The notes under the pieces are model-generated. The model did not search any database and was not told the DNA's origin. It saw only the letters and a program-made list of their open reading frames with translations. A stretch of 64,000 bases of DNA from an uncultured Candidatus Saccharibacteria bacterium (GTDB taxonomy: Bacteria > Patescibacteriota > Saccharimonadia > Saccharimonadales > Saccharimonadaceae), in NCBI GenBank assembly GCA_947307225.1, contig CAMZIL010000001.1, positions 124,001 through 188,000 on the forward strand, in the 5' to 3' direction. The position numbers and the translations under genes were made by a program. Of this stretch, positions 1-64,000 are shown piece after piece (positions within the stretch are counted from its first letter, which is position 1; each line of letters opens with the position of its first letter).

Positions 1-2585
1 ATGGCGGCTATCTCGGCGTTGTCCCTTATGATTACGACAAGACGAACTACTGGTATCAGTACAACTATCATTTGGATAAAATCAAATTCACCGAGAAGTC
101 CGTAACGCCACCAGACACGCCAGATCTCTTCGCAAACTACGTCGACGAGTTCGATGCGAGCGCGGCTAAATGGACGGAGACGAAATATAACGCGTTCCAT
201 CGCATGAAGGTTAAGACCTTCAAGCTCCCTAGCACGCTAACCAAGATTGCTGAGAATACCTTTATGCGCGCAGAAATCACCAACCCTATTGTTCTTCCTT
301 CTGGCATTACCGAGATTGGCACGAGAGCATTCTGGGGCACGGTCACAAGTGACGATAGAAACTTCACGCAGTATCCTGAGTATTATCCAAACGCAGTAAT
401 TGCTAGTGAAGAAGAAATAAAGGCTCCGGTCGCAAATCTCCCTTCGACAATTACAAAAATCGGCGACTTTGCATTCTACATGGACGAGGGCTTTACGGCT
501 GACGTGAATCTGCCTAACCTCACCTACCTTGGCGAAGAGGCATTTTACGGAACCGACGCGCGCGACGTTGTCTTGGGTAACAAAATTACCACGCTCGGCA
601 GCAACGCATTTTATAACACGCCTAAACTCCGCAATGTAACCATCGACGTCAACTTGCATGATAAAAATATTCACACCAATGCCGAAAATATGGACAAATA
701 CGGTAGCTTCGTCGCAACTTTCGGTGCAGGCCAAAAGCTTGGCGTGGTGAAGTTTGGCGAACATGCCGGCGAGCCGCATACTGCAGAAGGCACGACTGAG
801 TATATCTGCAACGGCTTCGCAAGCTGCGACAAGAAGTGGGCATATTTCTACGGTCTAAAGGCAGAAAAACTCGACCTCAACGATACGAATTGGAAAGCCC
901 TAAGCGCATCCATGCTCCAAGAAGCAAAGGTCGACGAGATTATCTTGCCGCACGCGCTAGAATCGATCGGCAACGATGCGTCCTATGAAGCAGAGCTTGG
1001 CGACGTAGCAATTCCAGACACGCTAAAGCAGATTTGGCCAGAAGCATTCCAGTGGGCGAAAGCCACGATTAGCGGCTTGCCAGAAGGCTTGACTCACATC
1101 TGGAACTCCGCTTTCTACGGCGCTTCAGTGATCGACGAGTTAGTAATTCCAAGCACCGTCACCTTCATCGGTCCATCCGCATTTAACGCTGGTGACAACG
1201 ATAATGTTAATTACAGCAAGGTCACAATCAAGCCAAATTTGACCTATGAGAATACTGCCGGACAGGCCATCTTCCAGGCCTTCTGGGGCTCGAAAGTACA
1301 TGAGATCGTAATTGAGTCTGAGATGCTCCCAACGCTTGCTGCAAACGATGGCCAGCCAGAATTCCATGGCATGAAGATGACGAAGGCCACAATCACAAAG
1401 CTACCAACAATCCCAGCGAATGCATTCGAATACTGCCAGAAACTCCAACTAGTTGTGGCAGATGAAGACACTGCCCTACGCGACATCCGTAAGGAAGCCT
1501 TCCTCGCCGCAAAGGAACTCAACGAAATTCAATTTGCGCCAGAACTAAAGAATGAAGTAGTCATGATTGGCCAGCGCGCCTTCAAGGGCACCGCGTTCGA
1601 AACCATGGGCGACGAAACGACAGACTTCGATTTGACCGCAGCCAAGTTTAACGGCATCGACGGCTACGCATTTAGCGGCATGCCAAAACTCCGCACGGTC
1701 AGCATACCAAGAACCTTCACAAACGCAACAATTCCAGAAGCAACCTTCTACAATAACCCGAAGCTCGAAGAAGCGACAATCGATTACAAGATTACCCTAA
1801 TGGGCAACGCCGCATTCGCAAACGACAACAAGCTCAAACGCATCTTCATTTGGGGCAACACCGTTGTTCTAGATGAAAACTTGCCAGGCTATGTCGCTCC
1901 ATCTGGCGGCATGGGCGCCGATGACGAGTTCGAACCATTGCCGGAAGAACCAGAATTCGGCCCAACCATTCCTGAAGGCACAGATATCTACGCTTACTCT
2001 GTATCGCCAACCAAGGAATATGCAAATTATTCTGGTCGCCAAAGCTTTGAAGGCGAATTCTATCCGCTCGATGAAGTTCTCTACATTACTTCGAACAAAC
2101 CGCTCGTAAAGCTTAATAGCGAAGAAGATGACTTCGATAAGAGCAATTTGACCGTCTACGCAATGCGTCGCGACGGCCTCATCATGGAATCCGAAGAATG
2201 GGGTACCTACGACGGCAACGTCTACCCACGCAGCAGCTCTGACCGTACGTTCGAAAAGATGGAGCCAACTATCGCCGAGAACCCAGAGTTCGGCACGATT
2301 TGGGACACGCCAGTGCCAATCGATGAGCTCGACTTTGGTAACGAAAACTTCGCCGCGATCAACTTCCAGATGCGCGACAACGGCAATGGCCACGTCGAAT
2401 TAGTGAACATTATCTATACTGATAAATTCACTGGAGGCAAACCGGACACCGACGTCGAACCATATCGCCCAGAATCCGCTCCAGTCACGCTTGACCAAAT
2501 TGTCTCCTATGCCGCGATCTTCCTCGGTTGCGCAACGGTCATCATTGGCATCAGCCTCATGCGCACACGTTCTCGTCGCGCTTAA
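1..2585 (+). CDS. BspA-type leucine-rich-repeat surface protein, 5' end outside window
   Basis: The frame is open to the left edge of the window, so the true start and any signal peptide lie upstream; the TTG at 72 is not a convincing start. The visible part is built from repeated units of the kind LP..(I/L)T.IG..AF.. (for example around residues 50-85 and 120-180 counted from 72), which is the LRR_5/BspA pattern of cell-surface adhesion proteins. The C-terminus has a proline-containing segment, one hydrophobic helix of about 20 residues and a short Arg-rich tail (RTRSRRA), so the protein is probably anchored in the membrane with the repeats outside. The 3' end is followed after 25 bp by the promoter of the glycosyltransferase gene. 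The ligand is unknown; a role in host or partner binding is inference from the family. Confidence 0.85.
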   Translation, partial: GGYLGVVPYDYDKTNYWYQYNYHLDKIKFTEKSVTPPDTPDLFANYVDEFDASAAKWTETKYNAFHRMKVKTFKLPSTLTKIAENTFMRAEITNPIVLPSGITEIGTRAFWGTVTSDDRNFTQYPEYYPNAVIASEEEIKAPVANLPSTITKIGDFAFYMDEGFTADVNLPNLTYLGEEAFYGTDARDVVLGNKITTLGSNAFYNTPKLRNVTIDVNLHDKNIHTNAENMDKYGSFVATFGAGQKLGVVKFGEHAGEPHTAEGTTEYICNGFASCDKKWAYFYGLKAEKLDLNDTNWKALSASMLQEAKVDEIILPHALESIGNDASYEAELGDVAIPDTLKQIWPEAFQWAKATISGLPEGLTHIWNSAFYGASVIDELVIPSTVTFIGPSAFNAGDNDNVNYSKVTIKPNLTYENTAGQAIFQAFWGSKVHEIVIESEMLPTLAANDGQPEFHGMKMTKATITKLPTIPANAFEYCQKLQLVVADEDTALRDIRKEAFLAAKELNEIQFAPELKNEVVMIGQRAFKGTAFETMGDETTDFDLTAAKFNGIDGYAFSGMPKLRTVSIPRTFTNATIPEATFYNNPKLEEATIDYKITLMGNAAFANDNKLKRIFIWGNTVVLDENLPGYVAPSGGMGADDEFEPLPEEPEFGPTIPEGTDIYAYSVSPTKEYANYSGRQSFEGEFYPLDEVLYITSNKPLVKLNSEEDDFDKSNLTVYAMRRDGLIMESEEWGTYDGNVYPRSSSDRTFEKMEPTIAENPEFGTIWDTPVPIDELDFGNENFAAINFQMRDNGNGHVELVNIIYTDKFTGGKPDTDVEPYRPESAPVTLDQIVSYAAIFLGCATVIIGISLMRTRSRRA

Positions 2586-2610
2586 GGTATGAGTTCTCCG
2601 TCGCCTGTCG

Positions 2611-2616
2611 TATAAT
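2611..2616 (+). promoter_or_regulatory. -10 box (TATAAT) for leaderless GT2 gene
   Basis: A perfect TATAAT ends 6 nt before the ATG at 2623 and there is no Shine-Dalgarno sequence, so the transcript is expected to start at the ATG. Confidence 0.6.
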
Positions 2617-2622
2617 TTTTAC

Positions 2623-4221
2623 ATGAGTCAGAAAAAGCCGGCGCACGAAAACCCGCTGAAGATTGCTATCTATTCCCTCGCTTTGCTTGCAACAACGGTT
2701 TATATTATTTACCGCGTCACTCTTACGATTCCTTTTAACCTCCGCGCGGTCGATATAATTTTTGGCCTAGTGGTTATCTTTGTTGAGCTAGTTGAAACCT
2801 TTGAGTTTTTTGTGCACTTTTGGAATATTTTGCGTTTCAAAAAGCAGTCGCCGGCAATACCGAAGGCTAAAAAAGAAGATTTTCCAGACGTAGATGTCCT
2901 TATTGCGACGCTAAATGAAGACGAGAAAGTGCTGGCCGGGACGCTCGAGGCCTGCGCAAAGATGAAGTACCCAGACCCGAAGAAGGTGCATATTTATCTT
3001 TGCGACGATGGCGACCGCAAGGAGATGCTGAAGCTGGCGAAGAAATACAAAGTAGGCTATATCGCGCGCCAAAAACACGACTATGCAAAGGCCGGAAACT
3101 ACAATAATGCCATCAGAAAAACCGAGTCACCATACATCGCGATTTTCGATGCTGACATGAGGCCAGAAAAAGAATTCCTAATGAAAACTATGCCGTTCTT
3201 TTTGGCGGAGGAAAAAGTTGGCTTCGTGCAGACGCCACAGAGCTTCAAAAATCCAGATTATTTCCAGGCGCGTTTTGGCCAAAGACTACCTTTTGAACAG
3301 GACTATTTCTATCATTACATTCAGCTAGCACGCAACAATACGAATTCGACAATTCTCTGCGGAACGAACTGTGTGTTGTCGCGCAAGGCGCTAAAGAGCG
3401 TGGGCGGTTTTGCCGTTGCAACAATCGCCGAGGATGTAGCGACCGGCATGCTGATTGAATCGAAAGGCTACCAAGGGATTGCAATTAATAATATCCTCGC
3501 GCACGGCGAGGCCGTCAATGACACGGCCGGTTTCCTGAAACAGCGTTCGCGCTGGGGGCGCGGCTGTATCCAGACCGCAAAATCTTACGGTATCTTCAGC
3601 CGCAAGGGTCTGAATGTGCGCCAAAAAATGGATTATTTTGTTGCGATTAGCTATTGGTGTTTTGGGCTAAAACGCATGCTTTACATGCTCCTGCCACTGC
3701 TATTTGCGTACTTTAGCATTATTGCAATTCAGGGCGAAATCGTTGTGTTTATTTCGATTTTTGCCGCACAATATGTGCTAAAACGCTTCGTGATTGACTG
3801 GCTAGAGGGCCGTTATAAATCTTCGACTTGGATGAAAATATACGAATTAATTCAGGCGCCATTTTTGGCCGGCGTCATCCTGAAAGAGCTTGTTGGTTTT
3901 GCAGACAAAAAATTTGAAGTCACAAAGAAAGGGGCCGCAAAAGCAAAGCGCGGCATGGCTGATTTTAAAATGTTTTCCACGCACTTGGCGCTATTTGGCC
4001 TGAATATTGGTGGCATTATTCTAGCCGTCTACAAAGCTCAGTTCTTGGAGATGGAGGCTTACATTATTCCGATTGTTTGGATGGCCGTAAACACTGCCTA
4101 TTTGTCCGCAATACTGCTCTTCGACGTTCGCAGAGCGCGACATTACAAGCACTTTAAACCAAATGCGCGTGAGAAATATGGACCGACGAGCTATCTTGGC
4201 CTATTCTGGAGGGGCAAATGA
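2623..4221 (+). CDS. BcsA-like processive family 2 glycosyltransferase
   Basis: Membrane glycosyltransferase that probably polymerises and exports a polysaccharide from a nucleotide-sugar donor. Two N-terminal membrane segments (about residues 12-30 and 42-65) precede the GT2 domain, with DDG at 128-130, DAD (DxD metal/UDP site) at 176-178, a QTPQ element at 203-206, AED in place of the usual TED at 269-271, and the processive-enzyme signature QRSRW at 307-311. More membrane helices follow (about 340-410 and 455-500). The order matches cellulose/hyaluronan synthase-like enzymes. There is no C-terminal PilZ domain, so direct c-di-GMP control as in BcsA is not supported. It overlaps the downstream GH5 gene by ATGA, so the two are translated together. 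The polymer is unknown: cellulose-like beta-glucan is a guess from the GH5 partner. Confidence 0.85.
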   Translation: MSQKKPAHENPLKIAIYSLALLATTVYIIYRVTLTIPFNLRAVDIIFGLVVIFVELVETFEFFVHFWNILRFKKQSPAIPKAKKEDFPDVDVLIATLNEDEKVLAGTLEACAKMKYPDPKKVHIYLCDDGDRKEMLKLAKKYKVGYIARQKHDYAKAGNYNNAIRKTESPYIAIFDADMRPEKEFLMKTMPFFLAEEKVGFVQTPQSFKNPDYFQARFGQRLPFEQDYFYHYIQLARNNTNSTILCGTNCVLSRKALKSVGGFAVATIAEDVATGMLIESKGYQGIAINNILAHGEAVNDTAGFLKQRSRWGRGCIQTAKSYGIFSRKGLNVRQKMDYFVAISYWCFGLKRMLYMLLPLLFAYFSIIAIQGEIVVFISIFAAQYVLKRFVIDWLEGRYKSSTWMKIYELIQAPFLAGVILKELVGFADKKFEVTKKGAAKAKRGMADFKMFSTHLALFGLNIGGIILAVYKAQFLEMEAYIIPIVWMAVNTAYLSAILLFDVRRARHYKHFKPNAREKYGPTSYLGLFWRGK

Positions 4222-5198
4222 AAAAGGTTGTAAAAATCCTCGCCGTTTTAGCATTAATTTGCCTGGGGATTTGGGCGGCCGTAAAGGACGTAAAACGCGT
4301 CGACTCGGTCGATCTTAAGAGCGTTTCCTATAATGGTGATCTCCATGTCGATGGCGCGCAGCTCATGAATCGTCGCGGCAAAGAAATGCAGCTCGTTGGC
4401 ATTAGTTCGCACGGCATTCAATGGTTCGAAGAGCTATACACGAAGGAAAATATCACAAAACTGAAGGAAGATTTCGGTATCAATGTATTTCGCATCGCAA
4501 TGTATACCGATCCAGAAAAAGACGGATACATCAAAAACGAAAAGCTCGCCGAGCGCGTAAAATCACTGATCGATATTTGTATCGAACTGGACATTTACGC
4601 AATTGTTGACTGGCATATTTTGGATGATGGCGACCCGAAAGAACACGAAAAAGAGGCGCTCGGTTTCTTCGACGAGATTTCGAAGAAATATGCCAATGTG
4701 CCGAATGTGATTTATGAGATTTGTAACGAGCCAAATGGCGATAAAGTCGATTGGCGCAACACAATTAAGCCTTATGCCGAGAAAGCAATCGCGAAGATTC
4801 GCGCGAATTCACCAAAAGCACTAATCATTGTCGGCACGCCAAAATACAGTAAGGATTTGATTGGCGTTTCCGAGGCGCCGCTGGATGCCGAGAATATCAT
4901 GTATGCCATGCACTTTTATGCCGGAACCGACAATATTACGCTGCGCGACGAAATCGACGAATACCGCGAAGAGGGTTTGCCGATCTTTATTTCCGAATGC
5001 GGCGCGACGGATTCGAGCGGCGACGGAAAATTATATAAAGACGGATTCGAGCGCTGGGCGAAATGGCTACGCAAAAACAAGATTAGTTGGATATACTGGG
5101 CATTTTCGGATGGCCCAGAAGCATCATCGACGCTCAAGGATGATGGCGAGCTGAGCGAAAGCGGCGAGATCTTCCGCGATGCGCTAAAAACGGAATAG
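4218..5198 (+). CDS. Membrane-anchored glycoside hydrolase family 5 (cellulase-like)
   Basis: A retaining GH5 hydrolase of beta-1,4-glucan-type chains. An N-terminal hydrophobic segment (residues 6-22) exports or anchors it. The catalytic domain starts with GISSHGIQWF near 61-70. It contains DWH at 131-133, NEP at 170-172 with Glu171 as acid/base, HFY at 232-234 and the nucleophile Glu260 in FISECG. The length (326 residues) is normal for a bare GH5 domain with no carbohydrate-binding module. Its start overlaps the GT2 stop (ATGA at 4218-4221), so it probably trims or releases the polymer made by that enzyme, as BcsZ (a GH8 enzyme) does in cellulose operons. It could instead attack partner-cell or environmental glucan. 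Confidence 0.88.
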   Translation: MKKVVKILAVLALICLGIWAAVKDVKRVDSVDLKSVSYNGDLHVDGAQLMNRRGKEMQLVGISSHGIQWFEELYTKENITKLKEDFGINVFRIAMYTDPEKDGYIKNEKLAERVKSLIDICIELDIYAIVDWHILDDGDPKEHEKEALGFFDEISKKYANVPNVIYEICNEPNGDKVDWRNTIKPYAEKAIAKIRANSPKALIIVGTPKYSKDLIGVSEAPLDAENIMYAMHFYAGTDNITLRDEIDEYREEGLPIFISECGATDSSGDGKLYKDGFERWAKWLRKNKISWIYWAFSDGPEASSTLKDDGELSESGEIFRDALKTE

Positions 5199-5200
5199 TA

Positions 5201-5206
5201 TATAAT
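5201..5206 (+). promoter_or_regulatory. -10 box (TATAAT), leaderless
   Basis: TATAAT ends 6 nt before the ATG at 5213, immediately after the GH5 stop codon. Confidence 0.55.
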
Positions 5207-5212
5207 AAAAGC

Positions 5213-5578
5213 ATGAAAATCATTGAGAAAAAATGCCCAAATTGTGGCGGTAATCTAGACTTTAAAGTTGGCGAGCGTGATGTAGTTTGCAAGAGCTGCC
5301 GCCGTAAATATGCCGTTCAATATGACGGCATCGACGATCTTTCGCAGCTTAGCGAAAAAGCGATGGAGGCCCTAGAAGCGGCCGATATTAGCCTAAAGCC
5401 AGTGCGCAAGTTCATCATTATTCTCGTTCTTGTTTTCTTTTCTCTTGCCGCGATTTCCGCGACTATTTCTGTCATTACAATGGTCAACAGACGTGCCGAG
5501 TTTGACAGAAAAGTCAAAGAAAGCGAAGAAGAGTTCGATCGTAGAACTCAAGAGATGCTTGACGAAGTCAGACGCTAG
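5213..5578 (+). CDS. Small zinc-ribbon membrane protein
   Basis: A 121-residue protein of unknown function. The N-terminus holds a zinc ribbon with two CxxC pairs (Cys8/Cys11 and Cys26/Cys29). A linker follows, then one membrane helix at about 63-84 and a highly charged tail rich in Glu, Lys and Arg that looks helical. The topology suggests a cytoplasmic zinc finger tethered to the membrane. No enzymatic motif is visible. It has its own leaderless promoter and is not clearly part of the GT2-GH5 operon. Confidence 0.7.
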   Translation: MKIIEKKCPNCGGNLDFKVGERDVVCKSCRRKYAVQYDGIDDLSQLSEKAMEALEAADISLKPVRKFIIILVLVFFSLAAISATISVITMVNRRAEFDRKVKESEEEFDRRTQEMLDEVRR

Positions 5579-5583
5579 TCATA

Positions 5584-5612
5584 TTGACTTTTTAGCCGAA
5601 GTGTGATATAAT
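5584..5612 (+). promoter_or_regulatory. Sigma-70-type promoter for the 5645 gene
   Basis: TTGACT at 5584-5589, 17-bp spacer, TATAAT at 5607-5612. The predicted start at about 5619 leaves a leader of about 26 nt with a Shine-Dalgarno sequence (AGGA at 5635-5638). Confidence 0.7.
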
Positions 5613-5644
5613 ATATACTGTAGATCCATTCTTTAGGAAAGGCG

Positions 5645-6079
5645 GTGGTTTTTGTGATCGAAAAGAAAACCCCAAGATTAGAAAATTGGAATCTAAGTGT
5701 AATTGTCGCCAAAGATCCGAATGTGATGGCCTCCTTTTATCAAGGTCTTGGCACTGGAGAATTCATGTTCTTCTGGAACTATAGTTCGGAAGAAGATTAT
5801 GATTGCGTAAACGTCAAATTTCGCGTTTCCGGAAAGGCGTTTGGCGTTAAAGGTTTCAAAGACGAGACCGAAATTATGGCAGGACCAATCGTTCGCTTCG
5901 AAAGAGATTACGTCGACAACTTTGAGACATACATGCCGGAATTGGTCATAAAGGCCATCTCCGCAAACGGCGACGTATTCTATCTGCATGATGGCGACGA
6001 AAGCGAATGGATGAAGCACGTTCATGAGTGCTCTCACGAAGATAATCCTGCACTGGTGCTCTCATGGATTGGTGGCTAA
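5645..6079 (+). CDS. Acidic hypothetical protein
   Basis: A 144-residue soluble acidic protein with no signal peptide, no membrane segment and no family I recognise. Start: GTG at 5645 is preceded by AGGA with 6-nt spacing; GTG at 5654 is an alternative. The gene has a near-consensus promoter and a strong hairpin terminator, so it is a well-expressed single-gene unit. The composition (many Asp, Glu, Phe, Tyr and Trp, and beta-rich patterns such as VNVKFRVSG) suggests a small beta-sandwich. Function unknown. Confidence 0.65.
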   Translation: MVFVIEKKTPRLENWNLSVIVAKDPNVMASFYQGLGTGEFMFFWNYSSEEDYDCVNVKFRVSGKAFGVKGFKDETEIMAGPIVRFERDYVDNFETYMPELVIKAISANGDVFYLHDGDESEWMKHVHECSHEDNPALVLSWIGG

Positions 6080-6087
6080 TTCCCTTA

Positions 6088-6126
6088 CCCTTGGGCGGAT
6101 ACAACGTATCTGTCCAAGGGATTTTT
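6088..6126 (+). terminator. Rho-independent terminator
   Basis: CCCTTGG at 6088-6094 pairs with CCAAGGG at 6114-6120, with an inner GATAC/GTATC stem, followed by ATTTTTC. Confidence 0.8.
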
Positions 6127-6144
6127 CATGCCCCGCCGCTGCGG

Positions 6145-6150
6145 TATAAT
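6145..6150 (+). promoter_or_regulatory. -10 box (TATAAT) for flavodoxin gene
   Basis: TATAAT at 6145-6150, then a leader of about 15 nt with a perfect AGGAGG at 6161-6166 in front of the ATG at 6172. This leader fixes the start and rules out the upstream in-frame ATG at 6064, which lies inside the previous gene and its terminator. Confidence 0.65.
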
Positions 6151-6171
6151 TATATTAAACAGGAGGTGAAA

Positions 6172-6645
6172 ATGAGTAAAACTATCGTAGTCTATTATTC
6201 CGCACAAGGGCACGTCAAAAGAATTGCGAGCAAAATCGCCGAGCTAAAAGGCGCAGATCTTTTTGAAATCCAACCTACAGTCGCATATACCGAAGACGAT
6301 TTAAACTACATGTCTGATGATTCGCGCGTAACGAGTGAATTCAAAAATCCAGCACTACGCGACGTAGAATTGGTCACGAGCGAGGTGCCGGGCTGGGCCG
6401 ATTATGATACCGTTATTCTCTGCTATCCAGTTTGGTACGGCATGGCATCGTGGGTAGTTAGCTCATTCGTCAGTAAAGTCGATTGGACTGGCAAATCAGT
6501 CTACGCATGCTGTGTCTCACATTCCTCGCCAATCGGTTCTAGCGCACAGCTACTCGTCAACGCCGCCAATGCCGGCGAATGGCAAGACGCCGTACGTTTC
6601 TATCAGGACGCAAGTGACGAAGAACTCGAGGATTGGGCAAAATAA
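6172..6645 (+). CDS. Flavodoxin-like protein
   Basis: A 158-residue FMN-binding electron carrier or quinone-reductase-type flavoprotein in the cytoplasm. The N-terminal strand and phosphate loop (VVYYSAQGHVKRIA) and the isoalloxazine-binding loop around PVWYGMASWVV match the flavodoxin_4 group. Length and order are normal. The stop overlaps the next start (TAATG at 6643-6647), so it is co-translated with the HD-domain gene. The electron partner cannot be told from the window. Confidence 0.85.
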   Translation: MSKTIVVYYSAQGHVKRIASKIAELKGADLFEIQPTVAYTEDDLNYMSDDSRVTSEFKNPALRDVELVTSEVPGWADYDTVILCYPVWYGMASWVVSSFVSKVDWTGKSVYACCVSHSSPIGSSAQLLVNAANAGEWQDAVRFYQDASDEELEDWAK

Positions 6646-7280
6646 TGCAGCCGAGCGCAGATATTCGCCGATATATCGAGGCTGAAATTCTGCCAAAATA
6701 CGATGGGATTGGCGGACATACGAGCGATCATATTAATTGCGTGATCGAGCGGAGTTTGCTGTTTGCCGATCAGGCGCCGGGCGTAAACATTGACATGGTT
6801 TATATTATTGCGGCATATCACGATCTTGGGCGCTTAATCGATAACGAAACACATAATATTGAATCCGGAAAAATGCTTCGAGCGGACAAGTTTCTCAACG
6901 AGCACTTCTCTGACGACGATGTTGAGACCATGGCGCAGGCCGTCGAAGATCATCGCTCGTCACTCGGCCACGAGCCTCGTAGCATTTACGGCAAAATTGT
7001 TTCGTCCGCCGATCGCAATACGCAGGTTGAACAATGTCTGAGCCGTTCCTATGATTACGCCAAACATCTACATCCAGAATGGACCGACGATCAGCTAATC
7101 GAAACTGCGCGTTTTCACCTACGCGAAAAATACTCGACCGATGGCTATGCGGCCAAGAAAATGTACTTTGACGACCCTGACTTTCAGGCGATGCTTGTAA
7201 AAATTGAGGATATTACGCGTGATTTTGATCGCTTTGCGCAACTAATGCGCAAGCATAATGCGTCTCGTGCAAGTATATGA
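6645..7280 (+). CDS. HD-domain metal-dependent phosphohydrolase
   Basis: A 211-residue HD hydrolase. The metal ligands are visible in order: His residues in GGHTSDH near 24-29, the HD pair in AAYHDLGR near 56-57, a further His in VEDHRSS near 97, and Asp in SSADRN near 115. This fits HD proteins that hydrolyse nucleotides or phosphate esters. The ATG at 6645 sits in a TAATG junction with the flavodoxin stop; an upstream TTG at 6633 is unlikely. Its stop overlaps the -10 region of the following gene. The substrate is unknown. Confidence 0.82.
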   Translation: MQPSADIRRYIEAEILPKYDGIGGHTSDHINCVIERSLLFADQAPGVNIDMVYIIAAYHDLGRLIDNETHNIESGKMLRADKFLNEHFSDDDVETMAQAVEDHRSSLGHEPRSIYGKIVSSADRNTQVEQCLSRSYDYAKHLHPEWTDDQLIETARFHLREKYSTDGYAAKKMYFDDPDFQAMLVKIEDITRDFDRFAQLMRKHNASRASI

Positions 7281-7286
7281 TATAAT
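7281..7286 (+). promoter_or_regulatory. -10 box (TATAAT) for beta-helix protein gene
   Basis: TATAAT directly follows the HD-gene stop. GGAGGG at 7304-7309 serves the ATG at 7314, so this gene has a short leader and a Shine-Dalgarno site. Confidence 0.6.
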
Positions 7287-7313
7287 AGCATTAGCATTAT
7301 ATCGGAGGGTCAC

Positions 7314-9380
7314 ATGCTGCAACAAGAGAAAAAGAATAGGGCTTTGCTCGCAGCATTTTTAATTGGTTTATTAACGCTCGCGGGAGGCGATGTTTTTGCG
7401 ACCGCAAATATATCTACTATGGACCAGCTCGCGGCCTGCATCGCAGATGCAAATGAAGCAGAATGCGAATTGTCTGACAGTTTTTCTTTCGATCGTCAGC
7501 TAACAATTACGCGCGACGTTACAATCCGCGGCAACAACAAGACGCTTTCGCGTGCTGATGGCTATGCCGGTGGCCTATTCATAATCGCTGCAGACAGTAC
7601 CGTAACTATTTCCGGCCTAACTATCGATGGTGGCGCACCTGGATGGACGCGTGATCTTAGCGAAAATGGAGTTGTCTTCCGTTTCAACGGGACTGGTGAT
7701 CGCGCATATGGTCAGTACCACGTTGAGCTTGGCGAGAACGATATTACTTCAACCGCTTCCCTAATTTCAAACGCCGGAACATTAAAGATCGATGGCAGCA
7801 CGGTTCAAAACAACTATGTCACGACTGGCGTCGCATCGTTCATACAGAGTACTGGCGCAGTCGAAATCTCCAACAGCACTATTCAGCATACCGGCGGCAA
7901 GTCGATTGGCTCGATTTTTATGCAAGAATCGGCGCCGATCACCGTAGCGAATTCCACTTTTTACGACAACAACTCCGGTAGCGATGCGGCTTCGAGCTAT
8001 GGCGCCGCAATTCATTCAAACTTTGGCGACGTTACCGTAAAAGACAGTGCTTTCAAGCACAATTCGACAACCGGAAACGGCGGCGGCATTAACAGCTATA
8101 GCGGCGACCTCCTCGTCGATAATTGCGTATTCGAAAACAATGTCATCGGCAATGATGGCACGGCGATAAAACTCGGACGCGGCATAAGCAACTCCTCTAC
8201 GCCAATCGAGGAAAAATCGGCAACAATTACGAATTCAACGTTTTCCGGGAACATCAGTCTCGCTAAGTACTGGAATGACGGTGATTTATCGCCGAACGGC
8301 GTGGTCGCACATGGCAACGGTGAAGGCACGATTGTTTACTACAATGATGGCTATGACGAGATAATCGTCACAAATAGCACATTCAAGAACGAGGCTTCAG
8401 ACTGGGGTATCGTCTCGCTATACACTTGTACTGACGCTGAGAGAGAGGCGCGCGGGACCGAATTGTGCCCTCTGCCAATATATTCGCTAGAAAATCTTTC
8501 CTTTGAAGATACGAAAGCTAGCTCGCCTATTTATCTAGAGTATGCAACGAGCGCAACTATTAAAGACGTTGATATAAAAAACTACGACGGCAGAGGCATG
8601 ATTGTCCTGGATATTGAAACGGTCGATGTCGAAAATATGACAATTGATAACAGCGCATATTCTGGCGAGGACCGTTCGATGATCGGTATATTTGGCCGCC
8701 AAATCGGCACCTTTAATATCAAAAATCTCGACTATCAAAACAATGTCGGTCCAGTCTATATCGATGAGTCTAATGAGATCAATATCTCCGATTCATATTT
8801 TGGCAACAACGAGCGCGAAGCTCCACTACGCCTACTACCGGGCGGAGCCCCAACGACAACTATTAATATCGATAATGTTGTCGTTGAAAATAATACCGCC
8901 TACGTCACAGCCGGCTCCGGTATTGTCATCGACAACGTCATCGACGGCGACATGACTGTTAATATCAATAATTCTACTATTCGAAATAACACAGCGACCG
9001 GTTCATTAGATTCCACATATCAAGGACGTGGCGGCGGTATCAGCATTCGTTCCGATAGCGCCACAAATGTGAATATTTCTGACGACACATTGATCTATGG
9101 CAACAAAGCCAACAATGGTGGCGACGACATCTTCATTAACTCGCGAAAAGACGAATCCGTAGTGACGATTAATTTGCCAGTTTACTTCACGGAAGACGGC
9201 AGCGGCAATATTACGGATCGCACCGTTGTAGTCCGCGGAATTGGTACCCTTGGTCTGAAATCTCACAAGATTCCAAACCCACCAACAAATGATAATGTCG
9301 CTACCTACGTCGTCGCGTTAGCATCGGCTGTCTTGGTCGCCGGCGCAGTTATTTCTCGAGCTGGTCGAGCAAGGATTTAA
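7314..9380 (+). CDS. Beta-helix surface protein, C-terminally anchored
   Basis: A 688-residue exported protein. It has a signal peptide (about residues 1-29, hydrophobic core AAFLIGLLTLAGG). A long right-handed parallel beta-helix follows, with the characteristic ladder of short strands and Asn/Gly/Ser turns (repeated patterns like VTI.NSTF..N and DN.VFENN). The C-terminus has a Pro/Asn segment, one hydrophobic helix (about 663-682) and RAGRARI. The C-terminal plan is the same as in the LRR protein at the window start. Such folds occur in adhesins and polysaccharide-degrading enzymes; no catalytic residues are evident, so an adhesin is the better guess. The 3' end overlaps the convergent ITPase-like gene by 32 bp. 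Confidence 0.82.
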   Translation: MLQQEKKNRALLAAFLIGLLTLAGGDVFATANISTMDQLAACIADANEAECELSDSFSFDRQLTITRDVTIRGNNKTLSRADGYAGGLFIIAADSTVTISGLTIDGGAPGWTRDLSENGVVFRFNGTGDRAYGQYHVELGENDITSTASLISNAGTLKIDGSTVQNNYVTTGVASFIQSTGAVEISNSTIQHTGGKSIGSIFMQESAPITVANSTFYDNNSGSDAASSYGAAIHSNFGDVTVKDSAFKHNSTTGNGGGINSYSGDLLVDNCVFENNVIGNDGTAIKLGRGISNSSTPIEEKSATITNSTFSGNISLAKYWNDGDLSPNGVVAHGNGEGTIVYYNDGYDEIIVTNSTFKNEASDWGIVSLYTCTDAEREARGTELCPLPIYSLENLSFEDTKASSPIYLEYATSATIKDVDIKNYDGRGMIVLDIETVDVENMTIDNSAYSGEDRSMIGIFGRQIGTFNIKNLDYQNNVGPVYIDESNEINISDSYFGNNEREAPLRLLPGGAPTTTINIDNVVVENNTAYVTAGSGIVIDNVIDGDMTVNINNSTIRNNTATGSLDSTYQGRGGGISIRSDSATNVNISDDTLIYGNKANNGGDDIFINSRKDESVVTINLPVYFTEDGSGNITDRTVVVRGIGTLGLKSHKIPNPPTNDNVATYVVALASAVLVAGAVISRAGRARI

Positions 9381-9990
9381 TCGTTTCAGCCTGGACATTC
9401 CAATAGGCTTTCCAGTTATCCTCATCCGTAAACTCGGAGTCGTATTTCCATTCCCCGTCGATATTTGCTTGCATCACAGGCGAGAAACAGAAGCCTGGCA
9501 CGCGTTTTGGCGAGATTTTGTCGACCAGTTTGATTTTGCTCGGATCGGTAAACGCAAGGCCGTGAACGACCTTAATTTCATCACCATCGTGCCAAGCTAG
9601 GCCATAACCCCAATCAAAACGGCATGGGATGGAGCCACCGTATTTATGTGCGATTTCCGCGAAAACTTCCGAGCCATTGTCGTCGGTATATTCGCCTTTG
9701 CGAGCAGCGACGAAAGCCTTGTTATGGTTCTTTGGGTCGTCTTCTTCATCAACGCCAACGAGAGTATTCGTATCGTCGCGCGCGAGAATCGGCAGGTCGG
9801 CATATTGTTTCGCATAGCCAAGCGCTTTTTCGGCCGCAATTTCTTCGGCAGTCGCTTTGGTCTCATCTGGCTCTTCCAGGTCGAGATTCAAATCAGCAAA
9901 GCTAAGCCCTTCGTAGCCAAGACGTTCAAGAATTTTCTTCGTGGCGTAAATTTTTCCTGGGTTAGTTGTGGCAATAAGAATCTGTTTCAT
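9349..9990 (-). CDS. Non-canonical purine NTP pyrophosphatase (HAM1/RdgB-like), divergent
   Basis: A 213-residue protein that starts with ATTNPGKI at residues 7-14, the substrate loop of ITPase/HAM1 enzymes, which remove dITP and XTP from the nucleotide pool. The usual DDSGL segment appears as ARDDTNTLVG and the usual GFGYDP as GFCFSP, so it is a divergent member. ATG at 9990 lies 6 nt after a TATAAT on this strand (9997-10002), a leaderless start. The start is paired divergently with the EamA gene across 39 bp. The family is fairly sure; substrate range is inferred. Confidence 0.72.
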   Translation of the reverse strand: MKQILIATTNPGKIYATKKILERLGYEGLSFADLNLDLEEPDETKATAEEIAAEKALGYAKQYADLPILARDDTNTLVGVDEEDDPKNHNKAFVAARKGEYTDDNGSEVFAEIAHKYGGSIPCRFDWGYGLAWHDGDEIKVVHGLAFTDPSKIKLVDKISPKRVPGFCFSPVMQANIDGEWKYDSEFTDEDNWKAYWNVQAETIKSLLDQLEK

Positions 9991-9996
9991 AGTTTT

Positions 9997-10023
9997 ATTA
10001 TATACCGCGCCAAATAGTATAAT
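9997..10023. promoter_or_regulatory. Divergent leaderless promoter pair
   Basis: Minus-strand TATAAT at 10002-9997 is 6 nt from the ATG at 9990. Plus-strand TATAAT at 10018-10023 is 6 nt from the ATG at 10030. Both lie in a 39-bp gap. Confidence 0.6.
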
Positions 10024-10029
10024 AAAATC

Positions 10030-10959
10030 ATGATTTTCCCCGCTATTTTGGCGATGATCGCAGCGACGATGTATGCGCTGACGAATCATATCGATAAATA
10101 CCTGATTTCAAAGGCGGTAAAGAACGCTGATTATCGTTCGCTTTTGATGGCTTCGACATTAATTGCAGGCGGCCTAATGGCGCTGATTTATTTCTTCATT
10201 TGCGGCTGCACGATCAGCTTCGATTGGCGCGGATTCATAATCTTGTTCATTAATGCCGCAGTCGTTTCAGTCGCATATATTCTCTACTTCAAATCGCTAT
10301 CGCGCGAAGACACAACGATCGTCGCAATCATGTTCCAGTTGATCCCGGTTTTTATGCTGGTGCTGTCGCCACTATTCTTGCCAGACCAAGGCATTTCGCC
10401 GATTCAGCTCGCCGGTGGCTTAATCGCAACAATGGCAGCAGTACTGATTACTTACGAGCCATCGAAGAAGCGTTTTAACAAAGGTCGCCTCGTGACGCTC
10501 GCGATGATGGCACTCGTCTCGATTGCCTATGCGATTTATTTCATTCTCGAACGCTATGTCGTCCTCGATCATGATTTTAATCAAACAATGTTTTGGACAA
10601 GCGCGACGCAGTGTTTGGTTGGCGTTTTGCTCTACTTTTTTGCCGCTTCATATCGCAAATCATTCCACAAAATGCTTCGAACCAACGGCGCAAAAATTGT
10701 CGGCCTAAACCTCGGCAATGAGCTGCTAAGTTCGTTCGGCAATGTGCTGTCGACCTGGGCCGGGACAATGGCATCAGTAGCGCTAGTGTCGTTCGTATCG
10801 CAAAGCGTGCAGCCATTCGCCGTAATGGGGCTTGGCATCCTGATTACTGCGTGCTTCCCTAAAATCGAACGCGAGTGTGTGACAAAAAGCGAAATCATTA
10901 AACGCATCCTGGCAATTGTCATCTGCGTAATTGGTTTGGCTTGTATCGAATTTGGTTAG
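10030..10959 (+). CDS. EamA/DMT-family transporter
   Basis: A 309-residue integral membrane protein with about ten hydrophobic helices arranged as two five-helix halves, typical of the drug/metabolite transporter superfamily. The first EamA half covers about residues 1-145 and the second about 155-305. These carriers export or import small metabolites; the substrate cannot be deduced. It starts from a leaderless promoter and its last 4 bp overlap the convergent MMPL exporter gene. Confidence 0.8.
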   Translation: MIFPAILAMIAATMYALTNHIDKYLISKAVKNADYRSLLMASTLIAGGLMALIYFFICGCTISFDWRGFIILFINAAVVSVAYILYFKSLSREDTTIVAIMFQLIPVFMLVLSPLFLPDQGISPIQLAGGLIATMAAVLITYEPSKKRFNKGRLVTLAMMALVSIAYAIYFILERYVVLDHDFNQTMFWTSATQCLVGVLLYFFAASYRKSFHKMLRTNGAKIVGLNLGNELLSSFGNVLSTWAGTMASVALVSFVSQSVQPFAVMGLGILITACFPKIERECVTKSEIIKRILAIVICVIGLACIEFG

Positions 10960-13900
10960 GATTTCTTTTTGATAATCCAACGGTCAAGCGTTGCGAGCAG
11001 TGCTGGTAATAGAACTAGAATAATTGTCGTTGCACAGAATGTGCCGAGCGAAATTGATTGACAAATTTTGCCCGCAATTGCCGAAGTAAAGTTGCCGACG
11101 ATTGCTGTAACAATAATGAGAATCGAAGCCGATGTTAGAATCGCGCTAATCGATTTGTTATAGGTACTGATCAACGCGTCTTTAATACCGAGCTTGAAAT
11201 AACCGCGGTTTTCGACGTAATACGATGTGAACAAAATCGCATAGTCGATGGTCGCGCCCATTAGAATTGCCTGAACGATAATGAGTGCGATGAAATAGAT
11301 ACTGGAACCCGTGAGTGAAAGATACGACATGACGATATAAACAGCGCATTGAATCACGAGCACGAGAAGCATGGAGACAAAGACAGATTTGAATGTGCAG
11401 ACGACGACGGCAAAAATTGCGAGCATCGTGATGACCGTGATGAAGTCCATTTCGCCACTGAAGCTCTGTGACATTTCGTAGGCCATCGCGGAATCGCCGA
11501 GCAAATAATAGTCTTTTTTGTTCTTTGGACCGAGTTCGTCTTTGATGTCTTTGATAAAGTTAAACGTATCTTCGCCTTCGGCAGGAAGATTTGATTCGAT
11601 CAGCGCGCGGTAGTGCTTTGGCCCGACGAGCATATCTTTTGCATCGTTGATAGTTTTGTGGCCATCAATGATTTTCTTGCGCATATCATTGTCGATGTAT
11701 TTTACAAAACGCGAATCCGGCAAAACTTTGTCCGTTAGATAATTCGCGAATACCTCGAGCGTGAGCGTCCAGTTTTCGTCATAATCGTAGAGCGAGCCGT
11801 GGTAGAGATAGGCGAGGAAGAGTTTGTTTTTGTCGAAGTTCCCAGCAAGTGGCAAAATTGCGCGGTAGAGCGAATCGTAATTAAACGGCACGCCAGCCGC
11901 CGCGGCACGCATCAAGGTCGCAATTGTCGCGAGTTTCGTTTGTTCGCTTTCACTGAGGCGATTGGAATACTCTGGGTTTGGCAAAATCTTTTCATCGATA
12001 AAGTTGATGAGTTCTTTCAACGAAATACGCGGCTCTTTATTGATGTGGCGGTATTCGTATAGCGCATAGACAAGCTTCAATTTTCCCTTGTCCAGGTTAA
12101 ATGTCTGAGAAAGCGAACCATAAGAATAGCCAACGTTTTGGTTGTGCATGATGAATTGCGCGAGTTTAAGCAGCGACATTGTTTCTGGCGAGAGCGCGCT
12201 TTTTAGTTTTTCATCATTTGCATACTCTATAAGAAAATCTACGAGCGTGCGCGGCGATACTTTCGTCGAGCTAGCCGTCGTTTCGGCCTGATAGAGCCTG
12301 TACAGACGCTTTAAAGCTCCAAGTTTGTCACTCAGGTTAATCTTCTGGCGCGCATTTTCGATTGCGGTTGCTGCCTGGGTGGCATAGCCCTTAATCTTCG
12401 CTTTTGTTTCGTCACTGAGATTTTCAAATTGATCCAAATCTAGACCGTTTAGCTCGCCAATGAGTGTAGTGAGCGAACCATCAATTTTGTTCGCAATATT
12501 AGCGATGTCCGTATAGCTGTATTCGCCATTAATGGCCGCTTCGGCCTTCGCGATACTGGCTAATAATTTGCTGCGAAGTGCCTCAATTTCGTCGGCGTCT
12601 CCCGGCAATTGAGCGATTGCTTCGTCGAGTTGCGCCAAAACGTCCACCTTTTTGTTTCCGACCGTCGTTTTTGCCTCGGCGATTTGAGTTTTAATTGCAG
12701 CCGCCTGCTCCTTGCTAAGATTTAGCTCGGCAAGAACGCTCTCGTTCGTCAGTGCAAAATTGATTAGTCGCTCTAATGACGCGCTGGCGGTTGGAGTCGA
12801 GATGGTGCTGAAATTGTAATAGACAAAAATCCGCTCAATCATGTCCTGGCTGAGGCCAAAAATACGCGACAATTCGGCCGCAGTTTTTGGCGTATTCGTC
12901 ACGCTGCTGTCGCTGAGCACCAAAAGTTTTGCAAGGTCAGATTTTTGCGACGGAGTTAACATGGAGCCGTACTGTGAATCGGTCAAAATCTCATTCGTAA
13001 CGAAACGCGCGAATTGGTAAGTCGTGAGTTTTACAGTCGGGTCCTGCTCGGCGAGATATAGCACGAAAACATCATCAAGTTTCTTTGAATCGACGCCGAG
13101 AATTTGGGCAATTTCCGCTTTTGTGCGCGGCTGATTCACTTTCTTTTGATCGGTAAAATACGAGAATTGATTTACTTTCGCGATAGTCGCGCTGTCAATT
13201 TCGTCGGCAAAACGTTCGCTCGGGAACACATCGCGTTGCAAAAATTTTACAAAATCTTCGAGCGGGATTGCGTGCGAGTTGATATCTCTGTAGTAGTGGT
13301 AATAGAGCGCTTTGACAAGGTAATCTTCCGTCGTAACTTTTTTCGTACTAAGCTTATTGATCTTCGGCACAATCTCGTTGTATTTTTCAGCCTCATTGAT
13401 TGTGTTGCCGTAGCAAAGAACACGCGTCGTCTCCGAACGTTTATCGAGCTGGTTGCAGAGTTTCGTAACCTGCTCATCCATTTTGCTGTCATAAATGAGC
13501 GCCATTTGGTTAGTCTCATTGAAGACGTCCTTGATTTTGTTGTTTTGCGAAGAAGTAAAATCGATCGTCGTGCTGCCCTTCAGCAAAAATGCGCCGACGA
13601 AGACGATCAGGAATAACGGCAAAGCAAAACGATGGAAGCAATAGGCAAAGCGACCCAGCCAATCCATCTTTAAATTGAGGGTCTTTTTGGCGGTTTTTTC
13701 GATTGCTTTGTCAAACAATAATAATAATGCCGGCAAAGACGTAAAGATCGAAACGAGGCTCAAAATGACGCCCTTACCGAGTACGAGACCCATATCGCGA
13801 CCGATCGTAAAGCTCATCAAAACGAGCACAATGAGACCGACGACTGTCGTGACGGAGCTGGAAGAAATCGCGCCAAATGAGTAGCGCATAGCACGGCGCA

Positions 13901-14645
13901 TCGCAGTTTGTTTATCCGGACAATCGGCCTTCGTTTTTTCCTGGCGGTAGCGCGTCGACAGCATGATGGCATAATCCATCGAAAGCGCCATCTGCAGAAT
14001 GGCCGCTATTGCGTCAGTAATGTGTGAGACATTCGGGAAAATAATGTTCGTACCTTTGTTCACGACTACGGCAAGCAAAATTGCGAACAAAAACAGGAAT
14101 GGCTCGACCCAGGATTTACTCATGACGATTAGGATAATCATCGCAAAACAAACAGCAAGCAAGGCGACATGAATTTTTAGGACTGCTCCGTTAAAATCGT
14201 GTACTTTTCCAGATTCGGCTAGCTCATATTCTTCGACATATTTGTCATGAATTTCGTCATAGACACGCGCCGCTATCTCGGAATCGGCCGGCGCATCAAC
14301 AGTGATGATATAGCGCGTATACTGGTCGCGATTATAAGTGTCCGATTCATCATAATCGACCGATTTAACGCCGTCGATAGATTCGATGTGCTCTTTGATA
14401 GCCATTTTTTGATCGGCTGGGACATCGGTAAGCATCATTTCGTAGCTGCTCGTCGCATCGTAGTCGAATTCATCGTTCATAATGCTCAGACCGAGCGAAG
14501 TTTCAGAGTCGGCCGGCATATAAGAGTAGATATCTTTGTTGATTTTTACTATCGTTGCAAGGATTCCACAAATACCGGTGAGCACCAAAAAGACAATGAA
14601 AATGACATAGCAGTGATTTACGATAAAATCTGTAACCTTGCGCAT
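10956..14645 (-). CDS. MMPL/RND-family exporter with a repeat-containing external domain
   Basis: A 1229-residue membrane exporter. TM1 (about 10-32) is followed by a first external domain (33-152), a helix bundle at about 155-315 containing the MMPL core (MDYAIMLSTRYRQE near 223-236), another helix at 340-356, a very large external region (about 360-1060), and a second helix bundle at about 1068-1220. MMPL proteins use proton motive force to export lipids, peptides or drugs. The large loop holds at least five related helical units of about 80 residues, interrupted by a coiled-coil-like stretch near 650-770. The gene is divergent from a tetR gene, the common arrangement for a repressor-controlled exporter. 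The substrate is unknown. Confidence 0.83.
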   Translation of the reverse strand: MRKVTDFIVNHCYVIFIVFLVLTGICGILATIVKINKDIYSYMPADSETSLGLSIMNDEFDYDATSSYEMMLTDVPADQKMAIKEHIESIDGVKSVDYDESDTYNRDQYTRYIITVDAPADSEIAARVYDEIHDKYVEEYELAESGKVHDFNGAVLKIHVALLAVCFAMIILIVMSKSWVEPFLFLFAILLAVVVNKGTNIIFPNVSHITDAIAAILQMALSMDYAIMLSTRYRQEKTKADCPDKQTAMRRAMRYSFGAISSSSVTTVVGLIVLVLMSFTIGRDMGLVLGKGVILSLVSIFTSLPALLLLFDKAIEKTAKKTLNLKMDWLGRFAYCFHRFALPLFLIVFVGAFLLKGSTTIDFTSSQNNKIKDVFNETNQMALIYDSKMDEQVTKLCNQLDKRSETTRVLCYGNTINEAEKYNEIVPKINKLSTKKVTTEDYLVKALYYHYYRDINSHAIPLEDFVKFLQRDVFPSERFADEIDSATIAKVNQFSYFTDQKKVNQPRTKAEIAQILGVDSKKLDDVFVLYLAEQDPTVKLTTYQFARFVTNEILTDSQYGSMLTPSQKSDLAKLLVLSDSSVTNTPKTAAELSRIFGLSQDMIERIFVYYNFSTISTPTASASLERLINFALTNESVLAELNLSKEQAAAIKTQIAEAKTTVGNKKVDVLAQLDEAIAQLPGDADEIEALRSKLLASIAKAEAAINGEYSYTDIANIANKIDGSLTTLIGELNGLDLDQFENLSDETKAKIKGYATQAATAIENARQKINLSDKLGALKRLYRLYQAETTASSTKVSPRTLVDFLIEYANDEKLKSALSPETMSLLKLAQFIMHNQNVGYSYGSLSQTFNLDKGKLKLVYALYEYRHINKEPRISLKELINFIDEKILPNPEYSNRLSESEQTKLATIATLMRAAAAGVPFNYDSLYRAILPLAGNFDKNKLFLAYLYHGSLYDYDENWTLTLEVFANYLTDKVLPDSRFVKYIDNDMRKKIIDGHKTINDAKDMLVGPKHYRALIESNLPAEGEDTFNFIKDIKDELGPKNKKDYYLLGDSAMAYEMSQSFSGEMDFITVITMLAIFAVVVCTFKSVFVSMLLVLVIQCAVYIVMSYLSLTGSSIYFIALIIVQAILMGATIDYAILFTSYYVENRGYFKLGIKDALISTYNKSISAILTSASILIIVTAIVGNFTSAIAGKICQSISLGTFCATTIILVLLPALLATLDRWIIKKKS

Positions 14646-14653
14646 ACCCTGAG

Positions 14654-14751
14654 ATTATATCTGTTGCACCCCTGTTCTAAAAGGACAATAATCTTTGACT
14701 GTGTCTAAATTTTGACATTTTATTGACTGTTTGTTCAAAGTATTGTATAAT
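14654..14751. promoter_or_regulatory. Divergent MMPL/tetR promoter region with candidate TetR operators
   Basis: Plus strand: TTGACT at 14723-14728, 17-bp spacer, TATAAT at 14746-14751, 6 nt before the tetR ATG. Minus strand: TATAAT at 14659-14654, 8 nt before the MMPL ATG at 14645. A direct repeat TTGACTGT at 14695-14702 and 14723-14730 (28 bp apart) covers the tetR -35 and is a candidate repressor site; operator function is inference. Confidence 0.6.
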
Positions 14752-14757
14752 ATACGC

Positions 14758-15324
14758 ATGAATAAGATGTCTTATACTCGCGCTACTGCGAAAAATCGCC
14801 GCAAAATCCAGGAAGCTTTTGCAGAGCTTCTAGCTGAGCGCGGATCGCTTAGTAATATCTCCGTTACAGAGCTGGCCGAGCGCGCCGAGATCACTCGTGG
14901 GACTTTTTATAACTACTACGACAACCTCTACCAGGTAGGCGCCGAGCTCCAGAACGAGGTCGAGGAACGTCTTTTCTCTGAGTACGACAATCTCAGCACA
15001 CTCGAAGGTTTGGAAAAATATATCGACGAGGTGTTCGTTTTCTTCGAAAGCCAGGAAGGCATCTATCGCGAGCTCCTCTCCAGCGATGCTTCGACCGACT
15101 TTTTACATCAGCTCGAAAAAAGCATGAGCCAGCGCATGAAGGCGGTGCTGCAGAAGAATGGCGTCACGGACAAGGATGCCGAAATGGAGCTACTGTTCAC
15201 AATTAACGGCGCGATCGCAGTCGTGCGCAAACATTATCGCGGCGAGATCGATTTAACCCTAGCGGAAATCCGCGACTATCTAAAGGCAAAGATCGGCTGG
15301 ATGTTCCGCAAATACCTTGCCTAG
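14758..15324 (+). CDS. TetR-family transcriptional regulator
   Basis: A 188-residue repressor with an N-terminal helix-turn-helix (about residues 10-55: RRKIQEAFAELLAERG, then VTELAERAEITRGTFYNYYDN, the standard TetR recognition helix) and an all-helical ligand domain. It is transcribed divergently from the MMPL exporter and most likely controls it and itself. ATG at 14758 is 6 nt after the -10 box; an upstream in-frame ATG at 14731 lies inside the promoter and is rejected. Confidence 0.88.
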   Translation: MNKMSYTRATAKNRRKIQEAFAELLAERGSLSNISVTELAERAEITRGTFYNYYDNLYQVGAELQNEVEERLFSEYDNLSTLEGLEKYIDEVFVFFESQEGIYRELLSSDASTDFLHQLEKSMSQRMKAVLQKNGVTDKDAEMELLFTINGAIAVVRKHYRGEIDLTLAEIRDYLKAKIGWMFRKYLA

Positions 15325-15326
15325 GC

Positions 15327-15332
15327 TATAAT
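15327..15332 (+). promoter_or_regulatory. -10 box (TATAAT)
   Basis: TATAAT ends 9 nt before the ATG at 15342, right after the tetR stop; leaderless or almost so. Confidence 0.5.
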
Positions 15333-15341
15333 TAGTGAAAT

Positions 15342-15920
15342 ATGAAAAAGTGGCTCGAAGGAAACCGGCCAGTTAAATTGGCTGGGCTTATTTATACGAT
15401 TATCGCGGTCGTCATTGTTGCGACGGCGTGGGCGACGAATCTCTATGCCGGCGATTTGAGCCTGACGATTTCGGCCTATATCGGTCTGCGTTTTTGGACC
15501 GTAGTTGCGTATTTAATTTCCGCGATTCTCATCGACTTTTTGATTTTCTATTTCATCGCAAAAACGCCGATGCTAAAGCTGAAAAAGATTATCTACACCG
15601 CAGTTTTTTCTTTCGTGCTCGGTTGCGCGCTCTTCCCGTATGGCGAACAATGGGGCAACATTTCCCCAATCATCCACAACATTTGCGCATTTAGCCTGCT
15701 TGGCTCATCGACAATTGCCCTATTCGTTGCGATCATCAAGCCAAATACTAAAAATCAGCGCAGATTCACGATTGGCGCCTTCATTTATGCCCTCTTTTTC
15801 GCGACGACTTATGCTCTGCTCGGCTGGAAGCCGGTGCTCGACACGCTCTTCATTTGGGAAAACCTATTCATCTACGTTCAGGTGATTGAATTGTGCTTCG
15901 AAAAGCCTCAGGACCAGTAG
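15342..15920 (+). CDS. Multi-pass membrane protein of unknown function
   Basis: A 192-residue protein with about six hydrophobic helices (near 13-33, 45-65, 80-98, 110-130, 140-158 and 165-183), a basic N-terminus and no catalytic motif. The pattern resembles DUF998-type small membrane proteins, but this is weak. It lies downstream of tetR with its own -10 box. Confidence 0.6.
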   Translation: MKKWLEGNRPVKLAGLIYTIIAVVIVATAWATNLYAGDLSLTISAYIGLRFWTVVAYLISAILIDFLIFYFIAKTPMLKLKKIIYTAVFSFVLGCALFPYGEQWGNISPIIHNICAFSLLGSSTIALFVAIIKPNTKNQRRFTIGAFIYALFFATTYALLGWKPVLDTLFIWENLFIYVQVIELCFEKPQDQ

Positions 15921-15922
15921 GT

Positions 15923-15928
15923 TATAAT
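15923..15928 (+). promoter_or_regulatory. -10 box (TATAAT), leaderless
   Basis: TATAAT begins 3 nt after the previous stop codon and ends 6 nt before the ATG at 15935. Confidence 0.55.
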
Positions 15929-15934
15929 TGAATT

Positions 15935-16516
15935 ATGAACGGTATTATTGTTGCAACATCCTGCGGAATTCGGGACGAGGATTTCTGCCAGGAATTCTAC
16001 AAAATTGTTAGCAAGGATGAACTCGCTAATAAAAAGATTCTATACATTACGACCGCGGTTGACGGCGAAGATCCGAACGATGACAGGAGCTGGATGGATC
16101 ATGAGTTCGCGACAATGTTAGAACTCGGTTTCAGCCAGGAAAATATTGCTGAATACAAAATCGGCGACGCAATTAATGTGCTGGATTTTGACATTATCTA
16201 CATGATGGGCGGAAATTCTTTCTATTTGATGGACATGATCCGCAAATATCATTTCGACGAAGAGATTCGTAAGTTTTTGGCGGCCGGAAAAATCTATATC
16301 GGCTCGAGCGCGGGTAGCCAGGTTCTCGGCACCTCCGTAAAAGTTTCTGCTGACGAAAATAGAATTGGGATGACGGACTTTACGGCGCTTGGGCTCATTG
16401 ATGGTTTGATTATCCCCCATGCCAACCGGAAAGAAGAGTTCATCCGCGAATGGCGCGAGAAGACAGATGAAACGATTATCGAGCTGTTTGACGGCGGCGG
16501 AATTATTTACAAATAA
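15935..16516 (+). CDS. Peptidase S51 (dipeptidase E-like)
   Basis: A 193-residue cytoplasmic serine peptidase-fold protein. It shows GGNSFYL near 90-96, the nucleophile elbow IGSSAGSQ near 127-134 (Ser), and the conserved IIPHANR histidine region near 160-166. This order is typical of the class I glutaminase-like S51 family, which includes alpha-aspartyl dipeptidase and cyanophycinase. It would help recycle dipeptides in a scavenging organism. It starts leaderless and ends at a hairpin terminator. Confidence 0.8.
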   Translation: MNGIIVATSCGIRDEDFCQEFYKIVSKDELANKKILYITTAVDGEDPNDDRSWMDHEFATMLELGFSQENIAEYKIGDAINVLDFDIIYMMGGNSFYLMDMIRKYHFDEEIRKFLAAGKIYIGSSAGSQVLGTSVKVSADENRIGMTDFTALGLIDGLIIPHANRKEEFIREWREKTDETIIELFDGGGIIYK

Positions 16517-16539
16517 AAAAGACTCTGCGGGGTCTTTTT
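16517..16539 (+). terminator. Rho-independent terminator
   Basis: AAAAGAC at 16517-16523 pairs with GTCTTTT at 16532-16538 around an 8-nt loop, ending in a T run. Confidence 0.7.
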
Positions 16540-16676
16540 GGCGGATTTGGTGAGGGGCGAGAAGACTACCTTATTTGGTTATGCATGGTTGTGGGCTGGC
16601 GTATGGCTTAACTGGAGCCGTAGAGGCTAAATACATTGTCAATGGTATAATTATAGTAAGTAAACAAGGATCTTTT

Positions 16677-16934
16677 ATGGAACAAACTATTTGCCAAAGC
16701 TGCGCAATGCCACTAACTTCAGAAGATATGTATTCTACTGAAAAAGACGGTAGTATCAATAAAGACTACTGTAAGTGGTGTTATAAAGATGGCGAATTCG
16801 TAGATAAGGTTTCCATGGAAGAATATATCGAAATGTGCTCGCAGTTTGGCGAACAGGCTGGTATGACGAACGAGCAAATGAAAGAATATTGCACGAAAGT
16901 ATTTCCAACGCTCAAGAGATGGAAAAAAGCGTAA
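16677..16934 (+). CDS. Small zinc-ribbon protein (PF12674-like)
   Basis: An 85-residue cytoplasmic protein starting with CQSCAMPL (Cys6/Cys9) and continuing with YCKWCYKDGEF near 31-41 and a MEEYIEMC segment. This matches the putative zinc-ribbon family often found as an accessory domain. TATAAT at 16646-16651 and AAGGA before the ATG at 16677 support this start over the in-frame ATG further upstream. The stop is 2 nt before the TfoX-domain gene, so they form an operon. Role unknown. Confidence 0.75.
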   Translation: MEQTICQSCAMPLTSEDMYSTEKDGSINKDYCKWCYKDGEFVDKVSMEEYIEMCSQFGEQAGMTNEQMKEYCTKVFPTLKRWKKA

Positions 16935-16936
16935 TT

Positions 16937-17224
16937 ATGGCAAGCACCAAAGAATATCGCGATTTTATCTTAGAACAACTGTCAGAAGCGCCGAACATTA
17001 CTTGCCGGCCAATGATGGGCGAATTCTTGCTATATTCCAATAACGTCTTATTTGGCGGCATTTATGATGATCGTTTACTTGTAAAAATAGTTCCAGAAAA
17101 CGAACAATACAAAATGACCGAAGAGATTCCGTACGACGGCGCAAAACCGATGTATTTTGTGGAAGATGTCGACAATAAAGAAAAGTTAGCAGAAATAGTA
17201 AATACAACCGTAAATGGGCTATAA
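16937..17224 (+). CDS. TfoX N-terminal-domain protein
   Basis: A 95-residue protein with the TfoX_N pattern: FILEQLSEAPNITCRPMMGEF, then LYSNNVLFGGIYDDRLLVKI. Full-length TfoX/Sxy is a competence regulator in Gammaproteobacteria, but stand-alone TfoX_N proteins are widespread and mostly uncharacterised, so a competence role here is only a possibility. ATG at 16937 is chosen; ATG at 16919 is an in-frame alternative that would overlap the previous gene. Confidence 0.78.
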   Translation: MASTKEYRDFILEQLSEAPNITCRPMMGEFLLYSNNVLFGGIYDDRLLVKIVPENEQYKMTEEIPYDGAKPMYFVEDVDNKEKLAEIVNTTVNGL

Positions 17225-17263
17225 AAAACACCGCCTTACGACGGGTTCAATAATTACTTCGTT

Positions 17264-17340
17264 TGGTGAGCCGGGTGGGACTCGAACCCACGACACCAAG
17301 CTTAAGAGGCTCGTGCTCTAACCAGCTGAGCTACCGGCCC
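17264..17340 (-). tRNA. tRNA-Lys (CTT anticodon)
   Basis: Cloverleaf on the minus strand: acceptor GGGCCGG/CCGGCTC, D stem GCTC/GAGC, anticodon stem CGAGC/GCTTG with loop CTCTTAA (anticodon CTT), T arm GTGGG TTCGAGT CCCAC, and an encoded CCA end at 17264-17266. Confidence 0.95.
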
Positions 17341-17368
17341 ATACTCACCAAATTGTTAATACCGTTTA

Positions 17369-17397
17369 ATTCTAGCACCTTTAGCGAAAAACCGCAA
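17369..17397 (-). promoter_or_regulatory. tRNA-Lys proximal promoter
   Basis: Minus strand TTGCGG (17397-17392), 17-bp spacer, TAGAAT (17374-17369). Confidence 0.55.
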
Positions 17398-17438
17398 GAC
17401 AACTAAAATGACGGGCCTTTTCTAAAAGGCACAAATAT

Positions 17439-17467
17439 ATTCTAGCACAGATTGGCATTTTTGTCAA
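17439..17467 (-). promoter_or_regulatory. tRNA-Lys distal promoter
   Basis: Minus strand TTGACA (17467-17462), 17-bp spacer, TAGAAT (17444-17439), preceded by TGC as in an extended -10. A GCCTTT/AAAGGC hairpin follows at 17430-17415. It overlaps the plus-strand methyltransferase promoter. Confidence 0.6.
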
Positions 17468-17480
17468 TGGAGGCTATAAT
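17452..17480 (+). promoter_or_regulatory. Sigma-70-type leaderless promoter
   Basis: TTGGCA at 17452-17457, 17-bp spacer, TATAAT at 17475-17480, then 6 nt to the ATG at 17487. Confidence 0.7.
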
Positions 17481-17486
17481 ATAGAT

Positions 17487-18008
17487 ATGGACCTGCCGAT
17501 CGCAATCTTTCTCGTAGTACTGCTGGTCTTTGTATTGACTGCGCTTTTTGGCGCGCCGTATGTGCCAAGTAGCAACAAAGAAGTCAAAAAGGCCTTCAAA
17601 AATCTCTATTCGCTTGGCCGAAAAGATCTACTAATCGATCTCGGTAGCGGTGATGGCAAAGTACTAAAAACTGCGCACGAATTTGGCGCAAAAAGCATCG
17701 GTATCGAGGTTAATCCCCTGCTGGTTTGGATTAGCAAGTTCCGCCTGCGTAAATTCAAGGATACACAGGTGCTTTGTAGAGATTTTTATCGTTACAATTT
17801 CCCGGCCGAGACGACCGTCGTCTACGTTTTTGGCGATGGCCGCGACATGTCGCGCATCGTTCGCTACATCGAGAGGCAGACGACCAAGCTCGACCACCCA
17901 ATCTATCTCGTTTCGCACGCGTTCGAGGCGGAGGGCCATAAACTCATCAAGCAATATCGCGCATACTTTTTGTATAAAATCTCACCAGAAAAGAAGGAGA
18001 AAAAATGA
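17487..18008 (+). CDS. Membrane-anchored SAM-dependent methyltransferase-like protein
   Basis: A 173-residue protein with an N-terminal membrane helix (about 4-24) followed by a Rossmann-type methyltransferase fold. The SAM-binding loop DLGSGDGKVL is near 51-60, and the acidic residue ending the next strand is in GIEVNPL near 73-79. The domain is short. The anchor suggests it acts at the inner face of the membrane, perhaps on a lipid or membrane protein. It overlaps the following MBL-fold gene by ATGA. The substrate is unknown. Confidence 0.78.
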   Translation: MDLPIAIFLVVLLVFVLTALFGAPYVPSSNKEVKKAFKNLYSLGRKDLLIDLGSGDGKVLKTAHEFGAKSIGIEVNPLLVWISKFRLRKFKDTQVLCRDFYRYNFPAETTVVYVFGDGRDMSRIVRYIERQTTKLDHPIYLVSHAFEAEGHKLIKQYRAYFLYKISPEKKEKK

Positions 18009-18574
18009 AAATCGAGTGGTTCGGACATGCATGTTTTCGCATTAATGATTCCCTAGTGATTGACCCTTATAAAGATGGCAGCGTGCCGGGTTATGACGAG
18101 CTGCGCTTAGACGCGGACAAGGTCATTTGTACGCATGAGCACGCCGATCATTCGGGCCGTGAATGCGTAACGCTTTCCGGCCGCGAGTGCGAGCTCGATA
18201 TTCAGTCGGTCGCTAGCTGGCACGACGATCAAAACGGCGCCCTGCGCGGGGCAAATACGATTTACATTATCTCTGACGGCAACGAAAAACTCGTGCATCT
18301 GGGCGACCTCGGGCATTTTCCAAATGAGGAGCAGCTTGCGGCGATTCGCGGGGCAGATTATTTGCTAATCCCGGTTGGCGGTTTTTACACGATTGACGGC
18401 TTAATGGCGGCAAAGATTTGCGAAGCAGCTGAGCCGAAGCAGATTATTCCGATGCACTACCGCTGGGGCGAGCATGGCTACGATGTGATTGGCACACTCG
18501 ACGAATTTTTGAACGCAATAAAAACGACCACGCTAGCTGAGCGCGTGGCCGTACAAGAATTGACAAGGAATTAA
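18005..18574 (+). CDS. Metallo-beta-lactamase-fold hydrolase (UlaG-like)
   Basis: A 189-residue hydrolase with the metal-binding HEHADH motif near 43-48, a GDLGH aspartate near 99-103 and a late histidine in IPMHYRW near 154-160. The N-terminus (MKIEWFGHACFRI) is typical of the small UlaG/UPF0173-type MBL proteins. Upstream AAGGAG provides a Shine-Dalgarno site despite the ATGA overlap with the methyltransferase. These proteins hydrolyse diverse esters or lactones; the substrate is unknown. Confidence 0.85.
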   Translation: MKIEWFGHACFRINDSLVIDPYKDGSVPGYDELRLDADKVICTHEHADHSGRECVTLSGRECELDIQSVASWHDDQNGALRGANTIYIISDGNEKLVHLGDLGHFPNEEQLAAIRGADYLLIPVGGFYTIDGLMAAKICEAAEPKQIIPMHYRWGEHGYDVIGTLDEFLNAIKTTTLAERVAVQELTRN

Positions 18575-18575
18575 A

Positions 18576-19121
18576 CTAGTCAGCAAAGACGAGGCCAGCC
18601 GAAAGATTGAGGTTGAGCGGGCCAATGTTTTTGGCGTCTTCTTTATAAGTGACCGTTACGAATAGCTGTTTGCGGCCAGTTTCGCCGAGGTTAATATCTG
18701 AATCGACGTTGTATGATGTGCCAATATAATCTTCATCGTCGTAGCTGAGGCGGAAATCGACATAGTCTGCGAGCGATTCGTCGAGGCCGTTCATTGTGAT
18801 CTGGTCAATAGTCTCAATAATGTTGCCATTGTTAACAATGTTTAGCATCGCGGCATAGGTATCGCCAGGCTGGGAGAGATTAACTGTGAAGTTGATCTCG
18901 TCGAACGAGATAGCCTTTTCGGCGGCCACGACAGAAGTGTCGCTTTCTAGATAAGAACTGGCGTCGAAGCCGACTTTATGGATTGGCGTCACGCGGCTTG
19001 CAGCGGATGCGGCATCCTTGCTAGTGAGTTGCGCGTAGGCAGCAAAACCGATCGTCATGAAAAGAAGTGCGAAACCGAGCACACTGACGACGGCATACTG
19101 TAGCTGTTTTCGTTTTTGCAT
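18576..19121 (-). CDS. TasA/camelysin-like secreted protein
   Basis: A 181-residue exported protein. An N-terminal hydrophobic segment (about 8-30, ending FAAYAQLTSKDA) is followed by a beta-rich domain with INFTVNLSQPGDTYAAML and IVNNGNIIETI. This resembles the SipW-cognate TasA/CalY group of biofilm fibre and camelysin proteins (V.L.QPGD and V.N.G patterns). No HEXXH is present. It has a Shine-Dalgarno site (AAGGA) and a canonical promoter. If the assignment is right it may form surface fibres; the similarity is moderate, so treat this as a hypothesis. It is convergent with the MBL gene with a 1-bp gap. Confidence 0.6.
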   Translation of the reverse strand: MQKRKQLQYAVVSVLGFALLFMTIGFAAYAQLTSKDAASAASRVTPIHKVGFDASSYLESDTSVVAAEKAISFDEINFTVNLSQPGDTYAAMLNIVNNGNIIETIDQITMNGLDESLADYVDFRLSYDDEDYIGTSYNVDSDINLGETGRKQLFVTVTYKEDAKNIGPLNLNLSAGLVFAD

Positions 19122-19149
19122 TTTTGTTTTTCCTTGTTTTGACAGAATT

Positions 19150-19178
19150 AGTTTAGCATAAACATGATGATTTGGCAA
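19150..19178 (-). promoter_or_regulatory. Promoter of the TasA-like gene
   Basis: TTGCCA (19178-19173), 17-bp spacer ending TATGC, TAAACT (19155-19150), on the minus strand. Confidence 0.6.
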
Positions 19179-19191
19179 GGGCGGCCGAGAT

Positions 19192-19235
19192 AAAAAAAAG
19201 TGGCCCTAGCCTACTAATAACAGTAGACCAGGACC
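19192..19235 (-). terminator. Rho-independent terminator
   Basis: On the minus strand 19235-19222 pairs with 19215-19202 over 14 base pairs (including G-U pairs) with a 6-nt loop, followed by AC and eight T. It ends the 19245-19673 gene. Confidence 0.85.
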
Positions 19236-19244
19236 GCGCGGGGC

Positions 19245-19673
19245 TTAGAGAAATTCAGGACCTGCCGAGAAGTAGTGACCCGGTTTCAGACTGATCGTGT
19301 GCTGCGCGAAGTCTACGAAGAGGAGCCACTGCCCATAAATCATGGATGCATACTGCACCGTATACTTATGGCCAGATCTCGTCATAATATAAAAATTTCT
19401 TGTGAAGTCTTCTATACTGTAACGCTCTCCGCCATTGACACGATGAATACTCTTTACCCAGTTTGTTTTTATGGGGGTTCCGTCAGGATATTCGGCGCTG
19501 TCGTAAACCTTGCCATAAAAACGGCAATGCGCACCAAGTTCGTCCAGGTCAATCATCAGCTGGTCCGGATTATCAAAGAAATTCTGAACTAATCCAAGCA
19601 CCAGTTCACGATTTTTTGGACCATGCTCGGTCGCGAAAAGTAATGCCCACTCTCTTACACTGTTTTCTGTCAT
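19245..19673 (-). CDS. Hypothetical soluble protein
   Basis: A 142-residue cytoplasmic protein with no recognised family. The first half looks helical (VREWALLFATEHG and VQNFFDNPDQLMIDLDELG), the second half beta-rich with aromatic residues. GGAGG before the ATG at 19673 fixes the start. It is an isolated gene with a near-consensus promoter, a leader of about 96 nt and a strong terminator, so it is expressed alone. Function unknown. Confidence 0.65.
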   Translation of the reverse strand: MTENSVREWALLFATEHGPKNRELVLGLVQNFFDNPDQLMIDLDELGAHCRFYGKVYDSAEYPDGTPIKTNWVKSIHRVNGGERYSIEDFTRNFYIMTRSGHKYTVQYASMIYGQWLLFVDFAQHTISLKPGHYFSAGPEFL

Positions 19674-19775
19674 ATAATGACCTCCTCCGTGAGTTGCGCC
19701 ATATTCTCTAAAACAAAAAATTATAAAGAACATGGCCTAAGATTTGAAGCCTATTGGCCACTTGCGTATCTGTCT

Positions 19776-19804
19776 ATTATACCACATTACAGATAAATCG
19801 TCAA
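19776..19804 (-). promoter_or_regulatory. Sigma-70-type promoter with long leader
   Basis: Minus strand TTGACG (19804-19799), 17-bp spacer, TATAAT (19781-19776). The start near 19769 gives a leader of about 96 nt before the ATG at 19673. Confidence 0.7.
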
Positions 19805-19830
19805 TAAGAGTAAGTACCGTCCACTTATGA

Positions 19831-19836
19831 TATAAT
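19831..19836 (+). promoter_or_regulatory. -10 box (TATAAT), leaderless
   Basis: TATAAT ends 6 nt before the ATG at 19843. Confidence 0.55.
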
Positions 19837-19842
19837 TTATTT

Positions 19843-20223
19843 ATGTTAGCCGTAAGCTTTTTGCAGTGGTGGTATTCTCGCGGTTGGGGGATTTATTTTC
19901 GGGGATTCCGCGAGCGCATGCGCAATCTAGCAGACTTCTTTTCGATCGGGTTATTGCTCCGCACCCTCTTCCAGCCATTCCGTCAGATTTCGGCCGATGA
20001 AACCGGCGAGACCGGCGGCATTCAAGGCGCGTTAATCGCATTCTTCGACCGCCTACTTTCGCGCTTTATTGGCTGCGTCGTTCGCATCGGTATTATTGTT
20101 GCTGGTATTATTGCCATGACCGTACAGCTTGTTGGCGGCTGCTTACTCGCCCTACTCTGGCCATGCGTTCCGCTCGTTCCATTTATCGGCATCGCAATTT
20201 GCATGATGGGGGTAACTTTCTAA
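19843..20223 (+). CDS. Small membrane protein upstream of the Clp ATPase
   Basis: A 126-residue protein with an aromatic, basic N-terminus (LQWWYSRGWGIYFRGFRERM) and two or three hydrophobic helices in the C-terminal half (about 78-122). It has no known domain. Its stop shares TAATG with the start of the membrane-anchored Clp ATPase, so the two are co-translated and may form one membrane complex. Function unknown. Confidence 0.7.
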   Translation: MLAVSFLQWWYSRGWGIYFRGFRERMRNLADFFSIGLLLRTLFQPFRQISADETGETGGIQGALIAFFDRLLSRFIGCVVRIGIIVAGIIAMTVQLVGGCLLALLWPCVPLVPFIGIAICMMGVTF

Positions 20224-22616
20224 TGTCACAGCATTATTCCCCACTCTGCCGCCGTGCCGTCGAAGCCCGCGTCGACAAAATCGTTAACTCGAAACTAGTA
20301 AAAGCTCTCTTAATCCTCGCCTGCTTGGCGTTGCTTGGGTTTGGTTTAGCTCTAGTAATTGCCTACAAGAATGCCCTTGGTTGGGTCCTGGTTGGCTGCG
20401 CTGCGATTCCGTTCGAAATCCTCATCTGGGGCAAATACGAGTTAAAGGAAATTCCGGAAGGCAAAGGCGAAAACGTCAATGACTTGCTCAGTAACGAATG
20501 TTTACAGCATCTCGGCCATAAACCGACGCCACAGGATGTCGCGAAGTGGTTCTATAAGACCCGTAGCGGCGGCTTCCTTGCAATGCGCTATGCGATTACG
20601 CCACGCATGATGGAGGCGGTGACCTCGAGAATGTCGAGCGACATTGAGCCGATCTTCGCGAAGGCGATCGAAGTTCGCGAAAAGACAAATTCGGAATTCA
20701 TTTCCGGCGGCGTACTAACGATTGCGATTATTGAATGCTGCCCAGAATACGAGCAGATCCTAAAGTCGATGAAGCTCGAAATTAGCGACCTCTATGACGG
20801 CATCGTTTGGTTTAACTATCTTTACGATCTCGTTAAGGGTCTAAATCTCAAGCGTCGCACTGGCGGTTTCGCGCGCGATTTGATGTTTGGTTATACACCG
20901 CTTCTGCAACGCTATGCAATTAATATTTCGCGCCAGCACGAGTCAACACGCGGCGGGAATGTTTCGGTTTCACTGCACCGCGAGCACCTCGAGCAAATGA
21001 TTGATATCTTCTCGAAGGGCGGACGTCAGAATGTTGCAATTATTGGGCCTGAAGGTTCTGGGCGCGGCACGCTTGTCGACGAGTTTGCATCTGAGATTTT
21101 GAATGCAGACAACAAGATTTCTTCGCGCATCAAGTTCCGCCAAATCTTTAAGCTCGATGCTTCGGCGCTTATTAGCGGCGCTGGCGAACGCGGCGAACTC
21201 GAAGCATTGATGACGAGAATTCTAAACGAAGCATTCCTCGCAAAGAACGTAATTCTCTGGCTCGATAACGCCCAGCTCTTCTTCGAAGAAGCAACTGGTT
21301 CCGTAGATATTTCGAACGTACTTTTGCCAGTGCTCGAGGGCGGCAGATTGCGCATTATTATGACAATGGATCAGCAGCGCTATCTCGAAATTGCTGCGCG
21401 CAAGGCTGCGCTTGCTAACGCACTAAACAAAATCATGGTCGAGCAAGCCAACGAAGAGGAGACCTTCAAAGTTATGCAAGACCGCGTGCCAATTTTGGAA
21501 TACCAGAATAATGCAACCTATACCTTCTGGTCTTTGCGCGAGGCTTATCGCCTATCCGAGCGCTACGTACACGATCTTGTAATGCCTGGCCGTGCTTTGA
21601 ACTTGCTCGAAGCCGCAGGTCATTATGCCGTCAATGGTTTCGTCACTGATGCTTCCGTCCAGGAGGCGGTCGAAAAAACCTTTGGCGTGAAGATGCAGGC
21701 ATCACAGGACAATGTCGAGCGCGAAAAACTGCTCAACATGGAAAGTTTGATCCATAAACGTTTGATTGGCCAGGACATGGCAGTTACGGCAGTGAGCGAT
21801 GCCCTACGTCGTTCGGCTGCTGGCGTCCGCAACGAAGGCCGCCCAATTGGCACCTTCCTCTTCCTCGGCCCTACCGGCGTAGGTAAAACAGAGCTTGCGA
21901 AGGCAATTTCTGAGGTCTACTTCGGCGGCGAAAGCCAGATTGTCCGTATCGATTTGAACGAATACGTATCACCGGATGATGTTTCGCGCTTGATTGCCGA
22001 TGCCGCAACGGACGAGCTCAGCTTGACTGCGCAGGTTATGAAACACCCATTCTCCGTCGTGCTTCTTGATGAGATTGAAAAGGCGCATCCACTCGTTTTG
22101 ACAACTTTACTCCAGTTACTAGACGAAGGTATTTTACGCGACGTAAAGAACCGCGAGGTTAGCTTCCGCGATACGATCGTCGTGGCAACTTCGAACGCTG
22201 GTGCAAACAAGATTCGCGATTATATCGACCAAGGTCTCGATATGTCGCAAATCAAGGAACAGCTCACAAATGATTTGATTTCTGGCGGCGAATTCAAGCC
22301 GGAGTTCCTCAACCGTTTTGACGAGATTTGTGTCTTCCAGCCGCTCGATAAAGACGCTCTGTTTACGATCGTCGATCTTATTATTGCTGGCGTTAACAAG
22401 ACGCTCGAACCGCGCAAGATTTCCGTCACGCTCGAGCCAGAAGCCAAGGCCCTGCTCGTGGAACGCGGCTACGATCCAAAGCTTGGTGCGCGCCCAATGC
22501 GCCGCATTGTTTCGAAGACGGTCGAGAATATTGTGGCGCGCTCAGTCCTCGCTGGCGCTACCGATTCTGGCGATACAATCGCGATTAATGAAGATATGAT
22601 TAAAGCTGCGCTATAG
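20223..22616 (+). CDS. Membrane-anchored ClpC/ClpB-like AAA+ ATPase with degenerate D1
   Basis: A 797-residue double AAA+ protein. Two hydrophobic segments (about 26-47 and 53-69) replace a soluble N-domain, so it should sit at the membrane. The D1 Walker A reads GPEGSGRGT (275-283) with Arg and Gly where the catalytic Lys and Ser/Thr belong. The D1 Walker B reads LWLDN (345-349) with Asn for the catalytic Glu, so D1 is probably unable to hydrolyse ATP. D2 is intact: GPTGVGKT at 549-556, VVLLDE at 612-617, sensor ATSNAG near 655-660, and Arg finger region FLNRFDE. A Clp C-terminal domain follows (GYDPKLGARPMRR). It is likely a chaperone or unfoldase for membrane or exported proteins; no ClpP gene is in the window. 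TAATG links it to the preceding small membrane protein. Confidence 0.85.
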   Translation: MSQHYSPLCRRAVEARVDKIVNSKLVKALLILACLALLGFGLALVIAYKNALGWVLVGCAAIPFEILIWGKYELKEIPEGKGENVNDLLSNECLQHLGHKPTPQDVAKWFYKTRSGGFLAMRYAITPRMMEAVTSRMSSDIEPIFAKAIEVREKTNSEFISGGVLTIAIIECCPEYEQILKSMKLEISDLYDGIVWFNYLYDLVKGLNLKRRTGGFARDLMFGYTPLLQRYAINISRQHESTRGGNVSVSLHREHLEQMIDIFSKGGRQNVAIIGPEGSGRGTLVDEFASEILNADNKISSRIKFRQIFKLDASALISGAGERGELEALMTRILNEAFLAKNVILWLDNAQLFFEEATGSVDISNVLLPVLEGGRLRIIMTMDQQRYLEIAARKAALANALNKIMVEQANEEETFKVMQDRVPILEYQNNATYTFWSLREAYRLSERYVHDLVMPGRALNLLEAAGHYAVNGFVTDASVQEAVEKTFGVKMQASQDNVEREKLLNMESLIHKRLIGQDMAVTAVSDALRRSAAGVRNEGRPIGTFLFLGPTGVGKTELAKAISEVYFGGESQIVRIDLNEYVSPDDVSRLIADAATDELSLTAQVMKHPFSVVLLDEIEKAHPLVLTTLLQLLDEGILRDVKNREVSFRDTIVVATSNAGANKIRDYIDQGLDMSQIKEQLTNDLISGGEFKPEFLNRFDEICVFQPLDKDALFTIVDLIIAGVNKTLEPRKISVTLEPEAKALLVERGYDPKLGARPMRRIVSKTVENIVARSVLAGATDSGDTIAINEDMIKAAL

Positions 22617-22628
22617 CTTCTCCTTTTA

Positions 22629-22743
22629 ACTATCTATAGCAAGAACGTCGTAAAGCCGTCCCGTCGTTACGGGCGGCTTTCTCCTCACGCTCGGCCGTGG
22701 CCTGCGCGAGCTTGCTAAGATAGTCAAAAGTCGAGACTTTTTT
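22629..22743 (+). ncRNA. Candidate structured RNA with its own terminator
   Basis: Downstream of the Clp gene. A 13-bp closing stem pairs 22629-22634 and 22637-22643 with 22719-22724 and 22711-22717. Inside are a 12-bp hairpin (22652-22664 with 22669-22680, one bulged T, GC-rich) and a second GC-rich hairpin (about 22690-22710). AAAAGT/ACTTTT and a T run terminate it at 22726-22743. It does not show the conserved SRP-RNA loops. It could be a separate small RNA or a structured 3' UTR. Confidence 0.45.
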
Positions 22744-22745
22744 CG

Positions 22746-23165
22746 TTAATTTATATTGAAGTTTTCTGTGTTTAAATCACAGTAGTATCTGCCGCTAGTT
22801 GCAGTGAATTTTAGAACGCAATAATCCGGGTCGGTTACGCCCTTTTTATAGAACATCGTGTCGCCCTTCCTCCAGATCATATCTTTAGTTTTCTGATCAG
22901 TGAGGACTTCCATTTTTCCTTTTAGCATGACGCCTACATATTTAATGAGTCCTTTATGATAAAAGTAGATGCTGGCGTTCGGATTCTTTTTGTATTGGCT
23001 GACGCGCATAGAAGATGTATTTGTCGAGAAATAGAACTCTTCCAGGCCTACGCGTTTTCTCGGGCGGAGCATAGCCTTCACATTAGGGCAGCCTCCGTCG
23101 TCGACTGAGCAGATAAAACTTACTTTTTGTCTATCGATAAATTTTTCTATTTTTGCCAAATCCAT
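22746..23165 (-). CDS. Pyridoxamine 5'-phosphate oxidase-family flavin protein
   Basis: A 139-residue split-barrel FMN/F420-type protein. It opens with a helix (LAKIEKFIDRQKVSFICSVDD), then PNVKAMLRPRKR, FYFSTNTSSMRVSQYKKNPNASIYF and GVMLKGKMEVLTD, the standard order of the general stress protein 26/PPOX group. It probably reduces or binds a small cofactor or oxidised metabolite; true pyridoxamine oxidase activity is unlikely in this subgroup. ATG at 23165. It lies downstream of dnaK on the same strand but behind the dnaK terminator. Confidence 0.82.
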   Translation of the reverse strand: MDLAKIEKFIDRQKVSFICSVDDGGCPNVKAMLRPRKRVGLEEFYFSTNTSSMRVSQYKKNPNASIYFYHKGLIKYVGVMLKGKMEVLTDQKTKDMIWRKGDTMFYKKGVTDPDYCVLKFTATSGRYYCDLNTENFNIN

Positions 23166-23180
23166 ATACCTTGTTTATAA

Positions 23181-23212
23181 CAAAAAGCGCCCGCGATTGC
23201 GAGCGCTTTTCT
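23181..23212 (-). terminator. dnaK terminator
   Basis: AAAAGCGC at 23183-23190 pairs with GCGCTTTT at 23203-23210, with an inner CGC/GCG pair; the T run follows on the minus strand. Confidence 0.75.
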
Positions 23213-23227
23213 TAGCCGCAGCTATTC

Positions 23228-25120
23228 TTATTTATCGACTACTTCGCCTTCGACTGCGCCGTCATCATCTTTCTTGTCATCAGATTTTGCAGCGTCGTCC
23301 TTCTTGTCTTCAGAAGCAGCCTGGTACATCTTTGCGCCGATTGGCATGATCTTGTCGTTAAGTTCCTTGGTTGCAGCTTCGAGCGCGTCCTTGTCGTCTG
23401 CGTTCTTTTCGAGCTTTTCCTTAGCGTCCTTAACAGCATTCTTGATAGTCTCTTTGTCCTCGTCGGAGATCTTGTCCTTGTATTCATCTGGCATCTTTTC
23501 TGCCTGATAAATCGTGTTCTCAAGAATGTTCTTGGCTTCGATAGCCTCTTTCTTCTTCTTGTCTTCTTCGGCATGAGCCTCGGCATCGCGCTGAGCTTTT
23601 TCAATATCTTCCTTGCTCATGTTGCCGGAGTTCTGAATGGTAATGCTCTGCTCTTTGCCGGTGCCTTTATCCTTCGCGGTAACGTTCAAGATACCGTTTG
23701 CATCAAGGTTGAAGGTGACCTCAATTTGAGGGATGCCGCGTGGAGCCGGCGCAATACCGTCGAGAATGAAGCGACCGAGAGACTTGTTGTCTGCAGCCAT
23801 CTCGCGTTCGCCCTGGAGGACGTGGATCTCGACCTGTGGCTGATTATCTGCAGCGGTCGAGAAGACCTGAGATTTGCTGGTTGGAATAGTAGTGTTGCGA
23901 TCAATAAGTGGAGTGCGAACGCCGCCCATAGTCTCGATACCGAGGGTAAGTGGGGTGACATCGAGGAGGAGAACATCTTTAACGTCGCCGGCAAGAACGC
24001 CGCCCTGGATTGCAGCACCAACTGCGACAACCTCGTCTGGGTTAACGCCCTGCATTGGGTCTTTACCGAAGAATTTCTTTACACGTTCGACAACAGCCGG
24101 CATACGGGTCATACCACCGACCATAACAACCTCTGCGATATCGCTTGGCTGGAGATTGGCGTCTTTCAAAGCACGCTCAACTGGGCCATCGAGCTGAGCA
24201 AGCAATGGCTCGACAAGCTCTTCGAGCTTTGCGCGGGTGAGCGTGAGCTCAAGATGCTTTGGACCATCTGCGTCAGCGGTAATATATGGAAGGTTAATTT
24301 CGACTTCCGTTGCGGAGCTAAGCTCTTTCTTAGCCTTCTCTGCTTCGTCTTTGACGCGCTGCATAGCGGCAGCATCATTGCGAAGATCAATGCCAGTATC
24401 GCTCTTGAAGGAGTCAAGGATATAATCGACAATCTTGTTATCGAAATCTTCACCGCCAAGGTGAGTATCGCCGTTCGTGGACTTTACTTCAAAGACGCCG
24501 TCACCAAGTTCGAGAACGGAAACATCGAAGGTACCACCACCAAGGTCGAAGACAACGATCTTTTGGTCTTCGTTCTTTTCGAGACCGTAAGCCAAAGCAG
24601 CTGCGGTAGGCTCGTTAATAATACGGCGAACTTCGAGACCAGCAATTTTACCGGCATCCTTAGTTGCCTGGCGCTGAGAATCGTCAAAGTAGGCAGGGAC
24701 AGTAATAATTGCTTCAGTAACTTTCTCGCCAAGGAAGGCCTCTGCATCGGCCTTGATCTTGGAAAGGATCATTGCGGAAACTTCTTCTGGCGTATATTCT
24801 TTACCGCCAAATTCGACTGCGACGCCATCGCCCTTCTTTACGATCTTGTATGGAGCGTTCTTTTTATCGTTCTCTACTTCCTTATCGCTAAACTTGCGAC
24901 CGATAAGGCGCTTGATGCCATAGATGGTGTTTTCCGGGTTAGTGACGCGCTGACGCTGTGCAACCTTGCCGACGAGGCGGTCGCCCTTCTTGGTAATAGC
25001 AACGACGGAAGGCGTAGTGCGATCACCTTCGCTGTTAGTAATAACCTCTGGCTTACCAGCGACCATGTAGGCAAATGCCGAGTTGGTCGTACCAAGGTCA
25101 ATACCGATAATTTTGCTCAT
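23228..25120 (-). CDS. dnaK: Chaperone DnaK (Hsp70)
   Basis: A 630-residue cytoplasmic Hsp70 that folds proteins in an ATP cycle with DnaJ and GrpE (neither is in this window). The N-terminus [13 protein letters not shown], the phosphate-2 loop [28 protein letters not shown] and the linker [18 protein letters not shown] are all present. The substrate domain, lid and an acidic Lys/Asp-rich tail ending EGEVVDK complete a normal-length protein. AAGGAGG precedes the ATG at 25120. Transcription comes from a TTGACA/TACAAT promoter covered by one of two CIRCE operators, so HrcA heat-shock control is expected. Confidence 0.98.
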
Positions 25121-25160
25121 TGATTTTTCCTCCTTTTTCGTAGAAAAATACTTATTTCGT

Positions 25161-25187
25161 TTAGCACTTTCGGTGGCTCAGTGCTAA
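25161..25187. promoter_or_regulatory. CIRCE operator (proximal)
   Basis: TTAGCACTT (25161-25169), 9-bp spacer, CAGTGCTAA (25179-25187). One mismatch to the HrcA consensus inverted repeat; lies in the dnaK leader. Confidence 0.85.
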
Positions 25188-25198
25188 TTCTTAAGTCA

Positions 25199-25227
25199 AT
25201 TGTAGTCTATTAGCACTCTACTGTCAA
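25199..25227 (-). promoter_or_regulatory. dnaK promoter
   Basis: Minus strand TTGACA (25227-25222), 17-bp spacer, TACAAT (25204-25199). The -35 lies within the spacer of the distal CIRCE element. Confidence 0.8.
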
Positions 25228-25236
25228 GAGTGCTAA
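25210..25236. promoter_or_regulatory. CIRCE operator (distal, perfect)
   Basis: TTAGCACTC (25210-25218), 9-bp spacer, GAGTGCTAA (25228-25236): an exact match to the HrcA-binding consensus. Confidence 0.95.
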
Positions 25237-25259
25237 TACAGGGGTCAGAACGAGATTTT

Positions 25260-25847
25260 TTACTGTTTTTCTAGCTCGCGGACGAAGCCAGGGTGAGTAA
25301 ACAAAATGCTTCCGATGATCGAGCCGACCGTAGCAGCGAGCAAGTCAAACATTGTATCGTCAACACCGACCGAGACGAGCTGTTGCATATTTTGGCCGAG
25401 GAATTTATCGCATGCGAATTCAAAGAATTCCCAAGCAACAGCGATAAGGGTGCTTACGCCGAGGATTACGATAACGCGGAAAGCAGTTGGGGTCTTTTTC
25501 GCCTTGAAGTAAACGATTGCCGCGTAGCCGACGATGGTCGAAAGTACGCCTGAGCCAAAGTGGACGACCTTATCAAAATACGGAACGTTTTTATACATGT
25601 CGCAGCAAATGCCCATATCGAGGGCGACGAAAAGGAAAATGTAATAAAGAAGCTGGACGCGGAATGGCATTTTGAACTTAAAAATGCGCTCAATCACGAT
25701 TGGAATAAACGGCAAAGCGAAACCAGCGATGACGCCGCCCCACTTGTTATAGTCCGGATCGATTAAAATCCAGACAAGAAATAGGATTGCTAGAATAATA
25801 AAACAAGCTCGAATCGCCCATAATAAGGCTCGCCTTAGATTTTTCAT
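25260..25847 (-). CDS. Multi-pass membrane protein (YjdF/DUF2238-like)
   Basis: A 195-residue protein with about five or six helices. It carries YFDKVVHFGSGVLSTIVG, AWEFFEFACD and DTMFDLLAATVGSIIG, patterns of the YjdF/DUF2238 membrane family, whose function is not established. ATG at 25847 is 6 nt from a minus-strand TATAAT. The start is divergent from murB across only 22 bp. Confidence 0.7.
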   Translation of the reverse strand: MKNLRRALLWAIRACFIILAILFLVWILIDPDYNKWGGVIAGFALPFIPIVIERIFKFKMPFRVQLLYYIFLFVALDMGICCDMYKNVPYFDKVVHFGSGVLSTIVGYAAIVYFKAKKTPTAFRVIVILGVSTLIAVAWEFFEFACDKFLGQNMQQLVSVGVDDTMFDLLAATVGSIIGSILFTHPGFVRELEKQ

Positions 25848-25853
25848 ACAATT

Positions 25854-25863
25854 ATTATATAAT
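25854..25863. promoter_or_regulatory. Overlapping divergent -10 boxes
   Basis: Minus TATAAT (25859-25854) and plus TATAAT (25858-25863) share two base pairs. Each is 6 nt from its start codon (25847 and 25870). Confidence 0.65.
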
Positions 25864-25869
25864 ATAAAG

Positions 25870-26886
25870 ATGAAGATTCGCGAAAATGTAAACATCTCTA
25901 CCCTAACTACTATGCGCCTTGGTGGTGCAGCGCGCTATGTGATCGAAGTTGAGACCGAGGACGATGTTCCAGAGGCCTATACTTTCGCTTCTGAGAGGCG
26001 TTTGCCAGTATATGTGCTCGGCTGCGGCAGCAACATTATCGGGCGTGACAAAGGTTTTAATGGCGTTATCATCGTCAATAAAATCATGGGGATGGGCATT
26101 TACAGCGAAGAAGAAGACGGCAGAATTGAGCTCTATGCCAACAGCGGCGAGCTGCTCGATGATTTCGTGAAGTACTCTACCGATCTTGGCTTTTCTGGCA
26201 TCGAAGCACTCAGTGCCGTACCGGGCACAGTCGGTGCTGCGCCAGTTCAGAACGTTGGCGCCTATGGCCAGGATATTTCTCAGACGATTATTTCTGTCCG
26301 AGCTTACGATGTTTTGCTCGAAGAGTTTGTCGAGATTCTAAAGACTGACATGGAGCTGAGCTATCGCCACAGCATCTTTAACAGCGGCAAGACCGTCGGT
26401 CGTTACTTTATTACGAAGGTTGTGGTTGGGCTCCGCCGTGGCGAGCTAAAACCGCCATTTTATAACAGCTTACAGCGCTATTTGGACGAAAATGACATCC
26501 ACGAGTATTCGCCGGATACGATTCGCAAGGCCGTACGCGCCGTACGCGAATCCAAGTTGCCAGATCCAGCCGAAATTGCCAGTAGCGGTAGCTTCTTTAA
26601 GAACGTTTATCTGACAACTGATGAGGAAATCAAAGCAGCTGAAGCAAAAGGCATTCCGGTTTGGGATGGCGGCAAGATTCCTGCTGGTTGGCTAATCGAA
26701 AACGCAGGGCTCAAAGGTATGGTCTTCCATGGCATGCGCGTTTGCGACAAGGCTTCCCTAGTATTGATCAACGAAAGCGCCCGCGATTATGCCGATTTGG
26801 ACGCTGCGCGCAAAGAGATTATCGAACGCGTACGCGAGAAGTTTGGCTATACGCTCGAGCAAGAACCAATGGAGTTAGGTGAATGA
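25870..26886 (+). CDS. murB: UDP-N-acetylenolpyruvoylglucosamine reductase MurB
   Basis: A 338-residue FAD enzyme that reduces UDP-GlcNAc-enolpyruvate to UDP-MurNAc in peptidoglycan synthesis. The FAD-binding half is visible (MRLGGAARYV, VLGCGSNII, EALSAVPGTVGAAPVQNVGAYG), as are the substrate Arg in YRHSIF and the proton-donor serine region GSFFKN. The C-terminal acidic catalytic region (LINESARDY) follows. Length is normal. It is transcribed leaderless and coupled to folD by an ATGA overlap. Its presence supports an intact cell-wall pathway despite the reduced genome. Confidence 0.95.
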   Translation: MKIRENVNISTLTTMRLGGAARYVIEVETEDDVPEAYTFASERRLPVYVLGCGSNIIGRDKGFNGVIIVNKIMGMGIYSEEEDGRIELYANSGELLDDFVKYSTDLGFSGIEALSAVPGTVGAAPVQNVGAYGQDISQTIISVRAYDVLLEEFVEILKTDMELSYRHSIFNSGKTVGRYFITKVVVGLRRGELKPPFYNSLQRYLDENDIHEYSPDTIRKAVRAVRESKLPDPAEIASSGSFFKNVYLTTDEEIKAAEAKGIPVWDGGKIPAGWLIENAGLKGMVFHGMRVCDKASLVLINESARDYADLDAARKEIIERVREKFGYTLEQEPMELGE

Positions 26887-27659
26887 GAGAATTAAACGGC
26901 CGCGAGCTAGCTGGCTACATCAAAGAACGCCAGGCGCGCCAAGTGCGCCAGCTTCGTGCTGTCAAAAAATTCCCAAAACTCGTGATTTTTTATGATAACG
27001 ATAGCCCTGTCATCGCAAAATATATGTCTCTCAAGGAGCAGTACGGCGAAGACATCCATATCGATGTCGAAGTGCATCGGCTAGAGGCCGATACGGCTGC
27101 TGATGCCGTGCGCGCTGCCGCTGAGGACAAGAGCGTTTCCGGTATTATTATTCAGCTACCGCTCACGCAGTGCGATGAAGCGATTCTGCAATTGATTCCG
27201 AACGAAAAGGATGTCGATGGCTTGCGCGGCGAACGCGATACGGCGACAGCAATGGCTATCCATTGGCTTCTAACCGGCTACGGAATCGATTTACCTTCCC
27301 TAAAACTCGCAGTAGTTGGGCGCGGTAAATTAGTCGGCGCTCCCCTGCTAAAGATGTGGCAAGAGAGTGGCTATAATGTCGAGATGTTCCACCGCGGCGA
27401 CGACCTGAAGCGCCTCGCTGAGTTCGACGTAATAGTTACAGCGACTGGCCAGCCTGGCTTAATTACTTCCGAAATGATCAAGCCTGGCGCTGTTGTAGTC
27501 GATGCCGGAACGGCGAGCGAAAAAGGCGTGATTCTTGGCGATATCGCCGAAGAAGTGCGCACTGAGCGCGACGACTTAACGATTACGCCAAAGATCGGCG
27601 GCGTCGGACCACTGACCGTGGCAATGCTGTTCGAAAATGTAATTAGAGCAACAAAATAA
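26883..27659 (+). CDS. folD: Bifunctional methylenetetrahydrofolate dehydrogenase/cyclohydrolase FolD
   Basis: A 258-residue enzyme that interconverts methylene-, methenyl- and formyl-tetrahydrofolate. The YMSLK segment (47-51) supplies the catalytic Lys, followed by GIIIQLPL, KDVDGLR, the NAD(P)-binding AVVGRGKLVGAPL, TATGQPGLI and PKIGGVGPLTVAML. It is slightly shorter than typical FolD (about 285 residues). It overlaps murB by 4 bp and ends at a strong bidirectional terminator. Confidence 0.93.
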   Translation: MRELNGRELAGYIKERQARQVRQLRAVKKFPKLVIFYDNDSPVIAKYMSLKEQYGEDIHIDVEVHRLEADTAADAVRAAAEDKSVSGIIIQLPLTQCDEAILQLIPNEKDVDGLRGERDTATAMAIHWLLTGYGIDLPSLKLAVVGRGKLVGAPLLKMWQESGYNVEMFHRGDDLKRLAEFDVIVTATGQPGLITSEMIKPGAVVVDAGTASEKGVILGDIAEEVRTERDDLTITPKIGGVGPLTVAMLFENVIRATK

Positions 27660-27683
27660 CCCCTCGAGCGGGGGTTATTTTTT
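27655..27683. terminator. Bidirectional terminator between folD and the VirB6-like gene
   Basis: AATAACCCC (27655-27663) pairs with GGGGTTATT (27671-27679) and runs into TTTTTT; A-rich on the other side. Confidence 0.8.
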
Positions 27684-27692
27684 ATGTCTTTA

Positions 27693-30600
27693 TTATGGAG
27701 TTCCGCTGCCCGTATTAGAGCCTGCGTTAGAACTTGTGCCGGATCCGGCGCTTGGGCTCGGAGCTGGGGCTGGGTTCGGCGCTGGAGTAGGACTTGGGCC
27801 CGTTCCGCTAGTCCCAGTGTTACTGCCCGTGCCCGCGGCAGACCCGCCTGGACGCTGAGCGATTGGCACATATCCTCTAACCATTGCCTCGAGATCAGCA
27901 CGACGGCCCTGTTTCATGTTGGCAGCCGTATCGCTATTGAGGGCTGAGTATGCCGCTTCGCGCATATTGTCGTCGACACCTTGAAGTTGGAGCCTTGCGA
28001 ACGCGCCGTCATCCATGTTGGCCATCTGGCTCGCCTTAAGGTTTTTAGTCACGATCGAATTCGACATAACGATAGCAGAACCATTTTGCCCTTCGGCTGC
28101 ATAGTCGAAAACTGAACGGTTGTTTTCCTTGAAGTCAGAGGCATAGTTGTCCATAATATTCTGCGAGTATGCAATCCTGGATTCCTTCGGCACACCACCC
28201 TGGCCAGTCTTGCTCGTCTCCGCGTCAACCATTGCCTGTCTAATAGCTTCACGCCCTTTATCGCCCTGTGCTACGAGAATGTTTTGATATGCCTTAATGG
28301 CATTTGTGTCGCCAGACTCGATTGCCTCAGTAAGTCCTTTCTGAAGGCTATCCGTATCGTGCGCATCGACTTTCTGACCGTTTTTGAGCGTCTTTCTACC
28401 CATAATGATTGATGCCTCGAGGTCTTTGACTTTTTGCTTATCGTCAGCAGACTGGATTGAGTCATACGCGTTTTGCATGCGCTGGAGCCCCTGCTCGCCC
28501 GTGTATCCGTCCGTATTTTGGGTGCCGTAATCTTTAATAGCCTCTGCGCGAAGAGCGTTTAGACGACGTTTGCGACCAGCGGAGCCAGGAAGCTTGCTTC
28601 CAACCTTGCTATTTTGGAGTTTTTCCTGCAATTTCCCTCTTGACGTAAGCTCAACCTGGCCGTTTTTACCGATTTTGACACCGGCCTTAGCCATTTGGCT
28701 ACGCCTCTCGAGATCATGCGCCATACGACTATTGCCAACACGGCCGCGAGCGCGGTTACCAATGCCGCGAGAAACGCTATTAATCATGCCGGAGACGGAC
28801 GACATAGATTTCTTTAGGACGCTAGGTATAAAGAAGATTGGCGCTATGCTCATGACGGCCGCAGCGAGTGCCATCGAGAATGGGACATTCGATTCGCCGG
28901 CCACCCCGATCATAATACGGGCGACAGCTTGGCCGCCAAAGATCATGAAACTACAAATTGGGAACGCCAGCAACGTAGCCTTGAACGCCGTAAGCCACCG
29001 ATTAAACAGTTGCTTCGTATTTGGCAGCATATACGTCAGGAACGCCAGCGGCGACAAGATGACGAGTATGACGGCCAGGGCTTTTCTGACTGCAAGCAAT
29101 ATGAAGAGCGTGATAATTGCAACGATGATCGTGATGATGCCAAGGAAAATCGGGATTAAGATTGCCGAACCGCCAGCAAGGACAGCACCAGCGACAAGCA
29201 CGCCAACGAGAACGACGAGAATCGTCGTTGCCGTATAGACGTTCTTTGCGCCGCCACCACCTTCAGCGACCGAGATATAGTCGAAATTAACCTTACCGAC
29301 ATTAGCAAAGATGCCCTCAACACCTACGCCGATAATATTCGCCACGTCTATCGCGAGCTGACAGATGAAGTACGAACAGTTAATCAACACTGCCGCAACG
29401 ATAAGCTTTGGCAGAATTTTCTTGATCCCGTAGTTGTCGATACCGAAGCCCGTCAACTGCGAGAATATCACCACAAGGAATATGATAACGAAGGCAATGT
29501 TTGCGTAATTCTGGAACTGTTGCCAGGTATGATATACCGATTTGTTTCTATCGTTAAAGAGACCTGAATCGAGAGCAAGATATGGAGTAACATGCTTCTC
29601 ATAGAAGCCCGCCACGAAGTCTGCGCCCTGCTCAATGATTGGACAAAGAATCCAACCGAGCGAGCCGGCACTCGTATAGCAGTTCGGCTTCGATTCGCCT
29701 TCGTCTTGCCAGCCGTCGCCTTGCGGAGCTTCTTGCCGTGCCCCCTCAAAATCACCAATATCCGCACACTTCCAGCCGTCGGTCTCATTGCCCACAACAA
29801 ATTGACCAATGTCATAGTCGGTAGTATTAGCAACGGCGGCCTCGTAAGCGGCGACAGTTTCTGCATTTAGCTCGTTACCGGATTCCTCAACTTCCTTTTT
29901 CCGTTTATCAATGCTGTTCCTACACTCGCGGTTCAAAGTAGCAATCAAACGGTTGCGATATTCCCCATACATATCTGAGTCATTCATACGACTAATCATC
30001 GTCTTACATGAGCCAGAATACTTGTTTTTTACGAATTCATTTTTAAAAGTTGAGTTGGAGTTAAACTTCTTATAGACAACTTTGCCTGCCTGGTCACCAT
30101 CCTGCGTGATGTCCGTCATGACCATATCCATATTGTCAGGTTTTTTATCGTAGATCTCTGACACGCCGCCACATTTGATTTCTACCTCCGTACGGTAAAG
30201 ATAATAACCGACCATTTCGTAGTAGACCCACGTTTCATTATAGCGATGCTCCCAGTGGTGCTCTTCGGCATATTTATTGAAGATCTTCTCAAGATAGTTA
30301 TCCCAAGCGACATTGCCGAAATCGCCCCAATCACCCATCTCGCCTGATTTGGGGACTTCTTTTGGTTTGCGCCTAGAGTAGCGTGAAGCACCATCACCCT
30401 GGGACGGGTTGCCATTACGCGTGTAATCGCCGCTCGAACTTCCGCACGCATAACCTTCCTTGTTCTTCGCAATACCGCCACCGTCGCCTTCGCAGTAGAT
30501 ATCGCGTGGGTCCATTTCCAGTAACTCCGCCATAATTTCTACAGGACCGCCATGGCTACCGCCAGCCTGCGAGCAGGCAATGAGGCCGTTGCCAAATTCA

Positions 30601-30929
30601 CCAGTCAACTGTTTCTCGTACCAATAACCAGTAGGTATGTCTAGGTCGCCATACGTGCGGTCAAACCAGACCTTGTTATTAATGACGTTCTTCCATGGCT
30701 CGCCGCGGTTGACGCCGCCAGCGACACATTCAGACAAAACGTACATCGCTAGCTGAGCATGAGCCTCATCTCTTAAAATATCCTGGACACTACCGATGCT
30801 ATCAGCTGGCGGGATATAACTATGCATGTCCTTGTCGGCAAAAGCAGTCATCGGCAATTCTGCAACAACAAAAGTTGCGACGAGAACTAGCAAAATTTTC
30901 TTACTAAGTTTCTTGAGCTTTTTTATCAT
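27693..30929 (-). CDS. VirB6/TrbL-like polytopic membrane protein with large ectodomain
   Basis: A 1078-residue protein. A signal peptide (about 1-31) is followed by a Cys-containing exported domain (32-470), a hydrophobic bundle of about six helices (474-703; segments such as YANIAFVIIFLVVIFSQ and ILPKLIVAAVLINCSYFI) and a 375-residue cytoplasmic tail. The tail is mostly helical and ends in a Pro/Ser/Gly/Thr-rich stretch. The helix bundle resembles TrbL/VirB6 proteins of type IV secretion systems. GGAGG before the ATG at 30929 fixes the start, and the ATGA overlap couples it to the upstream membrane protein. No VirB4, VirD4 or relaxase gene is in the window. It may belong to a secretion or contact apparatus whose other parts lie elsewhere. 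Confidence 0.75.
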   Translation of the reverse strand: MIKKLKKLSKKILLVLVATFVVAELPMTAFADKDMHSYIPPADSIGSVQDILRDEAHAQLAMYVLSECVAGGVNRGEPWKNVINNKVWFDRTYGDLDIPTGYWYEKQLTGEFGNGLIACSQAGGSHGGPVEIMAELLEMDPRDIYCEGDGGGIAKNKEGYACGSSSGDYTRNGNPSQGDGASRYSRRKPKEVPKSGEMGDWGDFGNVAWDNYLEKIFNKYAEEHHWEHRYNETWVYYEMVGYYLYRTEVEIKCGGVSEIYDKKPDNMDMVMTDITQDGDQAGKVVYKKFNSNSTFKNEFVKNKYSGSCKTMISRMNDSDMYGEYRNRLIATLNRECRNSIDKRKKEVEESGNELNAETVAAYEAAVANTTDYDIGQFVVGNETDGWKCADIGDFEGARQEAPQGDGWQDEGESKPNCYTSAGSLGWILCPIIEQGADFVAGFYEKHVTPYLALDSGLFNDRNKSVYHTWQQFQNYANIAFVIIFLVVIFSQLTGFGIDNYGIKKILPKLIVAAVLINCSYFICQLAIDVANIIGVGVEGIFANVGKVNFDYISVAEGGGGAKNVYTATTILVVLVGVLVAGAVLAGGSAILIPIFLGIITIIVAIITLFILLAVRKALAVILVILSPLAFLTYMLPNTKQLFNRWLTAFKATLLAFPICSFMIFGGQAVARIMIGVAGESNVPFSMALAAAVMSIAPIFFIPSVLKKSMSSVSGMINSVSRGIGNRARGRVGNSRMAHDLERRSQMAKAGVKIGKNGQVELTSRGKLQEKLQNSKVGSKLPGSAGRKRRLNALRAEAIKDYGTQNTDGYTGEQGLQRMQNAYDSIQSADDKQKVKDLEASIIMGRKTLKNGQKVDAHDTDSLQKGLTEAIESGDTNAIKAYQNILVAQGDKGREAIRQAMVDAETSKTGQGGVPKESRIAYSQNIMDNYASDFKENNRSVFDYAAEGQNGSAIVMSNSIVTKNLKASQMANMDDGAFARLQLQGVDDNMREAAYSALNSDTAANMKQGRRADLEAMVRGYVPIAQRPGGSAAGTGSNTGTSGTGPSPTPAPNPAPAPSPSAGSGTSSNAGSNTGSGTP

Positions 30930-32077
30930 TTTTCCTCCAGCCAAAGCTCTCCGAGATATGCCATCACATCCATTAGATCGTCGCTAATAGCCTTGTCCTG
31001 CGCGCCTTCTTCATTTAGGCTGCCAACCAAGATTTTTTTCAGCTTTACGCCATCCATTCCAATATTCTCCTCATATTCATTCAGTTCTTGCGCAATTTCT
31101 TTGCAGAGAGGAGAATATACCGCACCTTCCGATTCGTCGTTGCATTTATTTGCCTCGTAACGATTTTTAATAAAATCATTATAGCCATTCACGGCCTCTA
31201 TGTATTTCTTTGCTTCTTCCCTAGAAGTCGAATCGCTAATATCATTCAGCCTCTCGAGGCCTCCAGCTTTGGCCGAAAAGACAATTTTGTATTTTTCAAT
31301 TATTTCTCTGTAGACGGGGAGGTTATCCTTCATGTTTTTTGCAACTTTCTCGACTTTGGCGGCGCGCCCTAATTCATCGACGCCTTCGACCTTCTTATAC
31401 CCCGTTAACGCCGAAGAGACTTTGGAATACGCCTCGTACCCGTCAAGCATCTTCTGGTAATATTCCACATCAAAGAGAATGTCGTCATTTTTTCTCTCTC
31501 CAAGTATTTCCATCATTTCATCATCAAAGTTGCTTGCAGTGAGAGCATCGTCTCTAGTCAACAATTGCTTTGCCTTTTCGGCAGTCAGAGTCGTCGCATT
31601 GTCTACTATTGCATTATAGATGAAGAAACCAGCGATACCGCCACCTATGAGCAGTACAATAATGAGCGCAATGATCAGAGGCTTTTTGCGGCTGCGAGGC
31701 TGATCGTAGTTCAGCACAATATCGCTTGCGGCCTGATTAAAAAATTCTGGAGCGCCCTCAAAAGAGGCCGGCTGTTGTTGCGGTGCACCATGATAGCGTC
31801 GCGACCTTAGACCGGTACGAGAATAAGAATTAGGAGCAGCGTTTACCGGTTCGCCGGAGCTCACCGCAGCTGGAGCGTCATTCTCTGGCATAGCGGCAGC
31901 AGCAGCGGCCACCTTGCCAGGATCAGTGCCCGCCATCGCAGCAACGTCAGTGCTTATAACGGCTTCGCGAACTGGTTCTATATCTGGCCCAAAAAGAGTC
32001 GAATTATTTTCAGGGGTGATATTAGGGGACGAAAAAGGCTGGTTTTGCGGCATGCCAGAATTCTCACCCTCATTCAT
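30926..32077 (-). CDS. Single-pass membrane protein, partner of the VirB6-like protein
   Basis: A 383-residue protein with a disordered N-terminal half (1-130, rich in Pro, Ala, Asn and Gln), a basic patch (RSRKK), one membrane helix (133-154) and a mostly helical, charged external domain (about 160-383). No family is recognised. The stop overlaps the VirB6-like start (ATGA), so the two are made together. It starts 6 nt after a TAAAAT box. Function unknown; an accessory of the same membrane apparatus is the simplest reading. Confidence 0.65.
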   Translation of the reverse strand: MNEGENSGMPQNQPFSSPNITPENNSTLFGPDIEPVREAVISTDVAAMAGTDPGKVAAAAAAMPENDAPAAVSSGEPVNAAPNSYSRTGLRSRRYHGAPQQQPASFEGAPEFFNQAASDIVLNYDQPRSRKKPLIIALIIVLLIGGGIAGFFIYNAIVDNATTLTAEKAKQLLTRDDALTASNFDDEMMEILGERKNDDILFDVEYYQKMLDGYEAYSKVSSALTGYKKVEGVDELGRAAKVEKVAKNMKDNLPVYREIIEKYKIVFSAKAGGLERLNDISDSTSREEAKKYIEAVNGYNDFIKNRYEANKCNDESEGAVYSPLCKEIAQELNEYEENIGMDGVKLKKILVGSLNEEGAQDKAISDDLMDVMAYLGELWLEEK

Positions 32078-32083
32078 AGTTTT

Positions 32084-32089
32084 ATTTTA
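32084..32089 (-). promoter_or_regulatory. -10 box (TAAAAT), leaderless
   Basis: Minus-strand TATGC-TAAAAT ends 6 nt before the ATG at 32077. A TTGACA at 32109-32104 overlaps the end of the phosphoketolase gene, with a short 14-bp spacer. Confidence 0.5.
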
Positions 32090-32098
32090 GCATAAACA

Positions 32099-33274
32099 TT
32101 ATTTGTCAACACCAGTCAAGTTAGCAAAATGAGCATTATCTATGATCATATTTTCGAATTTGCGCGTATGATCGTAATGGCCGGTGCGCTCGAGGATATC
32201 GATCGCGATATCGTAGCGCGAGCAATGGTTGCGCGCGAGCTCATCGAGCGGCGAAGTAGTTGAACCTTGATCCTCGTAGCCATGAATCGAGCAGCGAATC
32301 GGGTTGGCATAATGCGACATGATAGATCGAATCGTCTCTTGGTAGCCGTGGAAATTAATAACGATAGGCTTATTACGCGTGAAGATATCATCAAAATCAT
32401 GCGGGAGAAGTTTATTTTCAGTCGTGCCAATCGCCCCATAAGACAAGGCCGTAATACCAACAAAACGAATCCTCAATCCCGGCAGCTCTGCCTTTGCTAG
32501 CTTGATGCCCTCCAAGGCTTCAGTCGTAGGAATATCGCCAATCGCCGCAACGACGACGTCTGGTTTTTCGTCCGAAGCAAACTGATAAATCGAACAACCA
32601 TGGCCATCGCCGAGTTGATAGCGCGCGTGATTAATATCAATCCAACGCGGCTGAGGATTCTTGTTAAATGTTGTAAGGTTTACAACATTCTTGCTATTGA
32701 TCATGAACTCCCAGGTTGCCGCTGCTGCAACATCGTCGGCTGGAAAGAAACAGTTTGCTAGATTCGACGGCTTGGCAAGAAGGCTAGAAATAAGGGCCGG
32801 GTTTTGATGTGTATAACCGTTGTGGTCCTGGCGCTGCCAACAAGACGTCGAAAGTATATTCAGTGCATGAACATCCTTGCGCCACTCAATTTCGCTGCTC
32901 TGCTTCAAAAACTTCAAATGCTGATCTAGCTGAGAAGAAACGATTGGGAGAAAAGCCTCATATGAGGTCATGCAACCGCGTCCGCCACTGAGAATATGCC
33001 CAGCAAGCGTTGCAAATAGCGTATTTTCCGAAAGCATCTCAATGACGCGGCCATCTTTTGCGAGATGCTGATCCCATTTCTCGATGCGACGACCCCAGGC
33101 ACGATCGGAGGCGTCAAAAACAGTTGCGAGTCGGTTCGAAGTAGTTTCGTCTGGCGAGAAGAAGTAAAAATCTTCGTGACGATACATCTCTTCGCGGAGG
33201 CCCTCACCAAAAATCTGAGCGCTCGAAGCCTGCTCTTCGCCAGGATTATCAACTCTCGTAGGCAAATCTCTCAT
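32099..33274 (-). CDS. Phosphoketolase, C-terminal subunit (middle and C domains)
   Basis: A 391-residue protein covering the second half of xylulose/fructose-6-phosphate phosphoketolase: MRDLPTRVDNPG aligns with the LRDL region after the N domain. It continues with FFSPDETTSNRLATVFD, HILSGGRGCMTSYEAF, WRKDVHALNILSTSCWRQ-like sequence, HQNPALIS, and INFHGY and GYEDQGSTTSPLDELARNH near the end. ATG at 33274 has GAGGAG 4 nt upstream, inside the end of the N-terminal gene; an in-frame TTG at 33286 is an alternative start. Together with the upstream gene it should cleave xylulose-5-phosphate or fructose-6-phosphate with phosphate to acetyl-phosphate. The split makes activity a prediction, not a certainty. 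Confidence 0.82.
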   Translation of the reverse strand: MRDLPTRVDNPGEEQASSAQIFGEGLREEMYRHEDFYFFSPDETTSNRLATVFDASDRAWGRRIEKWDQHLAKDGRVIEMLSENTLFATLAGHILSGGRGCMTSYEAFLPIVSSQLDQHLKFLKQSSEIEWRKDVHALNILSTSCWQRQDHNGYTHQNPALISSLLAKPSNLANCFFPADDVAAAATWEFMINSKNVVNLTTFNKNPQPRWIDINHARYQLGDGHGCSIYQFASDEKPDVVVAAIGDIPTTEALEGIKLAKAELPGLRIRFVGITALSYGAIGTTENKLLPHDFDDIFTRNKPIVINFHGYQETIRSIMSHYANPIRCSIHGYEDQGSTTSPLDELARNHCSRYDIAIDILERTGHYDHTRKFENMIIDNAHFANLTGVDK

Positions 33275-34190
33275 AAAGCTCCTCAAATTTATATGACTTC
33301 AACCAATCTTCTAGCATTTTTAGCTGCTCTTTATCTGTTTTCGCGTTCGGTAGTGGAACCTGGTGAGCAGCACAATTCCCTTCAATCTTTACGCCATCAA
33401 CCATGCGCGGGCCAGTATAGCCCTTCGGCGTTTTCATGATGATGAAAGTATTCGGTTTGAGATTATCGAGCACAGATTGGAACTCTTCGATGTTCGTGCC
33501 ATCTACGATTACTGGGTCATAGCCGAAACCGCGGAAGAGCTGCAGAAGCTCGCGTTCGCTGCTACGCCCATAAATGGTTGGCGCGGAAATCTTGTAGCCG
33601 TTCAGATGGAGAATCGGTAAAACGCGGCCGTTTTTGTCGGAATTTAGTAGCTTGTTTAGGTTCAAGCTAGCGAGCGATGTGGCCGTTTCGAGCTCACCGT
33701 CACCAATCAGAACCGCAATGAATTTATTTGGCTTGCCGAGTGCGGCGCCGTAGGCAGTTGCGAGCGAATAGCCGAGCTCACCGCCTTCAGCGATAATACC
33801 CGGGGTCATCGGGCTGGAATGCGATGGAAAGCCGTACGGCCAGGAAAAATTCTTACAAATATACTCTATGCCATGAAGGTTGGCCGTAGCGTCTGGATAG
33901 TATTCCTGCAAGTCGCCGTCGTAAAAAAGGTTGGCCTGAAGAGCTGGAAAACCGTGCCCCGGGCCGAGAATAAACTGCATATCCGGGAAACGCGCGTGGA
34001 GGTTTGCATAGGCGATGTTGATGCCCGGGCAAGAGCCCCAGTGACCGAGCAAACGCGGCTTAATATCCGAAAAAGAAAGCGGACGACTAAGTAGAAAATT
34101 GTCTTTTAGAAAGATTTGGGCGACAGAAAGATAGTTGCAAAAACGAATACGATCTTTGATGCCATTAATATCAATGCCCAACCCGTGCAT
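33249..34190 (-). CDS. Phosphoketolase, N-terminal (TPP-binding) subunit
   Basis: A 313-residue protein matching the XFP N domain: NYLSVAQIFL, KPRLLGHWGSCPGINIAYA, LGPGHGFPALQANLFYDG, EGGELGYSLATAYGAALG, the TPP/metal motif VLIGDGELET, VLPILHLNGYKISAPT and MKTPKGYTGP. It stops at TGA (33251-33249) within the linker that normally joins the N and middle domains. That linker and its usual conserved Asn-Pro/Asn-Gly-Gly stretch are missing. The C-terminal half follows in the +1 frame with a 26-bp overlap. ATG at 34190 is 6 nt from a TAAAAT box. The pair is the likely source of acetyl-phosphate in an organism with a cut-down central metabolism. Confidence 0.83.
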   Translation of the reverse strand: MHGLGIDINGIKDRIRFCNYLSVAQIFLKDNFLLSRPLSFSDIKPRLLGHWGSCPGINIAYANLHARFPDMQFILGPGHGFPALQANLFYDGDLQEYYPDATANLHGIEYICKNFSWPYGFPSHSSPMTPGIIAEGGELGYSLATAYGAALGKPNKFIAVLIGDGELETATSLASLNLNKLLNSDKNGRVLPILHLNGYKISAPTIYGRSSERELLQLFRGFGYDPVIVDGTNIEEFQSVLDNLKPNTFIIMKTPKGYTGPRMVDGVKIEGNCAAHQVPLPNAKTDKEQLKMLEDWLKSYKFEELYERFAYES

Positions 34191-34196
34191 ATGCTT

Positions 34197-34202
34197 ATTT
34201 TA
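34197..34202 (-). promoter_or_regulatory. -10 box (TAAAAT) for phosphoketolase
   Basis: TAAAAT sits between the hydrolase stop (34203) and the ATG at 34190, with a 6-nt gap to the ATG. Confidence 0.45.
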
Positions 34203-35033
34203 TCATAAATCGACGTGCAGCAGGAGGTGCAGCAAAGAGTCTTTGATGATCTTTGTGGCCTTTTTTGCCTTGGCGCCAGTCATATCGTGACCACCAAAAG
34301 ATTCGGTCAAATGGAAGTGCTGGTTGCGCTCGGAGACCTTATGCAAATTAGCGCCGATCACAAGTGGATCGAGGCGGCCATGGACGACTTCCATTGGCAT
34401 TTTAAGATTTACGGCCATGCCGTAGTTCTCTTTATTTAGGATGATATTGTCCATCGTCTTACGAAAAGCAACGGTATCGAGGCTGCGCTTTTCAAAACTC
34501 GAAAGCGCATCAATAAAACCCGCGACAAAGCCAACCGCTTTGGCGCCCGTATGCGCACGAAGCTCACCATAAATTTTGGTATAAATCTGATCCTGGAAGC
34601 CAGCCACTTCATTTGCCTTGATGATTGGCGGCGACAAAAGAATAAGCTGATCAATTAGGCGATCGCCGTTCGTTGCGTAATCAATCGAGATTAGGCAGCC
34701 CATGGAGTGGCCACAAAGGACGATTGGCGTATGGATTTTGAGTTTCTTGATCGTATGCGTAAGCGCCTTGCGATAGCTGGCGTAATCGTAGCCGTACCAA
34801 TCTGGCTTTTCGGACTTGCCAAAACCAATCAGATCGAGCGCAACAAAGCGAACTTTTGCCAGATCTTTGTCATGGGTTAGCGTCGGAAGCATTTCGCGCC
34901 AAGTATTGTAGCTGGCCGCAATGCCATGCAGGAAAATAATTGTCAGTTCCGGCTTTTGCGACATGGAATGGTCGTAGCGCACGCGCATTGTAAGAGGGAT
35001 TTTTAGAACTTTGTGGAGAAAGTCACTAAACAT
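34203..35033 (-). CDS. Alpha/beta hydrolase
   Basis: A 276-residue alpha/beta hydrolase. IIFLHGIAASYNTW is the oxyanion-hole HG region near 33-46. DLIGFGKSEKP follows, then the nucleophile elbow CGHSMG near 108-113 (Ser). The acidic residue is in HGRLDPLV near 217 and the catalytic His in GGHDMTG near 248. Length and motif order fit esterases and lipases of this fold. ATG at 35033 is leaderless and divergent from the DsbA-like gene across 26 bp. It lies 12 bp upstream of the phosphoketolase genes. The substrate is unknown. Confidence 0.85.
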   Translation of the reverse strand: MFSDFLHKVLKIPLTMRVRYDHSMSQKPELTIIFLHGIAASYNTWREMLPTLTHDKDLAKVRFVALDLIGFGKSEKPDWYGYDYASYRKALTHTIKKLKIHTPIVLCGHSMGCLISIDYATNGDRLIDQLILLSPPIIKANEVAGFQDQIYTKIYGELRAHTGAKAVGFVAGFIDALSSFEKRSLDTVAFRKTMDNIILNKENYGMAVNLKMPMEVVHGRLDPLVIGANLHKVSERNQHFHLTESFGGHDMTGAKAKKATKIIKDSLLHLLLHVDL

Positions 35034-35039
35034 AATCTG

Positions 35040-35052
35040 ATTATACTATAAT
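35040..35052. promoter_or_regulatory. Divergent leaderless promoter pair
   Basis: Minus TATAAT (35045-35040) is 6 nt from the ATG at 35033. Plus TATAAT (35047-35052) is 7 nt from the ATG at 35060. The whole gap is 26 bp. Confidence 0.65.
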
Positions 35053-35059
35053 AGAGAGT

Positions 35060-35785
35060 ATGAATAAGGTTACAGTAGGTATAATTATTGCCCTTTTGTT
35101 GGGCCTTGGTGGGTTAGCAATTTGGTCTTCCGCTAACAATAGCAAGATTGACTATAGCAAGTATGATTCTGCAAAAATAATCGCCGCAGACGAGAATAAT
35201 GGCAACATCGGCGATCATGTACGCGGCAAGGAAGATTCCCCTGTCGTCGTGGTCGAATATGCAGATTTGCAATGCCCAGGCTGCGCGACAATGATGCCAA
35301 AAATGAGCGAAATTTATGAGCAGTATGGCGATCGCGTTGCATTTGTTTTCCGTAGCTGGCCACTTTCTTACCATCAGAACGCCCGTTCCGCATCTGCAGC
35401 AGCTGAAGCTGCCGGCTACCAGGGCTACTACTGGGATATGCTCGAGACGATGTATGACTATCGCGACAAATGGATCGATATTACTGACACCGTAAAACGC
35501 ACGAATATCTATACCGACATCTTCAAGGAAGTCTCCAACGGCAATGGCGATGTCGAGAAGTTCAAGAAAGATCTTGATGACGCTAGCATCAAGAAGAAGA
35601 TCGATTTTGATTACGGTCTCGGCAAGGAGCGCGACCATGTTTCCGCTACCCCGTCGATTTATGTAAACGGCAAGTTGATCGATATTAATAACAGCGATGA
35701 AGAGACTAGCGTTCTCGTTAAAAGAGGCATCGACGAAGCTTTGAAAGCCGCCGGTTTGGCGACTGGTCCAGCCGAAAATAAATAG
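35060..35785 (+). CDS. DsbA-like membrane-anchored thiol-disulfide oxidoreductase
   Basis: A 241-residue exported thioredoxin-fold protein. An N-terminal membrane anchor (about 4-23) precedes VVVVEYADLQCPGCATMMP with the active-site CPGC near 74-77, an inserted helical domain, and the cis-Pro loop SATPSIYVNG near 196-205. This is the DsbA/DsbG-like thioredoxin_4 type that introduces disulfides into exported proteins. Likely clients in this window are the giant secreted protein at 51685-55659 and the VirB6-like ectodomain, both with multiple cysteines; this link is inference. No DsbB or VKOR gene is visible here. Confidence 0.88.
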   Translation: MNKVTVGIIIALLLGLGGLAIWSSANNSKIDYSKYDSAKIIAADENNGNIGDHVRGKEDSPVVVVEYADLQCPGCATMMPKMSEIYEQYGDRVAFVFRSWPLSYHQNARSASAAAEAAGYQGYYWDMLETMYDYRDKWIDITDTVKRTNIYTDIFKEVSNGNGDVEKFKKDLDDASIKKKIDFDYGLGKERDHVSATPSIYVNGKLIDINNSDEETSVLVKRGIDEALKAAGLATGPAENK

Positions 35786-35790
35786 ATAAA

Positions 35791-35824
35791 AAATAATCGC
35801 CTCTCAACTGGCGATTATTTTTTT
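35791..35824. terminator. Bidirectional terminator
   Basis: AAATAATCGCC (35791-35801) pairs with GGCGATTATTT (35810-35820), with T runs in both directions. It ends the dsbA-like gene and the short minus-strand transcript. Confidence 0.85.
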
Positions 35825-35835
35825 GTGCGCTCGCA

Positions 35836-35907
35836 CTAGATTTCGATGAACTCGTTCCAGTTGAGCGCGTCCACTTGGAGCGTCCCCTTGCGGTTACGCT
35901 TTTTCAT
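35836..35907 (-). CDS. Candidate 23-residue small protein
   Basis: A 23-codon ORF on the minus strand, MKKRNRKGTL followed by QVDALNWNEFIEI, with a basic first half and an acidic/aromatic end. AGGAG lies 7 nt before the ATG at 35907. The transcript has a near-consensus promoter (36069-36041), a leader of about 127 nt and a terminator at 35791-35824, so the unit is self-contained. A second 18-codon ORF (ATG at 36003, no good ribosome site) lies in the leader. Whether the peptide is made or the RNA itself is the product is open. No known family. It fills most of the 296-bp gap between the neighbouring genes. Confidence 0.45.
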   Translation of the reverse strand: MKKRNRKGTLQVDALNWNEFIEI

Positions 35908-36040
35908 GGTTTCTCCTGCTTAGTAATTTTTGCCTTGCTTCTTTTATTAGTTTCCCATAAAACTAGCAAAGCCATCGCTCTTTACGACTATTTCCCCAAA
36001 CATGTTGGATAATACACACGTTCCCAGAGCAACGAGTACT

Positions 36041-36069
36041 ATTGTATCAAAGCAAAGTCCGCGTTTCAA
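36041..36069 (-). promoter_or_regulatory. Promoter of the short minus-strand transcript
   Basis: TTGAAA (36069-36064), 17-bp spacer, TACAAT (36046-36041) on the minus strand; predicted start near 36034. Confidence 0.6.
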
Positions 36070-36081
36070 GCATAAACTTTG

Positions 36082-36663
36082 TTAGCGGTTCTTTAGAGCC
36101 TGACGAATGCGGTCTTCAACAGATAGAGATGCGTCGACTTTTTCGAGTGCTTTTGTTGCATCGGCGAGGGTTAAACCAAGCGCCATGAGGGCGTCGAGCG
36201 CCTCGTCGTTTTCGAGTGGAAGCTGCGCGGCCTTTGGATCGTCTTTGCGGCCATAGTAGGTCGGTAGACCGACCTTATCACGAAGGTCAACAATTACGCG
36301 TTCGGCGGATTTTTTGCCGACCCCGGCAGCCTTTGCGACGTAGGCGGCGTCCGCGTTTGCGATAGCATTACGTACTTCTTCGGCCGGCGCGAGGCTAAGG
36401 ATTGCCATTGCAGCCTTTGGACCGACTCCCTGGACAGAGATTAGGAGTTCAAAAAGCTTCTTAGCAGCGAGACTCGTGAAACCAAAAAGCTCCTCGGCCT
36501 GCTCGCGTACATGATGATAAGTGTAGAGTTTTACCTCGTCTTCGAGGTTAAGATTGTCGAAATCTATCTGGCTAAGGGCTACTTCGTAGCCAACGCCTTG
36601 GACGTCGATAATGACAGAATTTGCGAATTTTTCGGTCAAAATTCCTTTAAGATGGGCTATCAT
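36082..36663 (-). CDS. ruvA: Holliday junction branch-migration protein RuvA
   Basis: A 193-residue DNA-binding subunit that forms a tetramer on Holliday junctions and loads RuvB. Domain I (MIAHLKGIL, then VQGVGYEV), domain II with helix-hairpin-helix motifs (VQGVGPKAAMAILS and AAGVGKKSAERVIVDLRDK), and the RuvB-binding domain III (ALDALMALGLTLADATKAL) are all present. ATG at 36663 is 6 nt from a minus-strand TATAAT; the longer upstream reading frame is rejected. ruvB (39489) and ruvC (63712) are in the same window but in separate units. Confidence 0.95.
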   Translation of the reverse strand: MIAHLKGILTEKFANSVIIDVQGVGYEVALSQIDFDNLNLEDEVKLYTYHHVREQAEELFGFTSLAAKKLFELLISVQGVGPKAAMAILSLAPAEEVRNAIANADAAYVAKAAGVGKKSAERVIVDLRDKVGLPTYYGRKDDPKAAQLPLENDEALDALMALGLTLADATKALEKVDASLSVEDRIRQALKNR

Positions 36664-36669
36664 ACCTAT

Positions 36670-36675
36670 ATTATA
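36670..36675 (-). promoter_or_regulatory. ruvA -10 box (TATAAT), leaderless
   Basis: Minus-strand TATAAT (36675-36670), 6 nt from the ATG at 36663. Confidence 0.6.
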
Positions 36676-36757
36676 CCGCAAAACACCTATATTACCCTTT
36701 TCAAACAGAGAAAAATGTGATAAAATGAGGAAAGTTTTTAATATAAAAGGTAAGAAT

Positions 36758-37207
36758 ATGTCGTTTGAATTACTCAAAATGGTGGGTGATGCCCAGAAAA
36801 AGAAGGCCGTCATTGACGTCCGTTCTGGTGATACTGTACGCGTGTCTCAGAAAATTAAGGAAGGTGACAAATTCCGTATTCAGGTATTCGAAGGTACTGT
36901 AATCCGCGTTGATCGCAAAGCTTCCCATACCGAGCGTATCGTTGTTCGTAAAGTAACGTCCGGTGTTGGCGTCGAGAAGAGCTTCTTGATGCACAGCCCA
37001 CTCGTCGAAAAGGTCGAGATTGTCCGCCGCGGTAAAGTCCGCCGCAACAACCTTCGCTACCTCCGCGAGCGTTCCGGTAAATCCGCACGTCTTACTCAGA
37101 AGGATTTCGATCGCCATGCAGTGAACGAACTTCCAGCTGAAGAAGAAGCTCCAGTTGAGGCTCCAGCAGAAGCAACTGAGGCTACTGAAGAAAAAGCGGA
37201 AGCTTAA
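36758..37207 (+). CDS. rplS: 50S ribosomal protein L19
   Basis: A 149-residue L19 of the large ribosomal subunit at the 30S-50S interface. The conserved core runs from about residue 12 to 112 (RSGDTVRVSQKIKEGDK, then FEGTVIRVDRK, VGVEKSFLMHSPLVEKVEIVRRG, and NLRYLRERSGKSARL). A C-terminal extension of about 25 residues made of Glu, Ala and Pro goes beyond the usual 115-120 residues. ATG at 36758 follows AAAGG; a TAAAAT near 36721-36726 could be its -10 box. It is followed after 2 bp by rnhB-yraN, the usual rplS-rnhB-yraN order. Confidence 0.95.
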   Translation: MSFELLKMVGDAQKKKAVIDVRSGDTVRVSQKIKEGDKFRIQVFEGTVIRVDRKASHTERIVVRKVTSGVGVEKSFLMHSPLVEKVEIVRRGKVRRNNLRYLRERSGKSARLTQKDFDRHAVNELPAEEEAPVEAPAEATEATEEKAEA

Positions 37208-37209
37208 GC

Positions 37210-38127
37210 TTGAAAAAGCTACTTGGTATAGATGAAGTCGGCAGAGGCCCCTGGGCGGGGCCTCTTGTTGTGGGCGCGTGTGTTTTGCGTGGGCCAATCG
37301 AAGGTCTGACGGACAGCAAAAAGCTGACTGCGCGTCGTCGCGAAGTCTTGGCGGCCGAGATTCAGGAGAAAGCCTTCTGCGGGCTGGGCTGGGTTTCTGC
37401 GGCCGAGTTAGATAAAATCGGTCTTTCCGCCGCCCTGCGTAAAGCTTGTCGCTCGGCCGTCGAGCAAGTTCAAGCTGCGCACGCGGAGTTCAATGGAATT
37501 ATTATTGACGGAACGGTGAACTTTTTGAGTGACACGTCGCTGGGCAAATATGTAACAGTAAAGCCGAAGGCCGACTTGCTCGTTCCGGAAGTATCTGCGG
37601 CATCAATCATTGCAAAGGTTGCGCGTGATAATTATATGATCGAACTCGCCGAGCGCTTCCCTGGCTATGGATTCGAAAAGCATGTAGGATATGGCACCGC
37701 CGCGCACAAAGCCGCCCTACTGTCACTCGGGCCATGCGAAGAACATCGACGTAGCTTTCGACCAATTGCCGAACTAGTCGGAACGCAGCAAAAAGAGGCC
37801 GCAGCGCATGTAATTAGCGGTCAGAAAGGCGAACAGGCCGCCGCAAATTATCTAGCCGAGCGCGGTTTTACGTTATTGGAGCGCAACTGGAAAACGAAGT
37901 GGTGCGAAATCGATATCGTCGCATCGAAAGACGATGTTTTATACTTTGTCGAAGTAAAATACCGTCGCGACGGAGGCGGCATTAATGCAATTACGCCAAC
38001 CAAGCAGAAACAAATGCGATTTGCTGCTGAACTATTCCTACAGAAACACCCAAATACAGAAGCGAAATTGGCCGTCGTCACGGTGGATGCCGGCTATAAA
38101 GTCAGTGATTTTCTAGCCCTCGAGTAG
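37210..38127 (+). CDS. rnhB: Fused ribonuclease HII and YraN/UPF0102 nuclease-fold protein
   Basis: A 305-residue two-domain protein. Residues 1-190 are RNase HII, which removes ribonucleotides and RNA-DNA primers: Asp8/Glu9 in GIDEVGRG, Asp100 in IIIDGTVNF, SAASIIAKVARD with Asp140, and GYGFEKHVGYGT. After a short linker, residues 203-305 are YraN/UPF0102: GQKGEQAAANYLAERGF, CEIDIVA (Glu233, Asp235) and VEVKYR (Glu248, Lys250), the restriction-endonuclease-like core. The start is TTG at 37210, just after the rplS stop, because the conserved N-terminus begins there. In most bacteria these are separate neighbouring genes. The 3' end overlaps the convergent nuclease gene by 26 bp. Confidence 0.92.
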   Translation: MKKLLGIDEVGRGPWAGPLVVGACVLRGPIEGLTDSKKLTARRREVLAAEIQEKAFCGLGWVSAAELDKIGLSAALRKACRSAVEQVQAAHAEFNGIIIDGTVNFLSDTSLGKYVTVKPKADLLVPEVSAASIIAKVARDNYMIELAERFPGYGFEKHVGYGTAAHKAALLSLGPCEEHRRSFRPIAELVGTQQKEAAAHVISGQKGEQAAANYLAERGFTLLERNWKTKWCEIDIVASKDDVLYFVEVKYRRDGGGINAITPTKQKQMRFAAELFLQKHPNTEAKLAVVTVDAGYKVSDFLALE

Positions 38128-38851
38128 TTTCGCTCGGACAAGTTGCGAGGACTTTTTGCATGGCAAGCTTTTCAGCCGGCGTGACCCAAAGGTGGTATTT
38201 ATATTTAACCGATATCTGGCGCGCAACGTACTGGCAACGAAATGTTTCGTTGCTTGGTAGCCATGTATCGGCCGCCTGATCAGATTTTTCCTGGTTGGCT
38301 GGGCCGTCAACCGCGAGTAGATTGAGCGGATCCTGGCTAATCTCGTAACGTTCATCTGGACTAAGATTGAATGCGCCGGTTGCCCAGGCATTGCTAAGCG
38401 CAACAACGTGATCAATCTGAACTGCGCCCGAAGTAGACTCGCCACGCACGAATTGAATCGTTTTGCCGGTATAAGGGTCAAGGAGAGTCCCAGTCTCAAC
38501 CTTGCAACTGCCATTTTTATACTTGATATTCGTCAAATCACGCGTCAAAATCGCCTCGCGAGTGTTGCATCCTGACGCGGTTTCGCCCCAGTTATCATAG
38601 AAAAGTTTTCGATAATATTTGTGCTGCGCATCCTTTTCCTTTACAGCAAGATTTTCTAGGACATCTTTGGCGAGAAGCGAGTCCGCCTTGCTCTGCTCGT
38701 CTTTATAGGCTGGCATTTTTTCGCCGCCAAGGCCAAGCAGGCTCGCGTACTCATAGGCCTTTGGATTTAGAAAAATGAAAGCGCCAAAAACCAACGCAAC
38801 GATCGCCACTGCGCTAAGTCGTCGCAAGCGGTATCTGGCGCGACGAGACAT
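38102..38851 (-). CDS. Membrane-anchored HNH endonuclease (DUF1524/GmrSD C-terminal type)
   Basis: A 249-residue protein with an Arg-rich N-terminus and one membrane helix (about 11-28), then an exported nuclease domain. Key parts are SGCNTREAILTRDL, GTLLDPYTGKTIQF, the HNH histidine in VQIDHVVALSNAWATGA, DPLNLLAVDGPANQEKSDQAADTWLPSN and a C-terminal YVARQISVKYKYHLWVT. This is the DUF1524 HNH family that is common as secreted nuclease in Actinobacteria. Two cysteines could be disulfide-bonded. Likely role: degrading external DNA for uptake. It lies 2 bp after rubrerythrin on the same strand. Confidence 0.87.
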   Translation of the reverse strand: MSRRARYRLRRLSAVAIVALVFGAFIFLNPKAYEYASLLGLGGEKMPAYKDEQSKADSLLAKDVLENLAVKEKDAQHKYYRKLFYDNWGETASGCNTREAILTRDLTNIKYKNGSCKVETGTLLDPYTGKTIQFVRGESTSGAVQIDHVVALSNAWATGAFNLSPDERYEISQDPLNLLAVDGPANQEKSDQAADTWLPSNETFRCQYVARQISVKYKYHLWVTPAEKLAMQKVLATCPSETTRGLENH

Positions 38852-38853
38852 CT

Positions 38854-39393
38854 TTAGTAGTTCTCTGCCTGAATTTCAAAGTAGGATTGTGGATGATTGC
38901 AAACTGGGCAGACTTCTGGTGCGGAATCACCAATGTGAATGTAGCCACAGTTGCGGCACTTCCAGACGGTGACGCCGTCACCCTTAAAGACCATACCCTT
39001 TTCGATATTCTCGATCAGTTTGCGATAGCGTTCCTCATGATGTTTTTCGATCTCGCCAACTTTTTCAAAGAGTTCGGCGATCTCATTGAAGCCCTCTTCG
39101 CGTGCGTCGGCGGCAAACTTTGCGTACATATCGGTATATTCGTAGTTTTCGCCGTCGGCAGCATCTTTGAGATTCGTCATCGTGTCAGCGACGCCATCAT
39201 GAAGAAGCTTGTACCAAATCTTGGCATGCTCTTTTTCGTTGTCGCTAGTTTCTTGGAAGATGGCCGAAATCTGTTCGTAGCCTTCTTTTTTAGCTTTGCT
39301 AGCATAGAACTGGTATTTTACGCGCGCCTGCGATTCGCCAGCAAAAGCGGCGTTCAAATTTTGCTCAGTTTTAGTGCCCTTAATTTCGGCCAT
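38854..39393 (-). CDS. Rubrerythrin
   Basis: A 179-residue non-haem di-iron peroxidase that protects against hydrogen peroxide. The four-helix domain has the usual Glu/His ligands ([41 protein letters not shown]). A C-terminal rubredoxin-like domain binds one iron through CRNCGYIH and CPVCNHP. AGGAGG precedes the ATG at 39393. An extended -10 promoter (TTGACA, 18 bp, TATAAT) lies upstream, divergent from ruvB. It heads a short operon with the exported nuclease. Confidence 0.95.
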
Positions 39394-39439
39394 AATACCT
39401 CCTAGTTTCTGTTTTTATTTTAGCAGACTATATCTTACT

Positions 39440-39482
39440 ATTATAGCATAAGCGGCATGGTTTTGTCAAGTAGATGTATAAT
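39440..39482. promoter_or_regulatory. Divergent rubrerythrin and ruvB promoters
   Basis: Minus: TTGACA (39469-39464), 18-bp spacer ending TATGC, TATAAT (39445-39440). Plus: TATAAT (39477-39482), 6 nt before the ruvB ATG at 39489. Confidence 0.65.
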
Positions 39483-39488
39483 AGAGAT

Positions 39489-40487
39489 ATGGCAATTGAG
39501 CGCGTAATAGATACTAGCCTACATGAAGACGACAATGACGAAAGTGTCGTTGAGTTTAGCTTGCGCCCAAATAACTTTGAAGAATATATTGGCCAGCAAC
39601 ACCTAAAGACAAATCTGGCGCTGGCAATTGAGGCGGCAAAAAAGCGCGGCGACGTGCTTGATCACGTTTTGCTTTATGGGCCTCCTGGCCTCGGCAAAAC
39701 CACGATGGCTGGTGTTATTGCCCATGAAATGGGCGCAAATTTCCGCGCCACTTCTGCCCCATCGATTGAAAAGGCTGGCGACCTTGCGAGCATCCTGACG
39801 AATTTGAACGATGGCGACATTCTATTTATCGACGAGATTCACCGTTTGCGCCGCGCCGTAGAGGAGATTCTCTACTCTGCGATGGAAGATTATAAGCTCG
39901 ACATTGTAATCGGCAAAGGTCCTGCAGGGCGCAGCGTTAAGCTAGATTTGCCGCATTTTACTTTGATTGGCGCGACGACCCAGGCCGGTAATTTGGCTGG
40001 TCCTCTACGCGATCGTTTTGGCCACTCATACCGTCTGGAATACTACAATGATGGCGATATCCAAAAAATTATTGAGCGTTCGGCGAAATTGCTCGACGCA
40101 AAAATTGACCCGGAGGCCGCAAAGCTGCTCGCAAAGCGTTCGCGCCTGACCCCACGCATCGCAAACCGCCTTTTGAAGCGCGTTCGCGACTATGCCGACG
40201 TGAATGGCGATGGCATTATCGATATGCCGACAGCTAGCGCCGCCCTTAATATGCTCGAAATCGACGAACTCGGCCTCGATCCAGCAGACCGCAATATGCT
40301 TTCATTGATCATCGACAAATACGGCGATAAGCCAGTTGGTCTAAACACGATCGCCGCCCTTACCGGCGACGAAACTTCGACGATCGAGGATTACTACGAG
40401 CCGTATTTGATGCAACTCGGCATGATTCAGCGAACACCAAAAGGCCGCGTAGTTACAGAAGCCGCGAAAAAACACCTAAAAAAATAA
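39489..40487 (+). CDS. ruvB: Holliday junction branch-migration ATPase RuvB
   Basis: A 332-residue AAA+ motor that drives branch migration with RuvA. Walker A GPPGLGKT, Walker [11 protein letters not shown], the RuvA-interacting hairpin region ([20 protein letters not shown]), sensor 1 GATTQAG, Arg finger in LRDRFG, and the winged-helix C-terminus ([23 protein letters not shown]) are all present. ATG at 39489 is 6 nt from TATAAT; an in-frame ATG at 39474 falls inside the -10 region and is rejected. Ends at a terminator shared with murJ. Confidence 0.97.
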
Positions 40488-40515
40488 CCCCCGAAACTCA
40501 GGGGTTATTCTTTTG
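40481..40515. terminator. Terminator between ruvB and murJ
   Basis: AATAACCCC (40483-40491) pairs with GGGGTTATT (40501-40509); it overlaps the murJ 3' end. Confidence 0.75.
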
Positions 40516-42139
40516 GTTTGACGTTTCTAAAGAGAATTTTGTTAAAGCGGTCGATGACTGGCTGGATTTCCTTGATTCTCAGGAATGCACAAAGAATGAT
40601 ATATGAGATAAGGCTAACACCGGCGATAACGAAGAACTTCGGGAAAGTCGCGAAGAAGGAATTATCCGTTGCGCGAAGTGGAAGCAACTTAGTCAGAATA
40701 TACGAAATTGCGCCAGCAGCCACCGAAGCTACTGTCATCTTGAATGCAGCAACCCAGAAATAGCGATCGAGAAGTTTGCCCTCGTGATTTTGAATTAAGA
40801 GGAGAACGCCAACCTCGAACACAGCCGAGATGCTCGTTGCATAAGCTAGACCTTCCGGACCGAAGCCCCAGAAGCTAAGAAGCACTGCTGCGACAACCTG
40901 AACGACAAATGCAGCAATAGATACAATGAGCGGAGTCTTCGCGTTCTGCTTGGCATAGAAACCACGTGCAACGATGTGATACAGCGACTGCGTAATGATA
41001 GCGATAATAAACGCTGCGAGAACACTGGCAATCTTTGGATCGCCACCATTCTTGATGAAGTTCACGACGTAACCGCGCGTAAAGAACGCAATAATAGCGA
41101 TCGGCATCGAAATCATAATAATCGTACTGAGTGCCGTGCGGTAAGTCTCACGGAATTGTGCATCGTTTTTGCGGCCCGCCTCTTCACTGAGCTTCGGGAA
41201 GAATGCTGTAGAAATCGCAACGCCAATAAGGTTGACTGGCATAGAGTGGAGGCTCGATGCTTGCTGGTAAGCACGAATGGATTGCTCGCCCATGCGAGAA
41301 GCAAGGTTCGTATTGATGATGCTCATAACATAATCAATGCCCTGGTCTGCTGAACGAGATGGGAGAAGTCGGAGCACTGTGCGGAAGCCTTGGTTCTTCC
41401 ATTTAATCTTGAAGTCGTAGTCAAAACCAAGACCAACGAGGCCAATAATACTCGTAGCGAGCTGCAAAAGCGCGCCAAAGACAACGCCGATTGCGACGCC
41501 CATAATGCCGCCCTCGAAGAGCTGGACGCCAAAGATATTAATTCCGTTCGTAAAGACGAGGATACCCGTAATAATACCAATATTATAGAGAGCTGGCGCG
41601 AGCGAATAGAACACAAAGCGACCGACAGCCTGCTGCATACTCGCGAGAACAGTAGAAATCGAGAACAAGAATGGGTTAATCGCAATCACGCGCATCATGT
41701 TGATAGCGAGCGACATTGCTTGCTCGTTTAGGCCAGGCGCCACGACGTAACGGACCAAAGGATCCGCAAAAATCATGATAAGAATGGAAGCAACGAGGCT
41801 GAGGAGCGCAAGAAAGTTGAGCGTGCTAGCACTGAGTTCCCAGGCAGATTTTTTATTGCCATTGACGAGGCGCTGGTTAAAGACTGGAACGAAGGTCACA
41901 GCGAGCGCGCCAGAAGTAATGATGAAGAAAAGAAAATCTGGAACCGTAAATGCTGCCGTGTAGGCATCGAGGCCGGCCGGATAGGTGTCATAATACATCG
42001 TATTTAGCCAGCGATCGCGAAAAATACCCAGCAAAGCCGAGACGAGCGTGGAGCCCGCAATGACAATCGCCGCGGTTTTTACCGACAGCTTGACATTCGC
42101 GAGCGAAACAACTGATCTAAAGTGGAGTTTTCGCTTCAT
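40505..42139 (-). CDS. murJ: Lipid II flippase MurJ (MviN)
   Basis: A 544-residue MOP-superfamily flippase with 13-14 hydrophobic helices that moves lipid II across the membrane for peptidoglycan synthesis. Recognisable pieces are SALLGIFRDRWL near the N-terminus, FTVPDFLFFIITSGALAVTFVPVFN, GRFVFYSLAPALYNIGII, and the central DQGIDYVMSIINTNLASRMGEQSIRAYQQAS with LHSMPVNLIGVAISTAFFPKLSE. Length is normal. A minus-strand TATAAT (42155-42150) is 10 nt before the ATG. It fits with MurB in supporting a complete wall pathway. Confidence 0.92.
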   Translation of the reverse strand: MKRKLHFRSVVSLANVKLSVKTAAIVIAGSTLVSALLGIFRDRWLNTMYYDTYPAGLDAYTAAFTVPDFLFFIITSGALAVTFVPVFNQRLVNGNKKSAWELSASTLNFLALLSLVASILIMIFADPLVRYVVAPGLNEQAMSLAINMMRVIAINPFLFSISTVLASMQQAVGRFVFYSLAPALYNIGIITGILVFTNGINIFGVQLFEGGIMGVAIGVVFGALLQLATSIIGLVGLGFDYDFKIKWKNQGFRTVLRLLPSRSADQGIDYVMSIINTNLASRMGEQSIRAYQQASSLHSMPVNLIGVAISTAFFPKLSEEAGRKNDAQFRETYRTALSTIIMISMPIAIIAFFTRGYVVNFIKNGGDPKIASVLAAFIIAIITQSLYHIVARGFYAKQNAKTPLIVSIAAFVVQVVAAVLLSFWGFGPEGLAYATSISAVFEVGVLLLIQNHEGKLLDRYFWVAAFKMTVASVAAGAISYILTKLLPLRATDNSFFATFPKFFVIAGVSLISYIILCAFLRIKEIQPVIDRFNKILFRNVKPKE

Positions 42140-42155
42140 TACTTGTTATATTATA

Positions 42156-43601
42156 TCAGTTTTTTACTTTAAACAGCGTGAAGTAAGCGTCCTGATATTC
42201 AACTTCGACGCGATCAAAGTCTTCGTGGAGATACTTGCTCATCGGGTCGATGTTGTAAGTCAGGAAATGGGTGAGCGAATATTTTTCGATGAGGTCATTC
42301 GCGTAGCTATGTTGGCCATATTGATTAAAAATTCGGAAGTCCGCGAAGGCCTCGATGTCGTTGAAGTTCTTCTCAAAGACCTCACTGCGGCTATCGATGA
42401 ATGTCGGGATCCCTCTAAAGTCCAAGTAGGCGCCGTCATTAAAGTCGTTATATGTGCGGAACGTGCCGAGATCGATGTTCTCCACGATATAATCCGCGGC
42501 CCCGACCGGATAGCCAGCATAATCTACGAAGAACCAGTTGCGTTCGGAATAGGCTTTATAGAAGGCTAGGACACCAATTGCGAGGAAGATGATCGGCGCA
42601 AAAAACGTAATGTTATATACAACGTGTGCAACTTTTTTATTGCTAGCAATTACCTTTTTTATCTCGGCAAATGCGATGAGAGTTGCCGGTATGATACAAA
42701 TATACGCGACCGCAATATTGCGTAGCGCTAATGCGGCAAAGAATGTTAAGCCGACGCAGTACATGATGTGAATGATCGAATGGCGGCGTTTCATTATTGC
42801 GGATACGACTGCGAGAATTGCTGGAGCGACAAAGAATAGGAGCAACATTGGGTTTGGCGGCTGCAATTCAATAATAAGGTCAGAGGAGACCGTATCGCCC
42901 AAAATCCTAAAGATATATGTGAGTGGCGCGAAGCCGAGTGGCGATATTAGTATTGCCGCGAACGAAGCCAAAAACGCGATTAAATATGCTTTCCGATCCT
43001 CGCGACGAAGAAAAGCGTTCACGATGAACGGCAGCATGAAAGCGATGAAGGCAAGCCAAACCGTGGCATGAAAAGTCAGAATCAGCATCGAAAAGATTGG
43101 CAAGAAACATAGATAGCGCGCATTTTTTGTGTCTCGATATTGATACATGAAAATTATTTCAAGCAAGAAGATGAGGTACGATATAATCTGCGCGCGCATG
43201 CAAAGGTAGTCCAGATTCATCGCAATAATTACTAACGCGGCAGCTAATGGTAGCGACGCGCAACCTGTTTTCTTGTAGCCAAATACGAAAATCACCGTGC
43301 CGATAATGGTCGTCATCGCTATTACGGCTAGATGAATGCCAAAAAAGCCGGCATGGTTATAAATTAGTGCCGCGATAACGTCGAAACCCCAGCGATATTT
43401 AACGTAGGTCAAATCTTCATGAAAAGTAAAATGATCTTTGTCATCGAGGCCATGCTCGAGGATATAGTTCCCGTTCGCGATGGCCGAAAATGTGTCGTTT
43501 TGCTGATAACGATACAGGCTCGCGCAGCTATACACTGCAATCAAAAATACGGAGAAAATAATTACTCCGTATTTTTTAAAGAATGCTCGTATCTTATTCA
43601 T
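42156..43601 (-). CDS. Polytopic membrane protein, GT-C glycosyltransferase-like
   Basis: A 481-residue protein with about eleven membrane helices and a C-terminal soluble part (about 370-481) containing TYNDFNDGAYLDFRG. A conserved-looking Asp (residue 36) in the first external loop after TM1 and the overall plan resemble GT-C enzymes that use polyprenyl-phosphate sugars. No signature is strong enough to name a subfamily. It overlaps the ftsH 3' end by 8 bp, so it is expressed from the ftsH operon. It may glycosylate surface proteins or glycans. Confidence 0.6.
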   Translation of the reverse strand: MNKIRAFFKKYGVIIFSVFLIAVYSCASLYRYQQNDTFSAIANGNYILEHGLDDKDHFTFHEDLTYVKYRWGFDVIAALIYNHAGFFGIHLAVIAMTTIIGTVIFVFGYKKTGCASLPLAAALVIIAMNLDYLCMRAQIISYLIFLLEIIFMYQYRDTKNARYLCFLPIFSMLILTFHATVWLAFIAFMLPFIVNAFLRREDRKAYLIAFLASFAAILISPLGFAPLTYIFRILGDTVSSDLIIELQPPNPMLLLFFVAPAILAVVSAIMKRRHSIIHIMYCVGLTFFAALALRNIAVAYICIIPATLIAFAEIKKVIASNKKVAHVVYNITFFAPIIFLAIGVLAFYKAYSERNWFFVDYAGYPVGAADYIVENIDLGTFRTYNDFNDGAYLDFRGIPTFIDSRSEVFEKNFNDIEAFADFRIFNQYGQHSYANDLIEKYSLTHFLTYNIDPMSKYLHEDFDRVEVEYQDAYFTLFKVKN

Positions 43602-45492
43602 GAAGCTTTGCAGCTGCTGGCATCGAAGTGCCCTTTAGAATATTCGCAACCTCTTTTTCTTCGAGAGTTTCTTTCTCTAGGAGGGCGGCAGCGAGTTCGT
43701 CGAGGTACTTTTTGTTAGCCTTTAGGACGGCTTCTGCGCGAGCATTCGCTTCCTTGGTGAGGTTTTCGATCTCGGCGTCGATAATCTCAGAAGTTTTTTC
43801 GGAATAGATCTTTGCGCGATCACCAAAGAAGTTTACTTCATTCGTGTTAAATACCTGGTCGCGGAGTTTTACGCCCATGCCCTCTTCGGAAACCATTTCG
43901 CGAGCGAGTTCGGCTACATGCTGGAGATCAGAGCTAGCACCTGTAGTAATGCCGTCCGTACCGAGAATAAGGCGCTCAGCAACACGACCACCCATGGCGC
44001 GCGCGAGAACATCCTTTAGCTCATAAACGTTCTTGTAACTACGGTCTTCTGGAGGGAGGAACCAAGTAACGCCACCGGTGCGACCGCGTGGAATAATAGT
44101 AACCTTGTGAACTGGATCGGAATCTGGCAAGACGTGACCAACGATTGCGTGACCAGCTTCGTGATAAGCGGTGATACGGCGCTCTTGGTCATTCATAACC
44201 TTCGACTTGCGCTCTGGGCCAATCGCAACACGCTCAAATGCCTCGGTAATATCAGCATTCGTAATCATCTTGCGGTTGTTGCGAGCTGCGCCGATGGCGG
44301 CTTCATTCGCAATATTTGCGAGGTCTGCACCGCTGGAGCCAGCCGTCTTCGCTGCGAGTGCGTCGAGGTCAACATCGTCGCTAACTGGCTTGTTCTTGAA
44401 ATGAACTTTCAAAATATCAATGCGGTCTTTGCGCTCTGGAAGCGTAACGTTAACGTGGCGATCGAAACGGCCTGGGCGAAGAAGTGCCTTATCAAGCATA
44501 TCGACGCGGTTGGTTGCAGCAATAACGATCACGCCGGTATCATTATCAAAACCATCCATTTCGACGAGAATCTGGTTCAAAGTCTGTTCGTCTTCACGGC
44601 CAGCACCACCACGTGCGTCGCGTTTGTGTGCTACGGCGTCAATCTCATCGATGAAGATGATGCTTGGTGAGTTTTTCTTTGCTTTTGCGAAGAGGTCGCG
44701 TACGCGTGATGCGCCGACACCGACAAACATTTCGGCAAATTCCGAACCGGAGATCGAGAAGAATGGGACCCCAGCCTCGCCTGCAACAGCGCGCGCCATG
44801 AGAGTCTTACCAGTGCCTGGATCACCAGCGAGGAGAACGCCGCGTGGGATTTTTGCGCCAAGTTTTTCATATTTCTTTGGGTTCTTTAGGAAGTCTACGA
44901 CTTCGGAGAGATCCTGCTTTGCCGCCTCATTGCCAGCGACATCAGAGAATAATACTTTCTTTTTCTCGTTGCCGTAGAGACGTGCCTTTGCTTTGCCGAA
45001 GCCCATATTCTGATTGTTCATGCTCTGAGCCTGGCGAACCATAAATAGGAGGAAGCCAATAACAAGTAGGATCGGAACGACGATTAATGCCACGTCCATA
45101 ATCATACCGAAGACATCAGTATCGTCTTTGATTTCGATGGCGACCTTGCCGTCGTTGATAACGTCAGCAAAGCCCTGCTCTTGCAAAGTGCCAGATGCAT
45201 CCTTGCGAGAAATCATAGTCTTTGGGAGATCGACGTTGTCTTTCGCAGTTACCTTAAGGGTGTTGCCGGTAACTTCAATTTTTTCGAGCTTCTCTTCCTT
45301 TGCATAGTTAAGCACCTCAGTAAGGGTACGCTCTTCGGATTTACCATAGCCACCTTCGCCGGTGAGGCTGGAAAAGAGAGCACTACCTAGCAAAAGGACG
45401 ATAAGCCAAAAGATGCCGAGGCGGAAAAGATTTAGGATTTTATTTGGTTTCTGCGGCTTTTTTCTGCCCGCAGTATTCTTGTATTCTGGCAC
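43594..45492 (-). CDS. ftsH: ATP-dependent membrane zinc protease FtsH
   Basis: A 632-residue membrane AAA+ metalloprotease that removes misfolded membrane proteins. Two N-terminal helices (about 25-45 and 129-150) flank an external domain. The AAA domain has [13 protein letters not shown], the pore segment [16 protein letters not shown], Walker [11 protein letters not shown], and the second-region-of-homology [20 protein letters not shown]. The protease domain has the zinc motif HEAGH. The start is GTG at 45492 with AGGAG upstream; a TATAAT at 45526-45521 gives a leader of about 22 nt. All key residues are intact. Confidence 0.97.
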
Positions 45493-45520
45493 GTTACACT
45501 CCTATAAAGTCAATATATCT

Positions 45521-45526
45521 ATTATA
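45521..45526 (-). promoter_or_regulatory. ftsH -10 box (TATAAT)
   Basis: Minus-strand TATAAT with a leader of about 22 nt containing AGGAG before the GTG at 45492. Confidence 0.55.
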
Positions 45527-45539
45527 CAATAAAAGCCAA

Positions 45540-45560
45540 GAAAAATGGGCTCGTGGCCCT
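45540..45560 (-). terminator. Possible tRNA-Pro terminator
   Basis: On the minus strand GGGC (about 45557-45554) pairs with GCCC (45550-45547) followed by ATTTTT; a short stem. Confidence 0.45.
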
Positions 45561-45566
45561 AATAAA

Positions 45567-45642
45567 TGGTCGGGGCGACCCGATTCGAACGGGCGACCTC
45601 GCAGTCCCGAACCGCGCGCGCTACCAACTGCGCCACGCCCCG
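45567..45642 (-). tRNA. tRNA-Pro (CGG anticodon)
   Basis: Minus-strand cloverleaf: acceptor CGGGGCG/CGCCCCG, D stem GCGC/GCGC, anticodon stem CGCGG/CTGCG with loop TTCGGGA (anticodon CGG), T arm GCCCG TTCGAAT CGGGT, encoded CCA. A TATACT box lies at 45658-45653. Confidence 0.95.
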
Positions 45643-45658
45643 ACTAGCATTTAGTATA

Positions 45659-47221
45659 TCACTCTTTAACCATCTTTGCGATGACGTAGGTATCGCTGTT
45701 TTCGTCTAGGTTAACGACGGAATATTCCTGCATTTTCCAGTCATCGCGTGGGAATTCATGAGCAAATTCTTTGTCAGTTCCCTTCTTGATCATGGTAATA
45801 AACCATACCGAACCACGGCGCGCAAGGAACGCATCTAGATCGTCGATCCTACCGATTGCTGAATCGCGAAGCGGGTAAAGCGAGCCCATGTCATACTTCG
45901 TCGTTTCATTCATGAAGTAAACCGAATGCTCTTTCGTGGAGTAGAACGACATGTCGTAATAGGTCCATTCTGAACCACAGATAATTGCTAAGTTCTGTTT
46001 ATTATCGAGCGCAATGATAGTTTCGTAGAGTTCTCTGCTCGTAGATTTCGTGCCGTTGCTGAGGTTTAGATTGCCAGTTGAGTAGACCGAAGCAACACCA
46101 AATATACTCGTGCTAACCAAGATAAGTGCAGCAGCAACTACGGCAAATACGCGACGACGAACATCGCACTTCTTTGCCTTTTTCTTAAGTGGCGTGCGTG
46201 CATACAGGACTAGCGAAACACCGGCAATAATTGATACTGAAACGATCGAGAAAAGGATATAGCGTTCAACAAACATTGGAGTAAGTGGCGGCATGGAAAG
46301 AAGCACGAGCGCCGTTAGCGGTACAAGCGCCAACAAAAGTAGCAACTTCAACTTCGAACGATTCTTAATTGCAAGCGCAACGATCGTAATTGTCGCCAAA
46401 ACAGCAAGGATTAGCAGCCAGTTCTTTAGGTCGGTAGAGTTATGATAAACAAGCAGCTCTGACCAGTAATCCGCTAGTTTTACCCCGCTCATTTCTGAGA
46501 TCCAAAAACCGCTTTGGACGGATTTTGTTTGCGTAAATAAGCTCGGTAACCATGGGATATACAAAAGAATTGCGCCGACATAAGTCAAGATAATGTGCTT
46601 TTGGAAGATCTTTTTCTTATACACCCAGATGAGATAGATGAGGTGAGCAATCCAGGCGAGCGCACAGAAATAATGCGTCCACATACCTAGTGCCAGTAAA
46701 ATCGCGTAGGTCACCCACCAACGTTTCTTGCCATGATCGATGGCTAGTTGCAAAACATAAGTCGCCGCGAAGACGATAGCGAGCACCATCGTATACATGC
46801 GCATTTCTTGGCCATAACGAACAAAGACTGGCGATATTGACAGGAAGGTTGAGCCGACAATGGCTGCGGCTGCACCATACTTATATTTAAGCCAAAGATA
46901 TGCGAATAGGATTGCGAGCGCGCCAAATATTACAGACAACATACGCATCGCAAAATCGGTGTGGCCAAAGAAATGAGCCCAAGTTTTTAGGACGAAGTAA
47001 TAAAGCGGAGGGTGTACATCCTGCGCAGTTAGCTCCCACACTTTTGGATATTCATAACGAGTTAGATAAGCGCTGTATGACTCGTCAAACCAAATTGATT
47101 GACGGAGATTAACCATGCAGAGAATCATAAAAAGTACACCCAAAAAGGCTGGTGCAATAATACAAATAATGCGTTTGCGCGCACGTAAAAAGTCACCGAG
47201 CGCACGGAGATGCTCTGTCAT
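45659..47221 (-). CDS. GT39/ArnT-like membrane glycosyltransferase
   Basis: A 520-residue GT-C enzyme with about ten to eleven helices. The first external loop carries the catalytic-type Asp-Glu pair in SIWFDESYSAYL (Asp46, Glu47), followed by DVHPPLYYFVLK (68-79) and YGQEMRMYTM, hallmarks of the PMT/ArnT-like group that transfers sugars from polyprenyl phosphate. A soluble C-terminal domain (about 400-520) is external. Likely targets are surface proteins or glycans. ATG at 47221 is 6 nt from a minus-strand TATAAT and divergent from tRNA-Leu. Confidence 0.82.
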   Translation of the reverse strand: MTEHLRALGDFLRARKRIICIIAPAFLGVLFMILCMVNLRQSIWFDESYSAYLTRYEYPKVWELTAQDVHPPLYYFVLKTWAHFFGHTDFAMRMLSVIFGALAILFAYLWLKYKYGAAAAIVGSTFLSISPVFVRYGQEMRMYTMVLAIVFAATYVLQLAIDHGKKRWWVTYAILLALGMWTHYFCALAWIAHLIYLIWVYKKKIFQKHIILTYVGAILLYIPWLPSLFTQTKSVQSGFWISEMSGVKLADYWSELLVYHNSTDLKNWLLILAVLATITIVALAIKNRSKLKLLLLLALVPLTALVLLSMPPLTPMFVERYILFSIVSVSIIAGVSLVLYARTPLKKKAKKCDVRRRVFAVVAAALILVSTSIFGVASVYSTGNLNLSNGTKSTSRELYETIIALDNKQNLAIICGSEWTYYDMSFYSTKEHSVYFMNETTKYDMGSLYPLRDSAIGRIDDLDAFLARRGSVWFITMIKKGTDKEFAHEFPRDDWKMQEYSVVNLDENSDTYVIAKMVKE

Positions 47222-47227
47222 ATCTCT

Positions 47228-47248
47228 ATTATACCACTGTGCTATAAT
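47228..47248. promoter_or_regulatory. Divergent -10 boxes for GT39 gene and tRNA-Leu
   Basis: Minus TATAAT (47233-47228) is 6 nt from the ATG at 47221. Plus TATAAT (47243-47248) is 8 nt before the mature tRNA 5' end. Confidence 0.6.
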
Positions 47249-47256
47249 TACCGTAT

Positions 47257-47343
47257 GCCCGCGTGGCGGAATTGGCAGACGCGCTAGCTTCAGGTGCTAG
47301 TGCCTTTACAGGCGTGCTGGTTCAACTCCAGTCGCGGGCACCA
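47257..47343 (+). tRNA. tRNA-Leu (CAG anticodon)
   Basis: Acceptor GCCCGCG/CGCGGGC, anticodon stem CTAGC/GCTAG with loop TTCAGGT (anticodon CAG), a long class II variable arm, T arm CTGG TTCAACT CCAG, encoded CCA. Confidence 0.95.
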
Positions 47344-47351
47344 AGCACAAA

Positions 47352-47377
47352 AAACAGCCCCGAAGGGCTATTTTTTA
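47352..47377. terminator. Bidirectional terminator
   Basis: AGCCC (47356-47360), CGAA loop, GGGCT (47365-47369) and T runs on both strands; ends tRNA-Leu and the pilin-like operon. Confidence 0.75.
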
Positions 47378-48895
47378 TTAGTCTGATTCGCCGTTACCCT
47401 TGCCGCCGCCGGTGGCAGAGCTACCATTCTTACCAAAGTTTGGACAGACGCCGCCGCCAACCACAACGCTCGTCTTATCTGCGTTCGGAGCCGAAGAGGA
47501 GTAGTTACAGCCTCTAGTAATAAAGAAGTCTTTTTCGATACCGGCCGTATTTTCCGGATCAGTCATTGCAAGCGCATAGTTGGAAATTGGGAAGTTGGTA
47601 TCAGCGAGCTCAATGCGCGCCTCAACGCGGCGGAACAAATCGTTTGCGCGGCCAGTAGAATCGACCATTGGCTGAACGTTCGCAAAGTAAATCGTGCGAC
47701 AGTTAAGCTTGTTAGTATCAATCTTTGCGCCAACCGGCTTCGATGGGTCTTCGCAGTGATACATCTTTACTGCAATATCGGTCGTTGGCGTATTGTATGG
47801 CAAATTCACGACCAGGAACGAAGAGGTCATATTGCGACTACCGCCACGCTTTGGCTTAGGAATGAAGATATCCGCCGAACAAGCATAGCTCCAACCGGCG
47901 TTTGGATTACACTTTACGTCAATTGGCGTGTTATAGCTTTTATTTGCAGAGTATGCGAGAGCGTTTATTCCAAGAATATTGGAATGGTTAGATGCGGTAA
48001 CACCAAGACCAGAATCCTTAGTAGTTGGCCTTAGAAGGAGCGTGCCGCGGTTGGTGCGATATGCCCCACCATCTTTTGCGGTATCAGTTGTATAGAAATC
48101 GGAAATCGTATAGCTCTTCGCCGACTGAATCATGGTCACCTGAAGAGCTGGCGGAACAAGCGGCTTGGTAGTGAACTTGTTAGCGAGCTTGTCGTCGCCT
48201 GCCGTATAACTACCGACGTTCGTAGAAAGCTTACCGATCAAATCATTATTCGAACCCGACTTATTAAAGCCCGTAAAGGTATCTTTTAGAATACCGCTGT
48301 TATTTGACACTTCTTGATAATTGTCATCGTCGAACCATTGAATTTGAACGCGGTTGATTGCGTCGTGTTCACTTTGGTCTTCGGTGCGAAGTGGAATAAT
48401 TTTTGTCGGGTTATCGTCCTTCAGGACAGCGAGGAAATCCTCTGTGTAAGCAGCAATCTTAACGCAGGTATAAGCCTGGTCAACCGTACCGGTATCGACA
48501 CCGTCCTGTGTTTGAATTTTCGTCTCCGTAGAGTTATCTGCCGATGGGTGGAGGAGCTTGCCGACAATGCTACAATCTTTCGCCGTTTTTGCAGCAGCTT
48601 TGGATGAACCGAATAGGTTTGTATAGCCGCTACAGCCACTCATGCCTCCAGCGGAGATAAAGCTTCCCTTGTTGACGCAGCTCTGGTTGCGAAGGAGAAT
48701 AATTTTTGCATCTTCAATACCGGCAAGCGCAGAGTTGTATGCGGACTGAGAAAGGCTATAGTTTGTCGTACGAAGAGACTCTGCGAGCATAATGCGAACA
48801 AAGCTGAGTGCGATAATGCCGAGCAAAGTTGTTGTAAAAATTACAATATAGATAGATGCTGCACCCTTTTTTGTTTTAACTTTCTGCTGCCCCAT
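47378..48895 (-). CDS. PilX-like minor pilus protein
   Basis: A 505-residue exported protein, last gene of the pilin cluster. The N-terminus (KKGAASIYIVIFTTTLLGIIALSFVRIMLAES) is a short basic segment plus a pilin-like hydrophobic helix, without a clear type IV prepilin Glu5. The rest is a large Asn/Ser/Thr-rich extracellular domain with several cysteines. By position and N-terminus it resembles PilX/PulK-type proteins at the pilus tip complex; this is a structural analogy. GGAGAG lies before the ATG at 48895, and it is 1 bp from the preceding pilin gene. Confidence 0.65.
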   Translation of the reverse strand: MGQQKVKTKKGAASIYIVIFTTTLLGIIALSFVRIMLAESLRTTNYSLSQSAYNSALAGIEDAKIILLRNQSCVNKGSFISAGGMSGCSGYTNLFGSSKAAAKTAKDCSIVGKLLHPSADNSTETKIQTQDGVDTGTVDQAYTCVKIAAYTEDFLAVLKDDNPTKIIPLRTEDQSEHDAINRVQIQWFDDDNYQEVSNNSGILKDTFTGFNKSGSNNDLIGKLSTNVGSYTAGDDKLANKFTTKPLVPPALQVTMIQSAKSYTISDFYTTDTAKDGGAYRTNRGTLLLRPTTKDSGLGVTASNHSNILGINALAYSANKSYNTPIDVKCNPNAGWSYACSADIFIPKPKRGGSRNMTSSFLVVNLPYNTPTTDIAVKMYHCEDPSKPVGAKIDTNKLNCRTIYFANVQPMVDSTGRANDLFRRVEARIELADTNFPISNYALAMTDPENTAGIEKDFFITRGCNYSSSAPNADKTSVVVGGGVCPNFGKNGSSATGGGKGNGESD

Positions 48896-48896
48896 A

Positions 48897-49823
48897 TTAT
48901 TTCTCTCCATATTTGTTTATACCAGTTTCACCAGTTGCGCGTGCGGAAAAATTAAACTTATTTACTGCACAGTAATCGAAATCATTCAGAGTAAACTCGT
49001 CGCCGGCGCTGCCATCTTCCTTGCCTGAACCCTGGCAGAAATCGCCGTTAGCCTGGACGTTCACGCCACCGCGATAGGTCGCAAGAATGAACATGCCGGA
49101 ATAGAAGATTTGCTTCGTGAGATCATGCTGAGTAGCTGGCTGAACCGTAAAGTTATAAAGAACCAAGTCGGATTCACTGTCCTCGATTAGCTCAGTGACG
49201 TCATTATAGGTCGTACCAGCCTTTAGCTTGAATAAGTAGGCATTTTCCTTCATGTCGCCCTTCTTTGTTGGCACATAAATTTTGCCGCCAGAACCTGTAG
49301 TCGACTCGCTCACACAAGCTTCGCGATCATGGTCGATAAAGCGCGCCAGTTTTGGAATCATATACTTGCCGTCAGCTGTGTGGATACCGTAGACGCCATT
49401 TTTGGTGATCGATGATACATTGGCTGCAGTGTAGTTCTTGTCGCTAATCTTTTCGCGAGTCATGCGAATATTTTCAGCAGTATTCCAAACATAGCTATAG
49501 TCGCCAGTGCAGAAGACGCCGCCGCGCTGTTTGCCGCCATCATATGTCGCTAAATAATATGCTGCGCGAGCCTCATTAATATCGGCTAGTTTAATATCCT
49601 GCTTGGTCGGATTGATCTCGATGTTCACGCGCGAACCATTAATAGAGCGGGTTAAATCGGAAACGATTTCGCGGCCATTTGCATTGATAGCGCGAATTGC
49701 GACGCCCTTTTGATAAATGCCCGATATACGCATGACCAACAAGGCAATGCCAAGAAGCAAAGTACCAAGGAAAGCCATGGCGAGCATAAGTTCTACAATC
49801 GTGAAGGCTTTGCGTTGTTTCAT
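48897..49823 (-). CDS. Type IV minor pilin-like protein
   Basis: A 308-residue pilin-like protein. The prepilin motif KQRKA/FTIVELMLAM starts at residue 2, with Ala instead of the usual Gly before the cleavage site and Glu at position 5 of the mature helix. A large C-terminal globular domain with several cysteines follows. Probable role: minor pilin in a pilus or pseudopilus used for attachment or DNA uptake. It abuts the preceding pilin gene (shared base at 49823). Confidence 0.82.
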   Translation of the reverse strand: MKQRKAFTIVELMLAMAFLGTLLLGIALLVMRISGIYQKGVAIRAINANGREIVSDLTRSINGSRVNIEINPTKQDIKLADINEARAAYYLATYDGGKQRGGVFCTGDYSYVWNTAENIRMTREKISDKNYTAANVSSITKNGVYGIHTADGKYMIPKLARFIDHDREACVSESTTGSGGKIYVPTKKGDMKENAYLFKLKAGTTYNDVTELIEDSESDLVLYNFTVQPATQHDLTKQIFYSGMFILATYRGGVNVQANGDFCQGSGKEDGSAGDEFTLNDFDYCAVNKFNFSARATGETGINKYGEK

Positions 49824-50680
49824 TATTCCATCACCTCCGGATTATATAAGCGGACAACGGTTGTAATGGTTGATGGGACGCGAGAACCAGCGCCATGCCA
49901 ACATGTGCGGATATAAAAATCGTAGTAATCGGAACCGGTTAGGCGAGAATCGGCATCAACGTTCCCGACTGCGTTGATCCAGATTCCTTCGGCACGAACG
50001 AGGTTATTGTATAGTTTATTGCTCTCGTCGAGGCTGGCCTCATCAGTATAGGTCTTGTCTCCCTTATTGGTTAGCTGGCCATATATAAGCCTTGGGTAAA
50101 TTGCCGGGGATTGGAACACGCTGGACTTTGCATGCGTTCCGGTACGATATATGACCATGTGATCAATTAGGGACAGCTCGTCGCCGTCGGAAGCATACTT
50201 GTAGCCGAGATACTTGAAGTTATTGTTGCCATTCGACATGTCCGGGACTAGTAATCTGGTATTCAAAATGAAGGCTTTGTATTTATCGAGATGATTGTTC
50301 GTGGCATACGCATCGCTACAGGAATTCATATTATTGATATTGAAGGCTTTGCCGCCGCCATTCATATCATCCTGCTTATCCTCATCTGTCCAGGAAGGTC
50401 TGACCGCGTCGCCAACAATTCTCTTCCAAATTTTACGGAACTGACTCTGAGCCTCAGATAGCGTCCTTTCAGAAACATAGCTGTTATGAATGAAGCGAAG
50501 CGCCTCAGCCTGAGCATCGATCTCATTGCGAGCCATTTCGGCCTCAAGTGTGCGCTGAGCGGTGTTGATGCCGTCGTTCATCATATTAATGGTGAGCATA
50601 GCGATGAAAGCAAAAATCGAGATCGAAAGCATAACTTCGATGAGCGTATCGCCACGGCGTTCTTTCTTTACTTGTCGCAT
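49823..50680 (-). CDS. Type IV minor pilin-like protein
   Basis: A 285-residue pilin-like protein with the prepilin site ERRG/DTLIEVMLSISIFAF: Asp replaces Phe at the first mature residue, Glu5 is kept. A long alpha-helical region (to about residue 85) leads into a globular domain with a few cysteines and a Trp-rich segment. It overlaps the preceding gene by 13 bp. It probably forms part of the pilus initiation or tip complex together with its neighbours. Confidence 0.82.
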   Translation of the reverse strand: MRQVKKERRGDTLIEVMLSISIFAFIAMLTINMMNDGINTAQRTLEAEMARNEIDAQAEALRFIHNSYVSERTLSEAQSQFRKIWKRIVGDAVRPSWTDEDKQDDMNGGGKAFNINNMNSCSDAYATNNHLDKYKAFILNTRLLVPDMSNGNNNFKYLGYKYASDGDELSLIDHMVIYRTGTHAKSSVFQSPAIYPRLIYGQLTNKGDKTYTDEASLDESNKLYNNLVRAEGIWINAVGNVDADSRLTGSDYYDFYIRTCWHGAGSRVPSTITTVVRLYNPEVME

Positions 50681-51645
50681 GAGATTATAGTGTCTCCCTT
50701 TTTGATCTCTTTATCCATTTCCTCGAGGACGACGCCAGTCTGAGAGTGAGCATTCTTTACGATGTGAATGATGCGGTTATGCGAAGAATAGCTCTCAGAA
50801 CCATTGCTGTCGACACAGAGATAGATATCATCCTGTTTTAGTTGCTCTTTTCCGGTCACATCTGCGCCAAGATATTTATAAACGCCTTGCTGGTTTAAGC
50901 TCATTAGGCTATCCTTTTCATAGTCTACAGAAACACCGTTATATTTGATCGTGTCATACATAACGAGAGTACGGATTGCACCAGTACGAGGCGAACGATA
51001 AATAAGAAGGGTTAACTCGAGATCTTCGTTTTTGCCGCCGGAAACGCTATTTGGCGTCTTGAACACGGTATCCCATTTAAGCTTTCTGGTGCGAACGCTG
51101 CCAGCGACACCTACGGTTTTGCAGGCCGTGTTGTTGCTCGGACACTGATATGCCAAGTTGTTGGCGTGCAAAGCCTTTAGAAGACTCGTGTCGGACGAGC
51201 TAGGGTTAAGGATAATCTCTGTATCACTATCGATTGGAGTATCCGAATCAAGCGTATTGATGAAATCATAGTAATCGCGGCCGATAAGCGAAGTAGTCTG
51301 AATCGTGTCACCTTTGATGGTGACGACTGCGCCATAAACTGCGCAGGTTGTGCGACCGCGCCCAGTGTTCTTGTCACTGCCGTCGCTGTTGGTCTTACCA
51401 TCAACGGTGTTGCCGCAAACGCCCATGTTGGTTTCGCGGGTTTGGACCTGAGTATCAGCGACGAATGAGTAAGCACTGCGGAGCGCATCAACGGCATCTT
51501 CGACGGCATCTTTGTAGCGCTGATTTGCGATATTTGAACCAGTACCCACCAAAATACCGACTAGCAAGAAGCCACTTAATGCTAGGAACAGCATCACCTC
51601 TACAATAGTGAAGCCTTTTCGTTCCTCATCCAAAACAATGCCCAT
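50668..51645 (-). CDS. Type IV minor pilin-like protein
   Basis: A 325-residue pilin-like protein that opens the operon. The N-terminus EERKG/FTIVEVMLFLALSGF is a canonical class III signal (Gly-1, Phe+1, Glu+5) after an eleven-residue leader. The globular part carries cysteines in MGVCGN and YQCPSNNTACKT. ATG at 51645 is 6 nt from a minus-strand TATAAT, giving a leaderless polycistronic mRNA of four pilin-like genes. Cleavage would need a PilD-type peptidase, not in this window. Confidence 0.85.
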   Translation of the reverse strand: MGIVLDEERKGFTIVEVMLFLALSGFLLVGILVGTGSNIANQRYKDAVEDAVDALRSAYSFVADTQVQTRETNMGVCGNTVDGKTNSDGSDKNTGRGRTTCAVYGAVVTIKGDTIQTTSLIGRDYYDFINTLDSDTPIDSDTEIILNPSSSDTSLLKALHANNLAYQCPSNNTACKTVGVAGSVRTRKLKWDTVFKTPNSVSGGKNEDLELTLLIYRSPRTGAIRTLVMYDTIKYNGVSVDYEKDSLMSLNQQGVYKYLGADVTGKEQLKQDDIYLCVDSNGSESYSSHNRIIHIVKNAHSQTGVVLEEMDKEIKKGDTIISCDK

Positions 51646-51651
51646 ACAATT

Positions 51652-51657
51652 ATTATA
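51652..51657 (-). promoter_or_regulatory. Pilin operon -10 box (TATAAT), leaderless
   Basis: Minus-strand TATAAT (51657-51652) is 6 nt from the ATG at 51645. Confidence 0.6.
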
Positions 51658-51684
51658 CATTAGCATAAGCGAAAAAGCACGTTT

Positions 51685-54600
51685 TTAATAGCGGGTTGGA
51701 AGCTCACGTGAGTAGGTAGTTACTGCCTGGCTGTAGTGAGTCATTTGGTTGAAGCTCCAGAGATAGTTCGCCATGTTGAGGTTGAAGATTTCAGCGCGCC
51801 TAATGGAGCTAACGTCCGCATCTGCACCGGCGGTGCGGTTAAGGATAATTCTCTGCGTGAAGACAGGTGCATCGAAGATAAGCGTGCTATTACAGACGTC
51901 TGCGGAGAGGTTAGTACCGGCTACGATAGCAGTGCTGCCGTTGTACTTACAGGTATTCACTTCGCCGCCGTCACGAGTAACGATCGTAGCGTTGATATAG
52001 GTGACGTTGCTGCTAATCCAAACATTCTTTGCGACGATAATGACGCCAGTCAGATCAGAAAGATTCGTCTTCGTGCTGTCGCGCTCATCGTTAATGTTGC
52101 CCGTAATTCTTAACGTACCGCCGATATTATAAACGATCGTGCGGTTGCCGTCCGTAATAGTTGGCGTGCCGCTGAGTGCCGCATTACCGTTAACACGGAC
52201 TGCAACATTGCTCTCTTTATCGTCTTTTTCGGCGCGGTTTGAGCTGATTGCCATACTGGCGCTGAAGGTAGTGTTGTCACTATGAGTTACGCCGTAGCTG
52301 CTCTTACCATAACGATCAAGAATACTCTTTTGGAAATTATCTGCTGCGCTCTTGCCGATAATAGTAGACGACGTGTCGCACTTGGTTCCGACAGAGTTCA
52401 CAAATGTCTGCGTCATGAATGTGCAGGTCTTGCCGGCGACGCTACCAGAAGCAAGGCTGGAGGTGTCGTTGTTGGCACGCACTTCATTCAATCTAGTTGA
52501 GGTATTTATGGCGGTAGTCTTGTATGCGATCGCTGCGCCAGAGACAAAATGCTTAGTTAGATTGACACGACCAAAGACGCCATATTCTGACCACGAACCA
52601 AAGATGTATTCGTTACCAGAGCCGTTTGCACCGAAGGTCTTTGTATACAGCGAAGTAGTAAATCCGGCCTTGTTATCTTTCGTAGTTGCACTGTATGCGT
52701 TCGAAGATTCGACGCTCATTGTTGGGCGTTTTGCCACCGTCGAGCACGATTCCCTAGTAGCAGTCGAGGTGCCAGATTCCATAAGCCCCCATTGGGTGGA
52801 GTTTACGCCAGTATCGGCCTTTGCGCCATACACCGCATTCCAGTTATTCGTATTATGGCTATCGGACGGGGTGACGCTGACCTCTACGCAAATCTTGTCG
52901 CCGACGTGGTTGTAGCTAAAGTCATAGATAGGGGCCACGATATCGTTTGTTGCGCCACCAAAGCTAGCATAATCCTGGATCTTGCCATTTAGGTCACCGT
53001 CTTTATTGAGACGAGTAGAATAGCTCTTGGTCAAGATATCTTTGCCCTGCGTTTTGTTATATACGCGAACTTTAATGCTCGTAACCTTCGTAATGGTCGA
53101 ATAAGTCTGAGCAGTACCGCTCTTATTCTTTACGTAGTTATTCGTTCGGGCGCGGACTAAGACACCTGGCTGCATCGATAGTTTTTCGCCCAAGTATACG
53201 ACACCCTTACTCAGGTCATTCTTAACATAAGGAATGAGAGCGTAGTTGTACGGAACTGAAACGGATGCAGTCGCAAAGTAGGTTTTGTAGTCCGAGGCAT
53301 TTGCGTTATTGCTACCGTTTGTGAACTTAAAGTGGTTCCAGCTGAGAGTTTGAGAAATCTTGCCACCGACATCCTGTTGGCCGAACTTACAGCCGTCAGA
53401 CGTAGTTCTACATACACGATAGCTATTGCTAGAACCGTTATAGTTTCCGTTAGACGGAGACGTTAGGCTCATCTCGGCCTGACTCCAACTACTCAGGAAG
53501 CCTGAGCTTGGCTTCTGGTTCCCAGATGGGCCAGTTGTCCAAGTAGCATATGGTTTTGGCGTAGAATTAGAGATACGCGTTAGGTCTGCGCCGGAAGTGT
53601 TGGTAGGGTTCTTGTACGGGCTGACCGTTACGTCATTCTTGAAGAGATAACCGTCACTGTTGGCGGAATTATTGCGCGTCGTCTGATTAGTATCGCGGAC
53701 GATCTTGCCCTCCGTCGCATAGTGTGTACCGGAACCAGAGCCGATTGCTGGGTTAGATTCTATAACATAGAAGGCGCCCGCACAGGCCTGATGCTTAAAC
53801 TGAATATCATCGCCAGGTTTTGCCCAAGTGTTAACGTCTGCCTCATTCGAAATAAGGTTATTTTGCAAACTGTAGGACGTGAACGAGAAGATATTGCTTG
53901 CACTTCGATTCATCACGCCAACCCGACCTATGTTTTCGCCATCTTTATAGCCATATTTCATATTGCTATCGATCGAGCAGTCTTTCTTTGGGCGCTTGAT
54001 CTTAACGCAGTATGGCGAGTTTATAGCAGGCGTGTTCGCATTCTTATTAGTTATCTGCACTGGAACATACCAAAGATAATTACACTTCTCTACTTCCTCG
54101 CCATAGCGCAAAGTGCCAGTGTAGGTTTTCGTGTAGACCGTCTGGGAGCCGCCCGGGGATAATTTATTTGTGGCAGCATTCCTCACCGCGTAGCCAGCAT
54201 CAGTAGCCCAAACCGTGTAGTACGTTTCTACGGCGCCACCAGCCTTGTCGGACGGGATCTCTTTGCCGTTTTTGTAGGTTTTATCACCATTGGCACGATA
54301 AACAATGTCCGAGAAACTGATGCTATATTGGCCGTTATCCGTATTGTTATCGAGCGTGATTGTACTGCCAGGCGAAACCGTCACCGAAGTGCCACCATTT
54401 TTCGTAACCGACGCATTGATTTGGCCATAATAACCACTAGTTGGACGGCTAACAGTAGCACACTTCTGCGCAGAATTATCTCTACCCTTCTCGGTAACAT
54501 CCTCATAGAACGTACCGTAATTAATCCAGTCACATTTCATAATCGACTCGCCAGGCTGTAGGGTCCCGGTATACTGGTGGGTTACAGTCTTTTTCGCGCC

Positions 54601-55659
54601 TACTTGCGATGACGTAAAAATGCCCTTTTCGCCGGAGTTGGTTTGATAATTGTTGGACACCTCATAATTTTCCGAATCTTCGCCGGATGTTCTCTCAATA
54701 GTGTGCGTAAATGTTATGGTGTACGACCCAGAAGCGCTCGGTGGTAGCACGCCGCCACCACTAACTGACGTCGAAGCTGTAAAATATGCCTTGTTATGTT
54801 TATCTATACCGTCACCATAGCAAAACGCTGGGATGTTAGGCCATGTACCGCGCGAATCAGGGTAATCCTCCTTGTAAGCCCTTTTCCAAGCCTTTGTCAT
54901 ATCCGTCCAAGCTTGGCCATTGCTTCGGCTCCACTCTGTGGCACGATACATCGCTCTATATGTGCCATTGATTTTACGATAAATCGTGTGCGACCCTTCT
55001 GGGTCCCATTCGACGACTTCCGGCACAGTTTTTGATGTGCCTTTAATCGAATCACCCGGCACCTTTTCTGGTGCCCAGTCTGGGAGACTCCCGACACTGA
55101 AAGTATCCGAGTGACCCAAGCGGTCCCAACCAATATCGTACCGCCACTCGCTATTTTTCCCTCTTTCGATATAGTTATTGAACGAGTAGTCCGCGTAACC
55201 CAAAGCAAATCCGAAATAATCATCAATCGCACTAGAGTACTTATCTCTAGACCCGCGGCCGTTGCGCCCGAGATGCCAAAAACCTACTTTCCCGGTAGTG
55301 CCGCCATCAAGCTTGGCACAGTTCTTCTCATCGGTGCCGATTTGATACCAATTATCCGTGCTATTTAGCTTCGTGATAGTTGGAGTAAACTTAATGACGC
55401 CGTAGTCTTTGTAAGCGTCCCCACCAACATATTGATAAAAAATCCACGACCACCCAAAGCAGTCCATCTGAGCATAAGCCGTAGAGTCACTACACGAAGC
55501 GCCGCCACCACCGCCAGGAGTTGTTGACCCGCCCGGACCACCAATCCAAGCGTCACCGCCTGCAGCGTATGTATATTTAGAACAAATGCATAGCGACACA
55601 AGAGCACAGGCGGCAAGCCTAATAATCCTAATTGTCTGTTTTCTACGATTATTTTTCAT
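51685..55659 (-). CDS. Giant secreted Cys-containing surface protein, candidate pilus-associated adhesin
   Basis: A 1324-residue protein with a signal peptide (about 1-32), a Gly-rich stretch (about 34-54) and an N-terminal Trp/Tyr-rich domain. Repeated beta-sandwich-like units of about 115-145 residues follow. Two clear units end in a Cys pair: C376/C400 and C526/C551, each preceded by YTGTL and followed by a K/S-RP junction. A related ending (SCSTVAKRP) occurs further on. The C-terminal part looks like a beta-roll (VYNIGGTLRITGNI, then IIVAKNVWISSNVTYINATIVT). There is no C-terminal membrane anchor. GGAGG lies before the ATG at 55659. It sits directly upstream of the minor pilin operon and 13 bp after a membrane protein gene. 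A tip-adhesin or partner-binding role is inference. Confidence 0.68.
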   Translation of the reverse strand: MKNNRRKQTIRIIRLAACALVSLCICSKYTYAAGGDAWIGGPGGSTTPGGGGGASCSDSTAYAQMDCFGWSWIFYQYVGGDAYKDYGVIKFTPTITKLNSTDNWYQIGTDEKNCAKLDGGTTGKVGFWHLGRNGRGSRDKYSSAIDDYFGFALGYADYSFNNYIERGKNSEWRYDIGWDRLGHSDTFSVGSLPDWAPEKVPGDSIKGTSKTVPEVVEWDPEGSHTIYRKINGTYRAMYRATEWSRSNGQAWTDMTKAWKRAYKEDYPDSRGTWPNIPAFCYGDGIDKHNKAYFTASTSVSGGGVLPPSASGSYTITFTHTIERTSGEDSENYEVSNNYQTNSGEKGIFTSSQVGAKKTVTHQYTGTLQPGESIMKCDWINYGTFYEDVTEKGRDNSAQKCATVSRPTSGYYGQINASVTKNGGTSVTVSPGSTITLDNNTDNGQYSISFSDIVYRANGDKTYKNGKEIPSDKAGGAVETYYTVWATDAGYAVRNAATNKLSPGGSQTVYTKTYTGTLRYGEEVEKCNYLWYVPVQITNKNANTPAINSPYCVKIKRPKKDCSIDSNMKYGYKDGENIGRVGVMNRSASNIFSFTSYSLQNNLISNEADVNTWAKPGDDIQFKHQACAGAFYVIESNPAIGSGSGTHYATEGKIVRDTNQTTRNNSANSDGYLFKNDVTVSPYKNPTNTSGADLTRISNSTPKPYATWTTGPSGNQKPSSGFLSSWSQAEMSLTSPSNGNYNGSSNSYRVCRTTSDGCKFGQQDVGGKISQTLSWNHFKFTNGSNNANASDYKTYFATASVSVPYNYALIPYVKNDLSKGVVYLGEKLSMQPGVLVRARTNNYVKNKSGTAQTYSTITKVTSIKVRVYNKTQGKDILTKSYSTRLNKDGDLNGKIQDYASFGGATNDIVAPIYDFSYNHVGDKICVEVSVTPSDSHNTNNWNAVYGAKADTGVNSTQWGLMESGTSTATRESCSTVAKRPTMSVESSNAYSATTKDNKAGFTTSLYTKTFGANGSGNEYIFGSWSEYGVFGRVNLTKHFVSGAAIAYKTTAINTSTRLNEVRANNDTSSLASGSVAGKTCTFMTQTFVNSVGTKCDTSSTIIGKSAADNFQKSILDRYGKSSYGVTHSDNTTFSASMAISSNRAEKDDKESNVAVRVNGNAALSGTPTITDGNRTIVYNIGGTLRITGNINDERDSTKTNLSDLTGVIIVAKNVWISSNVTYINATIVTRDGGEVNTCKYNGSTAIVAGTNLSADVCNSTLIFDAPVFTQRIILNRTAGADADVSSIRRAEIFNLNMANYLWSFNQMTHYSQAVTTYSRELPTRY

Positions 55660-55672
55660 TTGGCCTCCCATA

Positions 55673-56626
55673 TTAGAACGAATCCGGGTCAATTTCTTTC
55701 GCGAGACGTGCATAGTAATCATACTTTTCTTTATCATTAAGCGCCCTCGGTCCATAGACTGAAAGGTATGCAGCATAATAACTAATTAAAGCATCGTCTT
55801 GCGCTTTATTGTCCGCTACCGAGTCAAGGATTTCGAGGCCTCTCTTGTGATCGGCTGTATTTGTCACAACAAAAGAAGCATAGTACGTAGCAAGACGCAC
55901 CTTTTCTGAGTCATTTTTAGCATTTTTGAGATTGTCTTCGAACAATTCGATGCATTTTTGATAATTATTTGCATCTTCCATCATTAAGTCTCTCGCTTCT
56001 TTATAGACATCCGAAGCGAGTCTAGCGCTGGTTTGAATTTCTTCTGTTTTTGCAGCTTCAATCCTGTCATTGACAAACCATACGCCAGCAATCGGCAATG
56101 CGATCAGTAATACAATTACAATAATAGTTACGATTTTGCGCTTGCCACTCCAGGTAGCCTCTTTGAAGGCATGGAGTTTGCCGGCAAAACGACGACGATG
56201 GACTTCCTTATCGTAGCGCTTCGTTTCGGAAATGTTCTTTTTCTCAGCCGCTTTCACGTCTTCTGGGACGAATGAGCTAGAATCTTTGGCGAGATTCTTT
56301 TTGATCTTCCTGATTCTTTCCCTAGCATTGGCGGTTGCGCGTTTTTCTTCTTCGCGTTTACGCTTCTCTTCGCCCTCAATCTTGACGAAGTATTCGGCTT
56401 TTTTACGTTTAGCAATTTCCGATGACTCAAAGTTTATGTCTTTGCCCGATGAAGCCTTTGCAGAGTCATCATCCGCATAGACATCAAAATTGACACCATC
56501 GTCCATAATAGGCTCGTCTGGGTCTGGTGCAGAAGACGCAGGAGTACTGGCCGGAGTTTTATCCAGCTTTTCCTCGTTTGGATTATAGTCCACCGCACCC
56601 ATAGGGTTAGCGTCATTAGCGCTCAT
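55673..56626 (-). CDS. Single-pass membrane protein upstream of the giant surface protein
   Basis: A 317-residue protein. Residues 1-60 are acidic and disordered, 70-150 highly charged and helical (many Lys, Arg and Glu), one membrane helix spans 164-184, and an external helical domain (about 190-317) looks TPR-like (paired helices such as NNYQKCIELFEDNL and DHKRGLEILDSVA). No family is recognised. It could assemble or tether the giant secreted protein encoded 13 bp downstream. The same plan is seen in the 30926-32077 protein. Confidence 0.62.
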   Translation of the reverse strand: MSANDANPMGAVDYNPNEEKLDKTPASTPASSAPDPDEPIMDDGVNFDVYADDDSAKASSGKDINFESSEIAKRKKAEYFVKIEGEEKRKREEEKRATANARERIRKIKKNLAKDSSSFVPEDVKAAEKKNISETKRYDKEVHRRRFAGKLHAFKEATWSGKRKIVTIIVIVLLIALPIAGVWFVNDRIEAAKTEEIQTSARLASDVYKEARDLMMEDANNYQKCIELFEDNLKNAKNDSEKVRLATYYASFVVTNTADHKRGLEILDSVADNKAQDDALISYYAAYLSVYGPRALNDKEKYDYYARLAKEIDPDSF

Positions 56627-56642
56627 GCTTATATAGTATCAC

Positions 56643-56672
56643 AAAAAATACCGCGCGTGGGCGGTATTTTCC
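56643..56672 (-). terminator. rny terminator
   Basis: AAAATACCGC (56645-56654) pairs with GCGGTATTTT (56661-56670), with a T run on the minus strand after rny. Confidence 0.75.
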
Positions 56673-56684
56673 GGAAAAATCGTC

Positions 56685-58205
56685 TTATTTCGCGTATTCA
56701 ATTGCGCGAGTTTCACGAATGACGTTGACCTTGATGACGCCTGGATATTGCATCGTAGCCTCAATCTTGTCAGCGATGTCGCGAGCGAGCTTGAGCGCGG
56801 AGAGATCGTCGATAGTCTTTGGTTCGACAATGACGCGAACTTCGCGACCGGCAGAAATGGCATAGGCCTTGTCGATGCCTGGGAAGCTAGTCGCAACATT
56901 TTCGAGTGCCTTCATGCGCTCAGCAAAGTTCTCTGCGGAGATGTTGCGTGCACCTGGGCGTGCAGCAGAAATTGCGTCCATGATTTTAACGATGACAGCC
57001 TCTGGCGTGGTTGGCTCGATATCGTTGTGATGTGCAGCAATAGCGTGAACGATTTTGTCGTCCATGCCATATTTCTTTGCAAGCTCTGCGCCGATATCTG
57101 CATGCTTGCCTTCGATCTTGTGCGTAACGGCCTTGCCCATGTCGTGGAGGAGACATGCGGTCTTGGTAATCTGGACATCTGCGCCAATTTCTTCGGCAAT
57201 CATGCCGCCCATGTGCGCCATTTCGATAGAGTGCAAGAGGACGTTCTGGCCGTAGCTAGTACGGAACTTGAGTTCTCCGAGCAGATGAAGAATCTCGCTT
57301 GGGATACCAATGACACCGACTTCGCGTGCGGCATCTTCGCCGGCGCGAACAACTTCCTTTTCGATTTCGCGATTAGCACGAGCAACAGCGTCTTCGATGC
57401 TGGATGGGTTAATGCGGCCGTCTTTCATAAGGCGCTCAAGTGCGTAGCGCGCAACCTGACGACGGATTGGGTCAAAGCTACTAAGGACAACCATGCCCGG
57501 AGTATCATCAACGAGAACATCGACGCCAGTAGCATGCTGGAGGGCCTGAATGTTGCGGCCTTCCTTACCAATGATGCGGCCTTTCATATCGTCATCCGGA
57601 AGCTTAAGGCTAGTCACGGTGCGATCGGCAGTAACTTCAGAAGACATGCGTTCCATTGTGGTAAGCAAGATGGATTCTGCAGTTTCTTCGATGTGCTCAT
57701 GAATTGCTTTTTGCTCTTTTGCAACGAGCTCAGTCAAATCCTGCCTAATGTCCTTTTCGGTCATCTGCATGAGTTTTTCTTTAGCGTCAGCTTTGCTGAG
57801 GCCGGCAATCTTTTCGAGTTTTTCCTGAGCTTTCGTGCGAATGCTGCGGACCTCTTCTTTTAGACTCTCAAGCTCCGCCTCTTCTTTACGAAGATTGTCA
57901 GATTTTTTATCGAGCTGGTCGAGTTTCTTGTCGAGCAAAGTTTCGCGCTCAGCAAGACGGTCCTCAGTCTTTTTCCATTCTTTGCGGCGATCAGACTCGT
58001 CTTTTTGAGTCTTATCATGAATGTCAGTTGCTTCTTTTTTCGCGTTAAGAACGATCTCGCTTGCTTCATGTTTTGCCTTGCGAATCAATTCATCTGCTTT
58101 ATTTTTTCCGCCGTTTTCCTTGCGTTTGTTCGACGCATAAGAAATACCAACACCGGCGCCTGCGCCAACAACAAGCGCAGCAATAGCTGGGATAATCCAT
58201 TCCAT
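56685..58205 (-). CDS. rny: Ribonuclease Y
   Basis: A 506-residue membrane-tethered endoribonuclease that starts mRNA decay. An N-terminal membrane helix (about 2-24) and a long coiled coil (about 30-190) come first. Next are a KH domain (VTSLKLPDDDMKGRIIGKEGRNIQALQ, near 200-230) and the HD nuclease domain with HDMGKAVTH and the GKHADIGAELAKKYGM region. The C-terminus ends ETRAIEYAK as usual. Length is normal and catalytic residues are intact. AAGAGGTG precedes the ATG at 58205. Confidence 0.96.
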   Translation of the reverse strand: MEWIIPAIAALVVGAGAGVGISYASNKRKENGGKNKADELIRKAKHEASEIVLNAKKEATDIHDKTQKDESDRRKEWKKTEDRLAERETLLDKKLDQLDKKSDNLRKEEAELESLKEEVRSIRTKAQEKLEKIAGLSKADAKEKLMQMTEKDIRQDLTELVAKEQKAIHEHIEETAESILLTTMERMSSEVTADRTVTSLKLPDDDMKGRIIGKEGRNIQALQHATGVDVLVDDTPGMVVLSSFDPIRRQVARYALERLMKDGRINPSSIEDAVARANREIEKEVVRAGEDAAREVGVIGIPSEILHLLGELKFRTSYGQNVLLHSIEMAHMGGMIAEEIGADVQITKTACLLHDMGKAVTHKIEGKHADIGAELAKKYGMDDKIVHAIAAHHNDIEPTTPEAVIVKIMDAISAARPGARNISAENFAERMKALENVATSFPGIDKAYAISAGREVRVIVEPKTIDDLSALKLARDIADKIEATMQYPGVIKVNVIRETRAIEYAK

Positions 58206-58281
58206 ATGTCACCTCTTTCTAAATGATGTAATTAAAAACAAATAATTCATGCCCCCCTATATAAATATAGTAGCACGCGAA

Positions 58282-58614
58282 TTACTTTTTTGGCGGGGTA
58301 ATATTTGCCGGACGGCCGTATTCTGGCATGATTATTTCAACTCGTTCGCCGCGGTGGTTATAGAGCGGAATATTTAAATCTTCTGCGAGCATATTAACAA
58401 CTGTTGCGCCGATGCGAAGACCCGTAAAACTGCCCGGTCCAGCAAAAAATGTAATGTCAGAAATATCTTTCCAATCGGCACCGTTTTCAACGAGCTTATC
58501 GTGGATAAATTTATGTAAATCACGCGCAAGAGTTCGGCCGGATTCCCATTCATAGGTATGATCATCTAGTTTCAGAATCGTTTTAGGCGCTGACGTATCT
58601 AAATATAATTTCAT
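58282..58614 (-). CDS. tsaB: Truncated TsaB-like tRNA threonylcarbamoyladenosine protein
   Basis: A 110-residue protein with the N-terminal ASKHA half of TsaB: MKLYLDTSAPKTILKLDD and the hallmark FFAGPGSFTGLRIGATV. TsaB normally has about 220-230 residues and partners TsaD, TsaE and TsaC in making t6A37 of tRNA. Here the C-terminal half is absent and the last 30 residues do not match it. The reading frame is intact and coupled to tsaE by ATGA, so this looks like a fixed short form, not decay. It could still dimerise with TsaD through the N-terminal lobe. Confidence 0.82.
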   Translation of the reverse strand: MKLYLDTSAPKTILKLDDHTYEWESGRTLARDLHKFIHDKLVENGADWKDISDITFFAGPGSFTGLRIGATVVNMLAEDLNIPLYNHRGERVEIIMPEYGRPANITPPKK

Positions 58615-59015
58615 TTTTCAATTAATTCCCTAGTATTCTCGTCAATGTATTTTATATCGATAATTTTATGGTCTAGCGGCAGAATATCCGCGATGCTTTG
58701 GCCCCACTCAATAATCGTAATATTGTTCTCATCCGCAATTGATTCGGCCAAATCTTCCGCCATTAGACCGGGATCTTCGAGGCGATAAAAATCATAGTGC
58801 GTGAGGGTATATTTTTCGCCCTGATAAAACCGCGAGATCGTGAATGATGGCGAACTTAGCGGCTCTTTGATGCCAATGCCCTGCGCTAAACCTCGCACAA
58901 AAGTCGTTTTACCCGCGCCAACATCGCCAACCAGCTCAATTACGGCTGGAGCCTGGAGTTTTTCGGCATAGCTCTTGCCAAAATCTAGCATCTCTTGCTC
59001 AGAACGAATAATCAT
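58611..59015 (-). CDS. tsaE: tRNA threonylcarbamoyladenosine biosynthesis ATPase TsaE
   Basis: A 134-residue P-loop ATPase that supports t6A synthesis with TsaB and TsaD. Walker A GDVGAGKTTFVRGLA (about 30-44), SPSFTISRFYQG, then HYDFYRLEDP and ITIIEWGQ are all standard TsaE features. It overlaps both neighbours by ATGA (comEC upstream, tsaB downstream). A TAAAAT box inside the comEC end, 6 nt before the ATG, may give it its own leaderless promoter. Confidence 0.95.
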   Translation of the reverse strand: MIIRSEQEMLDFGKSYAEKLQAPAVIELVGDVGAGKTTFVRGLAQGIGIKEPLSSPSFTISRFYQGEKYTLTHYDFYRLEDPGLMAEDLAESIADENNITIIEWGQSIADILPLDHKIIDIKYIDENTRELIEK

Positions 59016-60277
59016 GGTCTTATTTTAGCATAACTGGGGCGAAAACTATATCTAGTGCTCCTCTTTAGAATCGCCATGACCGCAAAAATCGGGACATAAA
59101 GCAGGAAAACCAGATGATTCCCGGCCGGAATCGAGAAGCCCGACCATGGTATGGCGGCTATCGTATTAATAATATGAATCTGGAACGATAAAAGTAGGCT
59201 CGCGAGAGGCACGAACAAGGCGAGCCGTGTTATCCCCAAAAGAAAAGTCAACAACATTACGTATGGAACTGCAGGAGTCACGAGCAAATTTGCAACGAGC
59301 GCCAGGAGCGGAACTTCGCCAAAACTATATATCGTAATCGGAAGACAAAGAAGCTGCGCTGAAAAACTAACAATCAGTAGACCAGCAACATAGCCTGGTT
59401 TGTTATCGCCATAAAAGAACTTTGTAATTGTTGGCGACAGAAATATTATCCCGCAATAGGAAGAAAACGATAGCTGCCAGGCTAGATTAGAAATATAACT
59501 AGGGTCTATTAGTAGCAAAATAGCTGCAACGTATAGCACTAGCCGTAACGGATGAAAACGCCGCCCATAGTACCAAGCCCAAAGCGCCAAAAATGTCATC
59601 AAGCCAGCGCGAGCCATGCTCGGGCTAAAACCAGTGACACTGACGTATGCGACAAGCATGATTGTAGATCCAATAAAAATCGCAAAGCGCGATATTTTCT
59701 TAAACATCTTTTTTGCCAAGCCAACAATCGTCGACAAATGATACCCAGATGCGACGACGACGTGAGCCAGCCCCACCAGGCGGAGCTTCCGTTTTTGCTC
59801 CTCCGATAGTAATGTCTTCTGCCCAGTTAAATAGCTGAGGGCCAAGCCGCTTTGTTCGTTGTCATCGAGTGACTCTTGGACGTTCTTCGTAAATATATCG
59901 CGCACTTTTAAGGCATAGTCCGGGATAATTGGGCGCGAAATCGATATAACAGCAGGACGATACATGAAAGCGGCATAGTTCCCAAAGCCTTCCTGGACGA
60001 CGCCGCGAACAGTGAGTTTATCCGAGCGCTCCAGTTTATAATCCTTTTCCAGCATCACGAATATTGCGCCCTGCTCAGCCTTGAGCTGAACGCGACAGTC
60101 GTCTTTCTTAAATTCGACGTCATTTGAAACAATGCCCTCAATAGTGGCGGTTTTATCAAAATAAGCAGTAAAGTCATTTTTCGCCGGAATTAGCGCAGCT
60201 ACCGCGGCATTAATAATAATTGCAATGCAGATTAAGAGCGGAATGATGGACGGATGGGGACGACGAGGTCAAATCAT
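59012..60277 (-). CDS. comEC: ComEC/Rec2 DNA-uptake channel core, with in-frame TGA at codon 3
   Basis: The coding frame runs from ATG 60277 to 59012 (about 420 residues) but codon 3 is TGA (60271-60269). The sequence after it is clearly coding: a basic segment RRPHPS and a membrane helix (IIPLLICIAIIINAAVAALI), then an OB-like DUF4131 region. The Competence domain follows with LSYLTGQKTLLSEEQKRKLRLVGLAHVVVASGYHLS, MARAGLMTFLALWAWYYGRR, and LALVANLLVTPAVPYVM. The only usual start after the TGA is GTG 60058 (next to an ATG), which would remove the first helix. There is no C-terminal metallo-beta-lactamase domain, a common CPR form. ComEC carries single-stranded DNA across the membrane. TATAAT lies 6 nt before ATG 60277, supporting it as the original start. 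Confidence 0.78.
59022..59027 (-). promoter_or_regulatory. Internal -10 box (TAAAAT) for tsaE
   Basis: Minus-strand TATGC-TAAAAT (59027-59022) inside the comEC end, 6 nt from the tsaE ATG. Confidence 0.45.
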
Positions 60278-60283
60278 ATGATG

Positions 60284-60289
60284 ATTATA
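60284..60289 (-). promoter_or_regulatory. comEC -10 box (TATAAT)
   Basis: Minus-strand TATAAT (60289-60284), 6 nt from ATG 60277. Confidence 0.6.
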
Positions 60290-60342
60290 TAGCGGGCTGC
60301 GTTTTATAAAAGCACAAGGACGTTCATGCGGCCTTCATGTGC

Positions 60343-60348
60343 TAAAAT
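60343..60348 (+). promoter_or_regulatory. -10 box (TAAAAT) for the LtaS-like gene
   Basis: TGC-TAAAAT, 7 nt before the ATG at 60356; extended -10 form, no Shine-Dalgarno site. Confidence 0.5.
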
Positions 60349-60355
60349 TAGATAA

Positions 60356-62263
60356 ATGGAGAAATTTTGGAGAGCATTAAATCCCGTGCGTTGGAACAAA
60401 CGGGCACAGTATATCGGTACTTCACTTGTATTTTTAGCAGTGTCTTCACTGATTCTTACTTGGTTTTTGGAATATAGATATTTTATCAACGACTTCTTCC
60501 GCGTTTGGAGCTTCGTGTTCGGCAGCCCGATCGCCTTCCTTTTCAACTCATTCATTATTTGGCTAATCCTTGTTGCTATTTGGGCAGTCTGCGGTCGCCC
60601 GGTTTTAACGGTCGGCGTTAGCTTTGCGGCTCTCGCAATTCTAACTTTCATTCATATTGCTAAATATAACTCGCGCGGCTATCCTCTGCTCCCAGAAGAT
60701 TTCCAGCTCGCGAGCGAGGCATCGTCTCTGACAAAGTTCGTCAATATGGGCGCAATCGTCAGATTAATAATCGCAATTATTGTTGTCGAGTTATTATTGG
60801 CCGCATTTGCATACTATCGCGGCAAGCAACTACATCTGTGCTACCGCGGCGACAAAAAGCAAAATATTTTCTTTCGCCATTTGGCGATTCAACGTGTCAT
60901 TATCCTTGCTCTAGCCTTGGTCTCCTTCATGGGCTCAACCTATTTTGTACGCCACAATACTGGCGCGCGTTACGAAGACACTTTCCTTGGCACGCATTTT
61001 ACCGCCTGGAACCAAAACCGCAACTATGATGATAATGGTTTCGTACTCGGATTCCTTTACAACTTCCAAAAACTTGGCCTAGACGCGCCGGGAGGATATA
61101 GCGAGGAGCGCATCGCGAACGTCAAGGAACAATACGGAATTGTTGCGAAAGCAGAAAATGCGAAACGCAAAAATCCGGCTGACGAAAATGTGAGCGTTGT
61201 TATTATTCTTAACGAATCTTTCTTTGATCCGAGCGTGGAATTCCAAGGTAAGAAATTCAGCGATTATTACAAAATCGAGGGCGGCGATGTGTTGCCAGAA
61301 CTACACAAGATTCAGAAGAAATCCGCGAGTGGGTTGATGTATTCGCTCGATTACGGCGGCGGTACGGCAAATATTGAGTTTGAGACATTCACGAGCATGA
61401 CAAATTTCTGGACGGACACCGTTCCGTACACTGCCCTAATTCCAAAGGCGGGCCAAATTCCTTCCGTGGCACAAATGCTTAAGAAGAAGAACTATAATAC
61501 TACCGCGATTCATCCATTTAACGGCGGTATGTACAAGCGCAACATTGCGCTCGCAAACGAAGGTTTTGATACCTTCATCACCGAAATTGAGATGGACTAC
61601 AAAGAGCATGAAGGTGATTCCGAATATATTAATGACCATTCCGCCTACCAGCAAACACTAAACGCTCTTACTGGTTCCGACGAAAACCAAGTGATTGGTT
61701 TGATCACGATGCAGAACCATACGCCATACAATGAATCGACTTATGAAACGCATGATTTCAAAGTTACCGGATCGCAAGATATTGACGATACTCGCATGCA
61801 GTCAATCGAAACCTATTTACAGACTCTGCATAATTCGGATAAATACCTCGGCGAGTTTATCAGCGAACTCGAGAAGCTCGACAAAAAAGTTGTAGTTCTC
61901 TACTACGGCGACCACTCAGCTGGCGTGTTCGATATCACTAATGACAGCCCTGATAAAGAAGTCCGCGATTTGTCACGCGTAACGCCATACTTTATTTGGA
62001 CAAACTATAATTCCGGCATCAAGGCTGGGTCGAAGCTCCCAACCACCACGCCAAACTGCATGATGAACACCATGCTGAATAGGCTACGTTGGCAAAAAGA
62101 CACGTTCTATTACTTAGTCGATGCTGTCTGCAACGAACAGCCGATTCTAACGCAAAACTACCTCGAAGGTCGCGATTTCGAGATGACAAAAACCTTGCAA
62201 GATTATCAGCTACTTACATACGATATTCTCGGCGGCGAGAAATACTGGATCAAGAATAAATAA
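60356..62263 (+). CDS. LtaS-like phosphoglycerol transferase (sulfatase fold)
   Basis: A 635-residue membrane enzyme with five N-terminal helices (about 20-200) and an external alkaline-phosphatase-like domain (about 270-600). Motifs: VVIILNESFFDP (metal Glu), GGGTANIEFETFTSM (nucleophile Thr), HPFNGGMYKRN, MQNHTPY and YYGDHSAG (metal Asp/His). This is the lipoteichoic acid synthase/phosphoglycerol transferase family, which adds glycerol-phosphate to lipids or glycans. It is convergent with metG with no spacer (stop codons at 62261-62263 and 62264-62266). The product polymer is not known. Confidence 0.88.
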   Translation: MEKFWRALNPVRWNKRAQYIGTSLVFLAVSSLILTWFLEYRYFINDFFRVWSFVFGSPIAFLFNSFIIWLILVAIWAVCGRPVLTVGVSFAALAILTFIHIAKYNSRGYPLLPEDFQLASEASSLTKFVNMGAIVRLIIAIIVVELLLAAFAYYRGKQLHLCYRGDKKQNIFFRHLAIQRVIILALALVSFMGSTYFVRHNTGARYEDTFLGTHFTAWNQNRNYDDNGFVLGFLYNFQKLGLDAPGGYSEERIANVKEQYGIVAKAENAKRKNPADENVSVVIILNESFFDPSVEFQGKKFSDYYKIEGGDVLPELHKIQKKSASGLMYSLDYGGGTANIEFETFTSMTNFWTDTVPYTALIPKAGQIPSVAQMLKKKNYNTTAIHPFNGGMYKRNIALANEGFDTFITEIEMDYKEHEGDSEYINDHSAYQQTLNALTGSDENQVIGLITMQNHTPYNESTYETHDFKVTGSQDIDDTRMQSIETYLQTLHNSDKYLGEFISELEKLDKKVVVLYYGDHSAGVFDITNDSPDKEVRDLSRVTPYFIWTNYNSGIKAGSKLPTTTPNCMMNTMLNRLRWQKDTFYYLVDAVCNEQPILTQNYLEGRDFEMTKTLQDYQLLTYDILGGEKYWIKNK

Positions 62264-63673
62264 TTAAGCCTTTGGGAAAAGTGGCGTTTCTGGCGGAGTG
62301 ATTTGCTCTGTCTCGAAAATCCCAGCAATCTTTGCTGCGGTTTCTGGAAGGAAGATTGCGAGACGCTCATTGATGTTTAGCAAATCCTGAACCAAGCTGA
62401 CAAGAGCGTCTTTAGCCTTTTCTGGCTCGGTCTTTGCTAGAGCCCATGGCTTCTCTTCATCAATACGCTTATTGAGATTTTGAATCTGCGCCCAAACAAT
62501 GTCGAAGGCAAAATTGAATTCATACTTGCTCATACGGCCATCAAAGTCGGCGTCAGCTTTTAGCTCTCCCTTCGTGCCGGCAACTTCATTTTTCTTGCAG
62601 AGCGTAGCGAGGCGTTGGACTAAGTTACCTAAATCGTTTGCGAGCTCATTGTATGAAGCTTCGTATTTATCCCAGGTAAAATCAGAGTCTTCAGTCGTAG
62701 ATGCATGACGTAGGAAATAGTAACGGAATGGCATGATGCCATGTTTTGACAAAATATCGACTGGATCAATGACGTTACCAATGGACTTCGACATCTTTTC
62801 GCCATTTACGGTAATGAAGCCGTGTGCAAGAAGATTTTTCGGAAGCGGCAAACCAAGTCCTAGAAGCATTGCTGGCCAAATACCGGCATGAAAACGAAGA
62901 ATGTCCTTACCGACAATTTGCGTATCTGCTGGCCAATCAGCAGAAATATCCTTCTCTGGGTAGCCAAGTACAGTGATGTAATTCGATAGCGCATCAATCC
63001 AGACATACATAACCTGAGACTCATCACCAGGAACCGGAATGCCCCATTCAACCTGCTCTTTTGGACGGGAAATCGAAACATCCGGCATATCTTTCAAGAG
63101 ATTCAAAAACTCTTTCTTGCGGAAGGTCGGTGTGATTTTCATCACATCGTTTTCGATGGCGTCACGAATTTGATCTTTGAAATCAGCAATACGTAGATAA
63201 TAGTTTTCTTCGCTAAGCTTGATGTATGGCTTTTTGTGGTCTGGGCAAATGCCATCGTTTTCCGCGTGTTCTTTGTCGGTTACGAAGCCCTCGCAACCTT
63301 CGCAATACCATCCTTCGTATTTGTCTTTATAAATATGATCGGAAAGTTTTTCCCAGATTGCCTGGCAACGGCGCTCGTGATCAGCATCAGTCGTGCGGAC
63401 AAAATCCGTGTATTCAACGCCGAGCGAATGGATGAAATCCTGGAACTTTTTTGAGTTATTATCGACAAAATCCCGAATTGGGATATTTAGTTCAGCGGCT
63501 TTTTTGAAAATTTTACTGCCATGCTCATCGGTGCCAGCCTGAAGACGAACTTCTTTTCCCTGAAGCATCATATAGCGCCGCAGCACGTCCGCAAGTAAAT
63601 AATCCATCGCATGGCCAAGGTGCGGATTACCATTGACGTACGGGATAGCTGTGGTGATATATGTTTTTTCCAT
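62264..63673 (-). CDS. metG: Methionyl-tRNA synthetase
   Basis: A 469-residue class I aminoacyl-tRNA synthetase that charges tRNA-Met. The N-terminus ITTAIPYVNGNPHLGHAM holds the HIGH-type motif, with YCEGCEGFVTDKEH in the connective-peptide region (its second Cys pair is reduced to GICPDH). Then come WIDALSNYITVLGY and the KMSKS loop NGEKMSKSIGN, followed by the helical anticodon-binding domain. It is a short form without the C-terminal EMAP-like domain. ATG at 63673 lies 7 nt from a minus-strand TATAAT. Confidence 0.96.
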   Translation of the reverse strand: MEKTYITTAIPYVNGNPHLGHAMDYLLADVLRRYMMLQGKEVRLQAGTDEHGSKIFKKAAELNIPIRDFVDNNSKKFQDFIHSLGVEYTDFVRTTDADHERRCQAIWEKLSDHIYKDKYEGWYCEGCEGFVTDKEHAENDGICPDHKKPYIKLSEENYYLRIADFKDQIRDAIENDVMKITPTFRKKEFLNLLKDMPDVSISRPKEQVEWGIPVPGDESQVMYVWIDALSNYITVLGYPEKDISADWPADTQIVGKDILRFHAGIWPAMLLGLGLPLPKNLLAHGFITVNGEKMSKSIGNVIDPVDILSKHGIMPFRYYFLRHASTTEDSDFTWDKYEASYNELANDLGNLVQRLATLCKKNEVAGTKGELKADADFDGRMSKYEFNFAFDIVWAQIQNLNKRIDEEKPWALAKTEPEKAKDALVSLVQDLLNINERLAIFLPETAAKIAGIFETEQITPPETPLFPKA

Positions 63674-63680
63674 AGAAAAA

Positions 63681-63686
63681 ATTATA
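63681..63686 (-). promoter_or_regulatory. metG -10 box (TATAAT), leaderless
   Basis: Minus-strand TATAAT (63686-63681), 7 nt from the ATG at 63673. Confidence 0.6.
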
Positions 63687-63711
63687 ACATCATATCTGTT
63701 ATTCCGCTAGA

Positions 63712-64000
63712 TTAGTCGCGATACTGAATTCGCGTCATGAGCGCATGCGTAATCGCTGCAGCCAGCGCATCGGCGGCGTCGTCTGGCTTTACGACCTCTT
63801 TCATCTCCAGATACTGGCGAACAGCCTCTTGCATATCTTTCTTTTTTGCGCGGCCATATCCTGTCAGCGTTTGCTTGATTTGAAGCGGAGTATATTCCGC
63901 AATTGGTAAATTGTGTTGCTTTGCAACTAAAATGCACACGCCGCGCGCCTCTGCGACAGTAATGCCAGTCGTAATATTCTGATTAAAATACAGCTTTTCG
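63712..64000 (-). CDS. ruvC: Holliday junction resolvase RuvC, 5' part outside window
   Basis: The C-terminal 96 residues of RuvC, which resolves Holliday junctions as a dimer. The visible part has EKLYFNQNITTGITVAEARGVCILVAKQHNLP (shown here in pieces: EKLYFNQN, TVAEARGV), YTPLQIKQTLTGYGRAKKKDMQ and the metal-binding end DDAADALAAAITHA, all diagnostic. The frame is open to the right edge, so the start lies beyond 64000. It runs in the same direction as metG, 38 bp upstream of it. Confidence 0.92.
   Translation of the reverse strand, partial: EKLYFNQNITTGITVAEARGVCILVAKQHNLPIAEYTPLQIKQTLTGYGRAKKKDMQEAVRQYLEMKEVVKPDDAADALAAAITHALMTRIQYRD

Follow-up and report, generated by a model that had tools for sequence, protein, structure and literature searches.

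Short palindromic sequences that are dispersed through genomes have been described in several lineages. The Rickettsia palindromic elements (RPEs) are short dispersed palindromes, many of which lie in frame within unrelated genes and are apparently tolerated there (PMC10969869; PMC6649704). RPEs are reported to encode a conserved peptide. In the mitochondrial coding palindromes of Nematomorpha, long inverted repeats have native coding sequence in each arm, and the two arms are kept complementary; template switching is one proposed cause, and a shared mobile core is not mentioned in the cited part of that account (PMC6649704). The GTAG- and CGTC-tagged REP repeats are simple hairpins of 20-40 bp with a fixed terminal tag that are dispersed, often arranged as inverted pairs and in some cases intragenic, the CGTC type being without a dedicated transposase (PMC3733652).

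The Saccharibacteria repeat described here resembles the RPEs in being a multi-copy dispersed palindrome of about 100-150 bp that, in sister genera, is inserted in frame in unrelated genes. Compared by description, it differs from them in that its unit is a three-way-junction core with locus-specific arms, and its filing as an RPE was rejected because no peptide is conserved in one frame, both orientations and several frames being used. Unlike the nematomorph palindromes, it carries a repeated core at every palindrome tip; unlike the REPs, its core is branched and its stem sequence is local. Bacterial MITEs are also small, non-autonomous and located near genes, but they carry conserved terminal inverted repeats, and this assignment was dropped because the ends of the repeat are not conserved between copies and the arms are complementary only within a copy. 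No published description of the element was found in the literature on palindromic or intergenic repeats, structured RNA or MITEs of Saccharibacteria and Patescibacteria. We consider it probable that the window holds one member of a non-coding palindromic repeat dispersed in a single Saccharibacteria family, in which the core is mobile and the arms are local, and which is selfish or neutral.

The locus in the window and its fold

The window (the whole stretch of DNA analysed, 64,000 nucleotides) contains the following features at and around the repeat.

20163-22616, plus strand: neighbouring gene for a Clp/ClpB-type AAA+ ATPase (AAA_2 and ClpB_D2-small matches)
22615-22643, no strand: left arm of the outer stem (3′ arm in the orientation of the repeat), locus-specific, pairing with 22711-22738
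22632-22720, minus strand: full match to the repeat-family model R1, comprising the core and the inner ends of both arms (91.7 bits, E 3e-23; the score is partly by construction, because the window copy is one of the model's 24 sequences)
22652-22680, minus strand: core hairpin C, a GC-rich stem with a one-base bulge and an AACG loop, whose pairs covary in relatives
22684-22710, minus strand: core hairpin B, with a GGC(CACG)GCC tip, a small purine internal loop and a 7-pair basal stem, supported by covariation
22711-22738, no strand: right arm of the outer stem (5′ arm in the orientation of the repeat), from folding and sequence inspection
22726-22743, plus strand: palindrome AAAAGTC-GA-GACTTTT with a T run, seen in the sequence and overlapping the right arm
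22746-23165, minus strand: neighbouring gene for a pyridoxamine-phosphate-oxidase-like (PNPOx-like) protein of 139 aa (PNPOx_N match)

The window copy is an ordinary intergenic copy, lying between two convergent genes. Its left arm reaches the stop codon of the ClpB-like gene, and dnaK is located beyond the PNPOx-like gene. An earlier note had interpreted the locus as an undescribed structured small RNA with an outer stem (22629-22643 with 22711-22724), two internal hairpins (22652-22680 and about 22690-22710) and a separate terminator hairpin (22726-22743). Sequence and folding bear out the stem, which is really longer (22623-22643 with 22711-22730), as well as the first hairpin at its place and the second at about 22684-22710. 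The palindrome at 22726-22743 is present too, but it overlaps the outer arm and was not picked up by the terminator scan; it is possible, judging from its sequence, that it acts as a weak terminator of the ClpB-like gene.

Both strands of 22600-22760 fold better as RNA than 200 of 200 dinucleotide shuffles, with -55.5 kcal/mol (z -4.0) for the plus strand and -65.4 kcal/mol (z -6.5) for the minus strand. The advantage of the minus strand comes from a G-U pair in place of an A-C mismatch of the plus strand, and from a tip that takes the form of a C(YACG)G loop, which we take to be of the YNMG type. The absence of any known RNA motif was confirmed: at gathering score, Rfam returned only two tRNAs in the whole window and no family at the repeat, and at E up to 10 there was no convincing match at the repeat locus, the best local scores being far under threshold.

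Of the 45 genomes of the genus, only 5 have the PNPOx-like gene, and in genome G033 it is missing beside the orthologous Clp gene, so it may be a recent arrival. A mobile cassette made up of this gene and the repeat was considered and dropped, since the gene lies beside a copy only in G000 and G029 among those five genomes.

Distribution of the repeat and its core

A DNA search of 61 related genomes yielded 31 matches in 13 genomes, with several matches to a genome; the genome that holds the window had two besides the copy described above. Twenty-four copies were aligned to build the covariance model R1, which gave 139 matches in 29 of the 45 genomes of the genus (seven copies in the window's own genome), the other 16 being without detectable copies. 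Four sister-genus genomes carry 22, 29, 35 and 9 copies by R1. Across the order (392 genomes), matches occurred in at least 99 genomes and, among the matches listed, in three of 156 sampled genera, all of one family; across the phylum (379 genomes), the seven genomes with a match all belong to the same single family. All 33 named matches of an exact-pattern search were Candidatus Saccharibacteria assemblies, and herbivore gut samples are the origin wherever the assembly title gives one. Two exact patterns gave 0 matches each in viral contigs, and phage records gave no match to the repeat. The Saccharibacteria genomes in the genus and order searches are small (0.5-1.3 Mb). The set of 76 genus copies comprises 79 R1 matches minus the three weakest (L103:2162, L101:291 and L116:1292), and the 71 sister-genus copies comprise 76 matches minus five weak or partial ones (L220, L222:2001, L242:1221, L261:3509 and L210:3454), whereas the alignments A2 (genus) and A3 (sister genera) kept all 79 and 76 matches. 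At one genus locus (L079, G029:C1:266601-266829), two copies lie in direct orientation 139 bp apart and the second has lost the 5′ arm that would match, which looks like the duplication of a single unit.

This distribution speaks against a small RNA belonging to the Clp locus, as the earlier note had proposed: the feature is a multi-copy dispersed element, and the 3′ end of the Clp-type gene is without the repeat in 29 of 30 loci tested, the window being the exception. The Clp protein of G033 shows 98% identity across its last 99 residues, and its locus is among those without the repeat.

Read on the minus strand of the window, a copy consists of a conserved Y-shaped core of about 66 nt, formed by hairpins B and C, atop the outer stem. 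The tip of hairpin B is GGC-YACG-GCC across copies. Hairpin C is CCCGU-AACG-ACGGG in the window, and GACG is its commonest loop in sister genera. Covariation was detected at 15 of 21 core pairs in the 24 copies, at 19 of 21 in A2 and at 18 of 21 in A3, and in each alignment the covariation score was matched by 0 of 500 shuffles; the copies behind these tests are mostly paralogues. The compensatory changes in relatives that the earlier note had proposed to look for are therefore present.

In one genome, 68 identical nucleotides are common to the cores at four loci (L205, L206, L207 and L209), which sit in the Der, LepA, TrmD and ValRS genes with unrelated arms, and in another genome 65 identical nucleotides are common to the cores at three loci. 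Since identical cores at unrelated loci carry unrelated arms, the core spreads, or is homogenised, without the arms. These identities could have arisen by gene conversion among old copies; on the reading that we favour, they mark recent spread, and the core of about 66 nt would itself be the spreading unit.

Promoter-side copies and locus-specific arms

Copies in the window's genus are mostly intergenic, with only 6 of 76 within open reading frames. A TATAAT hexamer was found 10-46 nt beyond the 3′ side of the core in 32 of 75 copies, whereas the 5′ side has one in 3 of 75. An ATG follows the 3′ hexamer within 3-12 nt in 29 of 75, so that about two fifths of the copies lie directly upstream of a TATAAT-ATG start. 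Close pairs of copies are arranged back to back in 16 of 18 cases, and never face to face. That TATAAT and ATG stand so close on the 3′ sides of copies, at many genes, suggests that leaderless transcripts are common in the genomes of this genus.

These regularities would also be expected if the repeat had been domesticated in the genus as a promoter-upstream or 3′-end insulator hairpin, its mobility belonging to the past. The excess of TATAAT on the 3′ side, the divergent arrangement of the close pairs and the conservation between genomes of some sites (L068 and L070, before groEL) argue for such a role. We nevertheless regard it as unlikely, because the window copy is of another type, its 3′ side abutting a gene end rather than a TATAAT-type start, because the repeat is absent at orthologous places such as the 29 Clp loci, and because 16 genomes of the genus have no detectable copies.

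The outer stem spans about 20-50 bp, and its arms differ at every locus, yet are complementary within each copy. Among copies with full flanks and unique arms (73 in the genus and 70 in sister genera), the median pairing score was 43 in the genus and 40 in sister genera, compared with 14 for swapped partners in both; 71 of 73 and 67 of 70 copies scored above the best control, so that 138 of 143 exceed every swapped-partner control. Wobble pairs in the arms are skewed in the window's genus (163 G-T vs 84 A-C) and balanced in sister genera (99 vs 90). Together with the TATAAT on the 3′ side, the G-T excess suggests a selected RNA or a promoter-linked role in this genus, and this is the best evidence for a secondary role there, perhaps as promoter-side hairpins. 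At L068 and L070, which precede a gene named by eye as groEL, the 3′ arm extends across a TATAAT-like box as far as the opening codons, and an inverted copy of this gene start is found in the 5′ arm.

The arms might have come first, the core having inserted into palindromes that already existed (terminators or the tips of hairpins, for example). Among the uninterrupted LepA alleles, L292 does have a fairly strong palindrome (score 29, shuffle maximum 20), and two methyltransferase alleles (L231 and L255, the only such orthologous pair noticed) carry cores in opposite orientation between homologous arms, which would fit re-insertion into an existing palindrome. However, most other uninterrupted LepA alleles score like shuffles, and perfect palindromes of such length are improbable in native coding sequence. 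In a tRNA-methyltransferase-like gene, the arms extend into codons that align in uninterrupted alleles; flank complementarity there has a median of 22 in interrupted alleles (21 rows) vs 13 in uninterrupted ones (11 rows; Mann-Whitney p 0.002, relatedness ignored), and the 11 uninterrupted alleles have no palindrome and score like shuffled sequence. Since the flanks pair with each other in the interrupted alleles alone, direct insertion of a palindrome that was already complete does not account for every arm. We judge the arms-first order to be improbable. In TrmD of genome G327, the arms lie within linker sequence that other alleles lack, so arms may also form at insertion.

On the mobile-core reading, the long outer stem lies outside the mobile unit, its arms being local sequence that has turned self-complementary. 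Most likely, the hairpin core would make possible a template switch during replication by which one flank is copied onto the other, in the style of quasi-palindrome correction; such templated correction would account for the methyltransferase arms, and a like proposal exists for the nematomorph coding palindromes (PMC6649704). A stronger version, which we put forward tentatively and with less than even confidence, is that the 66-nt core is a new kind of selfish DNA that spreads without its stem and, at each landing site, rewrites both of its flanks, promoter and codons alike, into a long near-perfect hairpin by templated repair, and that leaderless promoters of the window's genus have taken up these hairpins.

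Copies within genes and the route of spread

In sister genera, 56 of 71 copies lie within open reading frames of at least 100 codons, 31 of them opposite to the gene and 25 along it. Because both orientations and several reading frames are used, the insert peptides differ. A profile scan of 19 of the 28 listed entries identified, above NCBIfam cut-offs, LepA, Der (two loci), TrmD, MnmA, TruB, LeuRS, ValRS, PheT, TsaD, GatA, AlaRS, UvrB, IleRS and DnaX as hosts, and in several cases the profile match is broken in two. A PcrA-like helicase and RecX matched under the cut-off, the L232 host passes only a domain model (FISUMP), and the L254 host protein had no profile match.

Reading frame is preserved at all three genes studied across alleles. 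In LepA, a copy recognised by the model lies in the linker after the G domain at 11 of 30 loci; 11 alleles have a spacing of 57-69 nt and 14 one of 102-192 nt, and 25 of 25 are in frame without stops, L287 being not measurable and four loci with a whole inserted gene being left out. The tRNA-methyltransferase-like gene, which has a weak match to tRNA guanine-10 methyltransferase ending just before the insert, is in frame and stop-free in 32 of 32 rows, inserts included (L304 was not measurable, and L217 and L307 are one place counted twice); 18 of 29 sampled alleles are long, and the model recognises 12. TrmD is in frame without a stop at 30 of 30 loci, 9 of which are long, with 6 recognised. 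Long alleles thus include inserts that the model does not recognise (6 of 18, 3 of 14 and 3 of 9 in the methyltransferase, LepA and TrmD, respectively). Inserts that were removed from the mRNA or skipped by the ribosome would not need a frame, so they are most likely translated, presumably as about 30 residues or more, and we infer that they are placed in surface loops or linkers of housekeeping proteins. A translational bypassing element (byp), whose untranslated insert is free of any frame constraint, was rejected on the same grounds, all measured inserts being in frame and stop-free. The repeat would be tolerated where it is harmless, between genes in the window's genus and in frame in housekeeping genes of sister genera.

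In four sister-genus loci (L271, L276, L279 and L288), lepA is split by a whole unrelated gene of about 800 nt after the G domain. The inserted gene differs in each (in L276, a histidine-phosphatase-like protein, named by eye), and the second half of LepA begins anew behind a separate TATAAT-ATG.

A genuine structured RNA family, either a small RNA or a cis-regulator, in which a minus-strand three-way junction with conserved loops is the selected fold, would account for covariation far over controls, for the G-T excess in the genus arms, for the fixed position 5′ of TATAAT-ATG starts, and for the better folding of one strand as RNA in 67 of 76 genus and 68 of 71 sister-genus copies, counts that share ancestry and are not independent. 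We find it doubtful, more so than the order in which arms precede core. The sister-genus copies lie largely inside genes and in both orientations, which speaks against a dedicated small RNA. Wobble is very rare in the core (A2: 1517 Watson-Crick, 19 G-T and 11 A-C cells, the 19 G-T being among 1599 cells; A3: 1401, 13 and 4) and balanced in the sister-genus arms, and selection on an RNA strand as the force shaping all copies was dropped for want of a wobble bias in those genera. On the 3′ side, the promoter-type hexamer is located beyond the element, which would leave those copies out of the transcript, and no promoter-like site was found by scan near the window copy. Of the small RNA in the earlier note, what stands is a real, conserved and undescribed structure; a small RNA of this locus is wrong or unsupported.

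The orientation of sister-genus copies tracks GC skew rather than gene strand: where the host gene is on the C-rich strand, 15 of 15 copies run along it, compared with 10 of 41 where it is on the G-rich strand (Fisher p 2e-7, with orthologous copies retained), which hints at a replication-linked, single-stranded step. An ordinary REP/BIME-type repeat moved by a RAYT (Y1 HUH) transposase would share this strand bias, the dispersed palindromes and the back-to-back pairs, but is very improbable, the unit being larger and branched with locus-specific arms, and Y1_Tnp being absent from 10 of 10 element-bearing genomes searched yet present in 3 of 6 searched genomes without copies. No transposase or other mobiliser was identified by that search. 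Insertion is deduced from orthologous genes, because the genomes yielded no pair of close strains that differ in the presence of a copy and have alignable intergenic flanks.

Selfish palindromes in essential genes are known from few lineages, mainly Rickettsia, and Saccharibacteria are now added, with up to 35 copies per genome and with hot spots in genes for tRNA modification, tRNA synthetases and GTPases. The family also carries a warning that strong covariation among paralogous copies need not imply a functional RNA. The separation of a mobile core from locally made arms makes evolution by template switching directly testable. If the core does rewrite its flanks, host proteins would evolve around a DNA palindrome, and hairpins would be part of leaderless promoters in the window's genus.

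Follow-up and report, generated by a model that had tools for sequence, protein, structure and literature searches.

In-frame UGA codons in the competence genes of a Saccharibacteria-like genus appear to be read as tryptophan and may gate DNA uptake

The comEC locus and its third codon

The window, that is, the whole 64,000-nucleotide stretch of DNA analysed here (G000:C1:124001-188000), belongs to a genome of 1.07 Mb in 50 contigs. Its minus strand carries comEC (59012-60277), a coding sequence of 422 codons including the terminal TGA, with tsaE, tsaB, metG and an LTA-synthase-like gene (assigned by reading) as neighbours. The gene opens with a leaderless ATG (60275-60277, minus strand) followed by ATT (60274-60272) and, as codon 3, by an in-frame TGA (60269-60271) that we read as tryptophan. 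On the minus strand this region runs ...CCTTGTGCTT...CTATATAATCATCATATGATTTGACCTCGTCGT, covering the TATAAT, the ATG, the ATT and the TGA.

An earlier note on this DNA had placed TATAAT 6 nt before the ATG at 60277, and we confirmed this -10 element at 60284-60289 on the minus strand. Further upstream, a competence promoter box, CTTGTGCTT (60310-60318, minus strand; consensus CT[TC]NNGCTT), begins 41 nt before the ATG, a box-to-ATG spacing that is the same in dprA, in the gene for a secreted lamin-tail-domain protein (LTD) and in other comEC genes. The promoter common to comEC, dprA and the LTD gene supports the leaderless start that had been proposed.

The frame from this ATG spans the whole gene, as previously described: beyond the codon-3 TGA it remains open through the ComEC domain to the terminal TGA (59012-59014, minus strand). 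The product was identified as ComEC by the Pfam family Competence (PF03772, E 4e-44), with an additional weak match to DUF4131 that lies below the DUF4131 cut-off. The first ordinary in-frame start past codon 3 is indeed the GTG at 60056-60058 (minus strand); because protein conservation already begins 5' of this codon, the GTG is unlikely to be the true start of comEC.

At its other end, the terminal TGA of comEC overlaps the ATG of tsaE, and the next in-frame TAA or TAG lies ~9 codons further on. In the comEC genes of G002 and G022 (loci L003 and L004), a TAA follows the terminal TGA directly. The tsaE gene also ends in a TGA, which overlaps the ATG of tsaB (window positions 58599-58614); this overlap is conserved in five species, and in each of them a TAA or TAG follows within ~4 codons.

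Recurrence of in-frame UGA and its correspondence with tryptophan

We compared these genes across a genus set of 45 species/genomes from a Saccharibacteria-like lineage, mostly draft MAGs; this affiliation agrees with the gene content and with the single relative among named genomes, a Saccharibacteria-like MAG. The loci chosen for reading favour the best-scoring species, and some counts were tallied by hand from search tables and are therefore given as "about". All 45 genomes carried comEC. In-frame TGA was found in about 37 of the 44 readable comEC genes (codon-3 cases counted), in comFC of 36 out of 39 genomes, in dprA of about 20 out of 41 and in the LTD gene of about 26 out of 43. When frames were read with TAA and TAG as the only stops, TGA was the sole internal stop in the four genes, and TAA and TAG never occurred. 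Many comEC genes contained one to several in-frame TGAs, those of G001 and G037 five or more, with a per-gene maximum of ~6. According to the search tables, the trait was absent from all four genes in G006, G014 and G026; seven species had no in-frame UGA in comEC, and UGA was missing from dprA in about half of the species and from the LTD gene in about a third.

The ATG-NNN-TGA opening of the window gene recurred in the comEC loci read from 11 further species of the genus (G002, G022, G020, G042, G029, G015, G031, G041, G004, G021 and G024, in addition to G000), whose proteins share roughly 45-60% identity. This bears on two proposals of the earlier note, namely that codon 3 is a nonsense mutation or a population polymorphism captured by the assembly. 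The window read in isolation is all that speaks for a strain-specific mutation, polymorphism or assembly error inactivating comEC; dozens of independent genomes have TGAs in comEC, comFC, dprA and the LTD gene, where the codon is conserved between species, the frame is otherwise intact and internal TAA or TAG is absent, which leaves such an explanation a negligible chance. Judged by these comparisons, the codon-3 TGA is real, neither a mutation nor an assembly error. A sense codon in relatives, which would have pointed to an error or a strain-specific change, does occur at this position in some species (MKHIHRPHLS versus MKuIHRPHIS), and TGA stands there in the 11 species named above.

Another proposal was a two-codon leader ORF with re-initiation, or, more generally, some other downstream start, and the position of the TGA directly after a leaderless ATG-NNN in 12 species is in line with such an arrangement. 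We consider it highly improbable, since conserved residues follow the TGA straight away with no start codon there, and species with a sense codon at this position align with the TGA-bearing ones without an indel. In relatives, UGA also occurs at the active-site tryptophan deep inside ComFC (VDDV-W-TTGSS) and within ComEC (LA-W-QLSF). The remaining option, a read-through site, was the correct one, except that it is not specific to comEC: the window gene represents one case of a genus-wide pattern in the core competence genes, where in-frame TGA is conserved and has been gained recurrently.

The invariant tryptophan columns indicate what this codon stands for. The LA[W]QLSF column of comEC contained 26 TGG and 4 TGA codons and nothing else, and the VDDV[W]TTGSS column of comFC 22 TGG and 6 TGA, again with no other codon; the L[W]xxG column of dprA was split between 11 TGG and 9 TGA among 20 sequences. 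On a three-protein tree, TGG and TGA were exchanged at least three, five and four times at the comEC, comFC and dprA sites, respectively. Because TGA alternates only with TGG at invariant tryptophan positions, the reading of UGA as tryptophan in competence genes is very well supported by these alignments. Selenocysteine was considered and rejected, given that UGA aligns with tryptophan at invariant positions and that a UCA tRNA was not found. Tryptophan is not conserved at comEC codon 3 itself, so the meaning of the window TGA rests on other sites in the same gene and genus.

To delimit the trait, we set six genomes of the genus against one another in every frame, treating TGA as sense, and retained at each position the frame with the best support. 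The conserved coding sequence covered in this way came to ~1.5 Mb and contained ~5,000 TGG codons; our own genome was covered letter by letter to roughly 60%. Conserved in-frame TGA was found only in comEC, comFC (identified by its zinc ribbon and phosphoribosyltransferase) and the LTD gene, to which the genus-wide search added dprA. In the sequence compared, in-frame UGA was confined to competence genes. TGA sites elsewhere were dismissed as antisense tRNA genes, promoter regions 5' of starts, gene ends or shadows. The lysS gene, which lies beside dprA in many loci, had no in-frame TGA. ComEC, ComFC and DprA form the saccharibacterial competence core, and comEC is required for transformation of Southlakia epibionticum (PMC10633639).

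At higher ranks, comEC profile matches were found in 266 out of 295 genomes of the family and 303 out of 393 of the order. Among the matches listed, comEC genes outside the genus had either no internal stop or a single one where the match reaches the gene end. Judged from the listing alone, these single TGAs (e.g., in G143, G144 and G232) are consistent with terminal stops; the match in the distant G386 contained one TGA plus one TAG.

UGA as a stop codon in the rest of the genome

Every one of the 45 genomes carried RF2, the release factor that recognises UGA; the match exceeded the curated cut-off in 42 of them, and the SPF and GGQ motifs were intact in the five sequences read. TGA terminates 7-14% of genes and is the rarest terminal stop. 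In G010, read-through would add more than 20 codons to 20 of the 46 TGA-ended genes. In the stretches examined of our own genome, 44 out of 67 TGA stops, about two thirds, overlap the next start as ATGA, which leaves few TGA stops standing free. Back-up stops after terminal TGAs were enriched in two genomes, largely via ATGA overlaps, and were absent in two others, for which reasons we did not count them as evidence.

Our genome encodes 44 tRNAs, all of which were read; the single tRNA-Trp has the anticodon CCA, as in all eight genomes where this tRNA was read. Suppressor tRNAs were sought using RF00005 at a loose E-value, ARAGORN, a structural regex and a UCA pattern. Even at a loose threshold, our genome yielded no tRNA with a UCA anticodon, and none of the 45 genomes contained an exact UCA paralogue of tRNA-Trp. 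A weak "tca" ARAGORN match in G010 appeared at the relaxed threshold only and was discarded as not tRNA-like. Three of the other species examined have exactly the same tRNA-Trp as our genome, and in the remaining ones it is almost the same. With A9, G24 and an anticodon stem of 5 bp, the tRNA-Trp of our genome is none of the known suppressor forms (Hirsh-type G24A, A9C or a 4-bp anticodon stem). Overall, these searches found neither a dedicated UGA-decoding tRNA gene nor a suppressor tRNA.

These data bear on the possibility that UGA has been reassigned to tryptophan throughout the genus (NCBI code 4) and is rarely used. The rarity of TGA as a terminal stop, and the predominance of ATGA overlaps among the TGA stops of our genome, would fit such a reassignment. 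RF2 with intact motifs, genes that still end in TGA, the lack of a detectable UCA tRNA and the restriction of in-frame TGA to competence genes all argue against it, and we regard a genus-wide code 4 as very unlikely.

A possible translational gate and comparable systems

We next turn to the placement of the codon. In comEC, comFC and dprA, in-frame TGA had a median relative position of 0.19 and TGG of 0.66, with 67% of TGA and 13% of TGG codons falling in the first quarter of the gene. The base after TGA was A in 48%, C in 28%, T in 16% and G in 7% of cases, as compared to 21%, 34%, 19% and 26% after TGG. The difference in the next base reaches p about 1e-6; neither this value nor the position statistics take phylogeny into account. 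An A or C after UGA makes a context permissive for read-through by tRNA-Trp, and the observed preference fits near-cognate reading. Several early columns, i.e., comEC codon 3 and three columns of the comFC zinc ribbon, had TGA in 5-10 species but never TGG. Since these columns lack TGG, the codon seems to have been kept for being UGA, beyond its value as tryptophan alone.

The genes concerned also share promoter features. The box CT[TC]NNGCTT, 41-43 nt 5' of the ATG, is common to comEC, dprA and the LTD gene in many species, and in most cases a -10 element sits a few bases 5' of the ATG. A scan for this arrangement in the sequence examined returned the LTD gene, comEC, dprA, a TGA-free ComM-like gene and a handful of unrelated genes. 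The ComM-like gene (Mg-chelatase family, identified by eye; G000:C4:57768, minus strand) has the same box and spacing. For comFC, CTTAAGCTT or CTTACGCTT was found 58 nt upstream, adjoining a conserved divergent promoter. This very conserved region 5' of the comFC GTG start reads CCTCCACTA...CTTAAGCTTTATTATA...AAATCAAG...GGAGG (L247-L276).

The LTD gene of our genome (G000:C1:188248-189564, minus strand) lies just beyond the window, near comEC; the secreted protein that it encodes combines a lamin-tail domain with cysteine-rich repeats and ends in a membrane helix. As the gene shares both the competence box and the in-frame UGA, its product is a candidate new competence protein. The sequence CTTATGCTT seems commoner than expected (e.g., G000:C1 22552, 30137, 42381, 60984, 296419 and 314478); its copies are apparently mostly intergenic, with a spacing that is not always of the competence type, and its candidate roles are that of a general promoter element and that of an uptake sequence.

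UGA may have drifted into these genes as a tolerated synonym of TGG, with no regulatory role, provided that competence proteins are needed only in tiny amounts and weak natural read-through suffices. Repeated interchange of TGG and TGA at invariant tryptophans, a next base that is mostly A or C, and the lack of UGA in dprA or the LTD gene of some species would all agree with such drift. It does not account for the strongly early position of in-frame UGA, for the early columns where TGA is never replaced by TGG, or for the retention of at least one UGA by 36 of the 39 comFC genes. A few percent read-through per site would be too little to produce the proteins of genes with three to six UGAs, and no other gene in the ~1.5 Mb compared has a conserved in-frame TGA, though many must be weakly expressed. 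Drift without regulation is therefore rather unlikely in our judgement.

We favour a dual use of UGA, to which we assign a probability of roughly 0.7: a stop recognised by RF2 in most genes, tryptophan in competence genes, with the early UGA gating translation of the regulon. Since UGA occurs early in competence genes in species after species, production of the DNA-uptake machinery would depend on reading it. Outside competence, RF2 would terminate at the early UGA and so silence this machinery. Once cells become competent, the decoding balance would shift so that tRNA-Trp(CCA) outcompetes RF2 and inserts tryptophan; candidates for the cause of the shift are a drop in RF2, modification or editing of C34 in the tRNA, and a factor not yet recognised. 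Some such state of efficient decoding appears necessary, because genes with five or more UGAs are beyond the reach of a few percent leakiness per site. The gated genes would be those of the competence regulon with its common promoter box, and a suppressor tRNA gene would be unneeded. Not every gene would need the gate, as some species have no UGA in dprA, the LTD gene or comEC. The gating function, its physiological trigger and the decoder are what we infer from sequence. A stronger formulation, in which the competence genes follow a genetic code that differs from the one used elsewhere in the genome and the gate is opened by a regulated, reversible change in UGA decoding, receives even odds from us.

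If true, such gating would make genetic-code ambiguity a regulatory switch and show one way in which codons could start to be reassigned. The pattern suggests that DNA uptake in this genus may be turned on and off through the reading of a stop codon. There is also a practical consequence: gene callers using table 11 return ComEC, ComFC, DprA and the LTD protein of the genus cut short or in pieces, so its species, which are probably competent, can appear unable to take up DNA.

A literature search found no description of a stop codon read as sense in a single bacterial pathway, and we know of no cellular organism in which a single pathway keeps a stop codon to encode a standard amino acid and all other genes still use it for termination. 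Natural UGA read-through by tRNA-Trp(CCA) occurs in single genes, e.g., that of the phage Q-beta A1 protein. The near-cognate tRNA-Trp is likewise the probable decoder here, and A after UGA is favoured; unlike the minor extension in Q-beta, the codon affects several genes of one pathway, with up to ~6 UGAs per gene.

Other precedents share single aspects of the pattern. The saccharibacterial system described previously comprises the same core genes, ComEC, ComFC and DprA, but in-frame stop codons are not mentioned there, and other genera of the order lack them in the comEC genes listed (PMC10633639). Tryptophan is also encoded by UGA genome-wide in Mycoplasmatales and in the Patescibacteriota family JAKLIH01, which has neither RF2 nor UGA stops and carries a UCA tRNA in two out of four genomes (PMC13092985); in the genus studied here, RF2 and UGA stops are kept, a UCA tRNA was not found and competence genes alone are affected. 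Alternatively coded phages recode stop codons in late genes (PMC10746230), and peptides from code 15 have been reported (PMC9523058). These phages likewise use a stop codon as sense in one functional class, probably delaying translation, but in the present case a cellular chromosome carries the codon, competence is the class concerned, RF2 persists and a suppressor tRNA was not found. Finally, in the Streptomyces bldA system, a rare codon, TTA, in genes dispensable for growth makes their translation conditional (PMC2000904). The codon described here differs in being a stop codon read as tryptophan without a dedicated tRNA gene; as in the bldA regulon, it is concentrated in one functional regulon.
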